Part shown: positions 1 to 64,000 of the stretch, piece after piece
Layout of the letters: each line of letters opens with the position of its first letter
How positions within the stretch are numbered: position 1 is the stretch's first letter
From: Arenibacter sp. 6A1
GTDB lineage: Bacteria; Bacteroidota; Bacteroidia; Flavobacteriales; Flavobacteriaceae
Assembly: GCF_012272855.1 (NCBI RefSeq)
Contig: NZ_JAAXCQ010000004.1
Coordinates: forward strand, 124,001 to 188,000
DNA length: 64,000 nucleotides
Reading direction: 5' to 3'
Position numbers and translations under genes: made by a program
The notes under the pieces: model-generated
Databases searched by the model: none
Seen by the model: only the letters and a program-made list of their open reading frames with translations
What the model was told of the DNA's origin: nothing

Positions 1-1
1 T

Positions 2-1486
2 AACTGGAACACCAGCCCTGCTCCGGACAAAGGGGTAACCTTTGCCATTGCCGATGATATCACGGAAACCAAAGAATTACAGCAACTCTTGGATATGGCC
101 AATAATTTGGCCGAAATAGGAAGTTGGGAAATGAATCTGGAGACAAATGAAATTTATTGGTCAGAAATTACCAAGAAAATATATGAGGTAGCTCCCAATT
201 ACCAACCTACTCGTGAATCCTATATAAATTTTCAAAAAGACGATAAATATTTCAAAAGAATCGCCAATAAGGTGGAAGCAGCAATAAACCAGGGTATTTC
301 TATAGATTATGACATGCCTATTATTACGGCAAAAGGCAAGGAACGATGGGTACGAGTCATTGGAAAACCCGAATTTAAGGACGGGAAATGTGTTCGTTTT
401 TATGGGAGTATTCAAAATATCCAAAAACTAAAGCTTACCCAATTAGCGCTTCAAAAGGCCTTTAAAGAAAATAATCGAATATTGGAAAGTATCGGGGAGG
501 CCTTTATTTCGATAGACAAAAACGGTGTCATCACCTATTTTAATCAACAGGCAGAAGATTATTTGGGAATATCGCGTAGAAAGGTGGTGGGCCAATATTT
601 ATGGGATGTCATTCCTAAAAACAATCCCATTTACGCTAAGTATAAAAATTTTGAGAACCTCCTAGATAAAAAAAAGAAAATCAACTTTGAGGAATACCAT
701 CCCGAATCAAAAAAATGGTTCGAGCTAAACATATACCCTTCTAACCAGGGCATGTCTGTCTTTATTAAAGATGTCAGTGAAAGAATGGAGGCGGAAGAAA
801 AGATTAAAAAATCGAACGAGCGTTTCGAAAAGGTTAGTCAAACTACCAACGACTGCATTTTAGATTGGGATATTTCTAATAACATTTTATTCTTAAGTGA
901 CGCCTTTACAAGCTTATTTGGCCATAATAATTCCCCAGGACAAAATTTAGAGGGATTATGGGACCTTTATATTCATCCCGAAGATTCAAAAACGATCATG
1001 GAATCCCTTGAAAAAGCGCTTCACGACCCGAAAATCAACAAATGGGAGGCAGAATACCGCTTTCAAAAAGCGGATGGGAATTACGCTTATGTACTCGAGA
1101 AAGGAATCATCATAAGAAATAGAAAAGGAAAGGCTGTTCGAATGGTAGGCGTAATGTCCGATATTACCTATCGTAAAAATTATGAAGAGTCCTTAAAGAA
1201 ACTCAACCGGGAATTAAAGAAACACTCCCTTAATATCGAAAACCAAAACAAGGTCCTCCGAGACATTACCTGGACCCAATCGCATGTGGTCAGGGCTCCC
1301 GTAGCTCGGTTAATAGGTATTGTAGATCTTTTTAAGGAAGACATGTTAGATGCCAAGGAAAAGGAAGAAATGTTAGACCATATCCTTGCCACCACCCAGG
1401 AAATAGACGAAATCATTTCCGATATTGTCAAGAAATCCGAATCGTTAAGCGATATGGAAAATCTAGAGAAAAATACGCAAGAATAG
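2..1486 (+). CDS. Multi-PAS sensor protein, 3' part only (5' end outside window)
   Basis: The frame is open from the first bases of the window, so the true start lies upstream; the first internal Met is at 89. What remains is the tail of one PAS domain (ending DDITETKEL), three further PAS domains (roughly 89-430, 440-790 and 800-1190) and a terminal HisKA-like dimerisation helix pair with the H-box SHVVRAPVARL (His codon at 1283). The coding region stops there: no N, G1 or G2 box of a histidine kinase ATPase follows. It is colinear and closely similar to the C-terminal third of the protein encoded at 2997-7310, so the two are tandem paralogues. PAS arrays of this kind are cytosolic sensors with no membrane segment; the ligand cannot be inferred. 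The DHp may accept phosphate from a partner kinase or act only as a dimeriser. Confidence 0.9.
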   Translation, partial: NWNTSPAPDKGVTFAIADDITETKELQQLLDMANNLAEIGSWEMNLETNEIYWSEITKKIYEVAPNYQPTRESYINFQKDDKYFKRIANKVEAAINQGISIDYDMPIITAKGKERWVRVIGKPEFKDGKCVRFYGSIQNIQKLKLTQLALQKAFKENNRILESIGEAFISIDKNGVITYFNQQAEDYLGISRRKVVGQYLWDVIPKNNPIYAKYKNFENLLDKKKKINFEEYHPESKKWFELNIYPSNQGMSVFIKDVSERMEAEEKIKKSNERFEKVSQTTNDCILDWDISNNILFLSDAFTSLFGHNNSPGQNLEGLWDLYIHPEDSKTIMESLEKALHDPKINKWEAEYRFQKADGNYAYVLEKGIIIRNRKGKAVRMVGVMSDITYRKNYEESLKKLNRELKKHSLNIENQNKVLRDITWTQSHVVRAPVARLIGIVDLFKEDMLDAKEKEEMLDHILATTQEIDEIISDIVKKSESLSDMENLEKNTQE

Positions 1487-1937
1487 CCTTTTAAATAGAA
1501 AATTGAGTGGCTTACAACTATCGATATCCTATTTTTTAATCGATGTAATACACTAAGAAAAAATAATCTAGTACCTCTTAGGACCTGCCTAAGGCAGGTC
1601 CTAAGAGGCTTCATCTAGCATCAGGGCTAGCCAAATGAAGTAGCGCTCTAGGTTGTTTTTTAATGAAAAACCCCTTAAAAGCCTATTTACGCCTAGAAAT
1701 AAATGCACCCATATAACAACTCAATATCAAGAAATTACACCTATATTACAACATGTAAATGTGGCAGATAGAAACCAAAACAGGCTATCTAAAATAATAG
1801 CACTGATGTTCCCTACAGTTTAAAACGGCAACTATAAAAACTTTTTATGATTCCTTAGGCGTATCTAAGAAATAGTCTGGGACTGAAAAAATAAGGTATT
1901 CAAAGCATGGAGACCAGAAGAAATGAGAATAAAATAT
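1487..1937. other. Intergenic region with two hairpins
   Basis: No coding signal is seen. The stretch holds the strong hairpin at 1574-1608 and, directly after it, a weaker imperfect stem at about 1610-1641 (CTTCAT pairing with ATGAAG). The rest is AT-rich without recognisable motifs. Confidence 0.5.
1574..1608. terminator. Perfect 17-bp hairpin, probable terminator
   Basis: CCTCTTAGGACCTGCCT is followed after one base by its exact reverse complement, giving a 17-bp stem. It lies 88 bases after the stop of the upstream PAS gene and before the end of the opposite-strand receiver gene. A T-rich run (ATTTTTT) follows on the minus strand, so it may end transcription from both sides. Confidence 0.6.
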
Positions 1938-2339
1938 CTATGCCTCCTTAAATACATTTAAAAAAGGCTGATTTAAAAGCTTTCTTAATTGTGCAATACT
2001 AAATGGTTTTACAAAATACTCTAGCACTAAATTATACTGTTGGGCTTTAGCCCTATCGGCTTCACTAAAAGAAGAACTTACGATGGCAATAAAGGTATTA
2101 GGACTATGGCGTGCCGCCGGTAAATTATCTAAAAACTCCCAGCCGTTCATCACAGGCATATTAATATCTAATAAAATCAACAAATCTATGGCATCATTAA
2201 GCTGTTCTTCTATGTATTCTAGCGCCTCTTTACCATTATAAAAAACAACAGGTTCTGGTAAGCCTGCCTTGGTGCAGATTTTTCTATGCAATAAACAATT
2301 AAGTTTATCATCCTCTATTATTAGTACTTGCCTATTCAT
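1938..2339 (-). CDS. Single-domain response regulator (CheY-like receiver)
   Basis: A stand-alone receiver domain of about 133 residues. The acidic pocket (IIEDD near the N-terminus), the phospho-acceptor Asp in LLDINMPVMNGWEF, the Thr/Ser position (IVSSS) and the Lys in the FVKPF loop are all present, so it should be phosphorylatable. No DNA-binding or enzymatic output domain follows. The Met at 2339 is chosen because the receiver strand begins right after it; a start at 2366 would add nine unexplained residues. It sits between two multi-PAS proteins whose HisKA-like ends lack an ATPase domain, on the opposite strand. This makes it a natural candidate partner in a phosphorelay, but that is inference from position only. 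Confidence 0.85.
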   Translation of the reverse strand: MNRQVLIIEDDKLNCLLHRKICTKAGLPEPVVFYNGKEALEYIEEQLNDAIDLLILLDINMPVMNGWEFLDNLPAARHSPNTFIAIVSSSFSEADRAKAQQYNLVLEYFVKPFSIAQLRKLLNQPFLNVFKEA

Positions 2340-2996
2340 GGTCAGGTGATATTTTAAGGAAAACACCTAAAAAGAAGGCTCTTTTCACCTTTAGGTTTTT
2401 TCTGTAATCATTACTGTACTTTTCTTCTAGCATCATTATTAAGGCGCAAAATTACTTTATCTGTAAGAAATATTATCAATTATGCTAAAGAATGGTATAG
2501 TTTTTACAAAATCCGTATTTTAACACTTACAAAAAACAAGAGTAATAATATCCAACACCTACTAATCTTAAATTCATAAAATACTAATCAGTTATTTAAT
2601 ACCTCGAAATATGCAGCATCACTAAAAATATACTGTCCTAGAATTTAAGAGTATAAACTATTATTAAGTCCGAAAAAACCTTCTTTTCAAAGAGTAACAA
2701 CTCTCCCTGAACTAGTATTTCAACGAGTACTTACGCTTTTAAACGAATTTTCTTATAGTTTTAACTGTTGGTTTTAGATTTATATTAAATAACAAATCCT
2801 AGGTATCATAAATAATGCGTCGTACTACACCGCATTTCCAAAATAGCTAATAAATAGTTAAATTAATACTCTTTTACACCTTCAAGATGGGACTTAACTG
2901 ATTTTAACATAAAAAAACATGATCTTTGTCTTTAGGCAAAAAGACTTTAAGTACTTAAAAAACTAAGGGGAATTTCCCACTTTAAGCTAAAAAAAT
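2340..2996. other. AT-rich intergenic region
   Basis: About 650 bases separate the receiver gene from the divergent large PAS gene. No open frame of note, strong hairpin or repeat is visible. It must hold the promoters of both genes, but no clear TAnnTTTG box could be assigned. Confidence 0.4.
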
Positions 2997-5900
2997 ATGG
3001 CTAATAGCAAGCTTGCAACCCTCCCTTCTTATTCTGCTTTAAAATTGACATACAAATCTTACAAAGATACTTGTCAATTGGCTGCATTTATTTGCAATAC
3101 CCTATCCTCTAATGTTGCCTTGCTAGAAGTTCCTAAAAACCTTCAGCCTTCATCGGAAGATATAATTTTGACAGGGACAGGGCTTGAAGCTTTGGTCAAC
3201 GAATATTTGCAAAATAACCCCCAAGACCTATTGCTAATAGAGAACAGCAAAAAGGATGCAAGACTTACAGAGAAAATAGAAAGAAACCCTATCCCACTTC
3301 CTGTTTTTATCGCTATTGTTCCCATTAAGAATGCCGCAAAAAAGACTATAGGGATCCTCTACATTCAAGATAGCTCCCCAAAAACCCTAAGTCCGGAACA
3401 ATGCAAGGCGCTACAAATCGTAGCGAACCAAACCCTGCCATACCTACAGCCCGAGCAGTCCCTAGAAAAGGCCGTGCTTCCTAAAACGACCGAATCCCTT
3501 GAACCGAAGAAAAACACAAAAAAACTTACAACACAACAGAAAATACAGGAAAGTCTTGCGGCTTTAGACGCTAACGCTTCTACCCCATTACACGCCGGAT
3601 ATACGTTGAAAACGGTGTTAGATTCAAATGGGACTATAGGCTTTGTTAATTCAAGCTTCTGCTACACTCTAGATTACCCTTCCGAGGAGTTAGTAGGTAA
3701 AAATATTTTCAATTATATTCATCCAGAGGACCGGGAGAAAGTCACCCTTAACTTTTCACATTTTTTAGAGGAAAAGCCTTTTATTCCTGGCGCTTATAGA
3801 ATTAAACACAAATCGGGCAGCTATTGTTGGTTTGAAGTAATAGCCATCAATATGATGACCGATCCCGACATTCAGGGCATTGTCATTAAGGCAAGGGATA
3901 TTACAAAAAGAATAGCGTTAAAAGCTTCTGAAGAAAAATACCGCCTGCTTTTTGATAATAGCCCTTCCCCTAAATATATTTTTGAGATTGATTCCTTACA
4001 AATCATTGATGTCAACGAAGCCATGATAGCGCTTTATGGGTATCCAAGGGAGGAACTATTGGCTATGACGATAAAGGACCTAAGACCCATGGAAGAGGTT
4101 GGTAAATTAATGGCGGCCCTACAAATTAAACAACAAAAAGAAGGCACTATTAATTATGGCATATTTACGCACCAAAAGAAAAATGGCGACTTATTAAAAA
4201 TTGATGTTACCGGCCACTATTTAAGGTACAACAATTTAAATTGCTTGATGGTAACCTGTAAGGATGTCACTGAAAAAGAAAAACGCCGACAAGCCCTGAA
4301 GCTTTCGGAGCAAAAACTAAAAACGGCTACTGCTATTGCCAAATTGGGCTACTGGAGTATGGACCTAAACCATAATTCCATATCCTGGTCCGATGAAATG
4401 TATGCTATTTGGGAAAGAAACAAAACTACTTTCGTTCTGAGTTTTGAAAATTTCCTCGCCACGATTCATCCTAGGGACCAAGAAAAATTCTTATCGGAAC
4501 ATTTTGCCACTTTATCAGGAAAAAAAGAACAAGATTTAAAATATCGTATCCTGCTTCCTTCGGGACAGTCTAAGTGGGTACATGGAATGGGCCGTTTGGT
4601 CAAGGACAGCCAAGACAACTCCCTAATATTTGAGGGTACTGTACAAGATATCTCCCAAATAAAAAAGGAAGAACAAGAGTTACGCCTATTAGAATCTGTG
4701 GTAACCAACACCACAGATGCGGTCATGATCACAGAAGCAGAACCCTTTGACGAACCCGGACCGCGAATTCTATATATCAATGATGCCTTTACAGCAATGA
4801 CCGGCTATACGGCCGAGGAGGTATTAGGCAAAAGCCCTCGGATCTTACAAGGGCCAAAAACAGACAAAGTGGCCTTAAAACAACTAGGGGAAGCCATGCG
4901 CCGTTGGAAGCCTTGCAAAACTACCGTCATTAACTATAAAAAAAATGGGGAAGAATTTTGGAACAATTTTTCCTTAAACCCAGTTGCCGATGAAACCGGG
5001 ATGTATACTCATTGGATCTCTATTGAAAGAGATGTTACCAAGGAAAAAAACTTGGAATTCCAGAAACAATTACTGACCGATATAAGTGTATTGTTCAGTC
5101 AGCAAGAAGCACTTCAGCCCTGTTTAAAAAGTGTTCTAGCGCTAATTGTAAATTTTAAAGATTTTACCCTTGGAGAAATCTGGCTGCCCGATTCCGAAAA
5201 CAAACAAATACAGTTGGTCGCCACCTATACGGAGAAAGATTGTGGCCAACTTTTCTATGCCAACAGCAAAGAAGTACAATTCTTTGATAAGGGACAAGGC
5301 TTGCCTGGGACGGTTTGGGAAAAGCAACGCGTACAAAAATGGGACAACCTACATAAAAGAGACAACTTTATAAGGAGAAAATCCCTAGCAAACTCTTCTA
5401 TGGACATGGCTATAGGGATCCCCCTAATCAATAACCAAGAATTGATAGGTATATTAGTGGTTGGCTTAGACAAAAAACTCTATCACCACGCGATAGAAGG
5501 TGAACTGTTCGAGCAGATTTCAATCTATTTAGGAGAAGAAATAAAGCGAAAACGACTAGAAATAGAACTTGACCAAGTATTTAAATTTGCCCCAGATATC
5601 ATTTGTACCGCAGGGACAAACGGCTACTTTAAAAAAATTAATCCGGCAGCTACCAGAATCTTAGGATATTCGGAGGAAGAATTATTAAGCAGGCCTGTCT
5701 TTGATTTTGTTCACCCAGACGACCGGGAAATTACGGCCAATGTCTTTAAATCTTTCAATCTGGATCAAGGAATTAAAAATTTTCAGAACCGTTATATCTC
5801 CAAAAGCGGAAAGACAGTGTGGCTTAAATGGAATACAACTCCTGCTCCTGACAAGGGGATGATCTTTGCTGTAGCCGAAGATATCACGGAAACCAAAAAA

Positions 5901-7310
5901 TTACAGGAACTTCTCGATATGGCCAATAATCTGGCCGAAATAGGAAGTTGGGAGATAAATCTAGAGACCAAGGAAGCATACTGGTCAGATATTACCAAGA
6001 AAATATATGAGGTAACCCCCAATTACCAGCCTACTTTTGAATTCTATGAAAATTTTCAAAAAGACGATAAATATTTAAAAAGAATCACCAATGAAGTAGA
6101 AGCAGCCATAAACCAGGGTGTTTCTATAGATTATGACATGCCTATTATCACCGCAAAAGGCAACGAGCGATGGGTACGGGTCATTGGGAAACCCGAATTT
6201 AAAGAGGGGAAATGTGTCCGTGTTTATGGGAGTATTCAAAACATCCAAAAACTGAAGATTACCCAATTGTCCCTTCAAAAAGCCTTTAAAGAAAATAACA
6301 GGATATTGGAGAGTATCGGAGAGGCCTTTATTTCGGTAGACCAACATGGAGTCGTCACCTATTTTAACAAGTATGCGGAAGAGTATTTAGAGATTAACCG
6401 CAGGGAAATTGTAGGCCAATATTTATGGGATGTCATTCCTAAAAACAATTCCATTTACGATAAGTATAAAAGTTTTGAAAACCATTTAGAAGATAAACAG
6501 AAGATTCACTTTGAAGAGTTTCATCCTGAATCAAAAAAATGGTTCGAGGTAAACATTTACCCTTCTAACCGCGGCATGTCGGTATTTATTAAGGACGTCA
6601 CCGAACGAATTGCGGCAGAAGAACATATCAAAAAATCGAACGAGCGATTCGAAAAGGTTAGTCAGACCACCAACGACTGCATTTCTGATTGGGATATTAC
6701 CAACAACACTTTATTCTTAAGTGACGCCTTTACAAGCTTATTTGGCCATAACTATGGCAAAGGACAAAGCCTGGAGGAGATATGGAAAATATATTTGCAT
6801 CCGGCAGATTCGAAAACGGTTATGGAATCTCTTGAAAAGGCACTCCACGACCCGAAAACCAACAAATGGGAGGCAGAGTATCGCTTTAAAAAAGCGGATG
6901 GGAAGTACGCCTATGTCTTGGAAAAAGGAATTATCATAAGAAATAGAGAAGGAAAGGCTATTCGTATGGTAGGTGTGATTTCTGATATTAGCTTCCGTAA
7001 AATTCATGAAAACTCCCTAAAGAAACTCAATCGGGAATTAAGGGAATACGCCATGAGTATTGAAAATCAAAATAAGGTACTCAGAGATATTACTTGGACC
7101 CAATCGCATGTGGTCAGGGCCCCGGTAGCGCGACTAATGGGAATTATAGATTTGTTCAAAGAGGATATGTTAAATCCTAAGGAAAAAGAAGAAATGCTAG
7201 ACCATATCCTTGAAGCTACTCAGGAAATAGATGAAATCATTGCCAATATTGTCCAAAAATCCCAATCTGTAATCGATATAGAAAACTTGGAAAAAAACAT
7301 CCTAGAATAG
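2997..7310 (+). CDS. Large GAF/multi-PAS sensor ending in an orphan HisKA-like domain
   Basis: A 1437-residue soluble sensor. Order of domains from the translation: GAF-like (about 10-150), PAS (200-305), PAS (313-428), PAS (440-556), LOV-like PAS (565-686), GAF (690-850), then four PAS domains (857-966, 975-1090, 1100-1215, 1222-1345). A two-helix HisKA-like end (1350-1437) carries the H-box SHVVRAPVARL with His1371. There is no HATPase_c domain and no transmembrane segment. The LOV-like domain has the GKSPRILQGP signature, in which Pro614 takes the place of the flavin-binding Cys. The last 470 residues match the truncated upstream protein almost without gaps, so the locus arose by tandem duplication. 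Its biochemical output is unknown; it may signal through the receiver encoded at 1938-2339 or through a kinase supplied in trans. Confidence 0.9.
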   Translation: MANSKLATLPSYSALKLTYKSYKDTCQLAAFICNTLSSNVALLEVPKNLQPSSEDIILTGTGLEALVNEYLQNNPQDLLLIENSKKDARLTEKIERNPIPLPVFIAIVPIKNAAKKTIGILYIQDSSPKTLSPEQCKALQIVANQTLPYLQPEQSLEKAVLPKTTESLEPKKNTKKLTTQQKIQESLAALDANASTPLHAGYTLKTVLDSNGTIGFVNSSFCYTLDYPSEELVGKNIFNYIHPEDREKVTLNFSHFLEEKPFIPGAYRIKHKSGSYCWFEVIAINMMTDPDIQGIVIKARDITKRIALKASEEKYRLLFDNSPSPKYIFEIDSLQIIDVNEAMIALYGYPREELLAMTIKDLRPMEEVGKLMAALQIKQQKEGTINYGIFTHQKKNGDLLKIDVTGHYLRYNNLNCLMVTCKDVTEKEKRRQALKLSEQKLKTATAIAKLGYWSMDLNHNSISWSDEMYAIWERNKTTFVLSFENFLATIHPRDQEKFLSEHFATLSGKKEQDLKYRILLPSGQSKWVHGMGRLVKDSQDNSLIFEGTVQDISQIKKEEQELRLLESVVTNTTDAVMITEAEPFDEPGPRILYINDAFTAMTGYTAEEVLGKSPRILQGPKTDKVALKQLGEAMRRWKPCKTTVINYKKNGEEFWNNFSLNPVADETGMYTHWISIERDVTKEKNLEFQKQLLTDISVLFSQQEALQPCLKSVLALIVNFKDFTLGEIWLPDSENKQIQLVATYTEKDCGQLFYANSKEVQFFDKGQGLPGTVWEKQRVQKWDNLHKRDNFIRRKSLANSSMDMAIGIPLINNQELIGILVVGLDKKLYHHAIEGELFEQISIYLGEEIKRKRLEIELDQVFKFAPDIICTAGTNGYFKKINPAATRILGYSEEELLSRPVFDFVHPDDREITANVFKSFNLDQGIKNFQNRYISKSGKTVWLKWNTTPAPDKGMIFAVAEDITETKKLQELLDMANNLAEIGSWEINLETKEAYWSDITKKIYEVTPNYQPTFEFYENFQKDDKYLKRITNEVEAAINQGVSIDYDMPIITAKGNERWVRVIGKPEFKEGKCVRVYGSIQNIQKLKITQLSLQKAFKENNRILESIGEAFISVDQHGVVTYFNKYAEEYLEINRREIVGQYLWDVIPKNNSIYDKYKSFENHLEDKQKIHFEEFHPESKKWFEVNIYPSNRGMSVFIKDVTERIAAEEHIKKSNERFEKVSQTTNDCISDWDITNNTLFLSDAFTSLFGHNYGKGQSLEEIWKIYLHPADSKTVMESLEKALHDPKTNKWEAEYRFKKADGKYAYVLEKGIIIRNREGKAIRMVGVISDISFRKIHENSLKKLNRELREYAMSIENQNKVLRDITWTQSHVVRAPVARLMGIIDLFKEDMLNPKEKEEMLDHILEATQEIDEIIANIVQKSQSVIDIENLEKNILE

Positions 7311-7399
7311 CGTAGCCATATGGTTGCTATAGGCAATTATAAAATCTGTATTTAGTACTGCTAAAGCAGCTTTTTAAGACAAAGTAAAATCAGAATAAC

Positions 7400-7446
7400 A
7401 TATAGAATCTTCCAACATAATTTAGGTATGCTCGGAGATTCTATAT
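7400..7446. repeat. 11-bp inverted repeat after the PAS gene
   Basis: ATATAGAATCT (7400-7410) and its exact complement AGATTCTATAT (7436-7446) flank a 25-base loop. It lies 90 bases after the stop at 7310 and could act as a weak terminator. No T run follows. Confidence 0.4.
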
Positions 7447-7541
7447 AACAGCAGTCTTCTTAAAACGGCTGTCTGGCAGCAATTAAATCCCCTATAACAT
7501 CGTTCTTAAATTTAATATTCACCATTAACTTATAAAAGCCA

Positions 7542-8306
7542 ATGAAAATTATATCTTGGAATGTCAACGGCATACGAGCTGCCGTGAAAAAAGAGTTTTT
7601 TGAATCCATAAAACTATTGGATCCGGACATACTATGTCTACAGGAAACCAAGGCGCAAGAAATTGAGGTTGCCAAGGCTACCGCCCCCTTACAAGGCTTT
7701 GCAAAATTTTACAATTCTGCCGAGAAAAAAGGATATTCGGGTACAGCCCTGTATTCTAAAGAGACACCCTTACAACTTACCAAGCTAGTACTACCTACAG
7801 AGGATGTCGATGAAGGAAGAATTCAATGCGCTGAATACGACAACTTTTATTTGGTAAACGTCTACGTGCCTAATTCTGGACAGCAATTGGACAGATTACC
7901 TATGAGAAAACAATGGGATGCCGAATTTTTGGAATACCTAAAAAATCTAGAAAAGACAAAACCTGTCATTGTCTGTGGCGATTTTAATGTAGCCCATACT
8001 CCTATGGACTTAAAAAACGACAAACAGAACTATAACAAAACTGCCGGGTATACCCAAGTAGAAATCGATGGCATGCAAAACTTGATCGATGCCGGATTTA
8101 CGGACTCTTTTAGGCTCTTTCACCCCAACGAGGTTGCCTATACCTATTGGAGCTATAGGTTTAAGGCAAGGGAGCGGAATATAGGGTGGCGAATTGATTA
8201 TTTCTTAATCAGTAAAAGTTTGGAAGGCAAAATAACCTCTGCAGAAATTTTTCCGCAAGTGTTAGGATCCGACCATTGCCCCATCGCAATAACTATTGAT
8301 ATCTAA
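7542..8306 (+). CDS. xth: Exodeoxyribonuclease III / AP endonuclease
   Basis: A 254-residue member of the exonuclease III/APE1 family, which nicks DNA 5' of abasic sites in base excision repair and degrades duplex DNA 3' to 5'. The expected catalytic motifs appear in order: SWNVNGIRA at the N-terminus, the metal-binding Glu in CLQETKAQ, GDFNVAHTPMDL in the middle, GWRIDYFL, and the C-terminal SDHCPI carrying the catalytic Asp-His pair. Length is as expected for the family and the Met at 7542 begins the first beta strand. It stands alone between the PAS gene and the tRNA cluster, so it is probably a single-gene unit. Confidence 0.96.
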   Translation: MKIISWNVNGIRAAVKKEFFESIKLLDPDILCLQETKAQEIEVAKATAPLQGFAKFYNSAEKKGYSGTALYSKETPLQLTKLVLPTEDVDEGRIQCAEYDNFYLVNVYVPNSGQQLDRLPMRKQWDAEFLEYLKNLEKTKPVIVCGDFNVAHTPMDLKNDKQNYNKTAGYTQVEIDGMQNLIDAGFTDSFRLFHPNEVAYTYWSYRFKARERNIGWRIDYFLISKSLEGKITSAEIFPQVLGSDHCPIAITIDI

Positions 8307-8533
8307 GCAGCCATTTCAACAATGAACTTGTTTTACTCATTGTACTCCATGACATTGTCCCCGTTGCACTACGACCAGATGATCGGGAATCTGTCAATTC
8401 TTTTGATTCGAAAAAAATAGAAGATCTAAAAAGTTCTTATAATATCATGGAAAGGGCTTATAAGCTTAAAATGGACAGTGATTCCTTGTTTAAACTCAAA
8501 GAATGCGACCTTGTCGTCACCCAAGAGACTTAA
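8300..8533 (+). pseudogene. Degraded coding remnant, family not recognised
   Basis: A frame open from 8300 to the stop at 8531-8533 has coding-like composition (for example LHDIVPVALRPDDRESV and KLKECDLVVTQET) but no start codon at its head; the only internal ATG would leave under 30 residues. A second coding-like stretch in another frame ends at 8661 (IYVNKTKHRAKIPAYGDHFF). Between them is a perfect 10-bp hairpin at 8546-8570. I read this as remains of one or two lost genes behind xth. The original family cannot be named. Confidence 0.35.
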
Positions 8534-8920
8534 AAAGTAATAGCTCCTTCTTTATAAAAGATAAAGAAGGTTCGTTAAAAATTAAGTCTGAGCCTAAAAT
8601 CTATGTCAATAAAACCAAACACAGGGCAAAAATCCCCGCATATGGCGACCATTTTTTTTAAAAATAACCTATTCTTTGTTAAAGTCGCCCTCTAACTCCA
8701 CCAAAAATGGCCTTATTATTAAAAAACAACTTGACAGTTCTTAAAACCCCAATCTTCCTAAACGCCTCTAACTTTCTGGTCTCCAATAAAAAAAGAAAAA
8801 GCCATTTCGTTCCTAAGATTTTGTCGGATAAAAAAATGTTTTTTTTTGCCCACGAAATAAATATTTATCTATATTTGCAGCCGTTGTGAGGACGCTAATA
8901 TGCCAGATCAACAATATAGT
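8307..8920. other. Gap between xth and the tRNA cluster
   Basis: This stretch holds the decayed coding remnant, the hairpin CCTTCTTTAT/ATAAAGAAGG at 8546-8570 and, at its right end, the tRNA promoter. No intact gene is seen. Confidence 0.5.
8845..8877 (+). promoter_or_regulatory. Bacteroidota-type promoter of the tRNA cluster
   Basis: TTTG at 8845-8848 and TATATTTG at 8870-8877 match the -33 (TTTG) and -7 (TAnnTTTG) elements of Bacteroidota promoters, with 21 bases between. The first tRNA begins 44 bases downstream. Confidence 0.7.
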
Positions 8921-8994
8921 GCCGATGTAGCTCAGCTGGCTAGAGCAGCTGATTTGTAATCAGCAGGTCGTGGGTTCGAGTCCCTCTATCGGCT
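8921..8994 (+). tRNA. tRNA-Thr (anticodon TGT), copy 1
   Basis: A 74-base cloverleaf. The acceptor stem is GCCGATG pairing with TATCGGC, the D-arm contains AGCTCAGCTGG, the anticodon stem is GCTGA/TCAGC around the loop TTTGTAA (anticodon TGT), and the T-arm contains GGTTCGAGTCC. CCA is not encoded. It is identical to the copy at 9461-9534 and is the first gene of a duplicated Thr-Tyr-Gly block. Confidence 0.95.
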
Positions 8995-9091
8995 CTAAAA
9001 AAACAAAAGTATATTATAGTTTTTGTTTAGTTTATTGAATTGGGTTGAAAAGCGACCGGGACTAGAAGTTTATCCCGAGCGTAGTCGAGGG

Positions 9092-9110
9092 GAGTCCCTC
9101 TATCCGCTCA
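9092..9110 (+). repeat. Duplicated tRNA-Thr 3' end (scar)
   Basis: GAGTCCCTCTATCCGCTCA repeats the 3' end of tRNA-Thr with one change (C for G). It is followed by the same spacer that follows the second tRNA-Thr. Together with the real 3' end at 8976-8994 it brackets about 114 extra bases missing from the second block. Confidence 0.7.
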
Positions 9111-9162
9111 AAGTATTGGAAATACCAATAGGTTTTTCAAGGTTCTTTTAAATATTAGTGTT

Positions 9163-9244
<82 letters not shown>

Positions 9245-9333
9245 CTAAAGACCGAAAGGTTTTGGTATGAAAATACCGAAAAGTAATTTTTGAAATATTG
9301 GAAATATGTTTTAGGTTTGCCTAAAATTAAATT

Positions 9334-9406
9334 GCGGGAGTAGCTCAGTTGGTAGAGCGTCAGCCTTCCAAGCTGAATGTCGCCGGTTCGAACCCGGTCT
9401 CCCGCT
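9334..9406 (+). tRNA. tRNA-Gly (anticodon TCC), copy 1
   Basis: A 73-base cloverleaf. The acceptor stem is GCGGGAG/CTCCCGC with discriminator T. The stem TCAGC/GCTGA encloses CTTCCAA (anticodon TCC), and the T-arm contains GGTTCGAACCC. Repeated at 9761-9833. Confidence 0.95.
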
Positions 9407-9460
9407 CTATTTTCTATTGCTTTTTCCTTTACGGAAAATGTGTTAGTTGATAAAAATTGT

Positions 9461-9534
9461 GCCGATGTAGCTCAGCTGGCTAGAGCAGCTGATTTGTAAT
9501 CAGCAGGTCGTGGGTTCGAGTCCCTCTATCGGCT
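9461..9534 (+). tRNA. tRNA-Thr (anticodon TGT), copy 2
   Basis: Same sequence as 8921-8994, with anticodon TGT and the same cloverleaf pairing. It lies 54 bases before the second tRNA-Tyr; in the first block that gap is 168 bases. Confidence 0.95.
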
Positions 9535-9588
9535 CAAAATATTGGAAATACCGAAAGGTTTTTCAAGGTTCTTTTAAATATTAGTGTT

Positions 9589-9670
<82 letters not shown>

Positions 9671-9760
9671 CTAAAGACCGAAACGTCTTGGTATGAAAAA
9701 TACCTTAAAATAATGTTTGAAATATTGGAAATATGTTTTAGGTTTGCCTAAAATTAAATT

Positions 9761-9833
9761 GCGGGAGTAGCTCAGTTGGTAGAGCGTCAGCCTTCCAAGC
9801 TGAATGTCGCCGGTTCGAACCCGGTCTCCCGCT
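9761..9833 (+). tRNA. tRNA-Gly (anticodon TCC), copy 2
   Basis: Repeat of 9334-9406 with the same cloverleaf and anticodon TCC. It is the last gene of the tRNA cluster. No clear terminator follows. Confidence 0.95.
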
Positions 9834-10043
9834 CTATTTTTTCTAATACTTTTCCTTTCCAAAATACAGCCCCTTTATTTAGTTTTAGTCCTTATTAGAT
9901 GGTTATTATGTGCCTATTCTGAAGGATATCTTAGATTGTTACATCAAATCTAAATTTTAAAGTTGTTTTTTACACTATCGCTGTTTACTCATAACCGTAC
10001 CAACATAAACCATTGTTCCATTTCCACATAGTTAATTGATTCC

Positions 10044-10126
10044 GCGTTAGGGATGGCGGCGGCATCCCCGCAGCAACGCAAGGGATACAGCCAAGAGCCC
10101 GACCGACGAAGGAGGGAACGCCCAAA
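10044..10126 (+). repeat. 83-bp GC-rich dispersed repeat, copy 1
   Basis: Begins GCGTTAGGGA, contains GCGGCATCCCCGCAG and CCCGACCGACG, and ends GGGAACGCCCAAA. Two other copies of exactly 83 bp lie at 26499-26581 (plus) and 35423-35505 (minus). Ends GCGTT/AACGC can pair. It is far richer in GC than its surroundings and abuts the stop codon of the lipoprotein gene at 10127. It diverges from copy 3 at a handful of positions. Confidence 0.85.
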
Positions 10127-11761
10127 TCACTCACAGGATCCCATCATGGAAAAAAATGTTTGTTTTTGTGCACCGTTCCCCCAGTATTCCCATTTTTGAC
10201 CTGACATCCTAAAATCGGATTTTAACAGAGTTTTCTTCGCCATAAAGGCTTGCCCCTTATAGACAACTCTAAAGTCATAGGTTTTACCCCATTCCAATAA
10301 GTCAGTTTTCAATTTCCCCTTTTTACTCGATGAAAATCGTTCCCATCTATTGGAAGAAGCCAATTTGTAATCTATGGGGCCGGAATATCTAAAAACACCA
10401 TTGCTACAATGGGTTTCCAAATCGAAATAAAGTTTAGGATTCAGAGACACCTTCTTATTGGTTAACGTCCCTGTGGTTGCACATGAATTTAAATCGATCC
10501 TGTCTAAAGGCGTGGCAACAGCATAGGATCCTTCGTATAAGCTCACCTCATAATTCATATTTTTAGGCAGTTTAAAGAGCACTTCGTCACCATTATTCAC
10601 AGCAATGGCCTTATCTCCTATCAATTGTCCGTTACCGCCTTTCTGAGCCACGGTAATATAAACCGATGAAGGAAGTTCCGAACTAGCGTTATAGCGCAGT
10701 TTAACAGGTGTTGAACATATAGGATGATTAAATGCCAACATCCAAACAGACAAATGGCTTACTGGGATAACCGCAAAAAACTTGCCCGAGCCATCTCTTT
10801 CTACCATTACATTCCCCTCCTTGTTCCATATAATACTGGCCTCATCTTTACTCCATACCGGAAATTTATCGCCCAATCGGATTGTTCTATCAGCCTCTGG
10901 GTGATAGGTTGTCGACGGCAAAAACATTTTCACCGATATAGGTTTTGAAAATGTCTTTATAGGCGTATTGGCCACCTCAGCGGTTACATCTATAGCTCCG
11001 GCAACAAGAAAAGACACTCTTTCTCCTGAACTAGTGAGTACATCATGCACTCCACCAGCGATATTCATGGCCGCTGCAGGATTGGTGTTATTAAAATGTG
11101 TCAGGGCGATATTTAAAGTGCTACCGCTAGAGATTTGTTTGTTATGAACATCCTTAAAAGTTGTTTCTGCCGAAATATTGACCTCCACTACGGGATCTGG
11201 ACTAGTACCTTTAGACTCTAAGACCAAGGAAACATCTTGCTTGGAAACACCATTTTCTAGACCGTTGTTCTGATATTTATTAAAAGTAATTCCATCCGGG
11301 GTTTCAGAATCCTTTATCAGTTTAATATCTACAAACTGCAAACTATCCAAAGAACTAATAGTAATTGCCCTGGTATTGGTCAGGTAATTTGGTGCTTGAA
11401 CCTTTACTTGAAAGCGCAAAGGATTGGCATCACTTATATCGGTATAGGGTTTCACTGCCAAGGTTATGGAATTATTAACCAATTTAGCTGCCCCTACTTT
11501 ATTGTTCAGTGAATGTCCGTCTGTAGCATACATTAACCCCTGATCTATAGCCTCTCCACTGAGCGTTATTTCTGCGTTGTCAGGGTAAGGGGTAGGAGCC
11601 AAATCATTGGCATCTACTACTTGTACCCCTACTCTATAATCTATAAAATCATTGGACAGTACAGCAGTCATCCCTTCAAAGGGACTTTCACAGCCAATCG
11701 GAAGGCTAAACGCTAATAATAAGATAGCTACTAGCAGTGATTTACAACCTAACTTTTTCAT
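10127..11761 (-). CDS. Large lipoprotein, function unknown
   Basis: 544 residues starting with a lipoprotein signal peptide: two Lys, a hydrophobic stretch, then the lipobox SLPIGC with the acylated Cys near residue 24, so it should be membrane-anchored and probably periplasm- or surface-facing. The rest is rich in beta-type sequence, Thr, Ser and Asn without a family signature I can name; the middle resembles repeated Ig-like or carbohydrate-module folds only loosely. It follows the outer-membrane-type gene at 11790 by 28 bases in the same direction, so the two are very likely cotranscribed and may form a surface pair. A copy of the 83-bp dispersed repeat begins right after the stop. Confidence 0.75.
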   Translation of the reverse strand: MKKLGCKSLLVAILLLAFSLPIGCESPFEGMTAVLSNDFIDYRVGVQVVDANDLAPTPYPDNAEITLSGEAIDQGLMYATDGHSLNNKVGAAKLVNNSITLAVKPYTDISDANPLRFQVKVQAPNYLTNTRAITISSLDSLQFVDIKLIKDSETPDGITFNKYQNNGLENGVSKQDVSLVLESKGTSPDPVVEVNISAETTFKDVHNKQISSGSTLNIALTHFNNTNPAAAMNIAGGVHDVLTSSGERVSFLVAGAIDVTAEVANTPIKTFSKPISVKMFLPSTTYHPEADRTIRLGDKFPVWSKDEASIIWNKEGNVMVERDGSGKFFAVIPVSHLSVWMLAFNHPICSTPVKLRYNASSELPSSVYITVAQKGGNGQLIGDKAIAVNNGDEVLFKLPKNMNYEVSLYEGSYAVATPLDRIDLNSCATTGTLTNKKVSLNPKLYFDLETHCSNGVFRYSGPIDYKLASSNRWERFSSSKKGKLKTDLLEWGKTYDFRVVYKGQAFMAKKTLLKSDFRMSGQKWEYWGNGAQKQTFFSMMGSCE

Positions 11762-11789
11762 AAATAGTTTTTTTATATTTTATATTGGC

Positions 11790-12551
11790 TTATAAATTAA
11801 TTTGCATCACCAACTGTACAAAAGGCATAAATTGGTACTCTTTAATATTGTTTTCTAAAATTGGTGCTTGGGAAGATGTTGGCGTTAACATATTGGTCCC
11901 TACCATATCTACCGAAGGCCGACCATGATAGTTGGCTCCTGCCTCCATAATAAGATTAAACTTTTTCCCGATGTAAAAAGGATCATAGCCTAGACTTAAA
12001 AACGGCTGAATTTTATTGGTTATAATATTGGTCTTTACCGTTCCTATCTCCTCTTGCTCAAAAACAAGTTCTCCCCATCGTACTTCTCCGTTGAGGCTAG
12101 CGTCATAAAAAAACTTAGGATCATCTACATACCATAGTCCGCCCCTAATTTTAAGGGACCTAAAAAAATTAAGGTTTTTTTGATTTGCCGCAAAGGGAAA
12201 CCATTCATAACTAAATGCCGCCATTAAAGTCCTAATGTCAGAGGCCAAATTAAGGCTTCGATTGCCCCATTGCCCTTCCATGCCCGAATTGGAACTGCGA
12301 TAAATAAGGTCTACTCGTAACCGGTGCCCATCTAGAATAGACTTGGCCACTTGAATGCCCGACTCATAGATTGTATAGTTTTTAATTGATTTGCCTCCCG
12401 CCACAAATCCTAAGGACCAGTCCGACACTTGCAAATCTTTGATAGGGACTTCTTGAGTAGTCTCTATTTGCTGCTCCTGCGCTATAAAAAGCTGTACGGA
12501 CATAAGGGCTAGCAAAATTAGGTACAACTTTATTTTTTGGTTGATTTTCAT
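11790..12551 (-). CDS. Putative outer-membrane beta-barrel protein
   Basis: 253 residues with a cleavable signal peptide (Lys-rich start, hydrophobic core, cleavage around SVQLFIAQ). The mature part shows alternating hydrophobic/polar beta strands (for example AAFSYEWFPF and KIQPFLSLGYDPFYIG) and ends in FVQLVMQINL, resembling the closing strand of an outer-membrane barrel. No named family is recognised. It is the first gene of a two-gene unit with the lipoprotein at 10127-11761. A transport or scaffold role at the cell surface is possible but unsupported by motifs. Confidence 0.65.
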   Translation of the reverse strand: MKINQKIKLYLILLALMSVQLFIAQEQQIETTQEVPIKDLQVSDWSLGFVAGGKSIKNYTIYESGIQVAKSILDGHRLRVDLIYRSSNSGMEGQWGNRSLNLASDIRTLMAAFSYEWFPFAANQKNLNFFRSLKIRGGLWYVDDPKFFYDASLNGEVRWGELVFEQEEIGTVKTNIITNKIQPFLSLGYDPFYIGKKFNLIMEAGANYHGRPSVDMVGTNMLTPTSSQAPILENNIKEYQFMPFVQLVMQINL

Positions 12552-12994
12552 AAATGGATGAATGGTTTTATATTAAAAAGATTTCCTTACATAAACAGTT
12601 ACTAAAAGACAACATTGACCCCAAAATCCAATTTGGGCTGATGTACTAACGCAGATATTGATATTAAATTGTTTCTTAAAATTGAGGAATCAATTACCTA
12701 TACAACGCTTACGCACTCCTAGCCTACCACAGAAAAAACCCCTTGGCTTTATGCTATTTTTTAAAACGCTATTTTTGTACTAATCATGCTTTTATGAATT
12801 AGAAACTAGCAGGATTTTTTTTTTAGAAACTGTAAAGCAATTACTTTTTATAAGGAGTCTTTCTACTAAAAAGCCACTTCCTAAGATATTACTGCCTTCA
12901 TTTTTTGAACATTAGACGCTAAAAAACAACTCCTTTAAATATTGTTTTAGGAGCGTCATATTTTGTACATTTAGGACATTTTTATCTTCATCGT
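12552..12994. other. Divergent intergenic region
   Basis: Promoter region between the outer-membrane-type gene (minus) and the AraC gene (plus). It is AT-rich with several T and A runs. No clear operator palindrome, repeat or small gene is seen. Confidence 0.4.
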
Positions 12995-13870
12995 ATGAGC
13001 CATCCACGTATACTTACCATCCATCAATTTGAGCAGGACATTGCCACCCCCGAGTTTTATTGCAACACTTTTAAAGACCATATTGCCTGTCACCACGGAA
13101 CTATTTCCAAGCCCCATAAGCACGACTTTTATGTAACCGTCATTTTTACGGAAGGAAAAGGTGTTCATGAGATCGATTTTTATACCTATCCTATTCGTCC
13201 GGGATCGGTATTTTTTTTAAAACCCGGACAAACCCATCATTGGAACTACTCAGAGGACACAGAAGGCTACATTTTTTTACATTCGGAAAATTTCTATGTA
13301 TTGGAATTTTTAAGCCGACCCCTTCAAAATTTTCCTTTTTACTATTCCGCGCACAATACGCCATACCTACAAATAAGCCAAGAGGAGATCTACAAAGTGG
13401 CCCCTTATTTTCAACTGTTAAAGCGTGAATTTGATACCGCCGCAATCCTTAAAAAACAAAAAATAATCGGTCTAATAGATTTAATTTACATCGATCTGAG
13501 CAGACTATACCTGGAGCAGGCCTCAACAGATACTATAAAATCTACTACCTATATAAAAAAATTAAGGGCTCTTGAAAAATTGATTGAAAACCAATTTCTA
13601 GCCGAAAAATCTCCGGCTTTCTATGCCGATTTACTAAATATCACCCCAAAACACCTGAATAGAATCACCCAGACCACCCTAGGCAAAACTACCGTAGCGC
13701 TCATTACGGACCGTGTGTTATTAGAAGCCAAAAGAATGCTGGTATACTCCAATGATTCTTTTACCAATATCGCCAGGCATCTAGGATATGAAGACTATGC
13801 CTATTTTTCCAAACTCTTTAAGCAAAAAACCGGCCTTACTCCTTCTCAGTTTAAGAACACCTACTTATAA
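12995..13870 (+). CDS. AraC-family transcriptional regulator
   Basis: 291 residues. The N-terminal half is a cupin-type ligand-binding domain with the usual His-containing strand (KPHKHDFY) and the loop PGQTHHWNY. The C-terminal 100 residues are a double helix-turn-helix of the AraC/XylS type, with FYADLLNITPKHLNRI in the first unit and the family-typical IARHLGYEDYAYFSKLFKQK followed by GLTPSQFK in the second. It acts in the cytosol as a ligand-responsive activator. It is divergent from the 11790-12551 operon, which may be its target, but no shared site could be pinned down. The following gene has its own promoter box, so it is probably transcribed separately. Confidence 0.92.
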   Translation: MSHPRILTIHQFEQDIATPEFYCNTFKDHIACHHGTISKPHKHDFYVTVIFTEGKGVHEIDFYTYPIRPGSVFFLKPGQTHHWNYSEDTEGYIFLHSENFYVLEFLSRPLQNFPFYYSAHNTPYLQISQEEIYKVAPYFQLLKREFDTAAILKKQKIIGLIDLIYIDLSRLYLEQASTDTIKSTTYIKKLRALEKLIENQFLAEKSPAFYADLLNITPKHLNRITQTTLGKTTVALITDRVLLEAKRMLVYSNDSFTNIARHLGYEDYAYFSKLFKQKTGLTPSQFKNTYL

Positions 13871-13909
13871 CACTAACAATTAAGGAGAGCCCGAGAAAAA
13901 TCTGTTCAC

Positions 13910-13917
13910 TATCTTTG
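13910..13917 (+). promoter_or_regulatory. -7 box TATCTTTG
   Basis: Exact TAnnTTTG match ending 11 bases before the ATG at 13928, implying an almost leaderless transcript. The -33 element is not clear. Confidence 0.45.
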
Positions 13918-13927
13918 CTCCCTAATC

Positions 13928-14557
13928 ATGGAAACAGCACACCTTCACTTTAAAATATACAAGCCTTTCGGCATGCTTAGTCAGTTTATGTCTAATGATG
14001 CCAAGGAAGCCAGAAAAAAACGTTTTCTAAGCGATCTCAATGATTTTCCAGAAGGCACCATGCCAGTTGGCCGTTTGGACGAAAAATCGGAAGGATTATT
14101 ACTGCTGACCACCGATGGTAAATTGAGCGACCTTATTAATCGTTCGGGAATTGAAAAGGAATATTATGTGCAATTGGATGGAGATATTACCAAAGCAGCC
14201 ATAGAACGTTTAGAAGCAGGCGTAGAAATTGGTTTCAGTGGCAAAAAATACCAGACAAAACCTTGTAAGGTACAATCCTTAGCACAGCCTCCCTTACTTC
14301 CCGAACCTGACAAAAAAATAAGGCTGGCCAGGCATAGGCCTACTTCTTGGATAAGTATCACCATTACGGAGGGTAAATTCCGTCAAGTCAGAAAAATGAC
14401 TGCAGCGGTAGGATTTCCGACCCTAAGATTGGTAAGGGTTCGTATTGCCGATATACATTTAAAGGAACTTCTGCCTGGTACGGTAGCTGCTATACCCCAA
14501 TTACCTTTGGATACGCAAATTGTAAGTTATGCTTCCAATGAATACGAAGTCAAATAA
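13928..14557 (+). CDS. rluE: 23S rRNA pseudouridine synthase, RluE-like
   Basis: 209 residues of the RsuA/RluE branch of pseudouridine synthases, which isomerise a single uridine in rRNA. The catalytic motif GRLDEKSEGLLLLT carries the nucleophilic Asp51; the second family block KFRQVRKM and the following VRVRIA are present. An N-terminal S4 domain is absent, as in RluE, which modifies 23S rRNA. Length agrees with RluE rather than RluB/RluF. The assignment to RluE rather than another short RsuA-family enzyme rests on overall size and the start (FKIYKPFGMLSQ). Confidence 0.88.
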   Translation: METAHLHFKIYKPFGMLSQFMSNDAKEARKKRFLSDLNDFPEGTMPVGRLDEKSEGLLLLTTDGKLSDLINRSGIEKEYYVQLDGDITKAAIERLEAGVEIGFSGKKYQTKPCKVQSLAQPPLLPEPDKKIRLARHRPTSWISITITEGKFRQVRKMTAAVGFPTLRLVRVRIADIHLKELLPGTVAAIPQLPLDTQIVSYASNEYEVK

Positions 14558-14584
14558 ATACAGTGCCCGTCATTTTTTGATGGT

Positions 14585-14980
14585 TTATTTATCTGTAAAA
14601 TAGGCTATCATGGGCTCAAAATAATGGGAGACCCACCCTTGTTCCACATGGGCCTCTTGTTCTGGCACCTTGCTATGGGTAAGGGTCAACAAAGTCCCTT
14701 TTTCGTGATTTTCAAAATTAATTTCAATTTCAGAATCCTCATCTGTGGATTTAAATCCGGTTGTACGCCAAGACTGAATAATTTTCGAATTCGGTTCTAG
14801 CACTAGGTTTTTGCCCCATAAATAAGCATTATGGGCGGCAAAGGGCTTCCCTACCTCATCATTAACAATGGCAGGCGAGCCCCCGGTCATCTCAGCATGA
14901 CTTTCCGAATTGAGCCAAGCCTTGTACACCTCGGTTGGAGAGGCCGGAATAACAGTTTGTAGACGGAATTTTATAAGCAT
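14585..14980 (-). CDS. SRPBCC (AHSA1-like) domain protein
   Basis: 131 residues forming one START/Bet v 1-like domain of the AHSA1 subgroup: TVIPASPTEVYKAWLNSE at the N-terminus, the central strand IIQSWRTTGF, the acidic strand IEINFE and a C-terminal helix with the usual GW (QGWVSHYFEPM). Such proteins bind hydrophobic ligands in a deep pocket; substrates of this subgroup are mostly unknown. It converges with the pseudouridine synthase gene, with 27 bases between the two stops. Nothing nearby indicates its ligand. Confidence 0.85.
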   Translation of the reverse strand: MLIKFRLQTVIPASPTEVYKAWLNSESHAEMTGGSPAIVNDEVGKPFAAHNAYLWGKNLVLEPNSKIIQSWRTTGFKSTDEDSEIEINFENHEKGTLLTLTHSKVPEQEAHVEQGWVSHYFEPMIAYFTDK

Positions 14981-15059
14981 ACCAAAAGGTACAAAAAAAA
15001 ACGAATGCCTATGGTGCTTAAGTTTATTATTCTACCCATCGTTGTTGCGCACTTTGCAC

Positions 15060-17051
15060 CTACTTAAAATTGTCCTTAAATCGCAATAATCGCAAGGCAT
15101 TGAACACCACTACAAGGGTAGACCCCTCGTGCATGGCCACGGCAACCCCTATACTTGCCCAGCCCATTATAGTGGCTGGTATTAATAAGGTCACCACCCC
15201 CATACTAATCCATAGATTTTGTTTAATGATATTTTTAGAGGCTCTGCTTAAAGCGATTACAAAGGGGAGTTTTTCTATTTTATCGGACATTAGGGCTACA
15301 TCGGCTATTTCCAAGGCTACATCGCTGCCTGCTGCTCCCATAGCAATACTCACGGTACTCATTGCCATAGCGGGCGCATCGTTCACCCCATCCCCGACCA
15401 TGGCCACCTTGGCATCGGTTTGTTTTAATTTCTCAATAGCCGAAACCTTATCTTCTGGCAATAAATTTCCTTGAACCTCGGTCATCCCTATTTCTTGCCC
15501 TATGGAATCACCAACATTTTGATGGTCCCCGGTAAGCATGACCATTCTTTTTATTCCTAACTCCCGTAATTTCGCTAGTGTGTTTTTGGCAGTAGCCCTA
15601 GGAACATCCATCAGGCTCAATAAACCTATTATTTCATTTTTATAGGCCACCAACATGACGGTATGCCCATTTTTAAACAGGTTGTTTTTATGGCTCAGAA
15701 TAGCCTCACTGATAGCCAGCTGTTGTTCTTTCATCAAGGCTTCATTTCCTATAAAAACCGTGGCGCCCTGGTAATGGGCCTTGATTCCTTTTCCCTGTAT
15801 TGCAGTTATATTAGATGCCTCTCCATTAGCCTGGGTACCATATTGTTCTTTAACCCCTTTTACAATAGCCTTGGCCAAGGGATGGTTACTTAATCTTTCG
15901 ACCGCTACTACCAGCTGCAAAAACTCCTTTTCATCAAATTCCTTGAAGGTTTTGACATGGGTTAGTTTTGGTTTTCCTTCTGTTAGGGTTCCTGTTTTAT
16001 CGAAGGCCATGGTAGTAAGGCTTCCCAAGTCTTCCAATGCGCGTCCACCTTTTATAAGTACTCCGCCCCTGGCGGCTCTCGCTACGCCACTTAATACCGC
16101 ACTGGGAGTAGAAATTGCCAAAGCACAAGGACTGGCCGCAACTAGAACACTTATAGCCCTATATAGGCTTTCATCTATAGTTTCATCGAGTACGACATAT
16201 CCAAAACACAAAATAAGTACAAGAATAATTACGGAAGGAACAAAGCGTTTTTCAAATTTTTTGGTAAGTCGTTGTGTAGGGGATTTTTTTGTTTCTACCT
16301 CACTGACCATTTTTATCAGCCGGGCAATGGTAGAATCTTCCTTTAATTTTAACACCATCACTTCTATGGCAGTATCGCCGTTCATGGTGCCGGTAAAAAC
16401 GATGTTTTTTTTATCCAAGGTGTCAAAATCAGATGTATTTCCAAGCTTGTCAATCGCCCACTTATCTACAGGCATACTTTCTCCTGTAATGGCGGCTTCG
16501 TTAATACTGCTGTTTCCCTTTATAATAACTCCGTCCGCAGAAATTTTGCTATGAGGCTTCACTATAATGACATCCCTTACTCGCAATGCATCTACCGAAA
16601 CCTCCTTTATAGCGTCTGCTGTTTTTAACCAAGCGGTTTTTGGCGACAAGTCACCCAAGGCCCGAATAGCTTTTTTAGCTTTGTCCATGGCATGGTTTTC
16701 TAGGGCATGCCCCAAACTGAATAAGAAAAGTAATAGCGCTCCCTCTCCCCATTCTCCAATATAGGCAGCCCCCAAGGCCGCAACGATCATCAAAAAATCT
16801 ATTTCAAATTCACCTTTCCGAATCTTTTCAATAGCTTCGAGACTGGCAAAATAGCCACCAAAAAAATAGGTAGCATAGTAAGAATAGCGCCAAGTCCATT
16901 CCGGAAAATCGGTTGTAAATTTGAAAAGTAATCCGGCCACAAAAAAAACACCGGCTAATACTGCATAATACAAGGCTGTTTTTTCACCAAAAATGCCATC
17001 ATGGTTATGATCATGTACATCATTCCCCGAATGCTTGTCCTTCATATACAT
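15060..17051 (-). CDS. P1B-type metal ATPase (P1B-4-like, Co/Fe/Zn efflux)
   Basis: 663 residues. An ATP-driven metal exporter with the P-type core: TGES actuator loop, DKTGTLTEGK with phosphorylated Asp351, SNHPLAKAI nucleotide-binding motif, MLTGDHQ and GDGVNDAPAMA. The intramembrane site reads SPC (307-309) instead of CPC, and the last helix holds HEGST. Both are signatures of the P1B-4 subgroup, whose known members export cobalt or ferrous iron. There is no N-terminal ferredoxin-like metal domain, but the first 20 residues are His/Asp-rich (DVHDHNHD) and could collect metal. Start at 17051 or at the Met two codons later. The SHOCT gene lies upstream in the same direction, 120 bases away. 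Confidence 0.92.
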   Translation of the reverse strand: MYMKDKHSGNDVHDHNHDGIFGEKTALYYAVLAGVFFVAGLLFKFTTDFPEWTWRYSYYATYFFGGYFASLEAIEKIRKGEFEIDFLMIVAALGAAYIGEWGEGALLLFLFSLGHALENHAMDKAKKAIRALGDLSPKTAWLKTADAIKEVSVDALRVRDVIIVKPHSKISADGVIIKGNSSINEAAITGESMPVDKWAIDKLGNTSDFDTLDKKNIVFTGTMNGDTAIEVMVLKLKEDSTIARLIKMVSEVETKKSPTQRLTKKFEKRFVPSVIILVLILCFGYVVLDETIDESLYRAISVLVAASPCALAISTPSAVLSGVARAARGGVLIKGGRALEDLGSLTTMAFDKTGTLTEGKPKLTHVKTFKEFDEKEFLQLVVAVERLSNHPLAKAIVKGVKEQYGTQANGEASNITAIQGKGIKAHYQGATVFIGNEALMKEQQLAISEAILSHKNNLFKNGHTVMLVAYKNEIIGLLSLMDVPRATAKNTLAKLRELGIKRMVMLTGDHQNVGDSIGQEIGMTEVQGNLLPEDKVSAIEKLKQTDAKVAMVGDGVNDAPAMAMSTVSIAMGAAGSDVALEIADVALMSDKIEKLPFVIALSRASKNIIKQNLWISMGVVTLLIPATIMGWASIGVAVAMHEGSTLVVVFNALRLLRFKDNFK

Positions 17052-17171
17052 TATTCTTAACTATTTCTGTAAAAATAGCTTAAAAGACCGTGCAATGTAT
17101 ATGCTTTTATAGATCAGTGTTATGCACACTGGCCTTTAATACCTAAATCTCAATGCCCCCCATTTTCATGT

Positions 17172-17423
17172 TTAAGAAAGGACATCAGTGTTTTTTTTTG
17201 TGGTTTCATCATTCGATTGCAAAATTCTTTTGTATTCCTTGTATTGTTCTTTGGTGATTTCACCTTTCGCGAATCTCTTTTTAAGAATATCCAAGGGATC
17301 TTCAGCCTTAGGCCCCTTATAGTGAATATCCAAGGGCATAAAGAAAATCCAAACCAAAATAATTAACCAAACTATCCACCATATATAATGCATTCCTCCA
17401 AAATGGCTACCGTAATCTTGCAT
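17172..17423 (-). CDS. SHOCT-domain small membrane protein
   Basis: About 83 residues from the Met at 17423 (a start at 17450 is possible). One hydrophobic segment (WWIVWLIILVWIFF) is followed by the SHOCT motif DPLDILKKRFAKGEITKEQYKEY, a short helical hairpin often found at the ends of small membrane proteins. Function of the domain is not established. It precedes the metal ATPase gene, and small SHOCT proteins are frequent next to heavy-metal efflux genes, so a helper role in metal resistance is plausible. Confidence 0.8.
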   Translation of the reverse strand: MQDYGSHFGGMHYIWWIVWLIILVWIFFMPLDIHYKGPKAEDPLDILKKRFAKGEITKEQYKEYKRILQSNDETTKKNTDVLS

Positions 17424-17928
17424 ACTTACTGTTTTTAGTATAATTATCAAAAACCCTGAACCTATTCAAAGCATAAAACAGATTAAAATAAGTCCCCACA
17501 TCATGGTTTTATACGACTATCACATACACCATAGGTAGCTGAAGGCCGTTTAGAGTTTGTAGAAATCCATGGGTTCTATAGAGAATTTTCAGAGCCCATT
17601 GCACTAGTAAAAGTATAATCCAAAATAAAGTAACACCATGATTCTTATCATGTCATCTATATAAGTTATGATTTTCAGGCATATAGCACCATTGGATTCC
17701 CGCTCCCTTATACTGCATTTTTTATTTAAAAGAAACGCAACAAAAGGAACTTTTTGGAAAATCCCTAAAGCAATTCTGACAATTGGCCATCTATGATTAC
17801 TATAAGTGAGACCCACTATTATTTTTGTTTATGAGCACATCATAAATCTGCTTAATCTCCCTCCTCAGATGTGGAATAAGTTTATGAAAAATCATTACTT
17901 TGCAACTCTTATTTAAACCATCGTAGAA
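17424..17928. other. Intergenic region before topoisomerase gene
   Basis: About 500 bases, AT-rich. The only structure seen is a weak imperfect stem near 17570-17600. Open frames here lack coding character. The right end must hold the promoter of the topoisomerase gene (a near-match TTACTTTG lies about 35 bases before its start). Confidence 0.4.
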
Positions 17929-20217
17929 GTGAAAGTTTGTATAGCCGAAAAACCAAGTGTTGCCCGTGAAATTGCCTCAGTATTAGGTGCAAATACCAAA
18001 CACGATGGTTATTTTGAAGGCAATGGTTATGCGGTCACCTTTACTTTCGGACATCTTTGTACCTTATTTGAACCCAATGATTATAAATCGTATTGGAAGA
18101 GCTGGGATTTAAATAATTTACCCATGCTTCCAGAAAAGTTCCAGACTAAGGTGGTAGAAAATGCTGGAATTCAAAAACAATTTAAGATCGTAAAAAAATT
18201 GTTCGACCAAGCCGAACTGGTCATCAACTGCGGGGATGCCGGCCAAGAGGGAGAACTAATTCAGCGCTGGGTACTACACCAGGCAAATTATAAGGGAGAA
18301 GTAAAGCGCTTATGGATATCTTCCCTGACCACCGAGGCCATCAAAGAAGGGTTTACCAACTTAAAACCTTCGGAAGACTACGACAACTTGTATTATGCGG
18401 GATTTTCGAGAGCTATTGGAGATTGGTTGCTAGGGATGAATGCCACAAGGTTATACACTTTAAAACACGGGGGCTATAAACAGATGCTTTCTATTGGCCG
18501 TGTACAAACCCCTACTTTGGCCATGGTTGTAAGCCGGTTTTTAGAAATCGAAAACTTTAAACCACAGCCGTACTGGGAATTACAGACCTTGTACAGAGAG
18601 ACCCTTTTTAGTTATGAAGAGGGGCGATTCCTTAAAATGGAAGATGGTGAAGCCATTGCCAACAAGGTCAAAGACGATGAGTTCGAAATTGTATCCATCA
18701 CCAAGAAAAAAGCCAAGGAATACGCACCAAAGCTTTTTGACCTAACCGGATTACAGGTGTACTGCAACACCAAGTTTGGATTTACGGCAGAGGATACCCT
18801 TAAAATCGTTCAAAAACTTTACGAACAAAAGGTTGTTACCTACCCTAGAGTAGATACTACCTTTTTACCAAATGACATATACCCAAAAGTGCCTGGGATT
18901 TTGTCTAAACTGACAAATTTTGCCGATTTAACAGCACCGATATTAGGAAAAAAAATAAAAAAATCGTCCAAGGTCTTTAACGATAAGAAAGTTACGGATC
19001 ACCACGCAATTATTCCTACTGGAGTTCAAATCAACCTACAGTACAACCAACAACAGGTATACGATAGTATCGTAAAACGATTTATAGCCGTATTTTATGA
19101 CGACTGTAATGTTTCCAATACCACGGTCATTGGAAAAGTAGCCGATATTAACTTTAAAACGACAGGGAAAGAAATCCTTTCCAAAGGATGGCGGATTGTT
19201 TTTGAAAACCCAAATTCTAAGGATAAGAAAGAAACGGGTATTTTACCCAGCTTTGTCAAAGGAGAAAAAGGGCCTCATGAACCTTCGTTTTTGGAAAAGC
19301 AAACCAAACCCCCTAAACATTTCACCGAAGCTACTTTGCTACGGGCCATGGAAACCGCCGGAAAACAAGTAGACAATGATGAGATGCGGGAATTGATGAA
19401 GGAGAATGGTATTGGACGTCCCTCTACCCGTGCCAATATCATAGAGACCTTGTTCAGGCGCAAATATATCGTTCGAAATAAAAAACAAGTATTGCCTACC
19501 CCAACAGGGCTACAGCTGATTGATACCATTCAAAACGACCTGTTAAAATCGGCCGAACTCACCGGTATGTGGGAAAAGCAATTAAAAGACATAGAAAAAG
19601 GGGACTTCAATGCAGGTACTTTTATCGCTAATATGAAGCAAATGGTAGACGCTTTGGTATATGAGGTTCGCAGTGAAAGCAAACGTGCTAATATTTCCCA
19701 TGCGGTTGCCAGCAGTAAGGACACTCCAAAAGCCGCCGCAAAAAAGGAAGGTATTTTGTCCGAAACATGCCCAAAATGTAAAGAGGGCCAGCTTTTAAAA
19801 GGCAAAACCGCCTATGGCTGCAGCAAATATAAAACAGGCTGTGATTTTGTGCTTCCTTTTAATTTTATGGACAAAAAAATATCTGAAAAACAACTCATCA
19901 GACTCCTGCAAAAAGGATGTACCGTTAACCTAAAAGGATTTAAAACAAGCGCAGGGACCCAAGAAGGGCTGGTACGGTTTAACGATGCTTTTGAAATGAT
20001 CTTGGAGCCTAAGAAAAAAACAGTAAAGGTACCAGAAACCCTCAGCTGTCCCAAATGTAAAAAAGGTACGGTTATTAAAGGAAAAACGGCCTATGGATGT
20101 AGTCAATACAGCAGTGGTTGCGATTTCAGGTACGCCTTTGACGACATAAAAAAGAAGGCTGCCAACAAACCCTTGACCAAAGAACTGGTCTTTGCCATTT
20201 TAAACGGTGAACAATAA
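17929..20217 (+). CDS. topB: Type IA DNA topoisomerase (topoisomerase III type)
   Basis: 762 residues with a GTG start. It relaxes or decatenates DNA by cutting one strand. The N-terminal Toprim domain begins CIAEKPSVAREIA; its acidic motif reads GDAGQEGEL, with Gly where topoisomerase I has the second Asp, a form common in TopB-like proteins. The active-site Tyr is in VTYPRVDTTF (Tyr305), and SIGRVQTPTLAMV is the family block just before it. The C-terminus carries two Cys4 zinc ribbons (CPKCKEGQLLKG and CPKCKKGTVIKG, each followed by a CxxxxxxxC pair), the second close to the end. It is a single gene with its own upstream region. TopB-like enzymes also occur on mobile elements, but nothing mobile is seen here. 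Confidence 0.93.
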   Translation: MKVCIAEKPSVAREIASVLGANTKHDGYFEGNGYAVTFTFGHLCTLFEPNDYKSYWKSWDLNNLPMLPEKFQTKVVENAGIQKQFKIVKKLFDQAELVINCGDAGQEGELIQRWVLHQANYKGEVKRLWISSLTTEAIKEGFTNLKPSEDYDNLYYAGFSRAIGDWLLGMNATRLYTLKHGGYKQMLSIGRVQTPTLAMVVSRFLEIENFKPQPYWELQTLYRETLFSYEEGRFLKMEDGEAIANKVKDDEFEIVSITKKKAKEYAPKLFDLTGLQVYCNTKFGFTAEDTLKIVQKLYEQKVVTYPRVDTTFLPNDIYPKVPGILSKLTNFADLTAPILGKKIKKSSKVFNDKKVTDHHAIIPTGVQINLQYNQQQVYDSIVKRFIAVFYDDCNVSNTTVIGKVADINFKTTGKEILSKGWRIVFENPNSKDKKETGILPSFVKGEKGPHEPSFLEKQTKPPKHFTEATLLRAMETAGKQVDNDEMRELMKENGIGRPSTRANIIETLFRRKYIVRNKKQVLPTPTGLQLIDTIQNDLLKSAELTGMWEKQLKDIEKGDFNAGTFIANMKQMVDALVYEVRSESKRANISHAVASSKDTPKAAAKKEGILSETCPKCKEGQLLKGKTAYGCSKYKTGCDFVLPFNFMDKKISEKQLIRLLQKGCTVNLKGFKTSAGTQEGLVRFNDAFEMILEPKKKTVKVPETLSCPKCKKGTVIKGKTAYGCSQYSSGCDFRYAFDDIKKKAANKPLTKELVFAILNGEQ

Positions 20218-20429
20218 GTCCACCGATTAATTTCATTATCCTTATATATTCTTTCCTCTCCCCAAGAAGATAAGACAGGCAAAATCCTTAGGGTTTTTAG
20301 GCCCTACATTCTTTCCTATGACACTATTTCCTTCTTTATAATACGGCTGTAGTCAGACTTTTCTACTGCCCTTTAAATTTAATACCTTAACTTTATTAGA
20401 CAAAGACCTTATAAAACACCCCTTACTAT

Positions 20430-21494
20430 ATGGCCAGATTCATAAAGAAACAAAAACAGGAAATAGGGCTATCGCCAGACGCCCTTTATTTTCGCGGAAA
20501 AAAAAAGATAGACAAAGTATTGCTGCGTGTCATTGATTTTGATCCCAATAATTTAGAAGAAAACCCGGTCAATACCGTCAAGGAAGTCCTAAAATATAAG
20601 GATAAAAACACGGTTACCTGGTTTAATATCGATGGCTTGCACAATGAGGCTATTATGGAAGAAATTGCCCAAGGGTTTAAGTTAGACCGTCTTATTCTTG
20701 CCGAGGTGATGGACACGCAGACCAGGGCAAAGGTACACGAGTATGCCAATTGCATCTATATATCGATTAAAATGCTGCAACAAGACGAGCAGACAAATAC
20801 CATTTCCGTAGAAAACTTAAGCCTATTAGTAACGGAGACCGTGATTATTTCTTTTCAGGAAAAAAAAGGAGATGTGTTTGAGCCTGTCAGGGAAAGGATA
20901 AGGAATCAAAAGAAAAGGATCAGAAATTCGGGCACCGACTATTTGGCCTTTGCCCTACTCGATATTGTGGTTGACAATTATATTTATATCATCAGTATTT
21001 TAGGCGATAAAATAGAGGACCTGGAAAACAATCTTTTACTAAATCCCAACCAAAAGGTCATCGATGAAATAAATGCCTATAAGAGGGAATTAAATTTCCT
21101 TAGAAAAAATATCAATCCGGCCAAAGAAATGATATTGACCCTGTCCAAAATGGAATCCGATTTTATCAACGAAGGCACTTATATACATTATAAGGAGCTT
21201 TTGGACAATATTAATCAGGCTACGGAATCCTCGGATAGTTATAGGGAGATACTCTCTGACCAATTAAACATTTACCACACTACCATTAGCAGTAGGCTGA
21301 ACGATATCATGAAATTTTTAACCGTTTTTTCGGTTATTTTCATTCCCTTAACCTTTATAGCCGGAATTTATGGGACCAATTTTGATGTGGTACCGGAGCT
21401 GCATTACAAATACAGTTATTTTATTATGTGGGGCGTGATGATAGTGTTGGTGGTTGTGATGTTGATTTATTTTAAAAGAAAGAAATGGCTATAA
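20430..21494 (+). CDS. CorA-family divalent cation channel with GTN motif
   Basis: 354 residues. A large cytosolic N-terminal domain rich in long helices is followed by two C-terminal transmembrane helices, the CorA plan of a pentameric Mg2+/Co2+ channel. The pore motif between the helices, normally YGMNF, reads YGTNF here (Gly315-Thr316-Asn317), followed by the acidic loop DVVPEL. The protein ends in the usual basic tail (YFKRKKWL). The altered Met may shift ion selectivity, as in other CorA-superfamily proteins with non-GMN motifs. It is transcribed alone and converges with the EamA transporter gene. Confidence 0.92.
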   Translation: MARFIKKQKQEIGLSPDALYFRGKKKIDKVLLRVIDFDPNNLEENPVNTVKEVLKYKDKNTVTWFNIDGLHNEAIMEEIAQGFKLDRLILAEVMDTQTRAKVHEYANCIYISIKMLQQDEQTNTISVENLSLLVTETVIISFQEKKGDVFEPVRERIRNQKKRIRNSGTDYLAFALLDIVVDNYIYIISILGDKIEDLENNLLLNPNQKVIDEINAYKRELNFLRKNINPAKEMILTLSKMESDFINEGTYIHYKELLDNINQATESSDSYREILSDQLNIYHTTISSRLNDIMKFLTVFSVIFIPLTFIAGIYGTNFDVVPELHYKYSYFIMWGVMIVLVVVMLIYFKRKKWL

Positions 21495-21515
21495 AAACCA
21501 CTATTCTTTAAGTCC

Positions 21516-22475
21516 CTAGGGCCTTTCGTTACTTTCTGTATCTAAAGCGGAGGCTGCTTTATTATGAAACCTGGAAAACAACAACATTTTTTTCTTGGTA
21601 TTGATAAAATATACCCCAGTGAGAAGAATTCCCGCTGCTATCATGGATTGTACGGTAATTTGTTCTTCCAAAAAATACCATCCTAGCACAAGGGCTATTA
21701 TCGGATTCACATAGGTAGAAGTTGCTACTTTTTCTGGGGAAACAGATTTTAACAAATAGTTAAAAGAGGTAAAAGCCACAATGCTTCCAAAGACAATTAA
21801 TAGCAACATAGACCCTTGCACCTTTGCGCTCCAGTCTCCAGGCATGGACCATTGCTCTCCAAACAACAGACTGCCGAGCAGTAATATGACTCCACCTACA
21901 AACATTTGGTATCCGGTATTCACAAAATAATTGGCCGGTAAATCTGCCTTTGCAACAAACAAGCTGCTATAGGCCCAACTAAGCATACAGAGAAAAATCA
22001 TGACCATTCCCAAAACAGAGTTTTCCTGACTCACTATTTCCTTTTGGCTTACCAACAAATAGATACCGATGACCCCAAGAACCACCCCTACGATGGACAT
22101 AGGCTGTATTTTTTTATTCTGAAGAATACGCATTAAAAGCAATACCACTAAAGGCTGGGCAGAAATTTGAAGGGCTGCAAACCCACTGTCCACAAACCTC
22201 AGTGCCCACACCACTACCCCGTTCCCAAAACTTAGAAACAAAAATCCGGCTATAGTAGTATTGAGCAGTTGTTTTTTAGAAATCTTAGTACTGATCCCCA
22301 TAATCTTACACAGCACAAAGATTAAAGATCCCGCTGAAATAAACCGGATGGCAGCCAACATAAATGGTGGCAATTCCGATACCGCGATCTTATTCAAGAG
22401 ATAAGTAGATCCCCAGATTACATAAATAGAAAAAAAGGCAAGTACTATTAGTGTTGTATTCTTTGATTTTTCCAT
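21516..22475 (-). CDS. EamA/DMT-family exporter
   Basis: About 319 residues from the Met at 22475; a start seven codons upstream would add a polar stub before the first helix. Ten predicted transmembrane helices in two EamA repeats: the first repeat begins IYVIWGSTYLLNKIAV, the second around FLCMLSWAYSSLFVAK. Proline and Gly positions in VGVVLGVIGIYLLV and GILLTGVYFI match the drug/metabolite transporter superfamily. Members export amino acids, metabolites or drugs from the cytosol; the substrate cannot be told. A Lys-rich tail ends the protein. Confidence 0.9.
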   Translation of the reverse strand: MEKSKNTTLIVLAFFSIYVIWGSTYLLNKIAVSELPPFMLAAIRFISAGSLIFVLCKIMGISTKISKKQLLNTTIAGFLFLSFGNGVVVWALRFVDSGFAALQISAQPLVVLLLMRILQNKKIQPMSIVGVVLGVIGIYLLVSQKEIVSQENSVLGMVMIFLCMLSWAYSSLFVAKADLPANYFVNTGYQMFVGGVILLLGSLLFGEQWSMPGDWSAKVQGSMLLLIVFGSIVAFTSFNYLLKSVSPEKVATSTYVNPIIALVLGWYFLEEQITVQSMIAAGILLTGVYFINTKKKMLLFSRFHNKAASALDTESNERP

Positions 22476-22755
22476 ATAGCAGTCGCCACTTTTCAATGAA
22501 GTACAATACTAAGAAATAAACGACAAATTCATTCTCTAATTTACTCCTACTTTACAAAAGTTTGTTTCCGAATTTTAAAAAATAATTCCTAAGTCTATAG
22601 GGGTAAAGTGAATTAACGTCCTCTTTCAAACTCTACTTTTAACGACAATTCAATGGAAAAACAGCATTTTATAGATATCTCCAAAAAAAAGGGATGAAAT
22701 AAGGTCGTTATTTCCCTTGCTGTTTCTCCAATAAATATCGAGCTTCGATCAGCGA

Positions 22756-24066
22756 TTAAAGAATCGTTATTCTCACCTTTTTCTTTTTCAACCTACTATT
22801 GTTTAAGGTAGCGACCAACGTCTCGGCTATGGCCACAGGGACAGCTACAAACGTACAGTCGTGTTTTAGTTCTATCACCCCCAACTGATCGGCGGTAATA
22901 TTTCCTTGTTTAAAAAACAATCCGGCAATATCTCCTTTAGAAATTTTGTCCTTTCTTCCGCCAGAAATGAATAAGGTTTGCCAATATTGAGGTTTACGGA
23001 CGGCTTGTTTCGAAATATTTTCTTCGGGGATATTGACCGTAAAATCTGGTTCGGCTTCATTCTCTGCCTGTATGACATAGGCTGTACCCTTAGAATTTAC
23101 CCTTGCTGTTCTACCGTTTCTATGGGTAAACTCCTCCTTTTTTAAAGGGAGTTCGTAATGCGCGATAAATTTCATTTCGGGGATATCTATTCCTCTAGCT
23201 GCCAGGTCTGAGGCCACAATAAGCTGATTGGTCCCGTTTCTAAATTTAATTAAGGAACGTTCTCTTTCCTGCTGTTCCATTCCGCCATGGAAAGTTCCGT
23301 GTTCGATATTATTCCTTTCCAAAAAGACACTCACCTCATGAATGCTATCTTTAAGGTTACAAAAAATTATCCCCGGTTGATTGCCCAAATGATGTAGCAG
23401 TTCTAATAAGGTGTTTAATTTTTTTCCCTTTGGAGCAATTACCTTTTTTAAGCTTAGCTTAGAAGTGGCCTCGCCTAAATAATCGATGGTAATAGGCTTA
23501 TCGAGCCTTACAAATCCCGGGATTTTTATTCCTAAGGTAGCCGAGGTAAGGATACGCCTATTGATCGCAGGTAAAAACTCCATGATATATTTCATATCGT
23601 CCTCGAAGCCTATTTCCAAGGATTTGTCAAATTCGTCGAGCACCAAAGTTTTTATATACTCTGTAGGGAAACGCTCCCTGTCAAAATGATCGGCAATACG
23701 TCCTGGGGTCCCTATCAGGATTGCCGGAGAATGCTTAAGTTCCATTTTATCCTTCGCCATGGGTCTGCCACCATAAACGGCATTTACCTTGTAGCCAGAG
23801 CCCATGTTACGCACTACCTGTTCTATTTGAATCGCCAACTCCCTTGTAGGAACCAAAATCAAAGCCTGTACCTCAGAAGAGTCTGGGTTCAACCCTTTGA
23901 TTAAAGGCAGCAAAAATGCCAGTGTTTTACCGGTCCCCGTTGGAGAGAGAATAATGGTATTGACCGATTTTTCTATCACAGAAAGAGCTTCTTCCTGCAT
24001 AGGGTTTAACTGATGAATATTCAGTTTTTCAAGAATATCTTGTTGTTCTTTTATGTCGTTTGCCAT
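22756..24066 (-). CDS. DbpA-like DEAD-box RNA helicase
   Basis: 436 residues. Helicase motifs appear in order: Q motif (NPMQEEAL), motif I SPTGTGKT, Ia PTREL, II DEFD (instead of DEAD), III SAT, V ASDLAARGID and VI HRNGRTAR. After the core there is a C-terminal RNA-binding fold beginning about residue 365 (TLFISGGRKDKISKGDI), the layout of E. coli DbpA, which acts in large-subunit assembly by binding 23S rRNA. The name is a family-level call because the DbpA RNA-binding domain is divergent here. A structured leader with a 19-bp inverted repeat lies upstream (24281-24380), so post-transcriptional control is possible. Confidence 0.88.
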   Translation of the reverse strand: MANDIKEQQDILEKLNIHQLNPMQEEALSVIEKSVNTIILSPTGTGKTLAFLLPLIKGLNPDSSEVQALILVPTRELAIQIEQVVRNMGSGYKVNAVYGGRPMAKDKMELKHSPAILIGTPGRIADHFDRERFPTEYIKTLVLDEFDKSLEIGFEDDMKYIMEFLPAINRRILTSATLGIKIPGFVRLDKPITIDYLGEATSKLSLKKVIAPKGKKLNTLLELLHHLGNQPGIIFCNLKDSIHEVSVFLERNNIEHGTFHGGMEQQERERSLIKFRNGTNQLIVASDLAARGIDIPEMKFIAHYELPLKKEEFTHRNGRTARVNSKGTAYVIQAENEAEPDFTVNIPEENISKQAVRKPQYWQTLFISGGRKDKISKGDIAGLFFKQGNITADQLGVIELKHDCTFVAVPVAIAETLVATLNNSRLKKKKVRITIL

Positions 24067-24532
24067 AACTATATAGTGTTAGTGAAAGTTATTTTCCCTG
24101 AGCCAATGATGGCTACTGCTACTAAAAAAGCAGTACGTCCCCGGGAAATTATTATTTATGTAATCCCAATACCGGTGCTATTGGAAAACATCATTAGTGG
24201 TTGATGTTGTTGGGTACACTTAGCTGTGGTTGGCACCATAATAAACATCATTTTTCTTAAAATCCCTACAGATTTTCAATCAACAAAGGCAAGGTTAGTC
24301 TGGCTGTCTCCAAGTGTCCGTTTTAATAAAACCCACGGAACCTCCTTTTTGCCGAATTAAAACTAACCTTGCCTTTGTTGTATATGGGAGTGGCAGAAGC
24401 ATTTTTGGCTCCAAAACCTCCTTGGAGTACTGCTGACCTGCTTTTCCAAAAATTAGTGAGACGCAACTGCTTTGTAAAACAACAGCGCTAAGAAGCGCTA
24501 CTTGTCCGTATCGCTAGCATCCCAAAAAAATA
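24067..24532. other. Leader region of the helicase gene
   Basis: Between the J-domain gene and the helicase gene, both on the minus strand. It holds the long inverted repeat at 24281-24380 and, nearer the helicase start, smaller stems (TACTGC/GCAGTA near 24115-24155 and a flanking TTTTCCC/GGGAAA pair). No gene is seen. Confidence 0.5.
24281..24380. repeat. 19-bp perfect inverted repeat, 62-base spacer
   Basis: CAACAAAGGCAAGGTTAGT (24281-24299) pairs exactly with 24362-24380. The spacer contains a second perfect stem GTTTT/AAAAC near 24320-24332. It lies about 215 bases upstream of the helicase start and could be a structured RNA leader, a terminator of the J-domain gene, or a small MITE-like insertion. 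No target duplication is evident. Confidence 0.8.
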
Positions 24533-24982
24533 TTATGCCTCTTGAAGTTCTTTCTTCGATTTCCTATATAGGTAAGAAGTAAAAATATTTCTTTTTGCAA
24601 ATCTCATTTGCTTGTCCGAATTGATCATTTTTACGAAAACACTTTTTGGAACACCAAAGTATTCATACGTAGATCCGTTTAAAAATGTAATTTCCAACAA
24701 TAATCCTTTGTGTTGAAAATCGGCTATTCCAGATTCGCTAATAGTAGCATTATACTCCTCTAAATTTGCAGCCTTTGTTTCAGGGGCAATACTTACCAAG
24801 AAATGGTATCCATCAATTATTTGACGGCTTTTTAATTCTGCTTCTTCTCGTAATGCATCTCCTTCTTGAAATTTATCGGGGTGCCATTCCTTTACCAAAT
24901 TTCTATAGGTGGTTTTTAATGCTTTAAGTTCAATGTCTTTTTCAACAGAAAACAATTTCTTGTATTCATTAATACGCTTCAT
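24533..24982 (-). CDS. J-domain protein with KTSC domain
   Basis: 149 residues. The N-terminal 65 residues form a DnaJ-type J domain with the essential HPD triad (His34-Pro35-Asp36 in KEWHPDKF), which stimulates Hsp70 ATPases. The C-terminal part (about 85-145) resembles the KTSC domain, seen in FLNGSTYEYFGVPKSVF, a small fold proposed to bind nucleic acid or ribosomes in other proteins. The combination suggests recruitment of DnaK to a specific site, but no client is known. It is the gene upstream of the DbpA-like helicase, separated by the structured region. Confidence 0.85.
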   Translation of the reverse strand: MKRINEYKKLFSVEKDIELKALKTTYRNLVKEWHPDKFQEGDALREEAELKSRQIIDGYHFLVSIAPETKAANLEEYNATISESGIADFQHKGLLLEITFLNGSTYEYFGVPKSVFVKMINSDKQMRFAKRNIFTSYLYRKSKKELQEA

Positions 24983-25608
24983 AAAAGGCTTTTTCTAAAT
25001 AAGCCGCGAAATTACATTATTTTCTTGTACTTAAAGCCTGTTTTAGAAAAGGGTTTTGTTTTATTTTGTGATTTAACGAACACCTAACCTTCAGAAAATC
25101 AAAAATTTACAGCTTCACCTCCTTTAATTATAGGCAGAACACCCCTATCTTCAGGGATATGAGATTTAATTTTAAAATGGAGCCGGCTCAAAATTGGCCT
25201 TTTAAAATGGACGCTAAAAATAGCTAAGAAACACTTTTTGAACCTAAGAAGTAAGCTTATGGGAATATTCTGAAAAGCAGGCGGGAATGTAATATAGGGG
25301 TACATCCGATGGTTTGAAATGAAAAATCCAAAACGAAGAAGCCCATATAATTCCATGGTTTCACCTACCGCAACAATAGCTGTAGGACAATAGCAGAGAC
25401 CTGCTTGACGCCCTATTGGGCACTAAATGATAGATAGTTCCCCTTGGCCTATAAAAACAAATAGCACTAGAAATAGAAAGCCTTTCGACCATCTATTTTT
25501 TGTGCTTATCTTTTTTTATACATATGAACCGGTTACAATCACCGATTTATGAAAGTCCTACTTTAAGAATATTTATTCTCAAAGCAGTTAGAAATTTTAC
25601 TGTTGACG
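24983..25608. other. Intergenic region without clear features
   Basis: About 625 bases between the J-domain and cold-shock genes. One 85-codon frame (25099-25356, minus) shows no family resemblance and is not accepted. No repeat or strong hairpin is seen. Confidence 0.4.
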
Positions 25609-26064
25609 TTATATTTTCTTAACACGAACGGCATTCATTCCTTTCATTCCTCTTTCAAGTTCAAAAGAAACTTTATCATTCTCGGCAATCTCGTCAATTA
25701 ATCCACTCACGTGAACAAAGTACTTTTCGTTATTTTCAGAATCGATAATAAAACCAAAACCTTTAGAAGTATCGAAGAAAGAAACTTTACCATTTCTTAC
25801 TGGATCGAATTCCTCAACATCACTATCATCTCTTTTAGGAATACCGATTTCTATCGATGCTGCGTCTATGACTACTTTTTTTGTTGGATCCGGCGGAGTA
25901 TCGGTTAAATTTCCATCGTGATCTACGTATGCAAATTGAATTCCTGGTCCACTCTCTTTAGACGCTTCTTTACGAGCAACCTTTTTCTTTTGCTTTTCCT
26001 CGCGTTTCTTTAATCGTTTTTTTTCCTTTTCAGTTTTGTTATAGGTCTGCTGCGATTTTGCCAT
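25609..26064 (-). CDS. Cold-shock-domain protein with long basic N-terminal region
   Basis: 151 residues. The last 60 residues (about 91-151) are a cold-shock domain: GKVSFFDTSKGFGFI holds RNP1 (KGFGFI) and YFVHVSGL holds RNP2, with the closing strand AVRVKKI. Such OB-fold domains bind single-stranded RNA and DNA and melt RNA structure. The first 40 residues are a Lys/Arg/Glu-rich likely coiled coil (KEKKRLKKREEKQKKKVARK), followed by an acidic linker, so the protein is about twice the size of classical CspA. The upstream region is long, which would fit cold-regulated leader control, though no specific element was found. Confidence 0.9.
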   Translation of the reverse strand: MAKSQQTYNKTEKEKKRLKKREEKQKKKVARKEASKESGPGIQFAYVDHDGNLTDTPPDPTKKVVIDAASIEIGIPKRDDSDVEEFDPVRNGKVSFFDTSKGFGFIIDSENNEKYFVHVSGLIDEIAENDKVSFELERGMKGMNAVRVKKI

Positions 26065-26679
26065 TAGCTTTATTAATAGGGTTTTAAATTATTAGTTTAG
26101 AAGAATTAGAAGAAAATGAAAAACTAAATAGGTCTTTGAAAAATACAAAAGAATATTAATCTTTATTTGTAGCGACAATAACTTCTATTATTGCCTAATT
26201 ACTATCTCTTTAAACAGCTACAAAGATAAGCCTTATAATTTTAGTAAGAGTATTTAAATTTCTCACCTTTTTTATTCCATACTTGATTTATAAATTCGAC
26301 ATCCTTTAAAGGCTTTGATAAGCCGTGTCGATTAAAGCAAGTACCTCTTTTCAGAATACAAAAATATTACTATTATCTTATTTAAACAAATACTTTACTA
26401 ATGTAACATCAAATCAATTTACTTTTTTCTAAATTTTCTTTAAATTTTCAAGGCTTTTCCCTTGAAATAAGCCCTTCGTTATCGGGCGTGTTTTTTATGC
26501 GTTAGGGACCGCGGCGGCATCCCCGCAGCGGAGCAAGGGATATAGACAAGGGCCCGACCGACGCAGGAGGGAACGCCCAAACCCTTATCTAGAGGATTAT
26601 AAATAATAGTGCATTCTTATAATATAATCCCCTGATCCGTTTTATTCCTATTCGAAACAAAATTCTTCAATAAGAGCTG
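26065..26679. other. Intergenic region with a copy of the 83-bp repeat
   Basis: Left part: AT-rich leader of the cold-shock gene. Right part: a small GCCC/GGGC stem followed by a T run (26471-26496) and then the 83-bp repeat at 26499-26581. No gene is seen. Confidence 0.5.
26499..26581 (+). repeat. 83-bp GC-rich dispersed repeat, copy 2
   Basis: Same length and borders as the copies at 10044 and 35423 (GCGTTAGGGA to GGGAACGCCCAAA), differing at a few bases. It lies just downstream of the ars operon, about 100 bases past the stop of the arsenite exporter. Confidence 0.85.
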
Positions 26680-27771
26680 CTACTTCTCTGTTTTTGGTAA
26701 GGTATCGGTAACCACCACCGGAATTGCCTCTCCCACATAGTACTTATTGCGCAACCAAAAAGACAGGCGAACCAATAAAATTAAGGCCGGCACTTCTACC
26801 AAAGGACCGATAACCCCCACAAAAGCCTGACCGGAATTTAAACCGAACACGGCGATGGCCACCGCGATGGCCAATTCAAAATTATTGCCCGAAGCCGTAA
26901 AAGAAATTGCGGCATTCTTGTCATAGCTGGCCCCAAATGCCTTACTGACAAAGAAGGACACCAGAAACATGACCACAAAATAAATGAGCAAAGGAACGGC
27001 TATTAAAAGGACGTCCATAGGAATTTCCACTATCATTTCGCCCTTGAGCGAAAACATCAGTACAATCGTACACAGCAGTGCTATGAGCGTCAAAGGACTT
27101 ATGGCCGGTATAAACTTTTGGGCATACCATTGCTCCCCTTTTAGACGCACTAAAATGGTTCTGCTTAAAATTCCCAAGAGAAAAGGTATTCCCAAATAAA
27201 TGGCGACACTTTGTGCTATTGTGGCAATCGAAATATCTACCAACGCGCCCTGAAAACCAAAATACGGAGGTAAGACAGTGATAAAAAGCCAGGTGTAAAA
27301 GCTATAGGCAAACACCTGAAAAATACTATTCAAAGCCACCAGACCTGCACCGTAATCGGTACTCCCCTCTGCCAGATTGTTCCAAACCAACACCATGGCA
27401 ATACACCTGGCCAATCCTATCAATATTAAGCCAACCATATATTCAGGATGGTCTTGTAAAAAAATGATGGCCAAAAAAAACATCAGCACCGGACCAATAA
27501 TCCAATTGAGCAACAGGGAAATGGATAAAATCTTTACGTTTTTAAACACTTTGGGCAGCAGTGCATAATTTACTTTTGCCAAAGGCGGATACATCATTAC
27601 GATAAGGCCTATGGCGATGGGTATATTAGTGGTACCGCTGCTAAAGGAATTGAGAACTACCGGGAAGGAAGGGACAACATACCCTAAACCAACCCCTAAT
27701 ACCATTGCTATAAAAATCCAGGCTGTTAGATAACTATCTAAAAAACTCAGTTTCTTTTTACTTTTTGCCAT
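26680..27771 (-). CDS. acr3: ACR3-family arsenite efflux transporter
   Basis: 363 residues, ten predicted transmembrane helices. The family block [13 protein letters not shown] carries the conserved Cys of helix 4 needed for arsenite transport, and [18 protein letters not shown] is the second signature region. It exports arsenite from the cytosol using the membrane potential or proton gradient and needs no ATPase subunit. It is the last gene of the ars operon, two bases after the stop of the ArsC-like gene. The final 15 residues are a soluble tail without motif. Confidence 0.94.
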
Positions 27772-27773
27772 AC

Positions 27774-28415
27774 TTAAAACTTAATTTGTGAAAAAACATA
27801 CCTCATTTCAGCTGCTATTTGCCTACTTCTTTCCGCGTATTTTGCCGATTGCTCCGGACTATTATCGAATGCTTTTGGATCCTCATAAGTCACTGGAATC
27901 CGTTTTTCGGCCCCTCCGATGTACGGACAGCCTTGATCTGCCTGTGTACAGGTCAATATGGCCGCAAAATTGGAGGTTGGATTAAAATTATCATCGAAAG
28001 TTTTGGAGAAAGCAATAATTGGGGCTTCGTTTTCACCAAACTTTATGGCGTAGACCGGATTGTTTTCCCCTCCTATTTTTTGTACGGAAAAACCGGTGGC
28101 TTCCAAGGTTTTTGCGACCATAGGGTACAAGGCTGTTTCCTCGGTTCCCCCAGAATAACAACTCACCTTCTCTAGTTGAAAATAAAAAGCCATTACTTGG
28201 GCCCATATTTGCGACAAATGACTCCTTCTGGAATTATGGGTACAGATAAAATTAAGGTTGATAGGGGCGTTAGCATTTACTTTCGCCTGAATGTATTCGA
28301 TTAAAGGCGCTAGGATATCCTTGCGTTCTTCCGAAATATCGTCTTTTGCCACGGATTCAATAAACCCTTGAATCCCGACAAATACAGTAGCTTTGTTTTT
28401 TATCATCAATATCAC
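27774..28415 (-). CDS. ArsC-like low-molecular-weight phosphatase / arsenate reductase
   Basis: 213 residues (the Met at 28403 is an alternative start). The core has the phosphatase P-loop in the form CTHNSRRS, then typical blocks VSCYSGGTE and [13 protein letters not shown]. This is the thioredoxin-type arsenate reductase/LMW protein tyrosine phosphatase fold, widespread in Bacteroidota ars operons, which reduces arsenate to arsenite for export. The catalytic Cys and Arg are intact and further Cys residues near CTQADQGC could form the redox relay. It lies between DUF6428 and acr3 with gaps of only a few bases, which supports an arsenate reductase role. Confidence 0.88.
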
Positions 28416-28421
28416 TTGTGT

Positions 28422-28895
28422 TTAGCAACAACCACTGTTTGGAGTACAGCTTGTAGTAGCGGTTTGCGTTAAGGCTCCTAGTTTAATTTTTGTTTTTTTC
28501 GGGGGAACACCACAGGCATCCTTCGCCAAACAATCTGTGGCAGTGGTGGTCAACAAAAAATTCTCGCCATTAAAGTCCAATCCATATTTCCCTATAGTGG
28601 CTCCCTGATATTCTACTTCGATATCCAGATCTTCTAATCCCAATACCTTTTCGGACAACTCAATGATCCCTAGCAGTTTTTCTGGATGCAACCTATGGTC
28701 ATAATCGTCGGCGGCCCAAAGTTGAAAATTGGCCACTTCTTCCTTTCTTACCGTTCCGCCGCAATCTATAAAGTGCTTACTGACCCTTCCTACTTCGGTA
28801 ACATGAAAATGATTGGGCACCAAGGATCCGTCTGGGAGTTCAAAAGCAATGCTTTTCCTTTCCTGTAAAAATTCTTTTATTTCTGAAAGTTTCAT
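28422..28895 (-). CDS. DUF6428 protein of the ars operon
   Basis: 157 residues, a small soluble protein typical of Bacteroidota arsenic operons (DUF6428). The N-terminal part is an alpha/beta domain with HFHVTEVGRV and FIDCGG; the C-terminus holds a Cys-rich tail (CLAKDACGVPP and CTPNSGCC), suited to binding arsenite or a metal. No catalytic motif is visible. Placed between arsR and the reductase, it may be an arsenite chaperone or sensor, which is inference. Confidence 0.85.
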   Translation of the reverse strand: MKLSEIKEFLQERKSIAFELPDGSLVPNHFHVTEVGRVSKHFIDCGGTVRKEEVANFQLWAADDYDHRLHPEKLLGIIELSEKVLGLEDLDIEVEYQGATIGKYGLDFNGENFLLTTTATDCLAKDACGVPPKKTKIKLGALTQTATTSCTPNSGCC

Positions 28896-28939
28896 ATGTA
28901 GATATTTATTGTTTTCTTAAATCTTATGACAGTTTTCTT

Positions 28940-29272
28940 TTAGCAACACTTGCCTTTAGGCTGTTCTTTTTGATCTAAAAACTTCCCAAAAACAGCTGCT
29001 AATTCATCCCATTTTTCCTGGTCGATACAATAACAAATACTGGTCCCTTCTATGGTTCCTTTAATTATCCCCAGGTTTTTTAGTTCTTTAAGGTGTTGGG
29101 AAATAGTGGGTTGGGCCAGGCCTATTTCGGTCACCAAATCGCCGCATATACAAGATTCTGTTTTAAACAAATGCTGTATAATGGCGATTCTCGCCGGATT
29201 CCCTAAAACTTTAGCAATCCCTGCCAGCGCGTTTTGCTCCGCTGTAAACATTTCCGATTTTGTAATTCCCAT
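28940..29272 (-). CDS. arsR: ArsR-family arsenic-responsive repressor
   Basis: 110 residues with one winged helix. The metal-sensing pair appears as ESCICGDLV in the helix before the recognition helix (LAQPTISQHLKELKNLG), where As(III)-responsive ArsR proteins have CVCDL. A second Cys cluster closes the protein (KGKCC), and ICYCI in the wing adds two more Cys. It should repress its own operon until arsenite binds. It heads a four-gene operon and sits 8 bases downstream of a palindromic operator. Confidence 0.94.
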   Translation of the reverse strand: MGITKSEMFTAEQNALAGIAKVLGNPARIAIIQHLFKTESCICGDLVTEIGLAQPTISQHLKELKNLGIIKGTIEGTSICYCIDQEKWDELAAVFGKFLDQKEQPKGKCC

Positions 29273-29279
29273 ATCCTTG

Positions 29280-29305
29280 AATCTATATATTGCAATATTA
29301 CGATT
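29280..29305. promoter_or_regulatory. Palindromic operator of the ars operon
   Basis: The perfect core ATATTGCAATAT (29287-29298) lies inside an imperfect 26-bp dyad (AATC at one end, GATT at the other). It ends 8 bases upstream of the arsR ATG. Position and symmetry fit an ArsR binding site overlapping the promoter. Confidence 0.7.
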
Positions 29306-29723
29306 AATCTAAAAACCATGCTATAAATTCTTATTTTTTAACACGGTGCCTCCTGAGTTTTATCAGGCTCCCTTAGGAAAACAATACCTAGCGTTTCTAG
29401 AAAACTTTTAAAGGAAATTATTCTCTGACCCCTTAGAAAACACTCCCCAAAAAATGTTTTCAAAGTTAAACCAGGTATCACCATATCAATTTTTGCTGCA
29501 TAGGAGAATAGTACTCCCCTAAAAAAGTGCTCCTTTTTTCAAAACCTGTCCTACCGACGATTATTCATGAAAATCGAACCCCTACAAATACTTATCAAAA
29601 CAACTACATTTTTCCTAAAACACTAACAATCTTGGAGTTCGACAAAACAATTCTTAATGATTTTCTTACGTAATGAATTAAAAATCATTAACTTTTGTAC
29701 TTATTAACAAAAATAACTACCAT
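29306..29723. other. Divergent region between arsR and the TonB receptor
   Basis: About 420 AT-rich bases. It carries the promoter of the TonB-dependent receptor gene; TAACTTTTG near 29690 is a one-base-spaced variant of the -7 box. No SusD, sigma or other small gene is seen. Confidence 0.4.
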
Positions 29724-32627
29724 ATGAAAAAGCATGTATTTTTTGTTTTGTTCTTTTTATTGGGGGTAGTTGGCCTTGCCAGCGCCCAAATTACGGGAAC
29801 AGTTTTAGATGAAGACGGGACACCTTTGCCTGGAGCATCCATTGTTAAAAAAGGCACCTCTATAGGTACCACTACAGATTTTGATGGTAATTTTTCCATT
29901 GAGGTCTCCATGGGCGATATCTTGGTTGTGTCATATATTGGATATGCCACCCAGGAGGTCACCGTAAACAGCACCAAAATGAACATCCGTTTAAGCGCGG
30001 GGGTAGCATTGACAGAAGTAGTTATCATAGGATCTCGTAACCCCAATAGAACGGCGACAGAGAGTACGGTTCCTGTAGATGTGATTGACATGAAGGAACT
30101 GAACAATGTAGCGCCACAGGTAAACCTTAATCAGATCCTAAACTACGTAGCCCCCTCTTTTACCTCTAATACCCAGACCATTTCTGACGGTACAGATCAT
30201 ATAGATCCGGCATCCTTACGAGGGTTGGGACCAGATCAGGTATTGGTACTTATCAATGGTAAAAGAAGACACACCTCTTCCCTTATCAATGTCAACGGTA
30301 CCTTTGGCCGTGGTAGTGTTGGTACCGATTTAAATGCCATTCCTGCTGCTGCCATACAGCGTATAGAAGTATTAAGAGATGGCGCCGCTGCCCAATATGG
30401 TTCCGATGCCATCGCCGGTGTTATCAATATAATCCTTAACAAAAGCGTCAATGAACTGACAACCACAGTTACCACAGGCGCCCACTTTACCAAAAATGCC
30501 AATGACCAAACTGGAGGTGTAGACGGGGAATCTACCAATGTAGCCGCCAGTTATGGTATTCCGGTTGGCGATAATGGCGGATTCATAAACTTTTCCGGAG
30601 ATTTTGATGTACGGAAAGAGTACAGCAGAATGAAGGAATGGGAAGATGATATTTTTAATCTCTACAATACGGTAGAAAGGGTAGCCTCTGCAGATGGATA
30701 TGATGTTTTTAAATTATTGGATGACGATGTGAACGATGTAATACAATATGCCGATCAGGCCGGTATTGACCGCAACGGCGCCACCACAAAAGAAGATCTG
30801 AGAACCATTCTACAAGCAGATGCCACCGCTGCAGAACTTGCAGCAAGAGGACTGCAGAGAAGCGATTTCAATATGCGGGTCGGGCAATCCTCCTTGAGGG
30901 GAGGCCGGTTTTTTGCTAATTTCTCTATGCCTTTGGACGATAAAGGGACAGAAATGTATTCTTTCGCAGGAATAAGTTCTAGAACGGGAAACTCGGCCGG
31001 ATTTTACAGATTGCCCAACCAGAGCAGAACGTTTACCCCGGCATATCCCAATGGATTCTTGCCAGAAATAAACTCCCATATTAAAGACCAGTCCTTGTCC
31101 TTGGGGATTAAAGGCATGATCGGCGATTGGAACGTAGATTTAAGCAATACTTACGGAAAAAACTCCTTTTTGTATACCATAGGAAACACCTTTAATGCCT
31201 CCATGCAAAATGCATCTCCTACCTTGTTTGATGCGGGTGGTTTTTCTTTCTCCCAGAATACCTCTAATTTAGATATCAACCAGTTTTTTGACGAGGCCAT
31301 GTCCGGACTTAACATTGCCTTTGGTGCGGAATACAGGGTAGAGAATTACGATATCATTGCAGGGGAAGAGCCTTCTTATTCGCAATATACCGCCGATGGC
31401 CAGCGCATAACGCTTGCCTCCCAACAACCTTCCAAAGATTTCTTCGGAAACTCCAGACCTGGAGGATCGCAGGTTTTCCCGGGCTTTGCCCCTGCCAATG
31501 AATTGTCTAGAGGCCGTAGTAGTGTGGCCGGATATTTTGATGTAGAGGCCGATTTTTCGGAAGCCTTTTTGGCGAGTTTTGCCACTCGTTATGAGAATTA
31601 TAGCGATTTTGGCTCTACCTTAAACTTTAAATTGTCGGGGAGATATAAGGCCAACGACAACCTGAATATCCGTGGCGCCCTAAACACAGGATTTAGAGCC
31701 CCTTCCCTGCACCAAATAAACTTCAATTCTACCTCCACTATTTTTGACAACGAAGGCAATCCGCAGGAAGTAGGAACCTTTGCCAACAATAGTAGAGCTG
31801 CCAAACTATTGGGAATTCCACAATTAAGAGAGGAAACTTCCCAAAGTATTAGTTTAGGGCTAACCGCAAAGATCCCCGATGCCAACCTAACAATAACAGT
31901 AGACGGCTATTTTGTAGCCATTGATGATAGAGTAGTATATACCGGGCAATTTGCCCCTACCCCAGATGCAGGTACAGGTAGCGGAGGCGTTCCGGCAGTA
32001 TATTCCGGGGCACAATTAGAATTGTTCAATCTCTTACGCCAGGCCAATGCCACAGCCGCCTCATTCTTTGCCAATGCCATCGATACGGAATCTAAGGGTA
32101 TCGACCTAGTGCTTACCCATGATTACTTTTTTGGCGATCAATGGAGATTGAAATCCGATTTGGCAGGGACTTTTTCGAAGACCAAGCAAGTGGGCAGCAT
32201 CAACGCCTCCAAAATTTTAAGCGATGCAGGTTTAGTAGGCACCTACTTTCCTGAAGATAGCAGGGTATATTTGGAAGAAGCAGTTCCAAGAACTAAAATC
32301 AACCTTTCCAACAGCCTTACCTCGGATAAATTTATTTTCTTCTTGAGAAATGTATACTTTGGAGAAGTAACGGAGGCTACAACCACTGTAGCCAACCAAC
32401 AAGTATTTGGCACCAAAGTGGTGACCGATCTTTCCGTGGGCTATAAAGCAACGGACGCCCTTACCCTTACCCTAGGAGCCAACAACCTGTTCGACATCTA
32501 TCCAGATCGGGCAGAAGATCAATTTGGAAACAGAAGTGGTGGCCGATTCGATTGGTCGCGTAGAGCACAACAATTTGGAATTGGAGGAAGATATCTTTTT
32601 GCTCGTTTGAGTTTTACCCTTAAATAA
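29724..32627 (+). CDS. TonB-dependent outer-membrane receptor with N-terminal regulatory-like domain
   Basis: 967 residues. Signal peptide ending LASAQ, then a carboxypeptidase regulatory-like domain (about 22-92; [17 protein letters not shown]), a TonB plug (about 105-235; [18 protein letters not shown] and [17 protein letters not shown]), and a 22-strand barrel to the C-terminal [10 protein letters not shown] and RLSFTLK. It imports a scarce nutrient across the outer membrane using TonB energy. No SusD partner gene is adjacent, so a glycan-type uptake locus is not indicated; metal chelate, vitamin or other small ligand is possible. A perfect palindromic terminator follows. It stands alone as a transcription unit. 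Confidence 0.93.
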
Positions 32628-32654
32628 AAGGGAAAACCACTCCATAAAAACCAA

Positions 32655-32680
32655 AAGAGGCCACAATATTGTGGCCTCTT
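32655..32680. terminator. Bidirectional terminator
   Basis: AAGAGGCCACAAT and its exact complement form a 13+13 palindrome between the convergent ends of the TonB receptor gene and the SlyD-type gene. Confidence 0.75.
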
Positions 32681-32720
32681 CTTGTAATATGTCGTCATTG
32701 ATTTATAACGAATCCTTTAC

Positions 32721-33152
32721 CTATGCTTCAATGCTTACAAGTTGCAAGTCGAAAATAAGGTCTTGTCCTGCCAATGGGTGATTAGCATCAATAACAATAT
32801 GCTCCTCATGCACCTCAGCAATACGCAATTCGTTTTCTCTTCCGTCTGGGCTTTTCGCCATCAATCCCATTCCAACTTCTGGCTTAATATCTCCAGGTAA
32901 GTCAGATTTTTTCACCTCGTGGAACATTTCTTTTTGAACATCCCCATAAGCCTCTTCCTTAGGAATAGTGATGGTTTTCTTTTCGTCGGCCTCCATACCT
33001 AAAAGTCCTTTTTCGAAACCTGGGATAAGAGCACCTTGTCCTAAGGTAACCTTAATAGGGTCTCTTTCCAAAGAGCTGTCAAATATTTGACCATTGGTTA
33101 ATTTTCCTGTGTAATGTACTTGTACCGTATCGTTTTCTTTAACTTTACTCAT
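32721..33152 (-). CDS. SlyD-type FKBP peptidyl-prolyl isomerase
   Basis: 143 residues from the Met at 33152; a start 14 codons upstream would put a hydrophobic stub before the fold. FKBP strands VQVHYTGKL and the loop LIPGFEKGLLGM are followed by the inserted IF domain (about 70-120) found in SlyD, then the closing strand DLIFDLQLVSIE. It catalyses proline isomerisation and acts as a folding helper in the cytosol. The His/Cys-rich metal-binding tail of E. coli SlyD is missing, so a role in nickel delivery is not indicated. Confidence 0.92.
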   Translation of the reverse strand: MSKVKENDTVQVHYTGKLTNGQIFDSSLERDPIKVTLGQGALIPGFEKGLLGMEADEKKTITIPKEEAYGDVQKEMFHEVKKSDLPGDIKPEVGMGLMAKSPDGRENELRIAEVHEEHIVIDANHPLAGQDLIFDLQLVSIEA

Positions 33153-33377
33153 AAATCCAATATCTGTGATTTGCAATTTTATAAAACAGTACAAACTTAT
33201 GGCTTCTAAAATGCCTTAAGCCATAGGATGAAAAAAATATTCAAGAATTAATATATCTTTAATTTTTTAATAAAAATAATAGCAAAAAACCACTATTAAT
33301 GCAATTCCGTAAAAAAAGTACCATTGGCCATATTGGCTAATTTGGGTTGATTTTCACTTTTGGTTACTGTCCTTGTC

Positions 33378-34760
33378 CTAAGGTTTTATATTCTGATTGA
33401 CACTAAATAGGTTTTTAGAATCGTATTTTCTTTTAATTTCCACCAATCGTTCGTAGTTGTGTTTATAACTTGCTTTAACTCGTTCACTACCTTCATTCAT
33501 CATAAAATTTGAATAGGCCCCTCCGGAGGCATAAGGGTGTACTGCATTGAAATAATCCTTGCACCAGTTAGTGATTTTTGCGGCATTTTTAGGATCGGGA
33601 TCTACCCCAACCATTACCCCAGCATATTTTGCATCTCTATAAGCCCATGCCGTTGCCTTGGGACCAACCCTGGCAGCAGCCCCGCTAATAGGGTACAAAT
33701 GCATCTGAGAAAGGGGGGTTGGAATTTCGGCTCCATATTTTTTATGACCTGCCCTGATCTCTGGTCCTAGGGCATTAAAAAAGTCGGCTCGCCAATACCA
33801 TTGAAGTCCCGCCGGAAAATAACCATCGAACAAGGTTTGTACAGCGGGATAGGGCATTTCACCAACATGTTGGAATACCGGTTCTTTGGACAATACTGGC
33901 TTAAAGAGTTCGTCAAACTTATTTGGGTCTCCAGTAAAGCACCATACAATACCACAAAAATGTTTGTTATGAAGTTCTTCGGGAAAAGGAGCTCCCGGGA
34001 TCACCAAAGTAGCAATAAACCCATTTAAATCGTCCGGAGCATTATGGATAAATCCATCGAACCACTCCATTATTTCTTCGGTTTGTTCTATAGGCCATAA
34101 GGTGGGCCCTCCAATAACTGTTTTAAGGGGATGGGCCTGAAATTTAAAGGAGGTAACAATCCCAAAATTTCCGCCGCCCCCACGGATCGCCCAAAATAAA
34201 TCTTTATGATGCTCCTTGTTTACGGTCACAAAGCTGCCATCGGCCAGGACCATATCGGCCTCTAACAAGTTGTCTATGGTAAGGCCAAATTTCCTGGAAA
34301 GATATCCTACTCCCCCACCTAATGTTAATCCGCCAACGCCGGTACTAGAGATAATTCCGGCAGGAATTGCCAGTCCAAAGGCATGGGTGGCATGATCTAC
34401 CTCTCCCCAAACATTTCCGCCACCGACCCTTACGGTATTGTCGGCCGTATTTATTCTGATGTATTTAATTCCAGACAGGTCTATCACCATGCCATCATCG
34501 CACGATCCTAAACCTCCTCCGTTATGCCCGCCCCCTCTTACGGCAATGAGCAAATTGTTTTCCCTTCCAAAGTTTACGGCACGCATCACATCGGCAACAT
34601 CGACACACTTCACAATCATTCCTGGATGTTTGTCTATCATACCATTATACACCTTCCTACTTGTATTGTAGTTGGCATCGGAAGGCATCACCACCTCTCC
34701 TCTTATTCCTTTTTTAAAGGAAGCGATATTGCTCGCATCCAGATCTATTACCATTTCCAT
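33378..34760 (-). CDS. FAD-linked oxidoreductase, berberine-bridge type
   Basis: 460 residues. The FAD-binding PCMH domain (about 45-215) has the covalent flavin motif RGGGHNGGG, whose His attaches the cofactor in this family, and TGVGGLTLGGGVGYLSRK. The second, Cys-linked attachment site of bicovalent members is replaced (SST), so single attachment is expected. The C-terminal BBE segment ends YDSKNLFSVNQNIKP. Members oxidise sugars, alcohols or alkaloid-like compounds with oxygen. No signal peptide, so it is cytosolic. The secreted cupin gene is 66 bases upstream in the same direction, so both may be cotranscribed. Confidence 0.9.
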   Translation of the reverse strand: MEMVIDLDASNIASFKKGIRGEVVMPSDANYNTSRKVYNGMIDKHPGMIVKCVDVADVMRAVNFGRENNLLIAVRGGGHNGGGLGSCDDGMVIDLSGIKYIRINTADNTVRVGGGNVWGEVDHATHAFGLAIPAGIISSTGVGGLTLGGGVGYLSRKFGLTIDNLLEADMVLADGSFVTVNKEHHKDLFWAIRGGGGNFGIVTSFKFQAHPLKTVIGGPTLWPIEQTEEIMEWFDGFIHNAPDDLNGFIATLVIPGAPFPEELHNKHFCGIVWCFTGDPNKFDELFKPVLSKEPVFQHVGEMPYPAVQTLFDGYFPAGLQWYWRADFFNALGPEIRAGHKKYGAEIPTPLSQMHLYPISGAAARVGPKATAWAYRDAKYAGVMVGVDPDPKNAAKITNWCKDYFNAVHPYASGGAYSNFMMNEGSERVKASYKHNYERLVEIKRKYDSKNLFSVNQNIKP

Positions 34761-34825
34761 GATTTTGATGTTTTTAAATTAGGTATCGTTATACTAGGCA
34801 CAAAAACCGGCTATCGGTTTTACCG

Positions 34826-35305
34826 TTATTCTTTTAAAACCATAGGAAAGGCATCCAAAGGTTTTTCAAAGGCGATGAATAGAACACATGGATCTTTAGG
34901 ACCACATTTTGCTTTATGTGGTTTTTCAGAAGGACCATAGGCATAAGAGCCCATTTTCATAAGCTGCTCCTTTTCGCCCTCATAGGTCACGTATAATTCC
35001 CCGGAAACAAGTATCATACGTTCGGCAGAAGTGTGCCAATGGGTTGGTATCTCATAATTGGCAGGCACTTTAAAAAAGACATCTACATTCGCCTTTGCGG
35101 GGTCTCCGTGCAAGACTGCTATGGTACAGCCTTCTGGCATAAAAGGCGGACATGGTCCCCATACCAATTCTTTATCTTCATGGGTCTTTATCAAGGACAT
35201 TTCAGAGGCTTCTCCATTGTTTTGTCCCGATAACGCCTGGGTTGCCAAAAACGTTAGTACCAAAGCGGCAACCCCTAGCTTTGGATAGGTTTTAAAATAC
35301 GTCAT
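34826..35305 (-). CDS. Secreted single-domain cupin
   Basis: 159 residues with a signal peptide (hydrophobic segment VAALVLTFLATQALSGQ). The mature part is one cupin barrel: the first metal motif is HWHTSAERMILVSGEL and the second PSEKPHKAKCG; a disulphide may link CPPFMPEGC. The His-His-Glu-His pattern would bind a divalent metal. Cupins of this size are often sugar or small-acid binding or dioxygenase-like proteins. It precedes the oxidoreductase gene and may supply or sense its substrate in the periplasm; that link is inferred. Confidence 0.85.
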   Translation of the reverse strand: MTYFKTYPKLGVAALVLTFLATQALSGQNNGEASEMSLIKTHEDKELVWGPCPPFMPEGCTIAVLHGDPAKANVDVFFKVPANYEIPTHWHTSAERMILVSGELYVTYEGEKEQLMKMGSYAYGPSEKPHKAKCGPKDPCVLFIAFEKPLDAFPMVLKE

Positions 35306-35801
35306 GATTAAATTTTTTAAAATTAATAAGCCGTGCTATCTAGAAAATATTAGGCCAATTACCCGTCTTCCTTCCAGCGCCGAACACAACCCTATTCCTA
35401 TTGCTTATAAGTAGCAGTATAATTTGGGCGTTCCCTCCTTCGTCGGTCGGGCCCTTGGCTATATCCCTTGCGTTGCTGCGGGGATGCCGCCGCGGTCCCT
35501 AACGCGAACAAACTAAAATTCATCCTACCCCTTCCATTCCCAATATGCCCCTTTTTTTAGCTTTCCCAATTAGAAGAAACCAACGCATCGCCCCTCAATA
35601 AACTAAGGGAAAATACTGGGTCAAAAATTGGTAAAGGCTTGGTTATTCAATTTAAATCCAGGGGAATTGTTAGGACATAACACAATGTATCAAAGGGGAT
35701 TATGAAATACATTACTTAAAAGTACATCAAAAAATACGGGGAGACTGCTACATTTTATCCAAATTATAACAAAATTGACTCATTTGCCATATTACAAACA
35801 G
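35306..35801. other. Intergenic region with a copy of the 83-bp repeat
   Basis: Between the cupin gene and the DUF4242 fusion gene. It contains the third 83-bp repeat (35423-35505, minus). The remainder is AT-rich without a recognisable gene or hairpin. Confidence 0.5.
35423..35505 (-). repeat. 83-bp GC-rich dispersed repeat, copy 3
   Basis: On the minus strand this copy runs GCGTTAGGGA to GGGAACGCCCAAA and appears closest to the consensus: it agrees with copy 1 or copy 2 at every position where those two differ. Length 83 bases, identical to the other two. Confidence 0.85.
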
Positions 35802-36917
35802 CTATGTATGTGTAGCATAGTCCCGAACATATTGTGAAGGCAGAATACCAAAAGAATCCAAAAAACATTTAGAAAAATACGCCGGACTATTAAATCCGGT
35901 TTCAAAGGCTATTTCAGAAATATTGCCCGACCTGTCTTTTAAAAGGCTGAGGGATTTCAACAATCGGTATTTTTTTAAAAAAACGTTAGGAGAGTCGTCT
36001 GCCAACTGCATCAACTTCCTATAGAATTGAGTACGGCTAAACCCTAATTGAGTGTTAAAATCTGTAGTTCTTACATTTGAATTCTGCCAAATACTTTCAG
36101 TATAGTCCATTAATTGCTTAAGAAACTTTTCGTCCGATGGCTGCAGGGTTTGCACACTTTCCGTGTCTATAAAAGCATTTAAATTTTCACCCTCGTATAA
36201 GTTTTTCACTTCTGTAGTAATAGCTATAGCTCCTTTGGCAATTTCGCATATTCGTTCTGCCAACTTAATGCTGTCACCAAAAAAATCACCCTTATCGGCC
36301 ACGGGTACCCCGCTACTCAACCCTATTTTAAATTTAAAATGGGGCTCCTCCATATTTTCTGTTATTTTATTAAAGACCGATTGAAGCGCTAAGGCGCATA
36401 AGACTGCCTTGGACACCGAACAAAAAGACACCAACAAACTTTCCTGCTGCTGTTTTACCACCCTCCCCTGATAAGAATTAATAATGGAAATACTGGCTTC
36501 GTTAATTTTTCTCTGGGACTGCAAAATAGCATCTGACGAAATATTTTGAAGGGAGACCATTTTAAACCCAGTCACCATAATGATTCTAAAAGCAGGGTCG
36601 TTTATAATATTTAATTCCGTGTTGACAGCTTTTAGCGGATCCTCAATACGGCCTAAAAACGATTCTACAATGGTTTCTTCTACCTCAATAATTCGATAAG
36701 GAACATCGCCATGAGCCTCAAAATGCATTTTTTCCAAGGCTTCTTTATTGGGTGCTTCCACCAAACAAAATGCAGTTTTCCGTTTCTCATCAAACCAATA
36801 AGTGAGTCCTCGGCAACCATATTTGTGCTCAACCTTTAGATCTTCCTGATGCAACTGAGCAACATGTTCGGCGGTTACCGTGTCCGAAACATCGTGACGA
36901 TCCATAAAAATTGGCAT
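35802..36917 (-). CDS. DUF4242 / cyclase-like / AraC fusion regulator
   Basis: 371 residues from the Met at 36917, where the DUF4242 fold begins. Three parts: DUF4242 (about 1-80; IFMDRHDVSD and YRIIEVEETI), a segment (about 125-260) resembling class III nucleotide cyclases (FKIGLSSGVPVADKGDFFGDSI is close to the family's second half), and an AraC-type double helix-turn-helix (about 275-371; GFSRTQFYRKL and FETGFNSPAYFSKCF). In the cyclase-like part the first metal-binding Asp block is not conserved (MVTGFKMVSL), so it probably senses or dimerises rather than making cAMP. The product is likely a cytosolic transcription factor with two sensory inputs. Its targets may be the oxidoreductase/cupin genes next to it. 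Confidence 0.85.
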   Translation of the reverse strand: MPIFMDRHDVSDTVTAEHVAQLHQEDLKVEHKYGCRGLTYWFDEKRKTAFCLVEAPNKEALEKMHFEAHGDVPYRIIEVEETIVESFLGRIEDPLKAVNTELNIINDPAFRIIMVTGFKMVSLQNISSDAILQSQRKINEASISIINSYQGRVVKQQQESLLVSFCSVSKAVLCALALQSVFNKITENMEEPHFKFKIGLSSGVPVADKGDFFGDSIKLAERICEIAKGAIAITTEVKNLYEGENLNAFIDTESVQTLQPSDEKFLKQLMDYTESIWQNSNVRTTDFNTQLGFSRTQFYRKLMQLADDSPNVFLKKYRLLKSLSLLKDRSGNISEIAFETGFNSPAYFSKCFLDSFGILPSQYVRDYATHT

Positions 36918-37156
36918 AGTGTTTAATTTTAATACAAGATAATGATTTATAGCAAGTTGCACACTACCAAACGAAAAATCACAGCAAATAATACAATCTA
37001 TTTTTCACATCTATTCATGCACGAAATAAAAGTAGTTTTGTTGCTACTCTAGAAATAAAAACCTTTTTTAAACTATTCCCTTCACTTTTTAGTTGCCATT
37101 GCTTAATGACAAGAGAATTCACCATAGGCATTTTTAACCTATATAGTGGACCTATG
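36918..37156. other. Upstream region of the fusion regulator
   Basis: AT-rich promoter region of the minus-strand regulator gene, running into the composite repeat. No conserved box could be assigned. Confidence 0.35.
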
Positions 37157-37237
37157 ATATGACTAAAAAAATATTTGTACAAAATTTAGCAATAGTCATA
37201 TTGGCCGGTAGACCCGCGATTCGGCGGGGGAGGTACT
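37157..37237 (+). repeat. 81-bp direct repeat, copy A
   Basis: Starts ATATGACTA, followed by TAGTCATAT 27 bases later (a perfect 9-bp inverted repeat), then ACCCGCGATTCGGCGGGG with the stem CCCGC/GCGGG and ends AGGTACT. It matches 37541-37621 except at three or so bases. Confidence 0.85.
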
Positions 37238-37540
37238 ATCATATAACTAGATTTGTAATCCACGTACATACAACCGGTTCGTGCTTAGTTTTTTTGTACA
37301 ACTTTTTTCTTTTTAAGGGCAGTTCTTCAAGCCTGAAACTTGACGTTTTCTTTTCATTTTCTTTGCTTGTCCAAAGAAAACGAAACAAAAGAAAAGACAC
37401 TGATTCAATGAATTTTTTCGACACCGAGGTCGAAAAACCGGTTTCAAAACTCCGCGTCGCCTCGTACCTCAGCTCCTGCTCTCGGAGCTTTTGAAACCTA
37501 TTCTGCGAATCAGGTTATTTAGCTGCGCTGGCTTACTATA
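37238..37540. other. Hairpin-rich core between the direct repeats
   Basis: Non-coding. Three stems: 37357-37365/37372-37380 (TTTTCTTTG with its complement), 37414-37422/37429-37437 (TTTTTCGAC/GTCGAAAAA) and 37440-37454/37483-37498 (GGTTTCAAAA with TTTTGAAACC, extended by CTCCG/CGGAG). Purine-rich tracts AGAAAACGAAACAAAAGAAA follow the first stem. The stop-free frames here are by-products of this composition. Confidence 0.65.
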
Positions 37541-37621
37541 ATATGACTAAAAAAATATTTGTACAAATTTTAGCAATAGTCATATTGGCCGGTAGACCCG
37601 CGAATCGGCGGGGGAGGTACT
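37541..37621 (+). repeat. 81-bp direct repeat, copy B
   Basis: Second copy, 384 bases after copy A, with the same inverted repeat ATATGACTA/TAGTCATAT and the same CCCGC/GCGGG stem. It is followed at once by the terminator of the DUF4382 gene region. Confidence 0.85.
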
Positions 37622-37660
37622 GAGTACTACTAAAAAGGGCTGCTTGTGGCAATGGCTAAA

Positions 37661-37700
37661 TACGATAAAAGGCCACCAATTTTGGTAGCCTTTTATCGTA
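37661..37700. terminator. Terminator of the DUF4382 lipoprotein gene
   Basis: TACGATAAAAGGC and its exact complement enclose CACCAATTTTGGTA. The stem ends 20 bases after the stop of the minus-strand gene at 37721. Confidence 0.8.
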
Positions 37701-37720
37701 TTTTAAAACTTATAACAGTA

Positions 37721-38584
37721 CTATTCTACAATCAGTTCAAAATCTTGAACCGTTTTATTGGCTGCTACTATATCAATATCTTCAACGACTTGAGCCCCGT
37801 ACCCCTCCAAGGCTACTTCTACGTCATAGGAACCGGCCGCCAGTCCTAAAACAGTATAGGCTCCGGAAGCATCGGTAAAGGTAGTTGTGTTTAAGGTGTC
37901 GGCCGCAAACACGGCAACCTGAGCGCCTTGTAAACCAACTTTCGCCTCATTTTGCATAGTGGTCACTAGCCCCGTTAAAGTACCTGCCGTAGAAAGATTG
38001 GACGCCTTGATAACCGGTTTAAAATTAAATCCTTTTATTCCCTCCGGATCATTTCTGCTGCCCTTAGCTACAAACGATTTACTAACATCGAAATCTAACA
38101 ATAAATCTGTAGATAAGCCTCCACTGACTACCAGACTCGGTTTAACAAATACCTTTATCCCGGTTTGAGCACCACTTGGAACCTTTAAATCATAAGTAGT
38201 ACCATCGGTCATTACCACACTCACCCCTTCCACATACACCCGGAATAAATCATAGGTCCCAACAGGCACCTCCGTATTTACCAAGTTTTCAGTTATCCCA
38301 TTGGTTAGATCCAATAGATTTACCGAAATTTCATCTTCCATGAGTACGACAAAAGATGAACCATCCCCATTAGTTGCTCCCTCTTGGCTGTTATCGGCTT
38401 TGCGCCTGGCATCGATTTTAAAAATGGTAACATTTGCCTCGGCTACCAAATCGTGGGGAAATGGAGCATCTGTCAGGGAAACGGACAATCGCCCAGTCTC
38501 CTTATTAGCATCGTCCCCGTCTGTACAACTATACACCAAAGCCATAAGACCGATCATAACAATTGATAAAAATCTTACTTTCAT
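37721..38584 (-). CDS. DUF4382 lipoprotein with carboxypeptidase-regulatory-like domain
   Basis: 287 residues. Lipoprotein signal with lipobox ALVYSC (Cys at about residue 20) places it on a membrane surface. A DUF4382 domain follows (about 30-190; GRLSVSLTDAPFPHDLVAEANVTI is its usual start), then a carboxypeptidase regulatory-like domain (about 200-285; GSYDVEVALEGYGAQ). Such proteins are common in Bacteroidota surface lipoproteomes; their role is unknown, but the beta-sandwich folds suggest binding. It stands alone, downstream of no operon partner, and ends at a strong terminator. Confidence 0.85.
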   Translation of the reverse strand: MKVRFLSIVMIGLMALVYSCTDGDDANKETGRLSVSLTDAPFPHDLVAEANVTIFKIDARRKADNSQEGATNGDGSSFVVLMEDEISVNLLDLTNGITENLVNTEVPVGTYDLFRVYVEGVSVVMTDGTTYDLKVPSGAQTGIKVFVKPSLVVSGGLSTDLLLDFDVSKSFVAKGSRNDPEGIKGFNFKPVIKASNLSTAGTLTGLVTTMQNEAKVGLQGAQVAVFAADTLNTTTFTDASGAYTVLGLAAGSYDVEVALEGYGAQVVEDIDIVAANKTVQDFELIVE

Positions 38585-38827
38585 AATTTAAATTTTATAT
38601 TAAACATTTCATTGCTTTCTAATACAATACTGGTTAAAACACCCCATAATAGAAATACCCTACCCGAATATTCCTTTATTTTTATTTTTTCGTTGAAATG
38701 CCGTTTAAAAACGCCTTTTCGTATGGGGCTGTACTAAAAACACCGTAGTTTTCTTCTGACCAACCACAGATCCTTTGAGTAGGTAACACTCTAATTCTAA
38801 CGAATTTAAAAAAGAATAAACATAAAA

Positions 38828-38859
38828 TTTGTTTTAGTTAGGATTCCTAACTATCTTTA
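38828..38859 (+). promoter_or_regulatory. Promoter of the thioredoxin-like gene
   Basis: TTTG (38828-38831) and TATCTTTA (38852-38859; one base off TAnnTTTG) are 20 bases apart and match the -33 and -7 elements. The start codon follows 36 bases later. Confidence 0.6.
38835..38853. promoter_or_regulatory. 19-bp palindromic operator, MarR type
   Basis: TAGTTAGGA and TCCTAACTA are exact complements around one central T. The palindrome fills the space between the -33 and -7 boxes and overlaps the first two bases of the -7 box, so a bound repressor would block RNA polymerase. The MarR-family gene lies two genes' length downstream. Confidence 0.75.
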
Positions 38860-38895
38860 TAAGAGCAATTTTGCCTTTCACTTAAAATTTGTATC

Positions 38896-39129
38896 ATGAA
38901 AAAATCTGTTTTCTATCACGCTGGATGTCCTGTATGCGTAAGTGCTGAACAAGACATTTTAAAATTAATGAATCCGGCCCAAGTTGAAGTTGTTAATCTT
39001 GCTGGGGCCAAGAACAGAATATCGGAAGCCGAAAAGGCAGGCGTAAAATCTGTTCCTGCCTTATTAACCCCCGACGGAAATGTACTGCACATAAATTATG
39101 GTGCTTCCATGGCCGATGTAAAAGGTTAA
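38896..39129 (+). CDS. Small thioredoxin-fold protein
   Basis: 77 residues. The redox motif GCPVC (Cys11, Cys14) follows strand one (SVFYHA), and the cis-Pro loop VPALLTPDG is in place, so this is a minimal thioredoxin/glutaredoxin-like fold, cytosolic as no signal is present. It may reduce a partner disulphide or a peroxide-linked target. Its promoter contains a MarR-type operator, and the MarR gene is the next gene downstream, so it is probably induced by the signal that the MarR protein senses. Confidence 0.85.
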   Translation: MKKSVFYHAGCPVCVSAEQDILKLMNPAQVEVVNLAGAKNRISEAEKAGVKSVPALLTPDGNVLHINYGASMADVKG

Positions 39130-39130
39130 T

Positions 39131-39170
39131 AAAAGTTGGGCACCTTCGGCAAACAAGGTGTCCAACTTTT
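39131..39170 (+). terminator. Terminator between the thioredoxin-like and MarR genes
   Basis: AAAAGTTGG-CACCTT pairs with AAGGTG-CCAACTTTT around a short loop (one mismatch), followed by CCTCTTTTT. It begins one base after the thioredoxin stop, so the MarR gene is only partly read through. Confidence 0.8.
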
Positions 39171-39183
39171 CCTCTTTTTAGGG

Positions 39184-39191
39184 TAACTTTG
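39184..39191 (+). promoter_or_regulatory. -7 box TAACTTTG of the MarR gene
   Basis: Exact TAnnTTTG match 26 bases before the MarR start, after the terminator. It gives the regulator its own promoter; the -33 element is weak. Confidence 0.5.
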
Positions 39192-39217
39192 TGTAACTCC
39201 TTAAAAAAATACTCCCT

Positions 39218-39826
39218 ATGCCCCAAAGTATATATGACACCGATTTTCAGCAAAAAGACCTAGGCAGTAAGATTGTCATAGCCTTGGACCGACTTTCCGA
39301 AGTTTTTAGGGCATTGTTAAGGGATTATGCCAAAACCTCGGGAATTAGCCCCATTCAAATTCAGATCCTGATATTTATAGCCTATCACAAACAATCGTAT
39401 TGTACCGTGAGCCATTTGGCCAAGGAATTTAACCTCAGCAAACCCACCATTAGCGATGCCATTAAAATATTGCACCAAAAAGATCTAATTGTAAAAGAAA
39501 CCTCCACCCTGGACACCAGAAGTTACACATTATCCCTATCGGAAAGCGGAAAACAAATTGTTTCGGAAACGGAGGGATTTGCCAACCCTATACGGAATGC
39601 CTTACAACTTAACACCGAGGAGGAATTATATACGTTGTACGATTCCCTTAGCACCCTGATTTATAGATTAAACCAAACAGGAGCACTACAGGTACAAAGA
39701 ATATGTTACGCCTGTAAATTTTATGAAAACAACAATGGAACCCATCATTGCAATTTACTTCAGAAAAACCTACACATAAAAGAGATACGGGTTGATTGCC
39801 CTGAATTTGACAAAAAACAAGGATAA
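39218..39826 (+). CDS. MarR-family regulator with C-terminal Cys cluster
   Basis: 202 residues. A winged helix at about 45-110 (VSHLAKEFNLSKPTISDAIKIL, then the wing around STLDTRSYTLS) is of the MarR type. The C-terminal 40 residues add a Cys-rich tail: Cys163 and Cys166 (CYAC), Cys178 after two His (THHC) and Cys194 (DCPEF). The four Cys could bind zinc or an Fe-S cluster and make the repressor redox- or metal-responsive. It probably binds the palindrome at 38835-38853 and controls the thioredoxin-like gene, and perhaps itself. Confidence 0.88.
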   Translation: MPQSIYDTDFQQKDLGSKIVIALDRLSEVFRALLRDYAKTSGISPIQIQILIFIAYHKQSYCTVSHLAKEFNLSKPTISDAIKILHQKDLIVKETSTLDTRSYTLSLSESGKQIVSETEGFANPIRNALQLNTEEELYTLYDSLSTLIYRLNQTGALQVQRICYACKFYENNNGTHHCNLLQKNLHIKEIRVDCPEFDKKQG

Positions 39827-39919
39827 AGATCCGGCCAATGATTCAAGAAAAACAGCCTATTCCCCTTGTATCTATCCATAGAATCCCAACATTCCCATAG
39901 CTGTTAAAAGGAGACCTCC

Positions 39920-39927
39920 TATCTTTG
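39920..39927 (+). promoter_or_regulatory. -7 box TATCTTTG near the RlmF start
   Basis: Exact TAnnTTTG box whose last base is the first base of the GTG start of the methyltransferase frame. If used, transcription would begin after the GTG, and the gene would have to start at the later TTG (39948). Confidence 0.4.
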
Positions 39928-40802
39928 TGGTCATAAAATCAAATATCTTGCATCCCAAAAACATCCATAATACTCCTTACGACTTCGAAGCCTTAATTGG
40001 TAGTCACCCAGAATTGGCCCCTCATGTTTTCGTAACCCCTTATGGCAATCAGAGCATTGACTTTTCCAAGCCAACCGCTGTACTACACTTAAACAAGGCC
40101 ATTTTAAAGCATCAATATAGACTGTCGGACTGGAATATTCCCGATGGTTATTTATGTCCTCCTATTCCTGGAAGGGCCGACTATATACATCATATCGCCG
40201 ATTTGTTAGAAGAAGATGGTATCGAGAACAATGTTCGCGGCTTGGATATAGGTGTTGGCGCCAATTGCATTTACCCTATTTTGGCCTCTCAAATATACGA
40301 TTGGCAAATGGTAGGATCGGACATTTCCCTTACTTCTGTTACCATGGCCAAAGCCAATACAGCGGCCACGCCGAGCCTAGTGAAGAACATTGAGATAAGA
40401 CATCAAACCGACCCGTCCAATATTTTTAAGGGCATTATAAGCGAGGGAGATCATTTTCATTTTAGTATTTGCAACCCTCCCTTTCATGCCAATGCCGAAA
40501 CCGCTGCAAGGGGTAGTTTAAAAAAAGCTACAAATCTGGGCTTAAATAGGGCCGATGAATTAAATTTTGGTGGCCAGGCCAATGAGTTATGGTGCAATGG
40601 CGGGGAAGCCTTGTTTATTAAGCGAATGATCAAACAAAGTGTTGCATATTCCCAACAAGTGAAATGGTTTACGACCTTGGTAAGTAAAAAAGAAAATTTA
40701 GCCGCTATCTATAAGCAGTTACACAAACTAAAAGCTGTTTACAAGACCGTGCCAATGGCCCAAGGCAACAAACAAAGTAGGTTTGTTGCCTGGAGATTTT
40801 AA
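39927..40802 (+). CDS. rlmF: 23S rRNA (adenine-N6) methyltransferase, RlmF-like
   Basis: About 291 residues with a GTG start at 39927; a TTG at 39948 is an alternative. The family block CPPIPGRADYIHHIADLL, the SAM motif GLDIGVGAN and the catalytic NPPF (in ICNPPFHANAE) are all present, as in E. coli RlmF, which methylates A1618 of 23S rRNA. The E. coli protein also begins with a few residues before LHPRN, matching LHPKN here, which supports the GTG; the -7 box overlapping the GTG argues for the TTG. It stands after the MarR gene with a separate promoter. Confidence 0.9.
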   Translation: MVIKSNILHPKNIHNTPYDFEALIGSHPELAPHVFVTPYGNQSIDFSKPTAVLHLNKAILKHQYRLSDWNIPDGYLCPPIPGRADYIHHIADLLEEDGIENNVRGLDIGVGANCIYPILASQIYDWQMVGSDISLTSVTMAKANTAATPSLVKNIEIRHQTDPSNIFKGIISEGDHFHFSICNPPFHANAETAARGSLKKATNLGLNRADELNFGGQANELWCNGGEALFIKRMIKQSVAYSQQVKWFTTLVSKKENLAAIYKQLHKLKAVYKTVPMAQGNKQSRFVAWRF

Positions 40803-40825
40803 ATTATACGAGGGCCGTCATTTAT

Positions 40826-42385
40826 TTATTCTTCTGGCGGCCTACCGTGTATTTCTTCAAAAATAGTGTCAAAATTTTGACGTAGGTGAGTACTTAATTT
40901 TTTATGGTAATCTTCATTTAACCATTTTAAGAAGTTATGGGTACTTTTACTGATACATTTGGCATAGCGCTGTATCCTATCTTCTATATCGCCCCCCAAG
41001 AGTTTGGCCAATGCCAAAGCATCGTATACATCTTCACTGTTCTCTACACATATCTTTGCATGTTGGGCAATAGAACGCTCCAATACAACCTTGGAAGATT
41101 CTCCGTTTTTCACAGAGTCTATATAAGTTTCCTTGATATCGAAATACACCTCTTTAGAATTGGCAAATTCTGCTCTAAGAGCCTCGGGCATCTCCCATTT
41201 AAAATTGCTCTCCAATTCTTCGTCACCCAACAATTTGTCCATGTAAAAATTGGGAGATTTAAAGATGGTCTGCCAATCTAAATCTGCTCCCCAGGGTCCA
41301 AAACGGTGTAGGTTGTTCCCTAAATCTATAACCGAGAATGTTGCTTTATTGTTCAAGATCCTAGAACCACGCCCAATCATCTGATAGTACAATGTCAAAG
41401 ACTTCGTCGCCCTATTCAAAATAACGGTTTCTATGGTAGGCTCATCAAATCCTGTGGTTAAGATACTCACGGAGGTTAATATTGCATCCGGAGTGTTCTT
41501 AAACCATTTTAAAATAGCCTTACGTTCCTTTTTACTAGCGGTATTATCTAAATGCTCTATAGGGTAACCAGCTGCCTTAAAGGTTTCGTACACATGCAAT
41601 GAGGTATTGATACCATTATTGAATATCAGCGTTTTCTTTCCCTTAGAATGTTTTACATAGGCTTCCAAAAGCTTGCTCAGCATTTGGCTATTGGTATACA
41701 GGTCTTCAGAAGATTTTACCGTATAATCCCCATTAGAACCTACCTCCAAGGAGGTTAGCCCCATATTATAAGAGAAAACTTCGGCTCTTGCCAAAAACTC
41801 GTTCTCTATAAGGGATTCTATGCTTTCCCCTACGATCAATTCATCGTAATTATCCTTCATCGGCAAGTCCTTGTTAGAACTTAAGGGAGTAGCAGTAACC
41901 CCTAAAACAAAGGAATTTTCAAAATACTTAAAGAGTTTTGTAAACGAATTATAATGGGCCTCATCAATAATAACAAGTCCCACTCCTGAAATATCCAACT
42001 TGTCGTCCTGCAATCTGTTGTTCAAGGTCTCTACCATAGCTACAAAGCAGCTATATTGGTCCTGATCTTCTAAATTTGCCTTACTGTCTACAACCTTATT
42101 GGTGACGCCAAAACTCGTAAGCATGGAGGATGTTTGCCTACAAAGTTCTATCCGGTGTGTCATTATCAACACCTTCTTTTTGTGGTTCTTCAAATACTGT
42201 CGAACAATTTCAGAAAAAATTACGGTTTTTCCACCTCCGGTAGGCAATTGGTATAAAAGGTGGTAATCGTCCGGTGCGGTTTCAAACTTATCAAATATTT
42301 GGTCTATAGCCCCTTTTTGATAACTGTATAATTCTTTATCCGTTCTTCTTTCTACAACAGCATTCGCAGTCAACGTCTCCAACAT
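40826..42385 (-). CDS. Superfamily II DNA/RNA helicase (DEAH, restriction-like core)
   Basis: 519 residues. Motifs: SYQKGAIDQIF before motif I, LPTGGGKT (I), DEAHYNSF (II), VTATPLS (III), TTGFDEPTIE (V) and QMIGRGSRI (VI). This is the core shared by UvrB/RecG-like and type I/III restriction helicases; the C-terminal 120 residues are helical and contain no nuclease motif. Many Bacteroidota carry one such stand-alone DEAD/DEAH protein, thought to act in DNA repair or RNA metabolism; no restriction genes are near. It converges with rlmF, with 23 bases between the two stops. Confidence 0.88.
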   Translation of the reverse strand: MLETLTANAVVERRTDKELYSYQKGAIDQIFDKFETAPDDYHLLYQLPTGGGKTVIFSEIVRQYLKNHKKKVLIMTHRIELCRQTSSMLTSFGVTNKVVDSKANLEDQDQYSCFVAMVETLNNRLQDDKLDISGVGLVIIDEAHYNSFTKLFKYFENSFVLGVTATPLSSNKDLPMKDNYDELIVGESIESLIENEFLARAEVFSYNMGLTSLEVGSNGDYTVKSSEDLYTNSQMLSKLLEAYVKHSKGKKTLIFNNGINTSLHVYETFKAAGYPIEHLDNTASKKERKAILKWFKNTPDAILTSVSILTTGFDEPTIETVILNRATKSLTLYYQMIGRGSRILNNKATFSVIDLGNNLHRFGPWGADLDWQTIFKSPNFYMDKLLGDEELESNFKWEMPEALRAEFANSKEVYFDIKETYIDSVKNGESSKVVLERSIAQHAKICVENSEDVYDALALAKLLGGDIEDRIQRYAKCISKSTHNFLKWLNEDYHKKLSTHLRQNFDTIFEEIHGRPPEE

Positions 42386-42563
42386 ATTCTCTTTTTTTTA
42401 GGACTGCAAAATTACGGCCTTTGTTGGGTGTTTGAAGAATATTTTTGAAAAAACTATGAATTAATTTTTCACATAGGATAAAATCTTACACCTTCTTTCC
42501 ATTAGGAAAATTCAGAAGTAGCAAGATGTAGTTTTTAGGAAACACAAATGAAGGAAAAAGATC

Positions 42564-42651
42564 ACCCTAATCTTTTAATAACCGTAACCGCCGTGTACAT
42601 AGAAACACCATACAGAAGAGAAGTAAGGTACTATTATTAAAAGATCAGGGT
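42564..42651. terminator. Long-armed inverted repeat after lpxD
   Basis: ACCCTAATCTTTTAATAA (42564-42581) pairs with 42634-42651 with one mismatch; the loop is 52 bases. On the minus strand it begins 11 bases after the lpxD stop and is followed by GATCTTTTT, so a large-loop terminator is plausible. Confidence 0.6.
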
Positions 42652-42661
42652 ACTCTAGTGC

Positions 42662-43654
42662 TTAATTTTTGGACAATCTTTTAAGAGCTACCCATTGTTT
42701 CAGCATATCCCTGGCGTCAGTAGCCGGATACCCCAAAACAGTCTTCCCTGCATCGACATCGCCCATAACTCCAGAACCTGCTCCAATAACGGCGCCTGAG
42801 TTGATAGTTGTATGATCCTTGATGGAGGCACTTCCTCCAATGATCACCCCATCCCCTAGGGTTACCGAACCAGCGAGTCCGCTATGGCCTGCCATAATAC
42901 AAGATCTGCCCAAAATACAATTATGTGCTATCTGAACTAGATTATCAATTTTGCAGCCATCACCGATAATAGTAGCACTAAACTTGCCTCTATCGACACA
43001 AGAATTAGCTCCAATTTCTACATAATTACCAATAATCACATTTCCGATATGTGGTATTTTTACCAATCCTCTACCATCATCGCTAGGTCTATACCCAAAT
43101 CCATCGGCACCAATGCTCACATTAATGTGAAAAATACAATGGTTCCCAATTTCGCTGCGTTCCCGAATTACGGTTCCCGACCATACCACCGTATGGTGAC
43201 CAATTTTAGAATCATCGAATATGCTAACATTGGGATATAGGATAACCCCATCACCCAATACTACATTTTTACCAACATAACACCCTGCTCCAATTTTGCA
43301 TCCTTTTCCCAATACCACAGATTCGTGTACCACGGCCGTTGGATGAACATCTTCTTCTAGGGCAGGTGGTGCGGGTTCTAAAGCCTCCAATAATGTAGCC
43401 ATGGCCAAATCGGCATTTTTAACCCTAATGAGCGCTCTATTGTCACCTGGCTCTAATTTTATCTTTGCATCTACAATAGCAACACTTGCTTTTGAAGTCT
43501 CCCAAAGTTTAGCAAATTTGTTGCTTCCGATAAAAGTAATTTGCTGAGCAGTAGCTCTCTCAAGCTGTTCAGCTCCTGTTATTTGCTCATCACAAGTACC
43601 GACGAGTTCTCCTTTTAAAAGTTCGTTTATTTCTACTATCGTAAATGATTTCAT
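42662..43654 (-). CDS. lpxD: UDP-3-O-acylglucosamine N-acyltransferase
   Basis: 330 residues. N-terminal uridine-binding domain (about 1-95), then a long left-handed beta helix of hexapeptide repeats (about 105-290; for example VVLGKGCKIGAGCYVGKNVV). The catalytic His is in LVQIAHNCILG, equivalent to the essential His in E. coli LpxD, and GADGFGYRP precedes it. It adds the N-linked acyl chain in lipid A synthesis from acyl-ACP. Other lpx genes are not adjacent, so it may be a second LpxD paralogue outside the usual lipid A operon. Confidence 0.92.
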   Translation of the reverse strand: MKSFTIVEINELLKGELVGTCDEQITGAEQLERATAQQITFIGSNKFAKLWETSKASVAIVDAKIKLEPGDNRALIRVKNADLAMATLLEALEPAPPALEEDVHPTAVVHESVVLGKGCKIGAGCYVGKNVVLGDGVILYPNVSIFDDSKIGHHTVVWSGTVIRERSEIGNHCIFHINVSIGADGFGYRPSDDGRGLVKIPHIGNVIIGNYVEIGANSCVDRGKFSATIIGDGCKIDNLVQIAHNCILGRSCIMAGHSGLAGSVTLGDGVIIGGSASIKDHTTINSGAVIGAGSGVMGDVDAGKTVLGYPATDARDMLKQWVALKRLSKN

Positions 43655-43808
43655 CTAATATGAATTTTATTGTTATTGTTATTATTCCCAGCCAAATTGG
43701 CTAAATATAGGACTAAAATATATCTTCATTAAATTTTAGCCTTTAAAGCTGCAAGGATAGCACAAAAAAGAACTGTCGCGCAACTAGGAATAATATTGTG
43801 GAAAGAAC

Positions 43809-43835
43809 GGAGCTTTTTAAACCTTAAAAAGCTCC
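43809..43835. terminator. Hairpin terminator after VF530-type gene
   Basis: GGAGCTTTTTAA pairs exactly with TTAAAAAGCTCC around ACC, 20 bases after the stop of the gene at 43855. No long T run follows on the minus strand. Confidence 0.55.
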
Positions 43836-43854
43836 TAAAAAACACTGAGGTGCC

Positions 43855-44100
43855 TTACTTTTTTTTCTTAATTAATTTTAGGTAAAGTTTTTCTACCTTC
43901 TCTCTGGCCCAGGGAGTTTTTCTCAAAAAGGTTAAACTCGATTTTATGGAAGGGTCCTGATTAAAACATCTGATATTGATATACCCACCAAGCGTCTCCC
44001 AACCGTGATGGGCTACTAATTCCTCCAATATAGTGGCCAAGGTTATCCCATGTAAGGGATTGTTTTCCTGGGCTTTGGTTTTATTATTTTTATCTGTCAT
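43855..44100 (-). CDS. VF530-type DNA-binding protein
   Basis: 81 residues from the Met at 44100, since the fold begins there. It matches the small VF530 family: [20 protein letters not shown], the GW pair ([12 protein letters not shown]) and [13 protein letters not shown]. The solution structure of the family shows a helical DNA-binding-like fold; the cellular role is not known. It follows the RhlE-like helicase gene by 48 bases in the same direction and may be cotranscribed with it. Confidence 0.85.
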
Positions 44101-44148
44101 ATACACTGAAAACATGCAATAGGAATAAAAGGTCGTGCCCAAGCACTT

Positions 44149-45504
44149 TTATCTTTTCTTTTTTCCTTTTGCAAAATTTTTATCTCCACGAGTTTTTGGT
44201 TTTTTATACTTTTTGGCTATTTCCCTTTTATAGGACCCACCTAAATTCACTCGTTTGTTTTTTTCACTTTTCTCATGAAAAGCCGCTCCACGACCCTCGG
44301 TTTCTGACGCTCCTACTGGATTATTAAGTTCAAAATTCTGAGGTCTTTCTTCGGGAGTCAATTCCTCTGATATTTCTACTGCTTCGGGGAAATCTATCGT
44401 TGGAATCTCATAAGCCATCAAACTTTCAATAGCCTCTTTTGCTTCCCTTTCTTTTTCGGTATAGAATAATAAGGAAGTACCCTTTTCCTTTGCCCTACCC
44501 GTACGCCCTATTCGGTGCATATAGTTTTCGGGGTAATTAGGAGTGTCAAAATTCACCACATGGGTGATTTTATCCAAATCCAATCCTCTCGCCATCACAT
44601 CCGTAGAAATCAAGATTCGATTCTTGCCCTCATCAAATTGTTTGATAGAACGGATTCTATAATTCTGTGTTTTGTTGGAGTGTATTACACAAGCCTCGTT
44701 CCCGTAGACTGTTTCCATGGCTTGAAACAACCTATCGGCACTTTTTTTGTTGGAAACAAAAACCAATACTTTTTTATAGGTAGTTTTATCCTTTAAAAGG
44801 TACTCCAACAAATTTGCCTTGGTATAAAAATTTTCGACTGAATAACAGCTTTGCGCTATATTTTCGAGCGGCGTACCACTAACGGCAATAGAAATTCTGG
44901 CCGGGGCGATAAAAAAATCGTTGATCAGTTTAGACACATCGTCGGTCATTGTAGCCGAGAACATAATGTTTTGTCTTCGTGAAGGCAACAATTCAAAAAT
45001 ATTGGTAATTTGAAATCGAAAACCAAGGTCTAACATAACATCAACCTCATCGATCACTAGTTTTTTAACATCTCTTAATTTTAGGGTTCTGTCCAAGGTA
45101 AGGTCGTACAGCCTACCTGGGGTGGCCACCAAAATATCACATCCCTGGGCAACGGCCTGACGCTGTGTGTTGATATTTGCCCCTCCGTAAATTCCGGTTA
45201 CCCTTACACTTAAATATTTAGCAAATTCTTCAATCCTTTCTACCACCTGAAGCACCAGTTCCCGAGTCGGAACCAATATTAAAACCCTAGGGGTTAGCTG
45301 TTTGGAAAATTTTAGACCCTGTAAAATAGGGAGCATATAAGCAAAGGTCTTTCCTGTTCCCGTTTGTGCTATACCGACAACATCGGATCCTGACATAATT
45401 ACCGAAAAAGCTTCGGCCTGTATTGGTGTTGGGTTGCTAAAGCCTAAATCGTCAATAGCATATAGTAATTGTTTTGATAGATTGCAATCTTCAAAGGTAT
45501 TCAT
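44149..45504 (-). CDS. DEAD-box RNA helicase, RhlE-like
   Basis: 451 residues. Motifs: F-x9-Q region (FSNPTPIQAEAF), I AQTGTGKT, Ia PTREL, GG (YGGANINTQ), II DEVD in place of DEAD, III SAT, V STDVMARGLD, VI HRIGRTGR. The C-terminal 80 residues are basic and low-complexity (SYKREIAKKYKKPKTRGDK), the usual RNA-contacting tail of RhlE types. A 13-bp inverted repeat lies 56-145 bases upstream (45560-45649). It is the second DEAD-box gene in the window with a structured leader; both have a variant motif II. Confidence 0.9.
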   Translation of the reverse strand: MNTFEDCNLSKQLLYAIDDLGFSNPTPIQAEAFSVIMSGSDVVGIAQTGTGKTFAYMLPILQGLKFSKQLTPRVLILVPTRELVLQVVERIEEFAKYLSVRVTGIYGGANINTQRQAVAQGCDILVATPGRLYDLTLDRTLKLRDVKKLVIDEVDVMLDLGFRFQITNIFELLPSRRQNIMFSATMTDDVSKLINDFFIAPARISIAVSGTPLENIAQSCYSVENFYTKANLLEYLLKDKTTYKKVLVFVSNKKSADRLFQAMETVYGNEACVIHSNKTQNYRIRSIKQFDEGKNRILISTDVMARGLDLDKITHVVNFDTPNYPENYMHRIGRTGRAKEKGTSLLFYTEKEREAKEAIESLMAYEIPTIDFPEAVEISEELTPEERPQNFELNNPVGASETEGRGAAFHEKSEKNKRVNLGGSYKREIAKKYKKPKTRGDKNFAKGKKKR

Positions 45505-46185
45505 CTCCTAATTATTTTGAGCAAAGGTAAAGTTTATAATCTTTATAAAAAGAAGGGAACGCTATCGAAATTTGAAATACTACGAAAGTCCTTTGCTAAA
45601 AACGTATCCATTTTACCAAATGCATTTAAATTCACTAATTTCGATAGCGAAGAATTCGGCAACTAAATAGCCGCTACAATATACTTTTAGGAGGCCATAT
45701 TTTCGATGTGTAGTAATTCCCAACCGGGACTGTTGAATTCAGAAAATGTTTTCCCCCTGGTATGATAAAGAAAGACTTTTAAAATTATTAGCTTGGGTAG
45801 CTCCTAAAGGCCGTAACAGTTTTTCTTTTGTGATTTTTCTTCCCTTCCTACTTCATTATTTTATAGATTCACGGGCGACTTCTCCAATGAGCCCACTGCG
45901 CCTTATAATATGCCTGGGATCTATATGATTCCTACCACTCTTTTTTACCTAAAATACCCAGAAAGATTTAAGTCAAAGTGCCATAAAAAAAACAGAAAAC
46001 AGCTCTTAGGTCTGTAAACCGTAGCAGTAAGCACAATACCGATGCTGCATGGGTCTGCGCGATAGTGCCAATTAAAAAAAATAATATAGAAATTCGTTTG
46101 GCTTTATTGAAAAGAAAGACTACCTTAAATCATTGAATATGCAGCGCTATTCTAGAGCGATTTATTAACTTAAAACCTATATCTT
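45505..46185. other. Intergenic region between helicase and hpf genes
   Basis: About 680 bases. The left part holds the inverted repeat at 45560-45649. The right part carries the promoter of the hibernation factor. A 60-codon frame at 45746 lacks coding character. No other structure is seen. Confidence 0.5.
45560..45649. repeat. 13-bp perfect inverted repeat upstream of the RhlE-like gene
   Basis: CGCTATCGAAATT and AATTTCGATAGCG enclose a 64-base spacer. Located 56-145 bases before the helicase start on the minus strand; possible RNA leader structure or binding site. Confidence 0.7.
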
Positions 46186-46488
46186 ATGACTATCAACTTT
46201 CAATATGATGATGTAAAAGCAAGTGCGCGACTTGAGGAATTAACGACCAAAAAACTCAATAAAATAGAAGATAAATATGATTTTATAATCCGTGCCGATG
46301 TGTTTTTTAGAAAGGAAAAAACTTCGACCCCAGAAACCGGATTAATTTGTAACATAAGATTAAGTGCTCCAGGACCACGCTTGTTTGCCGAATCTAATAG
46401 AAGTAAGTTTGAAATTGCAATTACCGATTCTGTAGATGATTTAGAACGTCAATTGGAAAAGAGAAAAAGTAAAATGAAAACATATTAA
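46186..46488 (+). CDS. hpf: Ribosome hibernation-promoting factor (short form)
   Basis: 100 residues, the HPF/YfiA fold: beta-alpha-beta-beta-beta-alpha with helix one around ARLEELTTKKLNKIEDKY and the second helix DSVDDLERQLEKRK. It binds the 30S decoding site and silences ribosomes in stationary phase; the short form makes 100S dimers only with RMF-like help. No long-form C-terminal domain. Its own transcript ends at a strong hairpin (46549-46587). No stress regulator gene lies beside it. Confidence 0.92.
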   Translation: MTINFQYDDVKASARLEELTTKKLNKIEDKYDFIIRADVFFRKEKTSTPETGLICNIRLSAPGPRLFAESNRSKFEIAITDSVDDLERQLEKRKSKMKTY

Positions 46489-46548
46489 TACGCGATATTG
46501 CCCTTGATGACAGCAAGGATTTAAACTTTAATGACCGAGTGTCAATAC

Positions 46549-46587
46549 AAATCCCCGTGCACAATTACAAATTGCGCACGGGGATTT
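46549..46587. terminator. Bidirectional terminator after hpf
   Basis: AAATCCCCGTGC pairs exactly with GCACGGGGATTT around an inner stem CAATT/AATTG. It lies between hpf (plus) and the convergent hypothetical gene (minus). Confidence 0.85.
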
Positions 46588-46663
46588 ATATTTTAGTATA
46601 CTCTGTTTTTGGTAACGTACTGTCTTTCCCTCCTTACCCAATATACAGGGGATATTTCTTGTT

Positions 46664-47008
46664 TCAATTTTCCCTATCTTCAAAGGAGGTTTTGGCCAAA
46701 TTATTCAACAATCTATTAGAGAACGGCTTTTTTGTTAGGTCTCTTAATAGTTTTTGTTTTTTGCGATCGGAAATCGTCAAGGAATCCAAAAAACCCCTTC
46801 TCCTTTTAGCTTCTGAAATCCGGTCCTTTTTTAAACGGATCCTAGTTTCTTTGGAAAGAACCATCCCTGGCTCAAATTGCTCTAAAAGAGTCCTGTTGAC
46901 AATTTCGTGTTTAGGAATTACCAAGGTGTCACCATTTGTTTGAGCAGTTGTTTTTAAGCTAACTGCCAAACAAAAAAGAACACAAGGAAGAAAAGTATAA
47001 CGACACAT
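46664..47008 (-). CDS. Small secreted protein, unknown
   Basis: 114 residues from the Met at 47008. A signal peptide (FLPCVLFCLAVSLKTTAQ) with cleavage after Ala-Gln leads to a short, charged helical domain with RIRLKKDRISEAKRRR and FLDSLTISDRKKQKLL, strongly basic. No family recognised. It would be periplasmic or extracellular. It is divergent from the TerC-type gene and convergent to hpf. Confidence 0.6.
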   Translation of the reverse strand: MCRYTFLPCVLFCLAVSLKTTAQTNGDTLVIPKHEIVNRTLLEQFEPGMVLSKETRIRLKKDRISEAKRRRGFLDSLTISDRKKQKLLRDLTKKPFSNRLLNNLAKTSFEDREN

Positions 47009-47255
47009 AAATCCCACTTTAAAGAGGTCTTCTTTAATTTACGAAAATTAAAGGAGGTTGAAGCTCTTTATAAAAAAGCATTTTATGATCTTTAACGACT
47101 AATTGAACCCTAGGTCGAAGATATACAATAATTACTCAATTAACCTCCTGAAAGTGAAACAATAATAAACCTATAATTATTTCAAATATTGCAAATTTTT
47201 CCGTCTATTCATATCGAAAGGATGCTTACATTTGTGCCTTTAATAGGATACTTTT

Positions 47256-48200
47256 ATGTTAATTTGGGGTACTTTTATTGGTCTGATTATAGTTTTTCTT
47301 GCCTTAGATTTGGGCGTTTTCCACAAAAACGACCATGTCATAAAAACCAAGGAAGCGGGCATATGGACTGCTATTTGGGTAACGGTAGCTTTAAGTTTTA
47401 GCGGCGTTATATATTGGTTATTTTCCGCCGGTTTAATTGATAACCCTACAGGGCTGACACCCAACAATGCGGTATTAAAATATATTACAGGCTACCTGAT
47501 AGAATTATCCCTAAGTATTGACAATGTATTTGTAATTGCAGTAATATTTTCTTCTTTTAAAATTCCAGCATTATACCAACATAGGGTCCTTTTTTGGGGT
47601 ATTTTAGGCGCCATCGTATTTAGGGCCTTGATGATTGTTTTTGGCGTGGCCCTAATCACCAAATTTGACTGGGTTATTTATGTTTTTGGGGTTTTCTTGT
47701 TATTCACAGCCTTTAAAATGCTAAAATCCGACGATAAAGGTTTTGACCCAAAAACATCCTTTATTTTTAAACAGCTAAAAAAGATATATCCGATAACATC
47801 GGCCATAAAAGGCCATGATTTTTTTATAAAACGAATGGGAGTCAATGCGGCCACGCCGCTTTTTGTAGCATTGGTCATTATAGAACTAACGGATATATTA
47901 TTTGCCTTAGACAGTATTCCGGCTATCCTAGCCATTACAGCCGATCCGTTTATTGTCTTTAGCTCTAATATTTTAGCTATTTTGGGGTTGCGTTCTATGT
48001 ATTTTTTAATCTCCCGTATGCTAGAAAAGTTTAGATATATCAACTATAGCCTGGTCGTTATATTAGCCTTTGTTGGTTTAAAAATGTTATTTACGCACCA
48101 TATAGAGATTCCAGAATGGGTATCTTTGACAGTGATCTCAGTTGCCTTGGCGGGCGGGGTATTAGCTTCCTTGGTGATCCCTGAAAAGAAAGTTGCTTAA
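47256..48200 (+). CDS. TerC/Alx-family membrane protein
   Basis: 314 residues with about eight transmembrane helices. The family acidic motifs are in LALDLGVFHK, IELSLSIDNVFV and ELTDILFALDSIP, where the Asp residues lie within the membrane and are thought to bind cations. TerC-type proteins help load manganese or other metals onto exported proteins, and Alx is induced by alkaline pH. The gene converges with the acyl carrier protein gene with only eight bases between. It is not part of a tellurite operon. Confidence 0.88.
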   Translation: MLIWGTFIGLIIVFLALDLGVFHKNDHVIKTKEAGIWTAIWVTVALSFSGVIYWLFSAGLIDNPTGLTPNNAVLKYITGYLIELSLSIDNVFVIAVIFSSFKIPALYQHRVLFWGILGAIVFRALMIVFGVALITKFDWVIYVFGVFLLFTAFKMLKSDDKGFDPKTSFIFKQLKKIYPITSAIKGHDFFIKRMGVNAATPLFVALVIIELTDILFALDSIPAILAITADPFIVFSSNILAILGLRSMYFLISRMLEKFRYINYSLVVILAFVGLKMLFTHHIEIPEWVSLTVISVALAGGVLASLVIPEKKVA

Positions 48201-48208
48201 AGGGTGTT

Positions 48209-48466
48209 TTATGCTTTGTTTAGAAGTTTTTGATCGATGATATAAAGAGCATCTTTGACCGTTTTCATTTGGTCCATATCCTCATTTTCGATTTTTATAT
48301 GAAAGGCATCCTCGACATCGAGGACGATATCGACCAAATTAGCCGAATTGATATTTAACTCCGAGGTGAAATTACTTTCCGCTTCAATAGCTTCCTCGGA
48401 AACATCTTCCGGAAGATAGATCTTTACGATATTCTTTAAGGTTTTAAAACGCTCTTCGTTTCTCAT
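48209..48466 (-). CDS. Acyl carrier protein of the PKS cluster
   Basis: 85 residues from the Met at 48466, which lies inside the last bases of the upstream ketosynthase gene. The carrier helix has Ser41 in INSANLVDIV in place of the usual DSL, so phosphopantetheine attachment is expected at Ser41. Acidic helices (EDVSEEAIEAE and NEDMDQM) are typical. It is the last gene of the type III PKS operon and would carry the acyl chain extended by the ketosynthase. The Asn and Ala flanking Ser are unusual for a primary ACP. Confidence 0.88.
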   Translation of the reverse strand: MRNEERFKTLKNIVKIYLPEDVSEEAIEAESNFTSELNINSANLVDIVLDVEDAFHIKIENEDMDQMKTVKDALYIIDQKLLNKA

Positions 48467-48473
48467 ACAATGG

Positions 48474-49748
48474 TTATTTAGGATACTCTTTAAAGATAAC
48501 ACATGCATTCACATCTCCAAAGCCAAAACTTGCTTTTGCCACTATTTTAGGCTGATATTGTATGGTTTGTTGGGGAATTTTGCTCGCATCTATACAGGCT
48601 AAAATTTCGGGGTGTATGTCCGGGCAGTTCTGATTTCCAAACACCAATCCTTCTTTTAGCTGTAATACCGTGGCTACCGATTCTATACTGCCCGATGCTG
48701 CCAAGCAATGCCCCACTATGCCTTTGGTCGAATTGATATAGGGAAAATCAATTCCCTTCCTTTGTAAGGCTTCACTCCAGTTCCGAATTTCATCGACATC
48801 CTTTTTGGTTGCGGTCAAATGTCCATTAATTACATCTATATCTTTCTCATGCACCTCAGCATTTTTTAGAGCTGCCTTTATACACCCTTGTACGGCCGCA
48901 CTGTTGGGCGCTGTCATACTACCGTTCCCGCGCTGTCCTCCGCTGTTTACGGCCCCGCCCAAGACCTCGGCATATATGGTAACCCCACGCTTCAAGGCGG
49001 AGTCTAGGGATTCGAGTACCAAAGCCCCCGCGCCGCTCCCAGGCACAAAACCTGCAGCACTGTCGCTCATTGGCCTGCTTGCCAGGGTTGGATTATCATT
49101 GTATTGGTTGGGTAAAATTCTCATGGCATCAAAACCTCCCCATACATAGGGACCGCTATCACTGGTACTCCCTACCAGCATGCGACTGGCCATTCCCGAC
49201 CTGATTCTTTCATAGCCCATTATAAGGCCCTCCGTTCCCGTACAACAAGCAGAAGAATTGGTCGTTACTTGATTGCCACAACCAAGAATCCCTCCCAAAT
49301 ACGCACTAATACCGCTCGCCATAGTCTGTATAACCGTAGTACTGCCTAATCTTCTTGTATTATTGGCATCAATGAGATGTATCGCTTCCCTAAACGTATC
49401 GACCCCTAAAGTTCCGGCTCCAAACACAATTCCACTGTCCCAATCGGGCTCTTCCTTAGCTGCCTTTTGCAATCCCGCATCTGCCCAGGCATCCATACCG
49501 GCAATTACTCCATAAACGATACCACTAGCACTTAAGCCTTTTCTTTGCAAAGGCGAAAAATAAGCTTCCAAAATCGCTGGTGTAACTTCTGGTTTCCCAG
49601 CAATCTGGCAAGAAAACCCTAAAGCTGCCAATTCCTGGTGAAAGGCTATCCCACTCTCGCCCTTTTGTAGGGTTTTGAGGAAATTGGAGATCCCTACTCC
49701 CTTTGGAGCGCAGACACCAAGCCCTGTGATTACGACACGTTTTTTCAT
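48474..49748 (-). CDS. Beta-ketoacyl-ACP synthase (KAS II-like)
   Basis: 424 residues. The Cys-His-His triad of a FabF-type condensing enzyme is intact: Cys168 in SSACCTG, His310 in NGHLTAT and His347 in GIVGHCLAASG. The N-terminus (RVVITGLGVCAPKG) and C-terminus (VAKASFGFGDVNACV) match the thiolase fold. It extends an ACP-bound chain with malonyl-ACP. Its gene lies in the PKS operon between the dehydratase and ACP genes, so it probably builds the starter chain for the type III PKS rather than serving fatty acid synthesis. No ketoreductase is encoded nearby. Confidence 0.9.
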   Translation of the reverse strand: MKKRVVITGLGVCAPKGVGISNFLKTLQKGESGIAFHQELAALGFSCQIAGKPEVTPAILEAYFSPLQRKGLSASGIVYGVIAGMDAWADAGLQKAAKEEPDWDSGIVFGAGTLGVDTFREAIHLIDANNTRRLGSTTVIQTMASGISAYLGGILGCGNQVTTNSSACCTGTEGLIMGYERIRSGMASRMLVGSTSDSGPYVWGGFDAMRILPNQYNDNPTLASRPMSDSAAGFVPGSGAGALVLESLDSALKRGVTIYAEVLGGAVNSGGQRGNGSMTAPNSAAVQGCIKAALKNAEVHEKDIDVINGHLTATKKDVDEIRNWSEALQRKGIDFPYINSTKGIVGHCLAASGSIESVATVLQLKEGLVFGNQNCPDIHPEILACIDASKIPQQTIQYQPKIVAKASFGFGDVNACVIFKEYPK

Positions 49749-49842
49749 AGGTGGATATTTATTGGTTTTTAAGGGTCATAGGTAATTTGATTATCTTCAT
49801 TCATATATACGACCAGTTTTCACTCATGCTTATTTCATGCTT

Positions 49843-50283
49843 TTATATTTTTAACATCCCTTCTAAAACTCCTTGGCATACCAACTGCCCATTTCCATTA
49901 TGCATTTTAACCAGACATTTTAATTTATGAAACCTAAAATACACAAGACTTGAGCTTACGGTAACTGTTTCCTTTGGATACACCGGCAACAAAAAATCCA
50001 TTTGCGAACTGCTTAAGGCTATTTGGGGGTTTTTAAAATCGGCCTGTTCTTTCTTTAGCAGGTAAATACCCAAACAGACCAACCCAATCTGCGCGCAACA
50101 CTCCGTTAAAATAACTCCTGGGGTTACCGGATATTCTTTAAAGTGTCCTCGGTAAAAATCTTCCTCTAACTTAAAGGTATAGGAACCTGTAACCCCATCT
50201 TCATTAACCGATGCTAAGTCATTTACAAACAAGAAGGGCTCCTTATAAGGAAGTAGGTCCAAAATTTCTTTATATGTATTCAT
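49843..50283 (-). CDS. FabZ-like 3-hydroxyacyl-ACP dehydratase
   Basis: 146 residues, a hot-dog fold. The catalytic His47 is in RGHFKEYPVTPG and Glu61 in LTECCAQ, both placed as in FabZ, so dehydratase activity is expected. It removes water from a 3-hydroxyacyl-ACP. It is the fourth gene of the PKS operon and would act between the ketosynthase and the next elongation round. Gaps of 67 and 94 bases to its neighbours are larger than in the rest of the operon. Confidence 0.88.
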   Translation of the reverse strand: MNTYKEILDLLPYKEPFLFVNDLASVNEDGVTGSYTFKLEEDFYRGHFKEYPVTPGVILTECCAQIGLVCLGIYLLKKEQADFKNPQIALSSSQMDFLLPVYPKETVTVSSSLVYFRFHKLKCLVKMHNGNGQLVCQGVLEGMLKI

Positions 50284-50350
50284 ACCTCATATTAATTAAT
50301 CCTTTAAAGCATGCTTTTCCTAATGGTGAAAATTATCTTCCTAAACATGT

Positions 50351-51406
50351 CTACCACTCCAGCAACACCCGCTGTGCCGAAAACCCCGGACCAAAACTCA
50401 ACACCAGCCCTTGCTCTCCCTCAGAAATATTCTTTTCCAAATAACGTTCTAAAACATAAAGAACGGTTGCGCTGCTCATATTTCCATAAAGGCGAAGGGT
50501 CTCTCTGGTCTCATCAATATTTTTACCTAGTTTCCCAAATAATTCTTCTACGGTTTGTACAATTTTTTTTCCTCCTGGATGAAAAATCAAATGATTGACC
50601 TTGTCTATATCACTGCCGTATTTATTTAAAAAAGGATGTATAATTGCTGGAAAATGTTCGGATATCGTTTCGGGTACCGCAGGATCCAAGATCATTTTCA
50701 AACCTGTATTGGCCAGCTCAAAACCCATTAATCGGGTCGTATTTTCGAAGTGATACATTTCGCCCCCCACTATACTAGGACCTATGGCCCCTAGCTCAGA
50801 GGACAATAAAACGCAGGCCGCCCCATCGCCAAAAATAGCGGCACTGACCATATTGGCCATGGAATAATCATTTAACTGAAAGGTAGCGGTTGGACTTTCG
50901 ACTGCCACAATAGCGGCTCTTTTACCCGGATTGGATTTTAGGAAATTATAGGCATAGATAAGCCCGGAAACACCTGCAGCGCATCCCATTTCTGTAACGG
51001 GCAAGCGAACCACATCTTGGCGCATCCCTAAATCATCAATTAAATAGGCATCAAGAGATGGGATCATTATCCCCGTACAACTGACCGTAATAATAAAATC
51101 TAAACTTTTTGCTGACCAATCGCTTTTATAAAGTGCTTTTTCTAATACTTTTTTCCCCAGTTTACGGACTTCACGACTATAAATATCATTTTTCTCTTGA
51201 AAAGATGTCGCCTTAAAAACCTCTTCCGGCGCCATAATACTGTAGCGTTTGTCTACAGCAGCACCTTCAAATATTTTTAAAACCTTCCGCTGAAATCGTC
51301 CCTCCTGCTCCCTTAACCACCATTTTACCAATGGCAGAATATCTTTTGTTTCCCTACTATAGATGGGCAATTCCTTTGTAACCGTGACAATTTTTACCTT
51401 ATTCAT
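50351..51406 (-). CDS. Type III polyketide synthase
   Basis: 351 residues. The chalcone synthase-type triad is complete: Cys142 in EMGCAAGVSG, His276 in IFHPGGKK and Asn309 in LYGNMSSATV. The CoA-tunnel motif SCTGIMIPSLDAYL and the C-terminal SFGPGFSAQ are in place. It condenses an acyl starter with malonyl-CoA units and cyclises the chain, usually to an alkylresorcinol, alkylpyrone or phloroglucinol. The gene overlaps the methyltransferase gene by 8 bases. The starter could come from the ACP, ketosynthase and dehydratase encoded next to it. The exact product cannot be told. Confidence 0.94.
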   Translation of the reverse strand: MNKVKIVTVTKELPIYSRETKDILPLVKWWLREQEGRFQRKVLKIFEGAAVDKRYSIMAPEEVFKATSFQEKNDIYSREVRKLGKKVLEKALYKSDWSAKSLDFIITVSCTGIMIPSLDAYLIDDLGMRQDVVRLPVTEMGCAAGVSGLIYAYNFLKSNPGKRAAIVAVESPTATFQLNDYSMANMVSAAIFGDGAACVLLSSELGAIGPSIVGGEMYHFENTTRLMGFELANTGLKMILDPAVPETISEHFPAIIHPFLNKYGSDIDKVNHLIFHPGGKKIVQTVEELFGKLGKNIDETRETLRLYGNMSSATVLYVLERYLEKNISEGEQGLVLSFGPGFSAQRVLLEW

Positions 51407-52124
51407 ACCCTTCAGCTGTTTTTGTCCGTAAGACCCATAAATAACGAAACGCCCACTTCCACTTTATGGTATGCAGGACGTTTGGAATATTTTGTGAAAA
51501 AGCCATTAAATCCGATAGCACAAAGCCTCTTTTTATGGAAACCAAACCGTCGGACTTTCCAACCTTGGTTTTGATAAAAATTAAACTAAAGATCCAAAAT
51601 AACCCATAAGCCAGCTTACTCCTTTGCAGATCATTAATAATCACTCCTAAACGGGCTACTTTAACGAATTGATCTAGAAACAAGGGTATTTCTTGGGAAC
51701 TAAAATGATGCATGGTAAGGGTCGATAATACAATATCACAGTCGATTTCGTGAGCTTCTAAACTTAAGATATCCCTATTCTGATAGCTGATATTGGGAAA
51801 ACTTGTCGACATAGCTTTGGCTATTTCAATACCATTTTCACTAAGATCGATACCTATTAAATTTAATTTAAAAGGCTCATTTTTAAAATACCGGACCACC
51901 TTTCTCAACATAGTACCATCTCCACACCCCATATCTATAATCGTATAACTGTTTTTCGGATTTTCATGGATGATTTTTTTAATCGCTTTAAGAGTAATCG
52001 TATATCCGTTCAGGATAACATTGACGCGATTAATGTCGAACAATATTTCTTGTAACGAACCGAGATCTACAGAAGGATCGTCCATCATTTCTATTTCGGA
52101 ACTACGGGTGTCAAAATTCATCAA
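51399..52124 (-). CDS. SAM-dependent methyltransferase of the PKS cluster
   Basis: 241 residues, class I fold: motif I IDMGCGDGTML, the acidic motif II end GIDLSENGI and the post-I region DIVLSTLTMHHF. It likely methylates the phenolic or pyrone product (on O or C). Two neighbours overlap it: the FAD oxidoreductase by 4 bases (ATGA junction) and the type III PKS by 8, so translation is probably coupled. A C-terminal hydrophobic stretch (AYGLFWIFSLIFIK) suggests membrane contact, which would suit a lipid substrate. Confidence 0.88.
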   Translation of the reverse strand: MMNFDTRSSEIEMMDDPSVDLGSLQEILFDINRVNVILNGYTITLKAIKKIIHENPKNSYTIIDMGCGDGTMLRKVVRYFKNEPFKLNLIGIDLSENGIEIAKAMSTSFPNISYQNRDILSLEAHEIDCDIVLSTLTMHHFSSQEIPLFLDQFVKVARLGVIINDLQRSKLAYGLFWIFSLIFIKTKVGKSDGLVSIKRGFVLSDLMAFSQNIPNVLHTIKWKWAFRYLWVLRTKTAEGYE

Positions 52125-53242
52125 AATCGAATAGTTTTACCATGAGTATTGCCAATAAGTCTTTTTACCATAGAAGGCGATTTCGATGCCAATTGAACAA
52201 CCACTTCCAAGCTTTTTTCATGTAGCAATAAGGACTGTAAATTCCTTCCCAACCACAATCTTCTGCCAAAGGTATTTCTCCATTGCTTTATATAGTCCTT
52301 TTCCATCCGATTGCGGTTATAGGTCTTTTCCCTAAAAAAACAATCTATTGTTTCTGCAGCGATTTTAGCGCTATGAATGGCCATAGCCATGCCATTTCCA
52401 CAAAGTGGGTGTATTAAGCCAGCTGTATCGCCGCACATAAGAATATGATTTTCTACAGTACTTTTCTTTTCAAAGCCCACTTGCCCAATAGTTTCAGGAG
52501 CTGGAAATAACTGTTGAGCCTCTTCTAAAAACTGCCCTAACAAGGGATTCTTGGAAACCACATTCTTATTAAAATGAGCTATACTTTTCTCTTTTTTAAA
52601 ACTGTCATAAGAAACCAAATAACAAAAATTAACCGCTCCAGACTCTGTTTTAGACAATCCTCCATACCCCCCCCTAAAATTGTGCAGGGCTACTGTATTA
52701 TCTGGGAAACCGTCTAATTTATAATGGGCCTTTACCGCAAGCCAGGGCGATTTCCCTCCTGTAAAACCACGTTGTAACTGCTTATCCAAGGCACTTCTTT
52801 TTCCATAAGCTCCAATGGCTACTTTGCCGTGATAGACTGTTCCTTTATCGGTCTTTATAATAAAAGTGTCCCTCTGAAATATTACGGAAACAACACTACC
52901 GAACACAAACCTTACTCCAACTTCCCTAGCTTTTAGATATAGTCTGTTATCTAAGGTATAGCGACTTATCCCCACACCCCCCATAGCAAGATCTGCCTGT
53001 AAGGTCCGTCCTTTTATGGTGCTTAACAACAAGTTATTTACTGGAACGGCATCGAGCAGGGAAATCCCTAAATAGTTTAGATAAGGTACAACTTCCTTAG
53101 ACAGGTACTCCCCACACACCTTATGATGTGGATAGGCTAGTTTCTCAAACACCAAAACACTATAGCCTTTTTTTTGTAAATCCAGGGCCGAGGTCAATCC
53201 GGCCAATCCACCTCCCACAATGAGTACATCAAATAAGATCAC
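52121..53242 (-). CDS. FAD-dependent oxidoreductase, geranylgeranyl-reductase-like
   Basis: 373 residues. The N-terminal Rossmann motif VGGGLAGLTSALDL binds FAD, and the second flavin motif is MCGDTAGLIHPLCGNGMAMA. Overall layout is that of the geranylgeranyl reductase / UbiH-like hydroxylase group. It heads the operon and could hydroxylate the ring to a quinone precursor, or reduce a double bond. By analogy with bacterial phenolic lipid clusters that pair a type III PKS with a methyltransferase and a flavin hydroxylase, ring hydroxylation is the preferred reading. Confidence 0.85.
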   Translation of the reverse strand: MILFDVLIVGGGLAGLTSALDLQKKGYSVLVFEKLAYPHHKVCGEYLSKEVVPYLNYLGISLLDAVPVNNLLLSTIKGRTLQADLAMGGVGISRYTLDNRLYLKAREVGVRFVFGSVVSVIFQRDTFIIKTDKGTVYHGKVAIGAYGKRSALDKQLQRGFTGGKSPWLAVKAHYKLDGFPDNTVALHNFRGGYGGLSKTESGAVNFCYLVSYDSFKKEKSIAHFNKNVVSKNPLLGQFLEEAQQLFPAPETIGQVGFEKKSTVENHILMCGDTAGLIHPLCGNGMAMAIHSAKIAAETIDCFFREKTYNRNRMEKDYIKQWRNTFGRRLWLGRNLQSLLLHEKSLEVVVQLASKSPSMVKRLIGNTHGKTIRF

Positions 53243-53268
53243 ATAAGAAAGGTACAGATTTTAAAGCA

Positions 53269-53297
53269 AAAAACCCGACGAATTTCGTCGGGTTTTT
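53269..53297. terminator. Terminator between the OmpA gene and the PKS operon
   Basis: AAAAACCCGACGAA pairs with TTCGTCGGGTTTTT, a 14-bp stem. On the minus strand it ends the ompA-like gene, so the PKS operon has its own promoter in the short gap before 53242. Confidence 0.85.
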
Positions 53298-53317
53298 CAA
53301 AGAAAAAAAATAAATTT

Positions 53318-54013
53318 TTATTGTTTTGCCTTGCTTAAAGCTTCTTGTTTTAATTTTTCATTGGCTACGATGACCAATTCTACCCTTCTATTCTTAGCCT
53401 TCCCTTCTGCCGTAGCATTGTCTGCCTTTGGCTGAGTCTCTCCATACCAGTTTGTGGTAAGTCTGCCACTCGAAATTCCCTTAGAAACTAAATAATCAGT
53501 TACGGATTGGGCGCGTTGTCTAGACAAGTTGTAGTTATACTCCTCGGCTCCTGCGCTATCGGTATGTCCTTCTACCAAAATATTGGTATCTGGATATTCT
53601 TTTAGGATACCGATCAATCTGTCCAAAGTGGTCGCCGAAGTGCCTTTTACGGTTGCTTTATTAGTGTCGAAATATACTCCGGCATCTTCATTAAAGGTTA
53701 CATTTATTCCTTCTCCTACACGGGTTACTTCTGCTCCTGGAATTTCCTCCTCGATACGCTCGGCCTGACGATCCATTCTATCTCCGATATATCCACCGGC
53801 AACACCTCCTACAACGGCCCCGATAATGGCACCAAGGGCTGTATTCTTTTTATTACCTACATTATTACCGATCACCCCTCCAATTACGGCACCACCTGCA
53901 GCACCGACTGCAGCACCTCTTTGCTTTTTGTTGGTGTTTTTTACAGCAGTACAACTACTAAAAGAAGCCAAAATAATAATGGCCGATAAACTACATACTA
54001 TTAATTTTTTCAT
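53318..54013 (-). CDS. OmpA-family lipoprotein with glycine zipper
   Basis: 231 residues from the Met at 54013. Lipobox SFSSC (Cys near residue 20) is followed by a glycine zipper (GAAVGAAGGAVIGGVIG and GAIIGAVVGGVAGGYIG), then an OmpA C-terminal peptidoglycan-binding domain (about 110-225; VYFDTNKATV, LVEGHTDSAG and NRRVEL). It ties the outer membrane to peptidoglycan. The lipocalin gene ends 10 bases upstream of its start, so both are one operon ended by the hairpin at 53269-53297. Confidence 0.92.
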   Translation of the reverse strand: MKKLIVCSLSAIIILASFSSCTAVKNTNKKQRGAAVGAAGGAVIGGVIGNNVGNKKNTALGAIIGAVVGGVAGGYIGDRMDRQAERIEEEIPGAEVTRVGEGINVTFNEDAGVYFDTNKATVKGTSATTLDRLIGILKEYPDTNILVEGHTDSAGAEEYNYNLSRQRAQSVTDYLVSKGISSGRLTTNWYGETQPKADNATAEGKAKNRRVELVIVANEKLKQEALSKAKQ

Positions 54014-54023
54014 GCTATTGATA

Positions 54024-54509
54024 TTATTCTTTTGAAAATTTATATACAATGGTTATAGGTTCTCCGTCTACAGATACTTTTGACTTTAAGGTCATTTGTT
54101 CTTCCGTTAAGGAAGCGATATCTAACCGATACCCTACCCCTCCGGAGATATCTTTATACTTCTCATCTATAAACTTAAATTGCAATTGATTGGGAAGACC
54201 TCCCCTATCTACTACAGACCAACGAATGAAGCGATCACCACCGGTACAATCCGTTCCATCCATTAACCAATAACTCCCTGTACTATTATTGTTTCTAAAA
54301 AACCAATGACTACCAATAAAACAATTGGCATTTGCATCGTTAAAGAGTACAGATTTAAATTTTCCGCTGTTTCCTTCATAAGAAACATTATTCAGAGTCC
54401 AGTTTCCCTCTATCACTTTTCTGTCCATCCGGGCTACTTTGGAAACCGAACATGACGCTAATAGGGAACCCATTACCAAAAGCGCAAAAAAGGGCTTTTT
54501 TACATTCAT
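54024..54509 (-). CDS. Lipocalin-family lipoprotein
   Basis: 161 residues. Lipobox LLASC puts the mature protein on a membrane. The lipocalin barrel starts with VIEGNWTLNNVSYEGN (the conserved GxW) and ends with PITIVYKFSKE; two internal Cys (NANCF and GTDCTG) may form a disulphide. Lipocalins carry small hydrophobic ligands; in Bacteroidota this group is of unknown use. It is cotranscribed with the OmpA-like gene downstream. Confidence 0.85.
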   Translation of the reverse strand: MNVKKPFFALLVMGSLLASCSVSKVARMDRKVIEGNWTLNNVSYEGNSGKFKSVLFNDANANCFIGSHWFFRNNNSTGSYWLMDGTDCTGGDRFIRWSVVDRGGLPNQLQFKFIDEKYKDISGGVGYRLDIASLTEEQMTLKSKVSVDGEPITIVYKFSKE

Positions 54510-54817
54510 AATTTTTGTATTAATAATTGCTACTTGTTATACGTTGTAAGACTAGCAAAAGTATCCAACCACTTGTTAATATTGCGTTAATTTTTAACCG
54601 CTAACAGGCCGTACCCCTTAGTCTCCCAAAAGAAACAGAAGGTATTAATAATAAAGACATTAGAATAGAAATACACCCCAAAAAGTGAAGGAAAGGAGAT
54701 TTTAGACAGCAACCATCTAAAAAATTTCAAGGGAAAGCAACGCTTTCCCTTGAATTATTAACAGCCATAAAACTCTAATATTAAAACCAACAAACTGGCT
54801 GCTAAAATTATTTTTAC
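54510..54817. other. Intergenic region with a terminator
   Basis: Between the lipocalin promoter and the end of the sigma-54 operon. It contains the hairpin at 54726-54754. No gene is seen. Confidence 0.5.
54726..54754 (-). terminator. Intrinsic terminator of the glutamate dehydrogenase operon
   Basis: TTCAAGGGAAAGC pairs exactly with GCTTTCCCTTGAA around AAC. On the minus strand it is followed by ATTTTTT, the standard intrinsic form, about 63 bases after the stop at 54818. Confidence 0.85.
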
Positions 54818-55195
54818 CTATATGTTTTTTAATATAAGGTTATACACTTCTTCTTTTAGCGGTCTTAGGGACTCGTAAAAGCTTTCATATATATTTCGAT
54901 ATTCCTCGTGCTTGTTCAAATAATAAATATCACATTCGATATCTTCACATTCGTGCACATTGATTAGCGAATTTTTATATCTAAAAAAAACACCCAGACG
55001 TAATTTGTTTTCCAAGGCAATATCTTGCAGCCTTTCTTTTAAATCATGCTGGTCTTTAAATTTAGATACTATGTCTTTTAAAATCAAAACCTCCTCCCCG
55101 GTATGGACTAAATGATTAATCCAGTTATTTAACTCCAGGGCATCTTTTTTTGCTATTAGTCTATCATCGGAATCATGTTCATAAAATACATTCAT
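54818..55195 (-). CDS. Unknown protein of the sigma-54 operon
   Basis: 125 residues, soluble, acidic, largely helical, with two Cys close together (HECEDIECDIYYL). No family recognised. It lies four bases after the Gre-like gene in the same direction and is the last gene before the intrinsic terminator, so it belongs to the glutamate dehydrogenase operon. It could regulate or stabilise that enzyme, but nothing in its sequence shows it. Confidence 0.7.
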   Translation of the reverse strand: MNVFYEHDSDDRLIAKKDALELNNWINHLVHTGEEVLILKDIVSKFKDQHDLKERLQDIALENKLRLGVFFRYKNSLINVHECEDIECDIYYLNKHEEYRNIYESFYESLRPLKEEVYNLILKNI

Positions 55196-55199
55196 AGTT

Positions 55200-55619
55200 T
55201 TACATTAAGATATCAGAATTAATAGAACTTGGCTGTTGCACAACTTCCGTGACTTTAAGGGTCTGCTCTCCATTTCTAAATTCCCAAATAATATCATCGC
55301 CTTTAGCATAGCCAATAACCGCAGCCCCCATAGGAGTGAGTATAGAAATTTTATTATTTTTAAAATCTCCTTCTGAAGGAATCACCAATTGAAATTGTTT
55401 AGACCAACCGTTCGCAGCTTCAATTGTTACGGCCGAATTAAATCTAATTACATCTTCGGGCATTTCTTCCTCGCTATAAACGATTGCCGACTTTAATTCG
55501 TCAGTTAATTTCTGAATAGAATTTTTATATGTGTTGTCTGTATAAAACCCTGAAACGTTAACCAAACGTTTTAAAAGAACAAATTCTTTCTTTTCCAATA
55601 CCAAATGTCCGTACTTCAT
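55200..55619 (-). CDS. GreA/Rnk-like transcription factor
   Basis: 139 residues. The C-terminal part (about 85-130) is the GreA/GreB C-terminal FKBP-like domain: ISILTPMGAAVIGYAKGDDIIW is its signature. The N-terminal region is too short and lacks the acidic coiled-coil tip of GreA, so it resembles Rnk, which binds RNA polymerase without cleavage stimulation. It sits between glutamate dehydrogenase and an unknown protein in a sigma-54-type operon; how it would act there is unknown. Confidence 0.82.
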   Translation of the reverse strand: MKYGHLVLEKKEFVLLKRLVNVSGFYTDNTYKNSIQKLTDELKSAIVYSEEEMPEDVIRFNSAVTIEAANGWSKQFQLVIPSEGDFKNNKISILTPMGAAVIGYAKGDDIIWEFRNGEQTLKVTEVVQQPSSINSDILM

Positions 55620-55642
55620 AATACACTAATGTTTAAAATTAT

Positions 55643-56926
55643 TTATGGAAATATCCCTCTTTGCACATAGGCCTTTTCAATTCTTTCGATAGCAATCACA
55701 TAGGCCGAGGTTCTCATGTCCCCATTTCTTTCTTCTGCCTTTACATAAACCCTATCAAAAATTTCTTTCATTTTCTTGTCAAGTTTGGCCAAAACTTCAT
55801 CCAACTGCCAAAGTTCCCCGTTACGGTTTTGAAGCCATTCAAAATAACTTCCGATCACCCCTCCAGAATTACACAAAATATCCGGAATTATTCCGACCCC
55901 ATTATTGAGTAATATTTCCTCAGCTTCAACATCTGTTGGGCCATTGGCGCCTTCCGCTATTAAAAAGGCCTTTATTTTATCGGCATTTTCAGCGGTGATC
56001 TGGTTTCCTAATGCGGCAGGAATACAGATATCACAATCCAATCCAAAAAAGTCTTCTGTTGGCAAAGCAACGGAGTTAGGAAAATCGACGATACTTCCTT
56101 TATTCCCCTGCATATAATCGTTTAACTGAGCGACTGCTATTCCTTGGTGATTGGCAATTGTTCCAAAAGCATCCTGTACCCCTACTAATTTTGCTCCCTC
56201 GAGCTCTAAAAAATGAGATGTCCAAAACCCTACGTTCCCGAATCCCTGAACGATGAATCGTTTGTTTTTTAAATCTATTTTCTTCTTTTCTGCCCAGAAT
56301 TTTATATTCAAGAACACCCCATAGCCGGTAGCGCGGTCTCTTCCTTCAGAACCTCCGGACCCCAGTGGTTTTCCTGTGACCACGTGCTGGTTCTTAGAAC
56401 GCTCGGCAGGCGATTTAGTAGACATATAGGTATCTACGATCCATGCCATGGTCTGTGAGTTTGTATTCACATCCGGTGCCGGAATATCGTGCTCAGGACC
56501 AATATTATCTCCTAATGCATAGGTAAATCTTCTTGTAATCCTTTCTAATTCCGTGATAGAATATTTGCTGGGGTCTATCTGAATCCCACCTTTGGCGCCT
56601 CCGTACGGCAAACCTACCAACGACGTTTTCCAAGTCATCCACATAGCAAGTGCCTTGGCCGCATCGATATCTACCGTAGGGTGATACCGCAACCCTCCTT
56701 TATATGGACCCAATGCGTTGTTGTGTTGTACACGGTAGCCCGTGAACACTTCTACATCGCCATTATCCATTTTTACAGGAAAATGAATGATAAGTTCATT
56801 ATTGGTTATACTTAATATTTTTTTAATATTTGGATTAAGATTTATTATGTCTGCAGCATGATTAAATTGACTCATCACGTTTTCCAACATGCCCTGTTTC
56901 AATTCTTTTTTTGTTTTTGTTATCAT
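55643..56926 (-). CDS. Glutamate dehydrogenase (Glu/Leu/Phe/Val dehydrogenase family)
   Basis: 427 residues. The substrate-binding and catalytic blocks are PYKGGLRYHPTVD and LPYGGAKGGIQIDP (catalytic Lys in the latter), with the Rossmann motif VQGFGNVGFWTS for NAD(P). Size and blocks fit the hexameric small GDH type, which reversibly deaminates glutamate to 2-oxoglutarate and ammonium. The gene is preceded by the 55-residue Cys protein, 10 bases away, and the sigma-54 promoter at 57134-57148; it is the core metabolic gene of that operon. Cofactor choice (NAD or NADP) is not resolved. Confidence 0.93.
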   Translation of the reverse strand: MITKTKKELKQGMLENVMSQFNHAADIINLNPNIKKILSITNNELIIHFPVKMDNGDVEVFTGYRVQHNNALGPYKGGLRYHPTVDIDAAKALAMWMTWKTSLVGLPYGGAKGGIQIDPSKYSITELERITRRFTYALGDNIGPEHDIPAPDVNTNSQTMAWIVDTYMSTKSPAERSKNQHVVTGKPLGSGGSEGRDRATGYGVFLNIKFWAEKKKIDLKNKRFIVQGFGNVGFWTSHFLELEGAKLVGVQDAFGTIANHQGIAVAQLNDYMQGNKGSIVDFPNSVALPTEDFFGLDCDICIPAALGNQITAENADKIKAFLIAEGANGPTDVEAEEILLNNGVGIIPDILCNSGGVIGSYFEWLQNRNGELWQLDEVLAKLDKKMKEIFDRVYVKAEERNGDMRTSAYVIAIERIEKAYVQRGIFP

Positions 56927-56936
56927 ATTCTTGCTT

Positions 56937-57104
56937 TTAATAAACTCTAAGATTTGTTTTCATTTTAAAAGAATGGCTAGCAGGCAAAACCTTTGAGTCT
57001 CCCGGTTCAAATTCGTTACAGGACCAAATATTATTTTTGTTCGTGGTTAAAACGCAATTCGCGAAATGCTCACAACTGATACATAAACTAGTACTATTCC
57101 TCAT
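56937..57104 (-). CDS. 55-residue cysteine-rich protein heading the sigma-54 operon
   Basis: A short frame with ATG at 57104 and TAA at 56937, read without interruption: 55 residues with Cys8, Cys11, Cys17 and Cys29 (SLCISCEHFANCV and IWSCNEFEP), giving the spacing C-x2-C-x5-C-x11-C, suited to a zinc or Fe-S site. Its start lies about 19 bases after the predicted transcription start of the -24/-12 promoter, and its stop is 10 bases before glutamate dehydrogenase, so it is the first gene of that operon. It is too short for most gene finders. Function unknown; it may be a small regulator or sensor. Confidence 0.65.
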   Translation of the reverse strand: MRNSTSLCISCEHFANCVLTTNKNNIWSCNEFEPGDSKVLPASHSFKMKTNLRVY

Positions 57105-57133
57105 AATAGTTTTTTTTTAGTACAAACATAAAG

Positions 57134-57148
57134 GCAACTACAGTGCCA
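57134..57148 (-). promoter_or_regulatory. Sigma-54 promoter (-24/-12)
   Basis: On the minus strand TGGCAC-N5-TTGC, with GG and GC exactly ten bases apart, is a full match to the sigma-54 consensus. The expected transcription start is near 57123, 19 bases before the ATG of the small Cys protein. Confidence 0.85.
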
Positions 57149-57228
57149 ATTAAGCCTCACTAATCCTATTGAAAGTATATCTTGCTTATTATTAGTTGGT
57201 TATAAAAACAAAGACGTTTTTAGACCAC

Positions 57229-57272
57229 CCCTCATGTGGGGAGTATTTCCCCATGTGAGGGGTAATTCCCCA
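57229..57272. promoter_or_regulatory. Tandem palindromes, candidate activator sites
   Basis: CCCCTCATGTGGGGA (57229-57243) and TCCCCATGTGAGGGG (57249-57263) form a 35-bp dyad with inner and outer arms; a further GGGGTAATTCCCC follows to 57272. They also read as two direct copies of ATGTG(A)GGG(A)GTA-TTCCCC. Centre about 123 bases upstream of the predicted start, the usual distance for sigma-54 enhancers. It also follows the stop of the response regulator gene at 57289. Confidence 0.75.
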
Positions 57273-57288
57273 TATTAAACTATGAAAG

Positions 57289-58623
57289 TTATTGTATTTT
57301 TTGCCGAAGAGTTTTGCGGTCTATTTGCAGAATTTCTGCCGCTTGCGATTTATTGTTATTGGTAGCTTCGAGTACTTTAAGAATATATTTTTTTTCGATC
57401 TCTCTTAAGGGAAGAAGGCCTTCTTCAGGAAATTCTATCTTAAACTTTAAGTTATCGGGCAAATCGGCTACCTCAATTTGCTTGTCGCACATAATTACGG
57501 CTCTTTGGATAACATTTTCGAGCTCCCGTATATTTCCTGGCCAATGGTGTCTTTTTAATAGCTCCATGGCCTCGGGGGTAATCCCCAACAATCGGTCTTT
57601 ATATTCTATCCCATATTTGAGCAAGAATTTATCGACTAACAAAGGTATATCGGATTTTCTATCCCTAAGAGGCGGTACATCAATTTCGACTACTGTCAAC
57701 CTATAATAAAGATCTTCTCTAAAAAGCTCCTTTTTAACTTGGGCACTTAGGTCGCTATTAGTCGCTGCAATAACCCTTACCTCTATTTTCTCCGCCTTTT
57801 GAGAGCCTACCTTGGTCACCTCTTTTTCTTGCAGTACCCGTAAAAGTTTGGATTGTACCGATAGTGAGGCGTTGCCTATTTCATCTAAGAAAAGAGTTCC
57901 CTTATTTGCGGCCTGAAAAAACCCGTTCCTATCTTCATTCGCCCCGGTAAAAGCTCCTTTGGCGTAACCAAATAGTTCGGCCTCTAAAAGATTTTCGGGA
58001 ATAGCTCCGCAGTTGACGGCTATAAAAGGTGCTCTGGAGTATTTTCCCATATAATGTACAGAACGGGCAACCAGCTCCTTCCCCGTACCACTTTCACCCT
58101 TTATAAGTACCGTGGCCTTATTGTCCTTGACCCGATCAATGATATCGGTAACCTTTTTTATTTCCGCAGATTGCCCGATGAGCTCTCCGTAGGCAAGCTT
58201 CTTTTCTTTTGGCGAATTTGAGAGGAGCTTGACATTTTCTTTCTCCTTGACAGCCCCGGCAAAGGAATTTAAGACGGCATTCTTGAGTTCGTCCTTTGTA
58301 AAAGGTTTCACCAAATAATCTAACACTCCGGCCTTAATCACATGTAGTGCATCATTTATTGATGGATAACCAGTAACCACAAGTTTTGGCAATGTCGGAT
58401 AATGCTCTGATACATATTTTACCAACTGAAAGCCATCTACCTCCGGCATTTTTAGATCGGTTATCAATAAATCTATCTGGGTGTCCTTTAAAATAACTAA
58501 GGCTTCTTTTACCGATACGGCCTTATAAGCATGATAATTAAAGGATTGTAAGTGCCTATGAATCAGCTCTAAAATATTCACGTCATCATCTACAATTAAG
58601 ATATTCTCTTTATTAAAGCCCAT
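57289..58623 (-). CDS. NtrC-like sigma-54-dependent response regulator
   Basis: 444 residues from the Met at 58623. Receiver domain with the phospho-Asp in LLITDLKMPEVDGF, then an AAA+ domain with Walker A GESGTGKE and the sigma-54-contacting loop GAFTGA (in GYAKGAFTGANED), sensor motifs around GTLFLDEIGNA, and a C-terminal Fis-type helix-turn-helix (NNNKSQAAEILQIDRKTLRQKI). The start codon lies just after the kinase stop at 58628. It should bind enhancer sites such as 57229-57272 and activate RNA polymerase-sigma-54 at 57134-57148. Confidence 0.94.
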   Translation of the reverse strand: MGFNKENILIVDDDVNILELIHRHLQSFNYHAYKAVSVKEALVILKDTQIDLLITDLKMPEVDGFQLVKYVSEHYPTLPKLVVTGYPSINDALHVIKAGVLDYLVKPFTKDELKNAVLNSFAGAVKEKENVKLLSNSPKEKKLAYGELIGQSAEIKKVTDIIDRVKDNKATVLIKGESGTGKELVARSVHYMGKYSRAPFIAVNCGAIPENLLEAELFGYAKGAFTGANEDRNGFFQAANKGTLFLDEIGNASLSVQSKLLRVLQEKEVTKVGSQKAEKIEVRVIAATNSDLSAQVKKELFREDLYYRLTVVEIDVPPLRDRKSDIPLLVDKFLLKYGIEYKDRLLGITPEAMELLKRHHWPGNIRELENVIQRAVIMCDKQIEVADLPDNLKFKIEFPEEGLLPLREIEKKYILKVLEATNNNKSQAAEILQIDRKTLRQKIQ

Positions 58624-58627
58624 GCGC

Positions 58628-59719
58628 CTATTGTTTGGGGAAATTAAGGGCAAAGATAGTACCTTTAGGCTTGTTAGCAGTATATTTTATAGTGCCTTTA
58701 TGACTTTTCACTATGCCATGAACCACGCTTAAACCCAATCCCGAGCCCTCTCCAACAGGTTTTGTGCTATAAAAGGGCTCAAAAATCTTATCCTTGGTTT
58801 TTGGATTTATCCCTGGCCCCTGATCTTTGATGTATATAACAACACTATCCTCTTTATTTGTTACCTGTATTTCTATTTTACTTCTTACCGGAGAAAAGTA
58901 AATCGCATTGAGCACAAGATTAAAAATCACTTGGGTCAACTGAATAGAATCTACCCGTAAATAAATATCATCGGCATTAAACTGCAACTCTGGAACTACC
59001 TTGTTTTTCTTAAAAATAGGATCCATTAAGTTGATTGCATGACTTATAATGGGATTGATATTGACCAAGCTCATTTGCTGCGGCATTTCACAGGCAAAAA
59101 ACATCAGCTTTTTGACCACTTCCCTAGAAAAAATGGTACTGTTTATAATTTTATCGAGATCTTTACTAGCTTGTGAATCGTCTTCCAACCTGCTTTTTAA
59201 AAGTTCGGAAAAACCTAGAATATTGGCTAATGGGGTATTTAATTCATGGGCGATCCCTGCGGTAATTTCACCAAGAATCCCAAGCCTATCGGCTCTTTCC
59301 ATTTTTTTTCTAATGATATCCTCATTGTCTTTAATCTGTTTTCGCTCTAACAGGTTTCCCACTTCCATGCACACATTCTTGAGAAGCTTGCTTTCTTCCT
59401 CTAAAAATGCCGAGGCCTGGTATTTTTGAGCGGGATAGGAAACTTTTATACGCCCTATTTTCTTATTAAAAACACGAATGCTCGATTTCAGGGAAACGAC
59501 CTCTTCTGCAATTGGGGCCGTAGATAGGCTGTATTGATCCGTCACCATGATCACTTGGGCGTCGTTGGTAAAACGCCAAGCCTTTTTAAGACATTGCAAT
59601 ATTCCTTTCAGAGCATCTTCAATTTGGTTGTAATCACAATTCACGATGATGGAGGTTACCTCGTATAAACAAGTGAGCTCCTTAATTCTTTCATTCAGTT
59701 TTTCCTCTGCCGTAATCAT
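58628..59719 (-). CDS. NtrB-like sensor histidine kinase
   Basis: 363 residues from the Met at 59719. A GAF-like N-terminal region (about 20-140) without membrane helices, then the H-box AGIAHELNTPLANILGF, the N-box VIFNLVLNAIYFSP, G1 IKDQGPGIN, F-box FEPFYSTKP and G2 GSGLGLSVV: a complete kinase. It probably senses a cytosolic signal (nitrogen or amino-acid level) and phosphorylates the NtrC-like partner encoded next. The gap to the E1 gene upstream is about 35 bases, so it is likely cotranscribed with it. Confidence 0.93.
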   Translation of the reverse strand: MITAEEKLNERIKELTCLYEVTSIIVNCDYNQIEDALKGILQCLKKAWRFTNDAQVIMVTDQYSLSTAPIAEEVVSLKSSIRVFNKKIGRIKVSYPAQKYQASAFLEEESKLLKNVCMEVGNLLERKQIKDNEDIIRKKMERADRLGILGEITAGIAHELNTPLANILGFSELLKSRLEDDSQASKDLDKIINSTIFSREVVKKLMFFACEMPQQMSLVNINPIISHAINLMDPIFKKNKVVPELQFNADDIYLRVDSIQLTQVIFNLVLNAIYFSPVRSKIEIQVTNKEDSVVIYIKDQGPGINPKTKDKIFEPFYSTKPVGEGSGLGLSVVHGIVKSHKGTIKYTANKPKGTIFALNFPKQ

Positions 59720-59754
59720 ATTCTTCAATTATACGTTCAAAATATTGGATTGCC

Positions 59755-61731
59755 TTAATAATCCAATAATTTTAAAAGCTCCTTTGTGAAGCGTTCTTTG
59801 GGTAAATAATTCTCTTCCAACGATTTTGCAAATGGTATTGGTGTTTGTAAACTTGCTACCCTTTTTACCGGGGCATCCAGGTACTCAAAACAATTCTCCA
59901 TGACCAAGGCCGAAATATCGCTGGCCATACCCCCAAAAATGCTGTCTTCTTGCAAGATAATAAGTTTTCCTGTCTTTTTCACGGAAGAATAAATGGCTTT
60001 TGTGTCTAATGGCTGTAAGCTTCTCAGATCCAACACATCGGCACTCACACCAGGATTCTTCTCTAAGGCTTCCAAAACCCAATGCACCCCAAGACCATAA
60101 GAGACTATGGTAATAGCCTCTCCTTCTTTTAATAAAGCTGCTTTCCCAAAAGGAAGGGAGTAATAATCGGCAGGCACCTCTTGGTAACTACTGCGGTACA
60201 AGCCTTTGTGCTCAAAGAACAACACTGGATTAGGATCGTTAATAGCAGTGATCAACATACCTTTAGCGTCATAGGGAAAGGCCGGATACACTACTTTTAA
60301 GCCCGGAGTTTTGGTAAACCACGCCTCATTGGTCTGGGAATGAAACGGTCCGGCCCCCACCCCTCCTCCACAAGGCATACGGATAACCACATCGGCATTC
60401 TCTCCCCAACGATAATGTACTTTGGCCAAGTAATTAACAATAGGGTTAAACCCGGTACTTACAAAATCTGCAAATTGCATTTCTACTACGGCCTTCATTC
60501 CATTTATAGAAAGCCCCATTGCCAAAGAAACCACGGCCGACTCACAAATGGGGGTGTTGCGGACCCGGTCTTTTCCAAAGGCATCCACAAATCCCTCCGT
60601 GATTTTAAATACACCTCCGTAATCTGCAATGTCTTGCCCCATAATGACCAACTGTTGGTGCTTTTCCATGGATTGCCGTAACCCCTGGGATATTGCATCG
60701 ACAAACCGAATTTTGTTCCTTAGCCCGGCAGGCTTGTGCTCTTGGTAATCGTATTCTTTAAAAACATCGTTGAGCTCGGTTTCCTCGTTAAAAACAACTT
60801 CTTCTTCGCCCAAGGCTTCTTTCAGCCTTTCCTCTATGTCGCCAGACACCTGAGTCATGAAGGTCTCCTTTAATTGGGGCGTTAAGATTTTTTCTTCAAA
60901 TAAGTATTGTTCATAATTCAACAAAGGGTCCTTCTTTCCCCATTCCTCCAAAAGCTGCTGTGGCACATATTTGGTACCACTTGCCTCCTCATGCCCGCGC
61001 ATCCTAAAAGTTTTAAACTCTATAAGGACTGGACGGGGGTTTTTCCGCATTTCTTGGCAAATCTGTGTTACTTTATTAAACACCTCTATAATATTATTGC
61101 CATCTATTATATGCGATTCTACTCCGTAACCAACGCCCTTATCGGCCAAGTTTTCACATCTGTACTGCTCATGGGTTGGGGTAGATAGGCCATAGCTATT
61201 GTTTTCTATACAAAATAGCACTGGCAGATCCCAAACGGCGGCCAAATTAAGGGCTTCGTGAAAATCGCCTTCACTGGTACCTCCTTCTCCGGTAAAAACC
61301 GCGGTTACGGCTTTCTTTTTTTGTAGCAAATTTGCTAGGGCTATTCCGTCGGCTACCCCAAGTTGGGGGCCCAAATGAGATATCATCCCTACTATTTTGT
61401 GTTCCTTGGCCCCAAAATGAAAGCTGCGGTCCCTGCCCTTGGTATACCCGCTTTTTTTGCCCTGCCATTGTGCAAAAAGTCGCTTCAATGGAACGTTCCT
61501 TGTGGTAAAAACCCCGAGGTTACGATGCATGGGCAAGATATAATCGTCATCGGACAAAGCAGCTGTAACACCCACAGAAATAGCCTCTTGCCCAATACCA
61601 CTGAACCATTTGGATATTCTTCCCTGACGCAAAAGAATTAACATTTTTTCCTCTATAAGACGTGGCTTTAATAGCTGCTGATATAGTTCCAACTGCGTTG
61701 CTTTATCTAAAGTATGACCCTTGTAGTGCAT
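59755..61731 (-). CDS. 2-oxoacid dehydrogenase E1, alpha and beta fused
   Basis: 659 residues from the Met at 61731. The first half is E1 alpha with the thiamine diphosphate motif GEGGTSEGDFHEALNLAAVW closing in ENNSYGLS; the second half is E1 beta (QDIADYGGVFKITEGF and PCGGGVGAGPFHSQ). Fused E1 of this type is usual in Bacteroidota and decarboxylates pyruvate-like or branched-chain 2-oxoacids, feeding acyl groups to E2. Leucine, valine and isoleucine breakdown is the likely use given the glutamate dehydrogenase operon nearby. It heads the operon with the kinase and activator. Confidence 0.92.
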   Translation of the reverse strand: MHYKGHTLDKATQLELYQQLLKPRLIEEKMLILLRQGRISKWFSGIGQEAISVGVTAALSDDDYILPMHRNLGVFTTRNVPLKRLFAQWQGKKSGYTKGRDRSFHFGAKEHKIVGMISHLGPQLGVADGIALANLLQKKKAVTAVFTGEGGTSEGDFHEALNLAAVWDLPVLFCIENNSYGLSTPTHEQYRCENLADKGVGYGVESHIIDGNNIIEVFNKVTQICQEMRKNPRPVLIEFKTFRMRGHEEASGTKYVPQQLLEEWGKKDPLLNYEQYLFEEKILTPQLKETFMTQVSGDIEERLKEALGEEEVVFNEETELNDVFKEYDYQEHKPAGLRNKIRFVDAISQGLRQSMEKHQQLVIMGQDIADYGGVFKITEGFVDAFGKDRVRNTPICESAVVSLAMGLSINGMKAVVEMQFADFVSTGFNPIVNYLAKVHYRWGENADVVIRMPCGGGVGAGPFHSQTNEAWFTKTPGLKVVYPAFPYDAKGMLITAINDPNPVLFFEHKGLYRSSYQEVPADYYSLPFGKAALLKEGEAITIVSYGLGVHWVLEALEKNPGVSADVLDLRSLQPLDTKAIYSSVKKTGKLIILQEDSIFGGMASDISALVMENCFEYLDAPVKRVASLQTPIPFAKSLEENYLPKERFTKELLKLLDY

Positions 61732-61854
61732 GTTATGGTATTTGGTTAAGGAAGTATAAATGTAACGAAAAGACAAAAACAATGTCTAGCAGAATTTAAT
61801 AAGAAGGTTGCTTTAATATTTCTTAACTTTGATATATCCTAAAAAACAGCAATA

Positions 61855-62805
61855 ATGAGTGCAATACCAAGTGTAAATCTAGCAGATTTTATATCAGGAG
61901 ATGAATCTAGAAAACAAAAATTCATCGAAGAAATAGGAAATGCATTTGAAAACATAGGCTTTGTTGCCCTAAGCGGCCATTTTTTATCCGAAAAACTAAT
62001 CGAAGACCTATATCGAGAAATCAAGGATTTTTTCAATCTCCCCCAAGAGGTAAAGGACCAATACGAAATTGAAGGTCTTGGTGGTCAAAGAGGGTATACT
62101 TCCTTTGGAAAGGAACATGCCAAAGGCAAAAAAGAAGGTGATTTAAAAGAGTTTTGGCATTTCGGTCAATATGTAACGGACAATCCTACATTAGAAGCCG
62201 AATACCCAAAAAACCTGCACGTCAAGGAGCTCAAAAATTTTGACCAAGTTGGCAAGGAAACCTATAAGATGTTAGAAAAGACCGCACAATATGTACTGCG
62301 AGCCTTGGCGATCCATTTAAATTTGGAAGAATCTTATTTCGATGAGTTTATAAAAAACGGAAATTCCATATTAAGACCCATTCACTATCCGCCCATTACA
62401 CAAGAGCCTAAAAATGCTGTGAGAGCAGCGGCTCATGGCGATATCAATTTAATCACCCTATTGATGGGAGCACATGGAAAAGGCCTACAGGTAAAAAACC
62501 ATAATGGCGATTGGGTAGATGCTATTGCACGTCCCGATGAATTAATGATCAATGTAGGGGACATGCTTTCTCGACTGACGAACAACAAATTAAAATCTAC
62601 CATTCACCAAGTAGTCAATCCGCCTCGCGAACTGTGGGGTACTTCAAGGTACTCTGTTCCTTTTTTTATGCACCCTATCAGTGAGATGCCTTTAAATTGT
62701 CTGGAAAATTGTGTCGATGAAAACAATCCCAAACAATATGAAGATATTACTGCCGGGGAGTATTTACATGAAAGATTAATAGAATTAGGACTTATTAAGG
62801 CATAA
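61855..62805 (+). CDS. Isopenicillin N synthase-like non-heme iron oxygenase
   Basis: 316 residues. The double-stranded beta-helix core has the iron ligands His and Asp in AAHGDINLITLL and the second His in STIHQVVNP, and the 2-oxoglutarate-type Arg-x-Ser in RYSVPFF. The N-terminal DIOX-type domain (IPSVNLADFISGDE) is also present. Such enzymes oxidise small molecules or peptides; the substrate is unknown. The -7 box TAACTTTG (61824-61831) precedes the start. It is divergent from the E1 operon. Confidence 0.9.
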   Translation: MSAIPSVNLADFISGDESRKQKFIEEIGNAFENIGFVALSGHFLSEKLIEDLYREIKDFFNLPQEVKDQYEIEGLGGQRGYTSFGKEHAKGKKEGDLKEFWHFGQYVTDNPTLEAEYPKNLHVKELKNFDQVGKETYKMLEKTAQYVLRALAIHLNLEESYFDEFIKNGNSILRPIHYPPITQEPKNAVRAAAHGDINLITLLMGAHGKGLQVKNHNGDWVDAIARPDELMINVGDMLSRLTNNKLKSTIHQVVNPPRELWGTSRYSVPFFMHPISEMPLNCLENCVDENNPKQYEDITAGEYLHERLIELGLIKA

Positions 62806-62878
62806 AACGCCCTTTTTGGCTGTAGACATTCATGGCGTTAAGGAAATACAACAAATTAACCCTTTAAAATTACGTATT

Positions 62879-63484
62879 ATGAAGACTTTAGCAGTTATAG
62901 TATTAGCCATGGCGTCATTATGTTTTACCAACACTACAAATCCTCTTACCGATGCCGAAAGAGAAGCCGCCATTAAAGAAATGACCTCGACAAGAGATCG
63001 TTTATTAAACACTATGGCGAATTTAAGTGAAGAACAGCTCACTTATAAAGCATCGGAAGATTCCTGGTCTATTGCCGATTGTACCGAACATATTGCCGTC
63101 TCGGAAAATATGATCTTCGATATGCTATTAGCAACATTGGAAATACAGCCCGATACTGCAAAAAGATCTGAAGTGAATCATTCAGATGAACAGATTCTTG
63201 CGATGATCTCAGACCGATCGAACAAGGTAAAAACTAGCAAGGCATTTGAACCGACCGGAAAATATGGCTCTCACGAGGCCGCATTAGAAAATTTCAAAAC
63301 CAAGCGTGACCAACATATCGAATTCATTAAAAACACACAGGAGGATCTAAGGAACCGCTATCAGCAGGTGCCTTTTGGGACCCTAGACGCCTATCAGATC
63401 CTGTTGTTTATCGCCGCACACACAGAGCGACACGTACAACAAATAGAAGAAATCATTGCCGATCCGGGATTTCCGACAGAATAA
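62879..63484 (+). CDS. DinB-like secreted four-helix protein
   Basis: 201 residues from the Met at 62879, which begins a signal peptide (LAVIVLAMASLCFTN). The mature part is a DinB/YfiT-like bundle: SWSIADCTEHIAVSE with the first His and FIAAHTERHVQQIEEI with two more, the three-His metal site of the family. Secreted DinB members are thought to be metal-dependent hydrolases or thiol transferases. It follows the oxygenase gene, with 74 bases between, in the same direction. A start at 62816 would put charged residues before the signal. Confidence 0.85.
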   Translation: MKTLAVIVLAMASLCFTNTTNPLTDAEREAAIKEMTSTRDRLLNTMANLSEEQLTYKASEDSWSIADCTEHIAVSENMIFDMLLATLEIQPDTAKRSEVNHSDEQILAMISDRSNKVKTSKAFEPTGKYGSHEAALENFKTKRDQHIEFIKNTQEDLRNRYQQVPFGTLDAYQILLFIAAHTERHVQQIEEIIADPGFPTE

Positions 63485-63525
63485 TTTTATCAAATAAATT
63501 AAAATCAAATTATATTACTTTTAAC

Positions 63526-63867
63526 ATGGACCTACAAGATCAATTAAAAAATCTATTTCCAGACCACGAAGTTTCTACCAATGCTTCCGAAGACAAAAAA
63601 AATGCCAAGGATGACACGGGAATTTGGATGCAAGATGATCCCATTATTTGCAAATACGAAAAGAGAAAAGGAAAACCTACCACTATTTTGGAAGGGTATA
63701 CCGGCGCAGAAGAAGATTTTAAAAAACTGGCCAAAGAATTAAAGACAAAACTCAGCGTTGGAGGAAGTTTTAAAGATGACAGTATTATCATCCAAGGTGA
63801 TTACCGAGATAAAATAATGACCATATTAAAAGATAAAGGCTTTAAAGTGAAGCGTGTAGGAGGTTAG
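63526..63867 (+). CDS. SUI1/eIF1-like translation factor (YciH type)
   Basis: 113 residues. The SUI1 domain occupies about 50-113: EKRKGKPTTILEGY, KLAKELKTKLSVGGSFKD and IIIQGDYRDKIM, then ILKDKGFKVKRVGG. Bacterial YciH-type members resemble archaeal and eukaryotic eIF1, which monitors start-codon choice; their role in bacteria is unclear. The N-terminal 45 residues are acidic and probably flexible. It stands between the DinB-like and DUF1835-like genes. Confidence 0.92.
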   Translation: MDLQDQLKNLFPDHEVSTNASEDKKNAKDDTGIWMQDDPIICKYEKRKGKPTTILEGYTGAEEDFKKLAKELKTKLSVGGSFKDDSIIIQGDYRDKIMTILKDKGFKVKRVGG

Positions 63868-63940
63868 AGTTTTGTTAATTATTTTTAGTCCATAGAATAA
63901 ATCACTACTTTTAATAGTCACAACCTAAACTACCAAGACA

Positions 63941-64000
63941 ATGAATTCCCAGTTACACATAACAAATGGTGACCTGTTCACCAAAAAACTTAAGGGCCTA
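63941..64000 (+). CDS. Start of a DUF1835-like protein (cut by window end)
   Basis: Only 20 codons are inside the window: ATG at 63941, reading SQLHITNGDLFTKKLKG. The LHITNGD start is typical of DUF1835-domain proteins. The rest lies beyond the window. No function can be inferred. Confidence 0.55.
   Translation, partial: MNSQLHITNGDLFTKKLKGL

Follow-up and report, generated by a model that had tools for sequence, protein, structure and literature searches.

The question raised by this locus is whether a two-component pair with a sigma-54 activator controls the glutamate dehydrogenase operon lying next to it. The window, i.e., the whole stretch of 64,000 nucleotides of Arenibacter sp. 6A1 DNA that was analyzed, contains on its minus strand a kinase gene, an activator gene, a gap of 184 bp, and then four closely spaced genes. 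The original prediction placed a sigma-54 promoter and enhancer-like palindromes in this gap, and proposed that the pair at 57289-59719 directly controls the operon at 54818-57104. Comparative footprinting, rearranged loci, co-occurrence of the genes, and genomes carrying the dehydrogenase only all supported this proposal, and the activator pair very probably controls the neighboring operon through the sigma-54 promoter and the upstream dyads.

The sensor histidine kinase (58628-59719, minus strand) contains HisKA and HATPase_c domains, and its phospho-acceptor H158, along with Cys 17 and Cys 210, was invariant in the 42 kinases compared. A Pfam search gave no match before HisKA. In the structure model the N-terminal domain had a mixed helix-strand fold, no membrane segment was apparent, and the kinase is apparently cytosolic; the matches in the fold search were mostly to the kinase core. 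The activator (57289-58623, minus strand) contains a receiver (PF00072), an AAA+ domain with GAFTGA (PF00158, 235 bits), and a Fis-type HTH (PF02954, 52.2 bits against a cut-off of 22), all above the Pfam cut-offs. The GAFTGA loop had been described as intact, and both the translation and the alignment bore this out; together with the Walker A motif GESGTGKE, it was conserved among activator sequences, and the receiver D53 was invariant in 23 of them. Since the kinase histidine and the receiver aspartate are both in place and the genes are adjacent, we infer from domains and adjacency that the kinase phosphorylates the activator receiver. The genome has one rpoN gene. Upstream of the kinase lies an ORF (59755-61782) that resembles a dehydrogenase E1 component, as named by reading its translation, and it keeps this place in 17 same-genus loci, the exception being the paralogous L175.

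The first gene of the operon encodes a 55-aa cysteine mini-protein (56937-57104, minus strand) with the pattern C-x2-C-x5-C-x11-C, whose four cysteines were invariant in 28 homologues. It is followed on the same strand by the glutamate dehydrogenase (55643-56926; PF02812 and PF00208), which matched solved NAD-specific enzymes such as 3k92 from Bacillus, and scored 264.7 bits with the NCBIfam model for the NADP-specific enzyme (PRK09414), below its cut-off of 536. Next comes a Rnk/GreA-like protein (55200-55619, minus strand; PF01272), possibly one that binds RNA polymerase, with 93.6 bits for the NCBIfam nucleoside diphosphate kinase regulator, below the cut-off of 109. The last gene (54818-55195, minus strand) encodes a 125-aa protein predicted to be a three-helix bundle (model pLDDT 90.8), for which no Pfam family reached its cut-off and the fold search against the PDB had nothing at E<=0.001; its family has a nearly invariant ECxxxxC. 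The mini-protein ORF was decayed in three of the 18 same-genus loci (L169, L172, and L177), where the dehydrogenase and the leader length were retained.

The sigma-54 promoter predicted within the gap was found as TGGCAC-N5-TTGC at 57134-57148 on the minus strand (TGGCACTGTAGTTGC), the only exact match within the window, and was assigned by motif match and conservation. It has GG-N10-GC at -24/-12, is conserved before the gene, and belongs to a genome with rpoN. The predicted transcription start is near 57122, about 18 bases from the ATG of the cysteine mini-protein, and the distance from the promoter TTGC to this ATG is 29 bases, not the 19 first given. The tandem palindromes had been placed at 57229-57272, and only part of this stretch held up: two dyads of the GGGKAA type were conserved in position in relatives, whereas the outer arm at 57229-57236 was not conserved across the genus. 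The dyads, both on the minus strand, are D1 at 57258-57272 (TGGGGAATTACCCCT), with its center about 143 bp before the predicted start, and D2 at 57237-57253 (TGGGGAAATACTCCCCA), with its center about 123 bp before it. They are thus enhancer-like in place, about 100-150 bp upstream at a conserved distance.

Motif counting was considered as proof and dropped, because the promoter and single-dyad motifs did not exceed their control counts genome-wide. The exact promoter motif had four matches in the genome and the reversed pattern three; TGGYAY-N5-TTGC had 34 against 36 for its control, and in the window two one-mismatch matches were found against 2.65 expected. A looser single-dyad pattern gave 161 places against 214 in the control, i.e., no enrichment, and the tandem-dyad pattern was present at a single place in the genome (two overlapping matches), with one match for the reversed control. 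A second dyad-promoter pair in the same genome was seen neither at the 31 of 34 TGGYAY-N5-TTGC sites inspected nor at 14 other dyads inspected among the 161 places. With the motif counts of promoter and dyads at chance level, it is conservation that carries the argument.

At E<=1e-100, 23 of 60 relatives had the activator; within the family, a cut-off of E<=1e-140 gave it in 82 of 299 genomes, which represent 64 of 203 genera. The locus set was composed of 100 fetched stretches plus the window, giving 101 loci from 65 genera; G259 and a 42% paralogue in G011 were left out. A contig scan with generic AAA+ peptides yielded 80 activators of other kinds, with at most 45% identity (L061-L140). The kinase preceded the activator in all 101 loci, and the families encoded within 7.5 kb downstream were the Rnk-like protein (91 loci), the dehydrogenase (83), the 125-aa protein (79), the cysteine protein (68), a universal stress protein (26), and a small secreted protein (20). 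As these loci share ancestry, the counts that follow are not independent events.

When the 450 bp after the activator stop were scanned with GG and GC required, a near-perfect -24/-12 element (9 or 10 of 10 positions) was present in 70 of the 101 loci, and Markov shuffles gave an expectation of 0.96 per 101. Inspection of 28 of the 31 loci scoring below 9/10 showed TTGT or TTGA as the -12 element at a fitting place in 22. L177, from the same genus, has TTGA. Weaker elements were seen in L195 and L263, and L192, L194, L196, and L260 have none after the activator stop because the operon is displaced or inverted. By genus, 61 of 65 had a promoter score of at least 15.5, a figure calculated without a null. 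Between activator and operon, conservation across the 18 same-genus loci was highest for the 15-mer at exactly 57134-57148; next among those not overlapping it came 57247-57261 inside the dyads, tied with a 15-mer of the small ORF.

This conservation also bears on the idea that the operon depends, in full or in part, on a housekeeping promoter. In the window, TATGTTTG lies just past the -12 element, 18 bases after the start of -24, and fits the flavobacterial -7 box TAnnTTTG, as given in PMC9723704. The box was found in three of the 101 loci, whereas no block is better conserved than the -24/-12 element, and we regard a housekeeping promoter as distinctly unlikely to account for the operon.

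An earlier dyad score reached its threshold in all 101 loci and also in 95.8 of 101 shuffled ones; being unselective, it gave way to counts of GGG-N7-9-CCC. Within 170 nt before the chosen promoter, GGG-N7-CCC, GGG-N8-CCC, and GGG-N9-CCC occurred 31, 69, and 57 times, against about 2.2 expected for each, overlapping matches in G-runs being included. At least one exact dyad was present in 57 of the 101 loci (shuffle mean 3.9, maximum 11) and in 36 of the 65 genera, and all 157 exact matches were centered at -121 to -92 from the -24 edge. When up to one mismatch was allowed and the center was kept at 92-121 bp upstream, 91 loci had a dyad (shuffle mean 6.9, maximum 13) and the other ten of the 101 had none. 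For L192, L194, L196, and L260 the promoters were placed by hand, and the small spread of the dyad-promoter distance was set aside since it was computed after selection by position. That these elements are chance sequence without function would fit the missing genome-wide enrichment of the promoter and single-dyad motifs; against it stand the fixed-position conservation in 101 loci and the unlinked copies of the same architecture described below, and its probability is close to negligible.

The rearranged loci separated the operon from the activator gene. L260 has the operon in inverted orientation with respect to the activator, extra DNA lies between the two in L192, L194, and L196, the dehydrogenase is 3.7 kb from the activator in L342, and in L317 (G028) it is on a different contig. 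In these six loci the dyads were found about 95-99 bp before a -24/-12 element, ahead of the cysteine-protein gene and the dehydrogenase, with -12 variants in L196 (TTGG), L260 and L317 (TTGT), and L342 (TTGA). In L226, promoters precede both the small secreted protein and the cysteine protein, and the dyads of the latter promoter are imperfect. Two loci speak against the pattern: in L210 the dyad is poor and lies about 127 bp from the promoter, and in L318 (G233) the activator is present and the unlinked dehydrogenase has neither dyads nor promoter element. The computation shows that the elements are there, that their geometry is fixed, and that they are linked to the operon and not to the activator stop codon.

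The dyads might instead form a transcription terminator, or an RNA hairpin, closing the kinase-activator operon: in the window they start 17 bases past the activator stop codon, and as RNA the stretch has a stable fold (-36.2 kcal/mol, z -4.97). The terminator scan found no terminator-like site. Moreover, one would expect a terminator to keep its place by the activator stop codon, and the dyads do not, since in the six loci above they precede the operon, away from this codon, and remain together with the promoter whether the operon has been inverted, displaced, or unlinked. An unlinked secreted-protein gene has them in front as well. A terminator or hairpin is, therefore, highly unlikely.

Control through the sigma-54 promoter and the dyads could also involve another protein, with the promoter being sigma-54 dependent and the dyads bound by a different regulator or activator. 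The genome does encode further proteins of the same class (52 first-look candidates when the activator was the query, 28 of them scored, only one at E<=1e-100). Across the 299 family genomes, however, activator and dehydrogenase occurred together in 69, the activator only in 13, the dehydrogenase only in six, and neither in 211 (Fisher p 8e-47, uncorrected for kinship); in other terms, 13 of the 82 activator genomes were without the dehydrogenase. This dehydrogenase was found, at E<=1e-60, in none of 27 genomes chosen for absence of the activator. In the six dehydrogenase-only genomes, GGG-N7-9-CCC was absent from the 899 nt upstream of the gene in every case, and the best -24/-12 scores ranged from 13 to 15.5 of 18, in no case accompanied by a dyad. 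The activator HTH residues, like the dyads, are largely invariant. We consider binding of the dyads by another regulator unlikely, and infer that the adjacent activator binds these predicted sites and that the operon is probably its main target.

In an order-wide sample the activator was present at E<=1e-125 in 23 of 296 genomes, of which five belong to a second family. Of three loci taken from that family, L343 retains the dyads, the promoter (TTGA), the cysteine protein, and the dehydrogenase, L342 does so at a distance, and L344 ends at the contig end, with no promoter in the 300 bp present; L187 retains them as well. L345-L347, from one large genus, have a promoter-like element and no dehydrogenase within the stretch.

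The same architecture was found in trans. A search of the genus for homologues of the small secreted protein returned 22 matches, spread over 15 of 18 genomes, and 18 loci were examined. A perfect TGGCAY-N5-TTGC together with dyads preceded the gene in seven of these (L320-L325 and L334, from six genomes), all away from the activator gene, with the dyads centered 96.5-98 and/or 115.5-117 bp upstream. The other 11 loci were without this promoter, including that of the homologue (36% identity) in the Arenibacter sp. 6A1 genome. The small secreted-protein gene is, by this comparison, likely a second regulon member; as all the genomes concerned carry the activator, the search itself is no test of activator dependence. 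In some relatives the promoter precedes other genes, for Rnk-like, small secreted, ApbE, DUF4266, and DUF3570 proteins or for a four-helix-bundle sensor-like protein, the last an assignment below its Pfam cut-off. In L188, L251, L254, and L256, the 0-3.4 kb past the activator hold small secreted protein, ApbE, DUF4266, and DUF3570 genes in place of the dehydrogenase operon.

Sigma-54 activators of the NtrC family bind dyads as phosphorylated dimers, oligomerize, and remodel sigma-54 polymerase about 100 bp away through the GAFTGA loop. In the mechanism we propose, the cytosolic-looking kinase would phosphorylate the receiver of the NtrC-type activator, whose dimers would bind the two dyads of the GGGKAA type, centered about 123 and 143 bp before the start. 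By DNA looping, the bound activator could then contact sigma-54 polymerase at TGGCAC-N5-TTGC, and its GAFTGA loop would turn on the operon for the four-cysteine mini-protein, glutamate dehydrogenase, Rnk-like protein, and three-helix protein.

A circuit of comparable logic is known in Bacillus subtilis, where, according to PMC4348106 and PMC3162934, the sigma-54-dependent activator RocR controls, with SigL, the glutamate dehydrogenase gene rocG through a -24/-12 promoter and an enhancer, which by the title of a paper cited there is located downstream of rocG; RocR responds to arginine metabolites (PMC4348106). A survey names glutamate dehydrogenase as a main sigma-54 target in Bacillota (PMC12316311). 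In the predicted circuit described here, the promoter architecture before the glutamate dehydrogenase operon fits this type. It differs in having a kinase-receiver pair, with a receiver domain in the activator, and upstream tandem dyads, whereas RocR is not known to be a phospho-receiver protein. As in NtrB-NtrC, the sigma-54 activator appears to be part of a two-component system, and paired dyads lie upstream of the -24/-12 promoter; unlike in that system, the target here would be the dehydrogenase operon. In the fold search the kinase core matched ZraS best (9jfj, about 30% identity), and ZraR (1ojl) was among the closest solved activators; ZraS has a periplasmic sensor, and in contrast none was seen in this kinase. 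The activator scored below the cut-offs of the NCBIfam equivalogs NtrC (TIGR01818, 390.7 against 558.6 bits), ZraR (379.2 against 760), AtoC (397.9 against 714), and NtrX (311.4 against 600), and is therefore NtrC-like rather than NtrC. The best reading is that of a dedicated NtrC-type two-component sigma-54 circuit, apparently parallel to RocR-SigL-rocG but with upstream enhancers.

Sigma-54 circuits of Bacteroidota had been called little described, and this needs some qualification. In Flavobacterium psychrophilum, a sigma-54 promoter class (motif SM4) has been mapped and one of its promoters mutagenised, so that a -24/-12 promoter in a flavobacterium has a precedent; the selection table for SM4 contains chaperone, envelope, and gliding genes, glutamate dehydrogenase does not appear in the main text, and the map assigns no activator or enhancer there (PMC9723704). 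The circuit proposed here would offer activator, sites, promoter, and targets within the same phylum. Our literature search of open-licence papers found no description of it.

A broader reading is that this is a two-component sigma-54 regulon in which paired GGGKAA-type dyads at a fixed distance from -24/-12 couple the dehydrogenase and Rnk-like genes to secreted-protein and ApbE/DUF3570 genes, placing glutamate catabolism and an envelope or redox response under one cytosolic sensor, a solution independent of RocR-SigL. We give this about an even chance. Apart from this reading, the comparison turns a motif sighting into a defined candidate regulon, for which an activator, a consensus for the sites, their geometry, the promoter, and two conserved targets can be named. 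Sites and promoter move as a unit away from the activator gene, and once the assignment of activator to sites is settled, the motif could trace the regulon in other species. Because Rnk-like, universal-stress, small secreted, and ApbE-type genes accompany the circuit in relatives, its physiology may, as a tentative suggestion, concern energy, redox, or stress at least as much as nitrogen control; our confidence in this physiological meaning is far below that in the control relation.

Elsewhere in the window, a tRNA Thr-Tyr-Gly cluster is present twice in tandem at 8921-9834. At 49843-53242, genes resembling a type III polyketide synthase, a methyltransferase, an oxidoreductase, and a dehydratase, as read from their translations, form what is possibly a pigment or lipid cluster.
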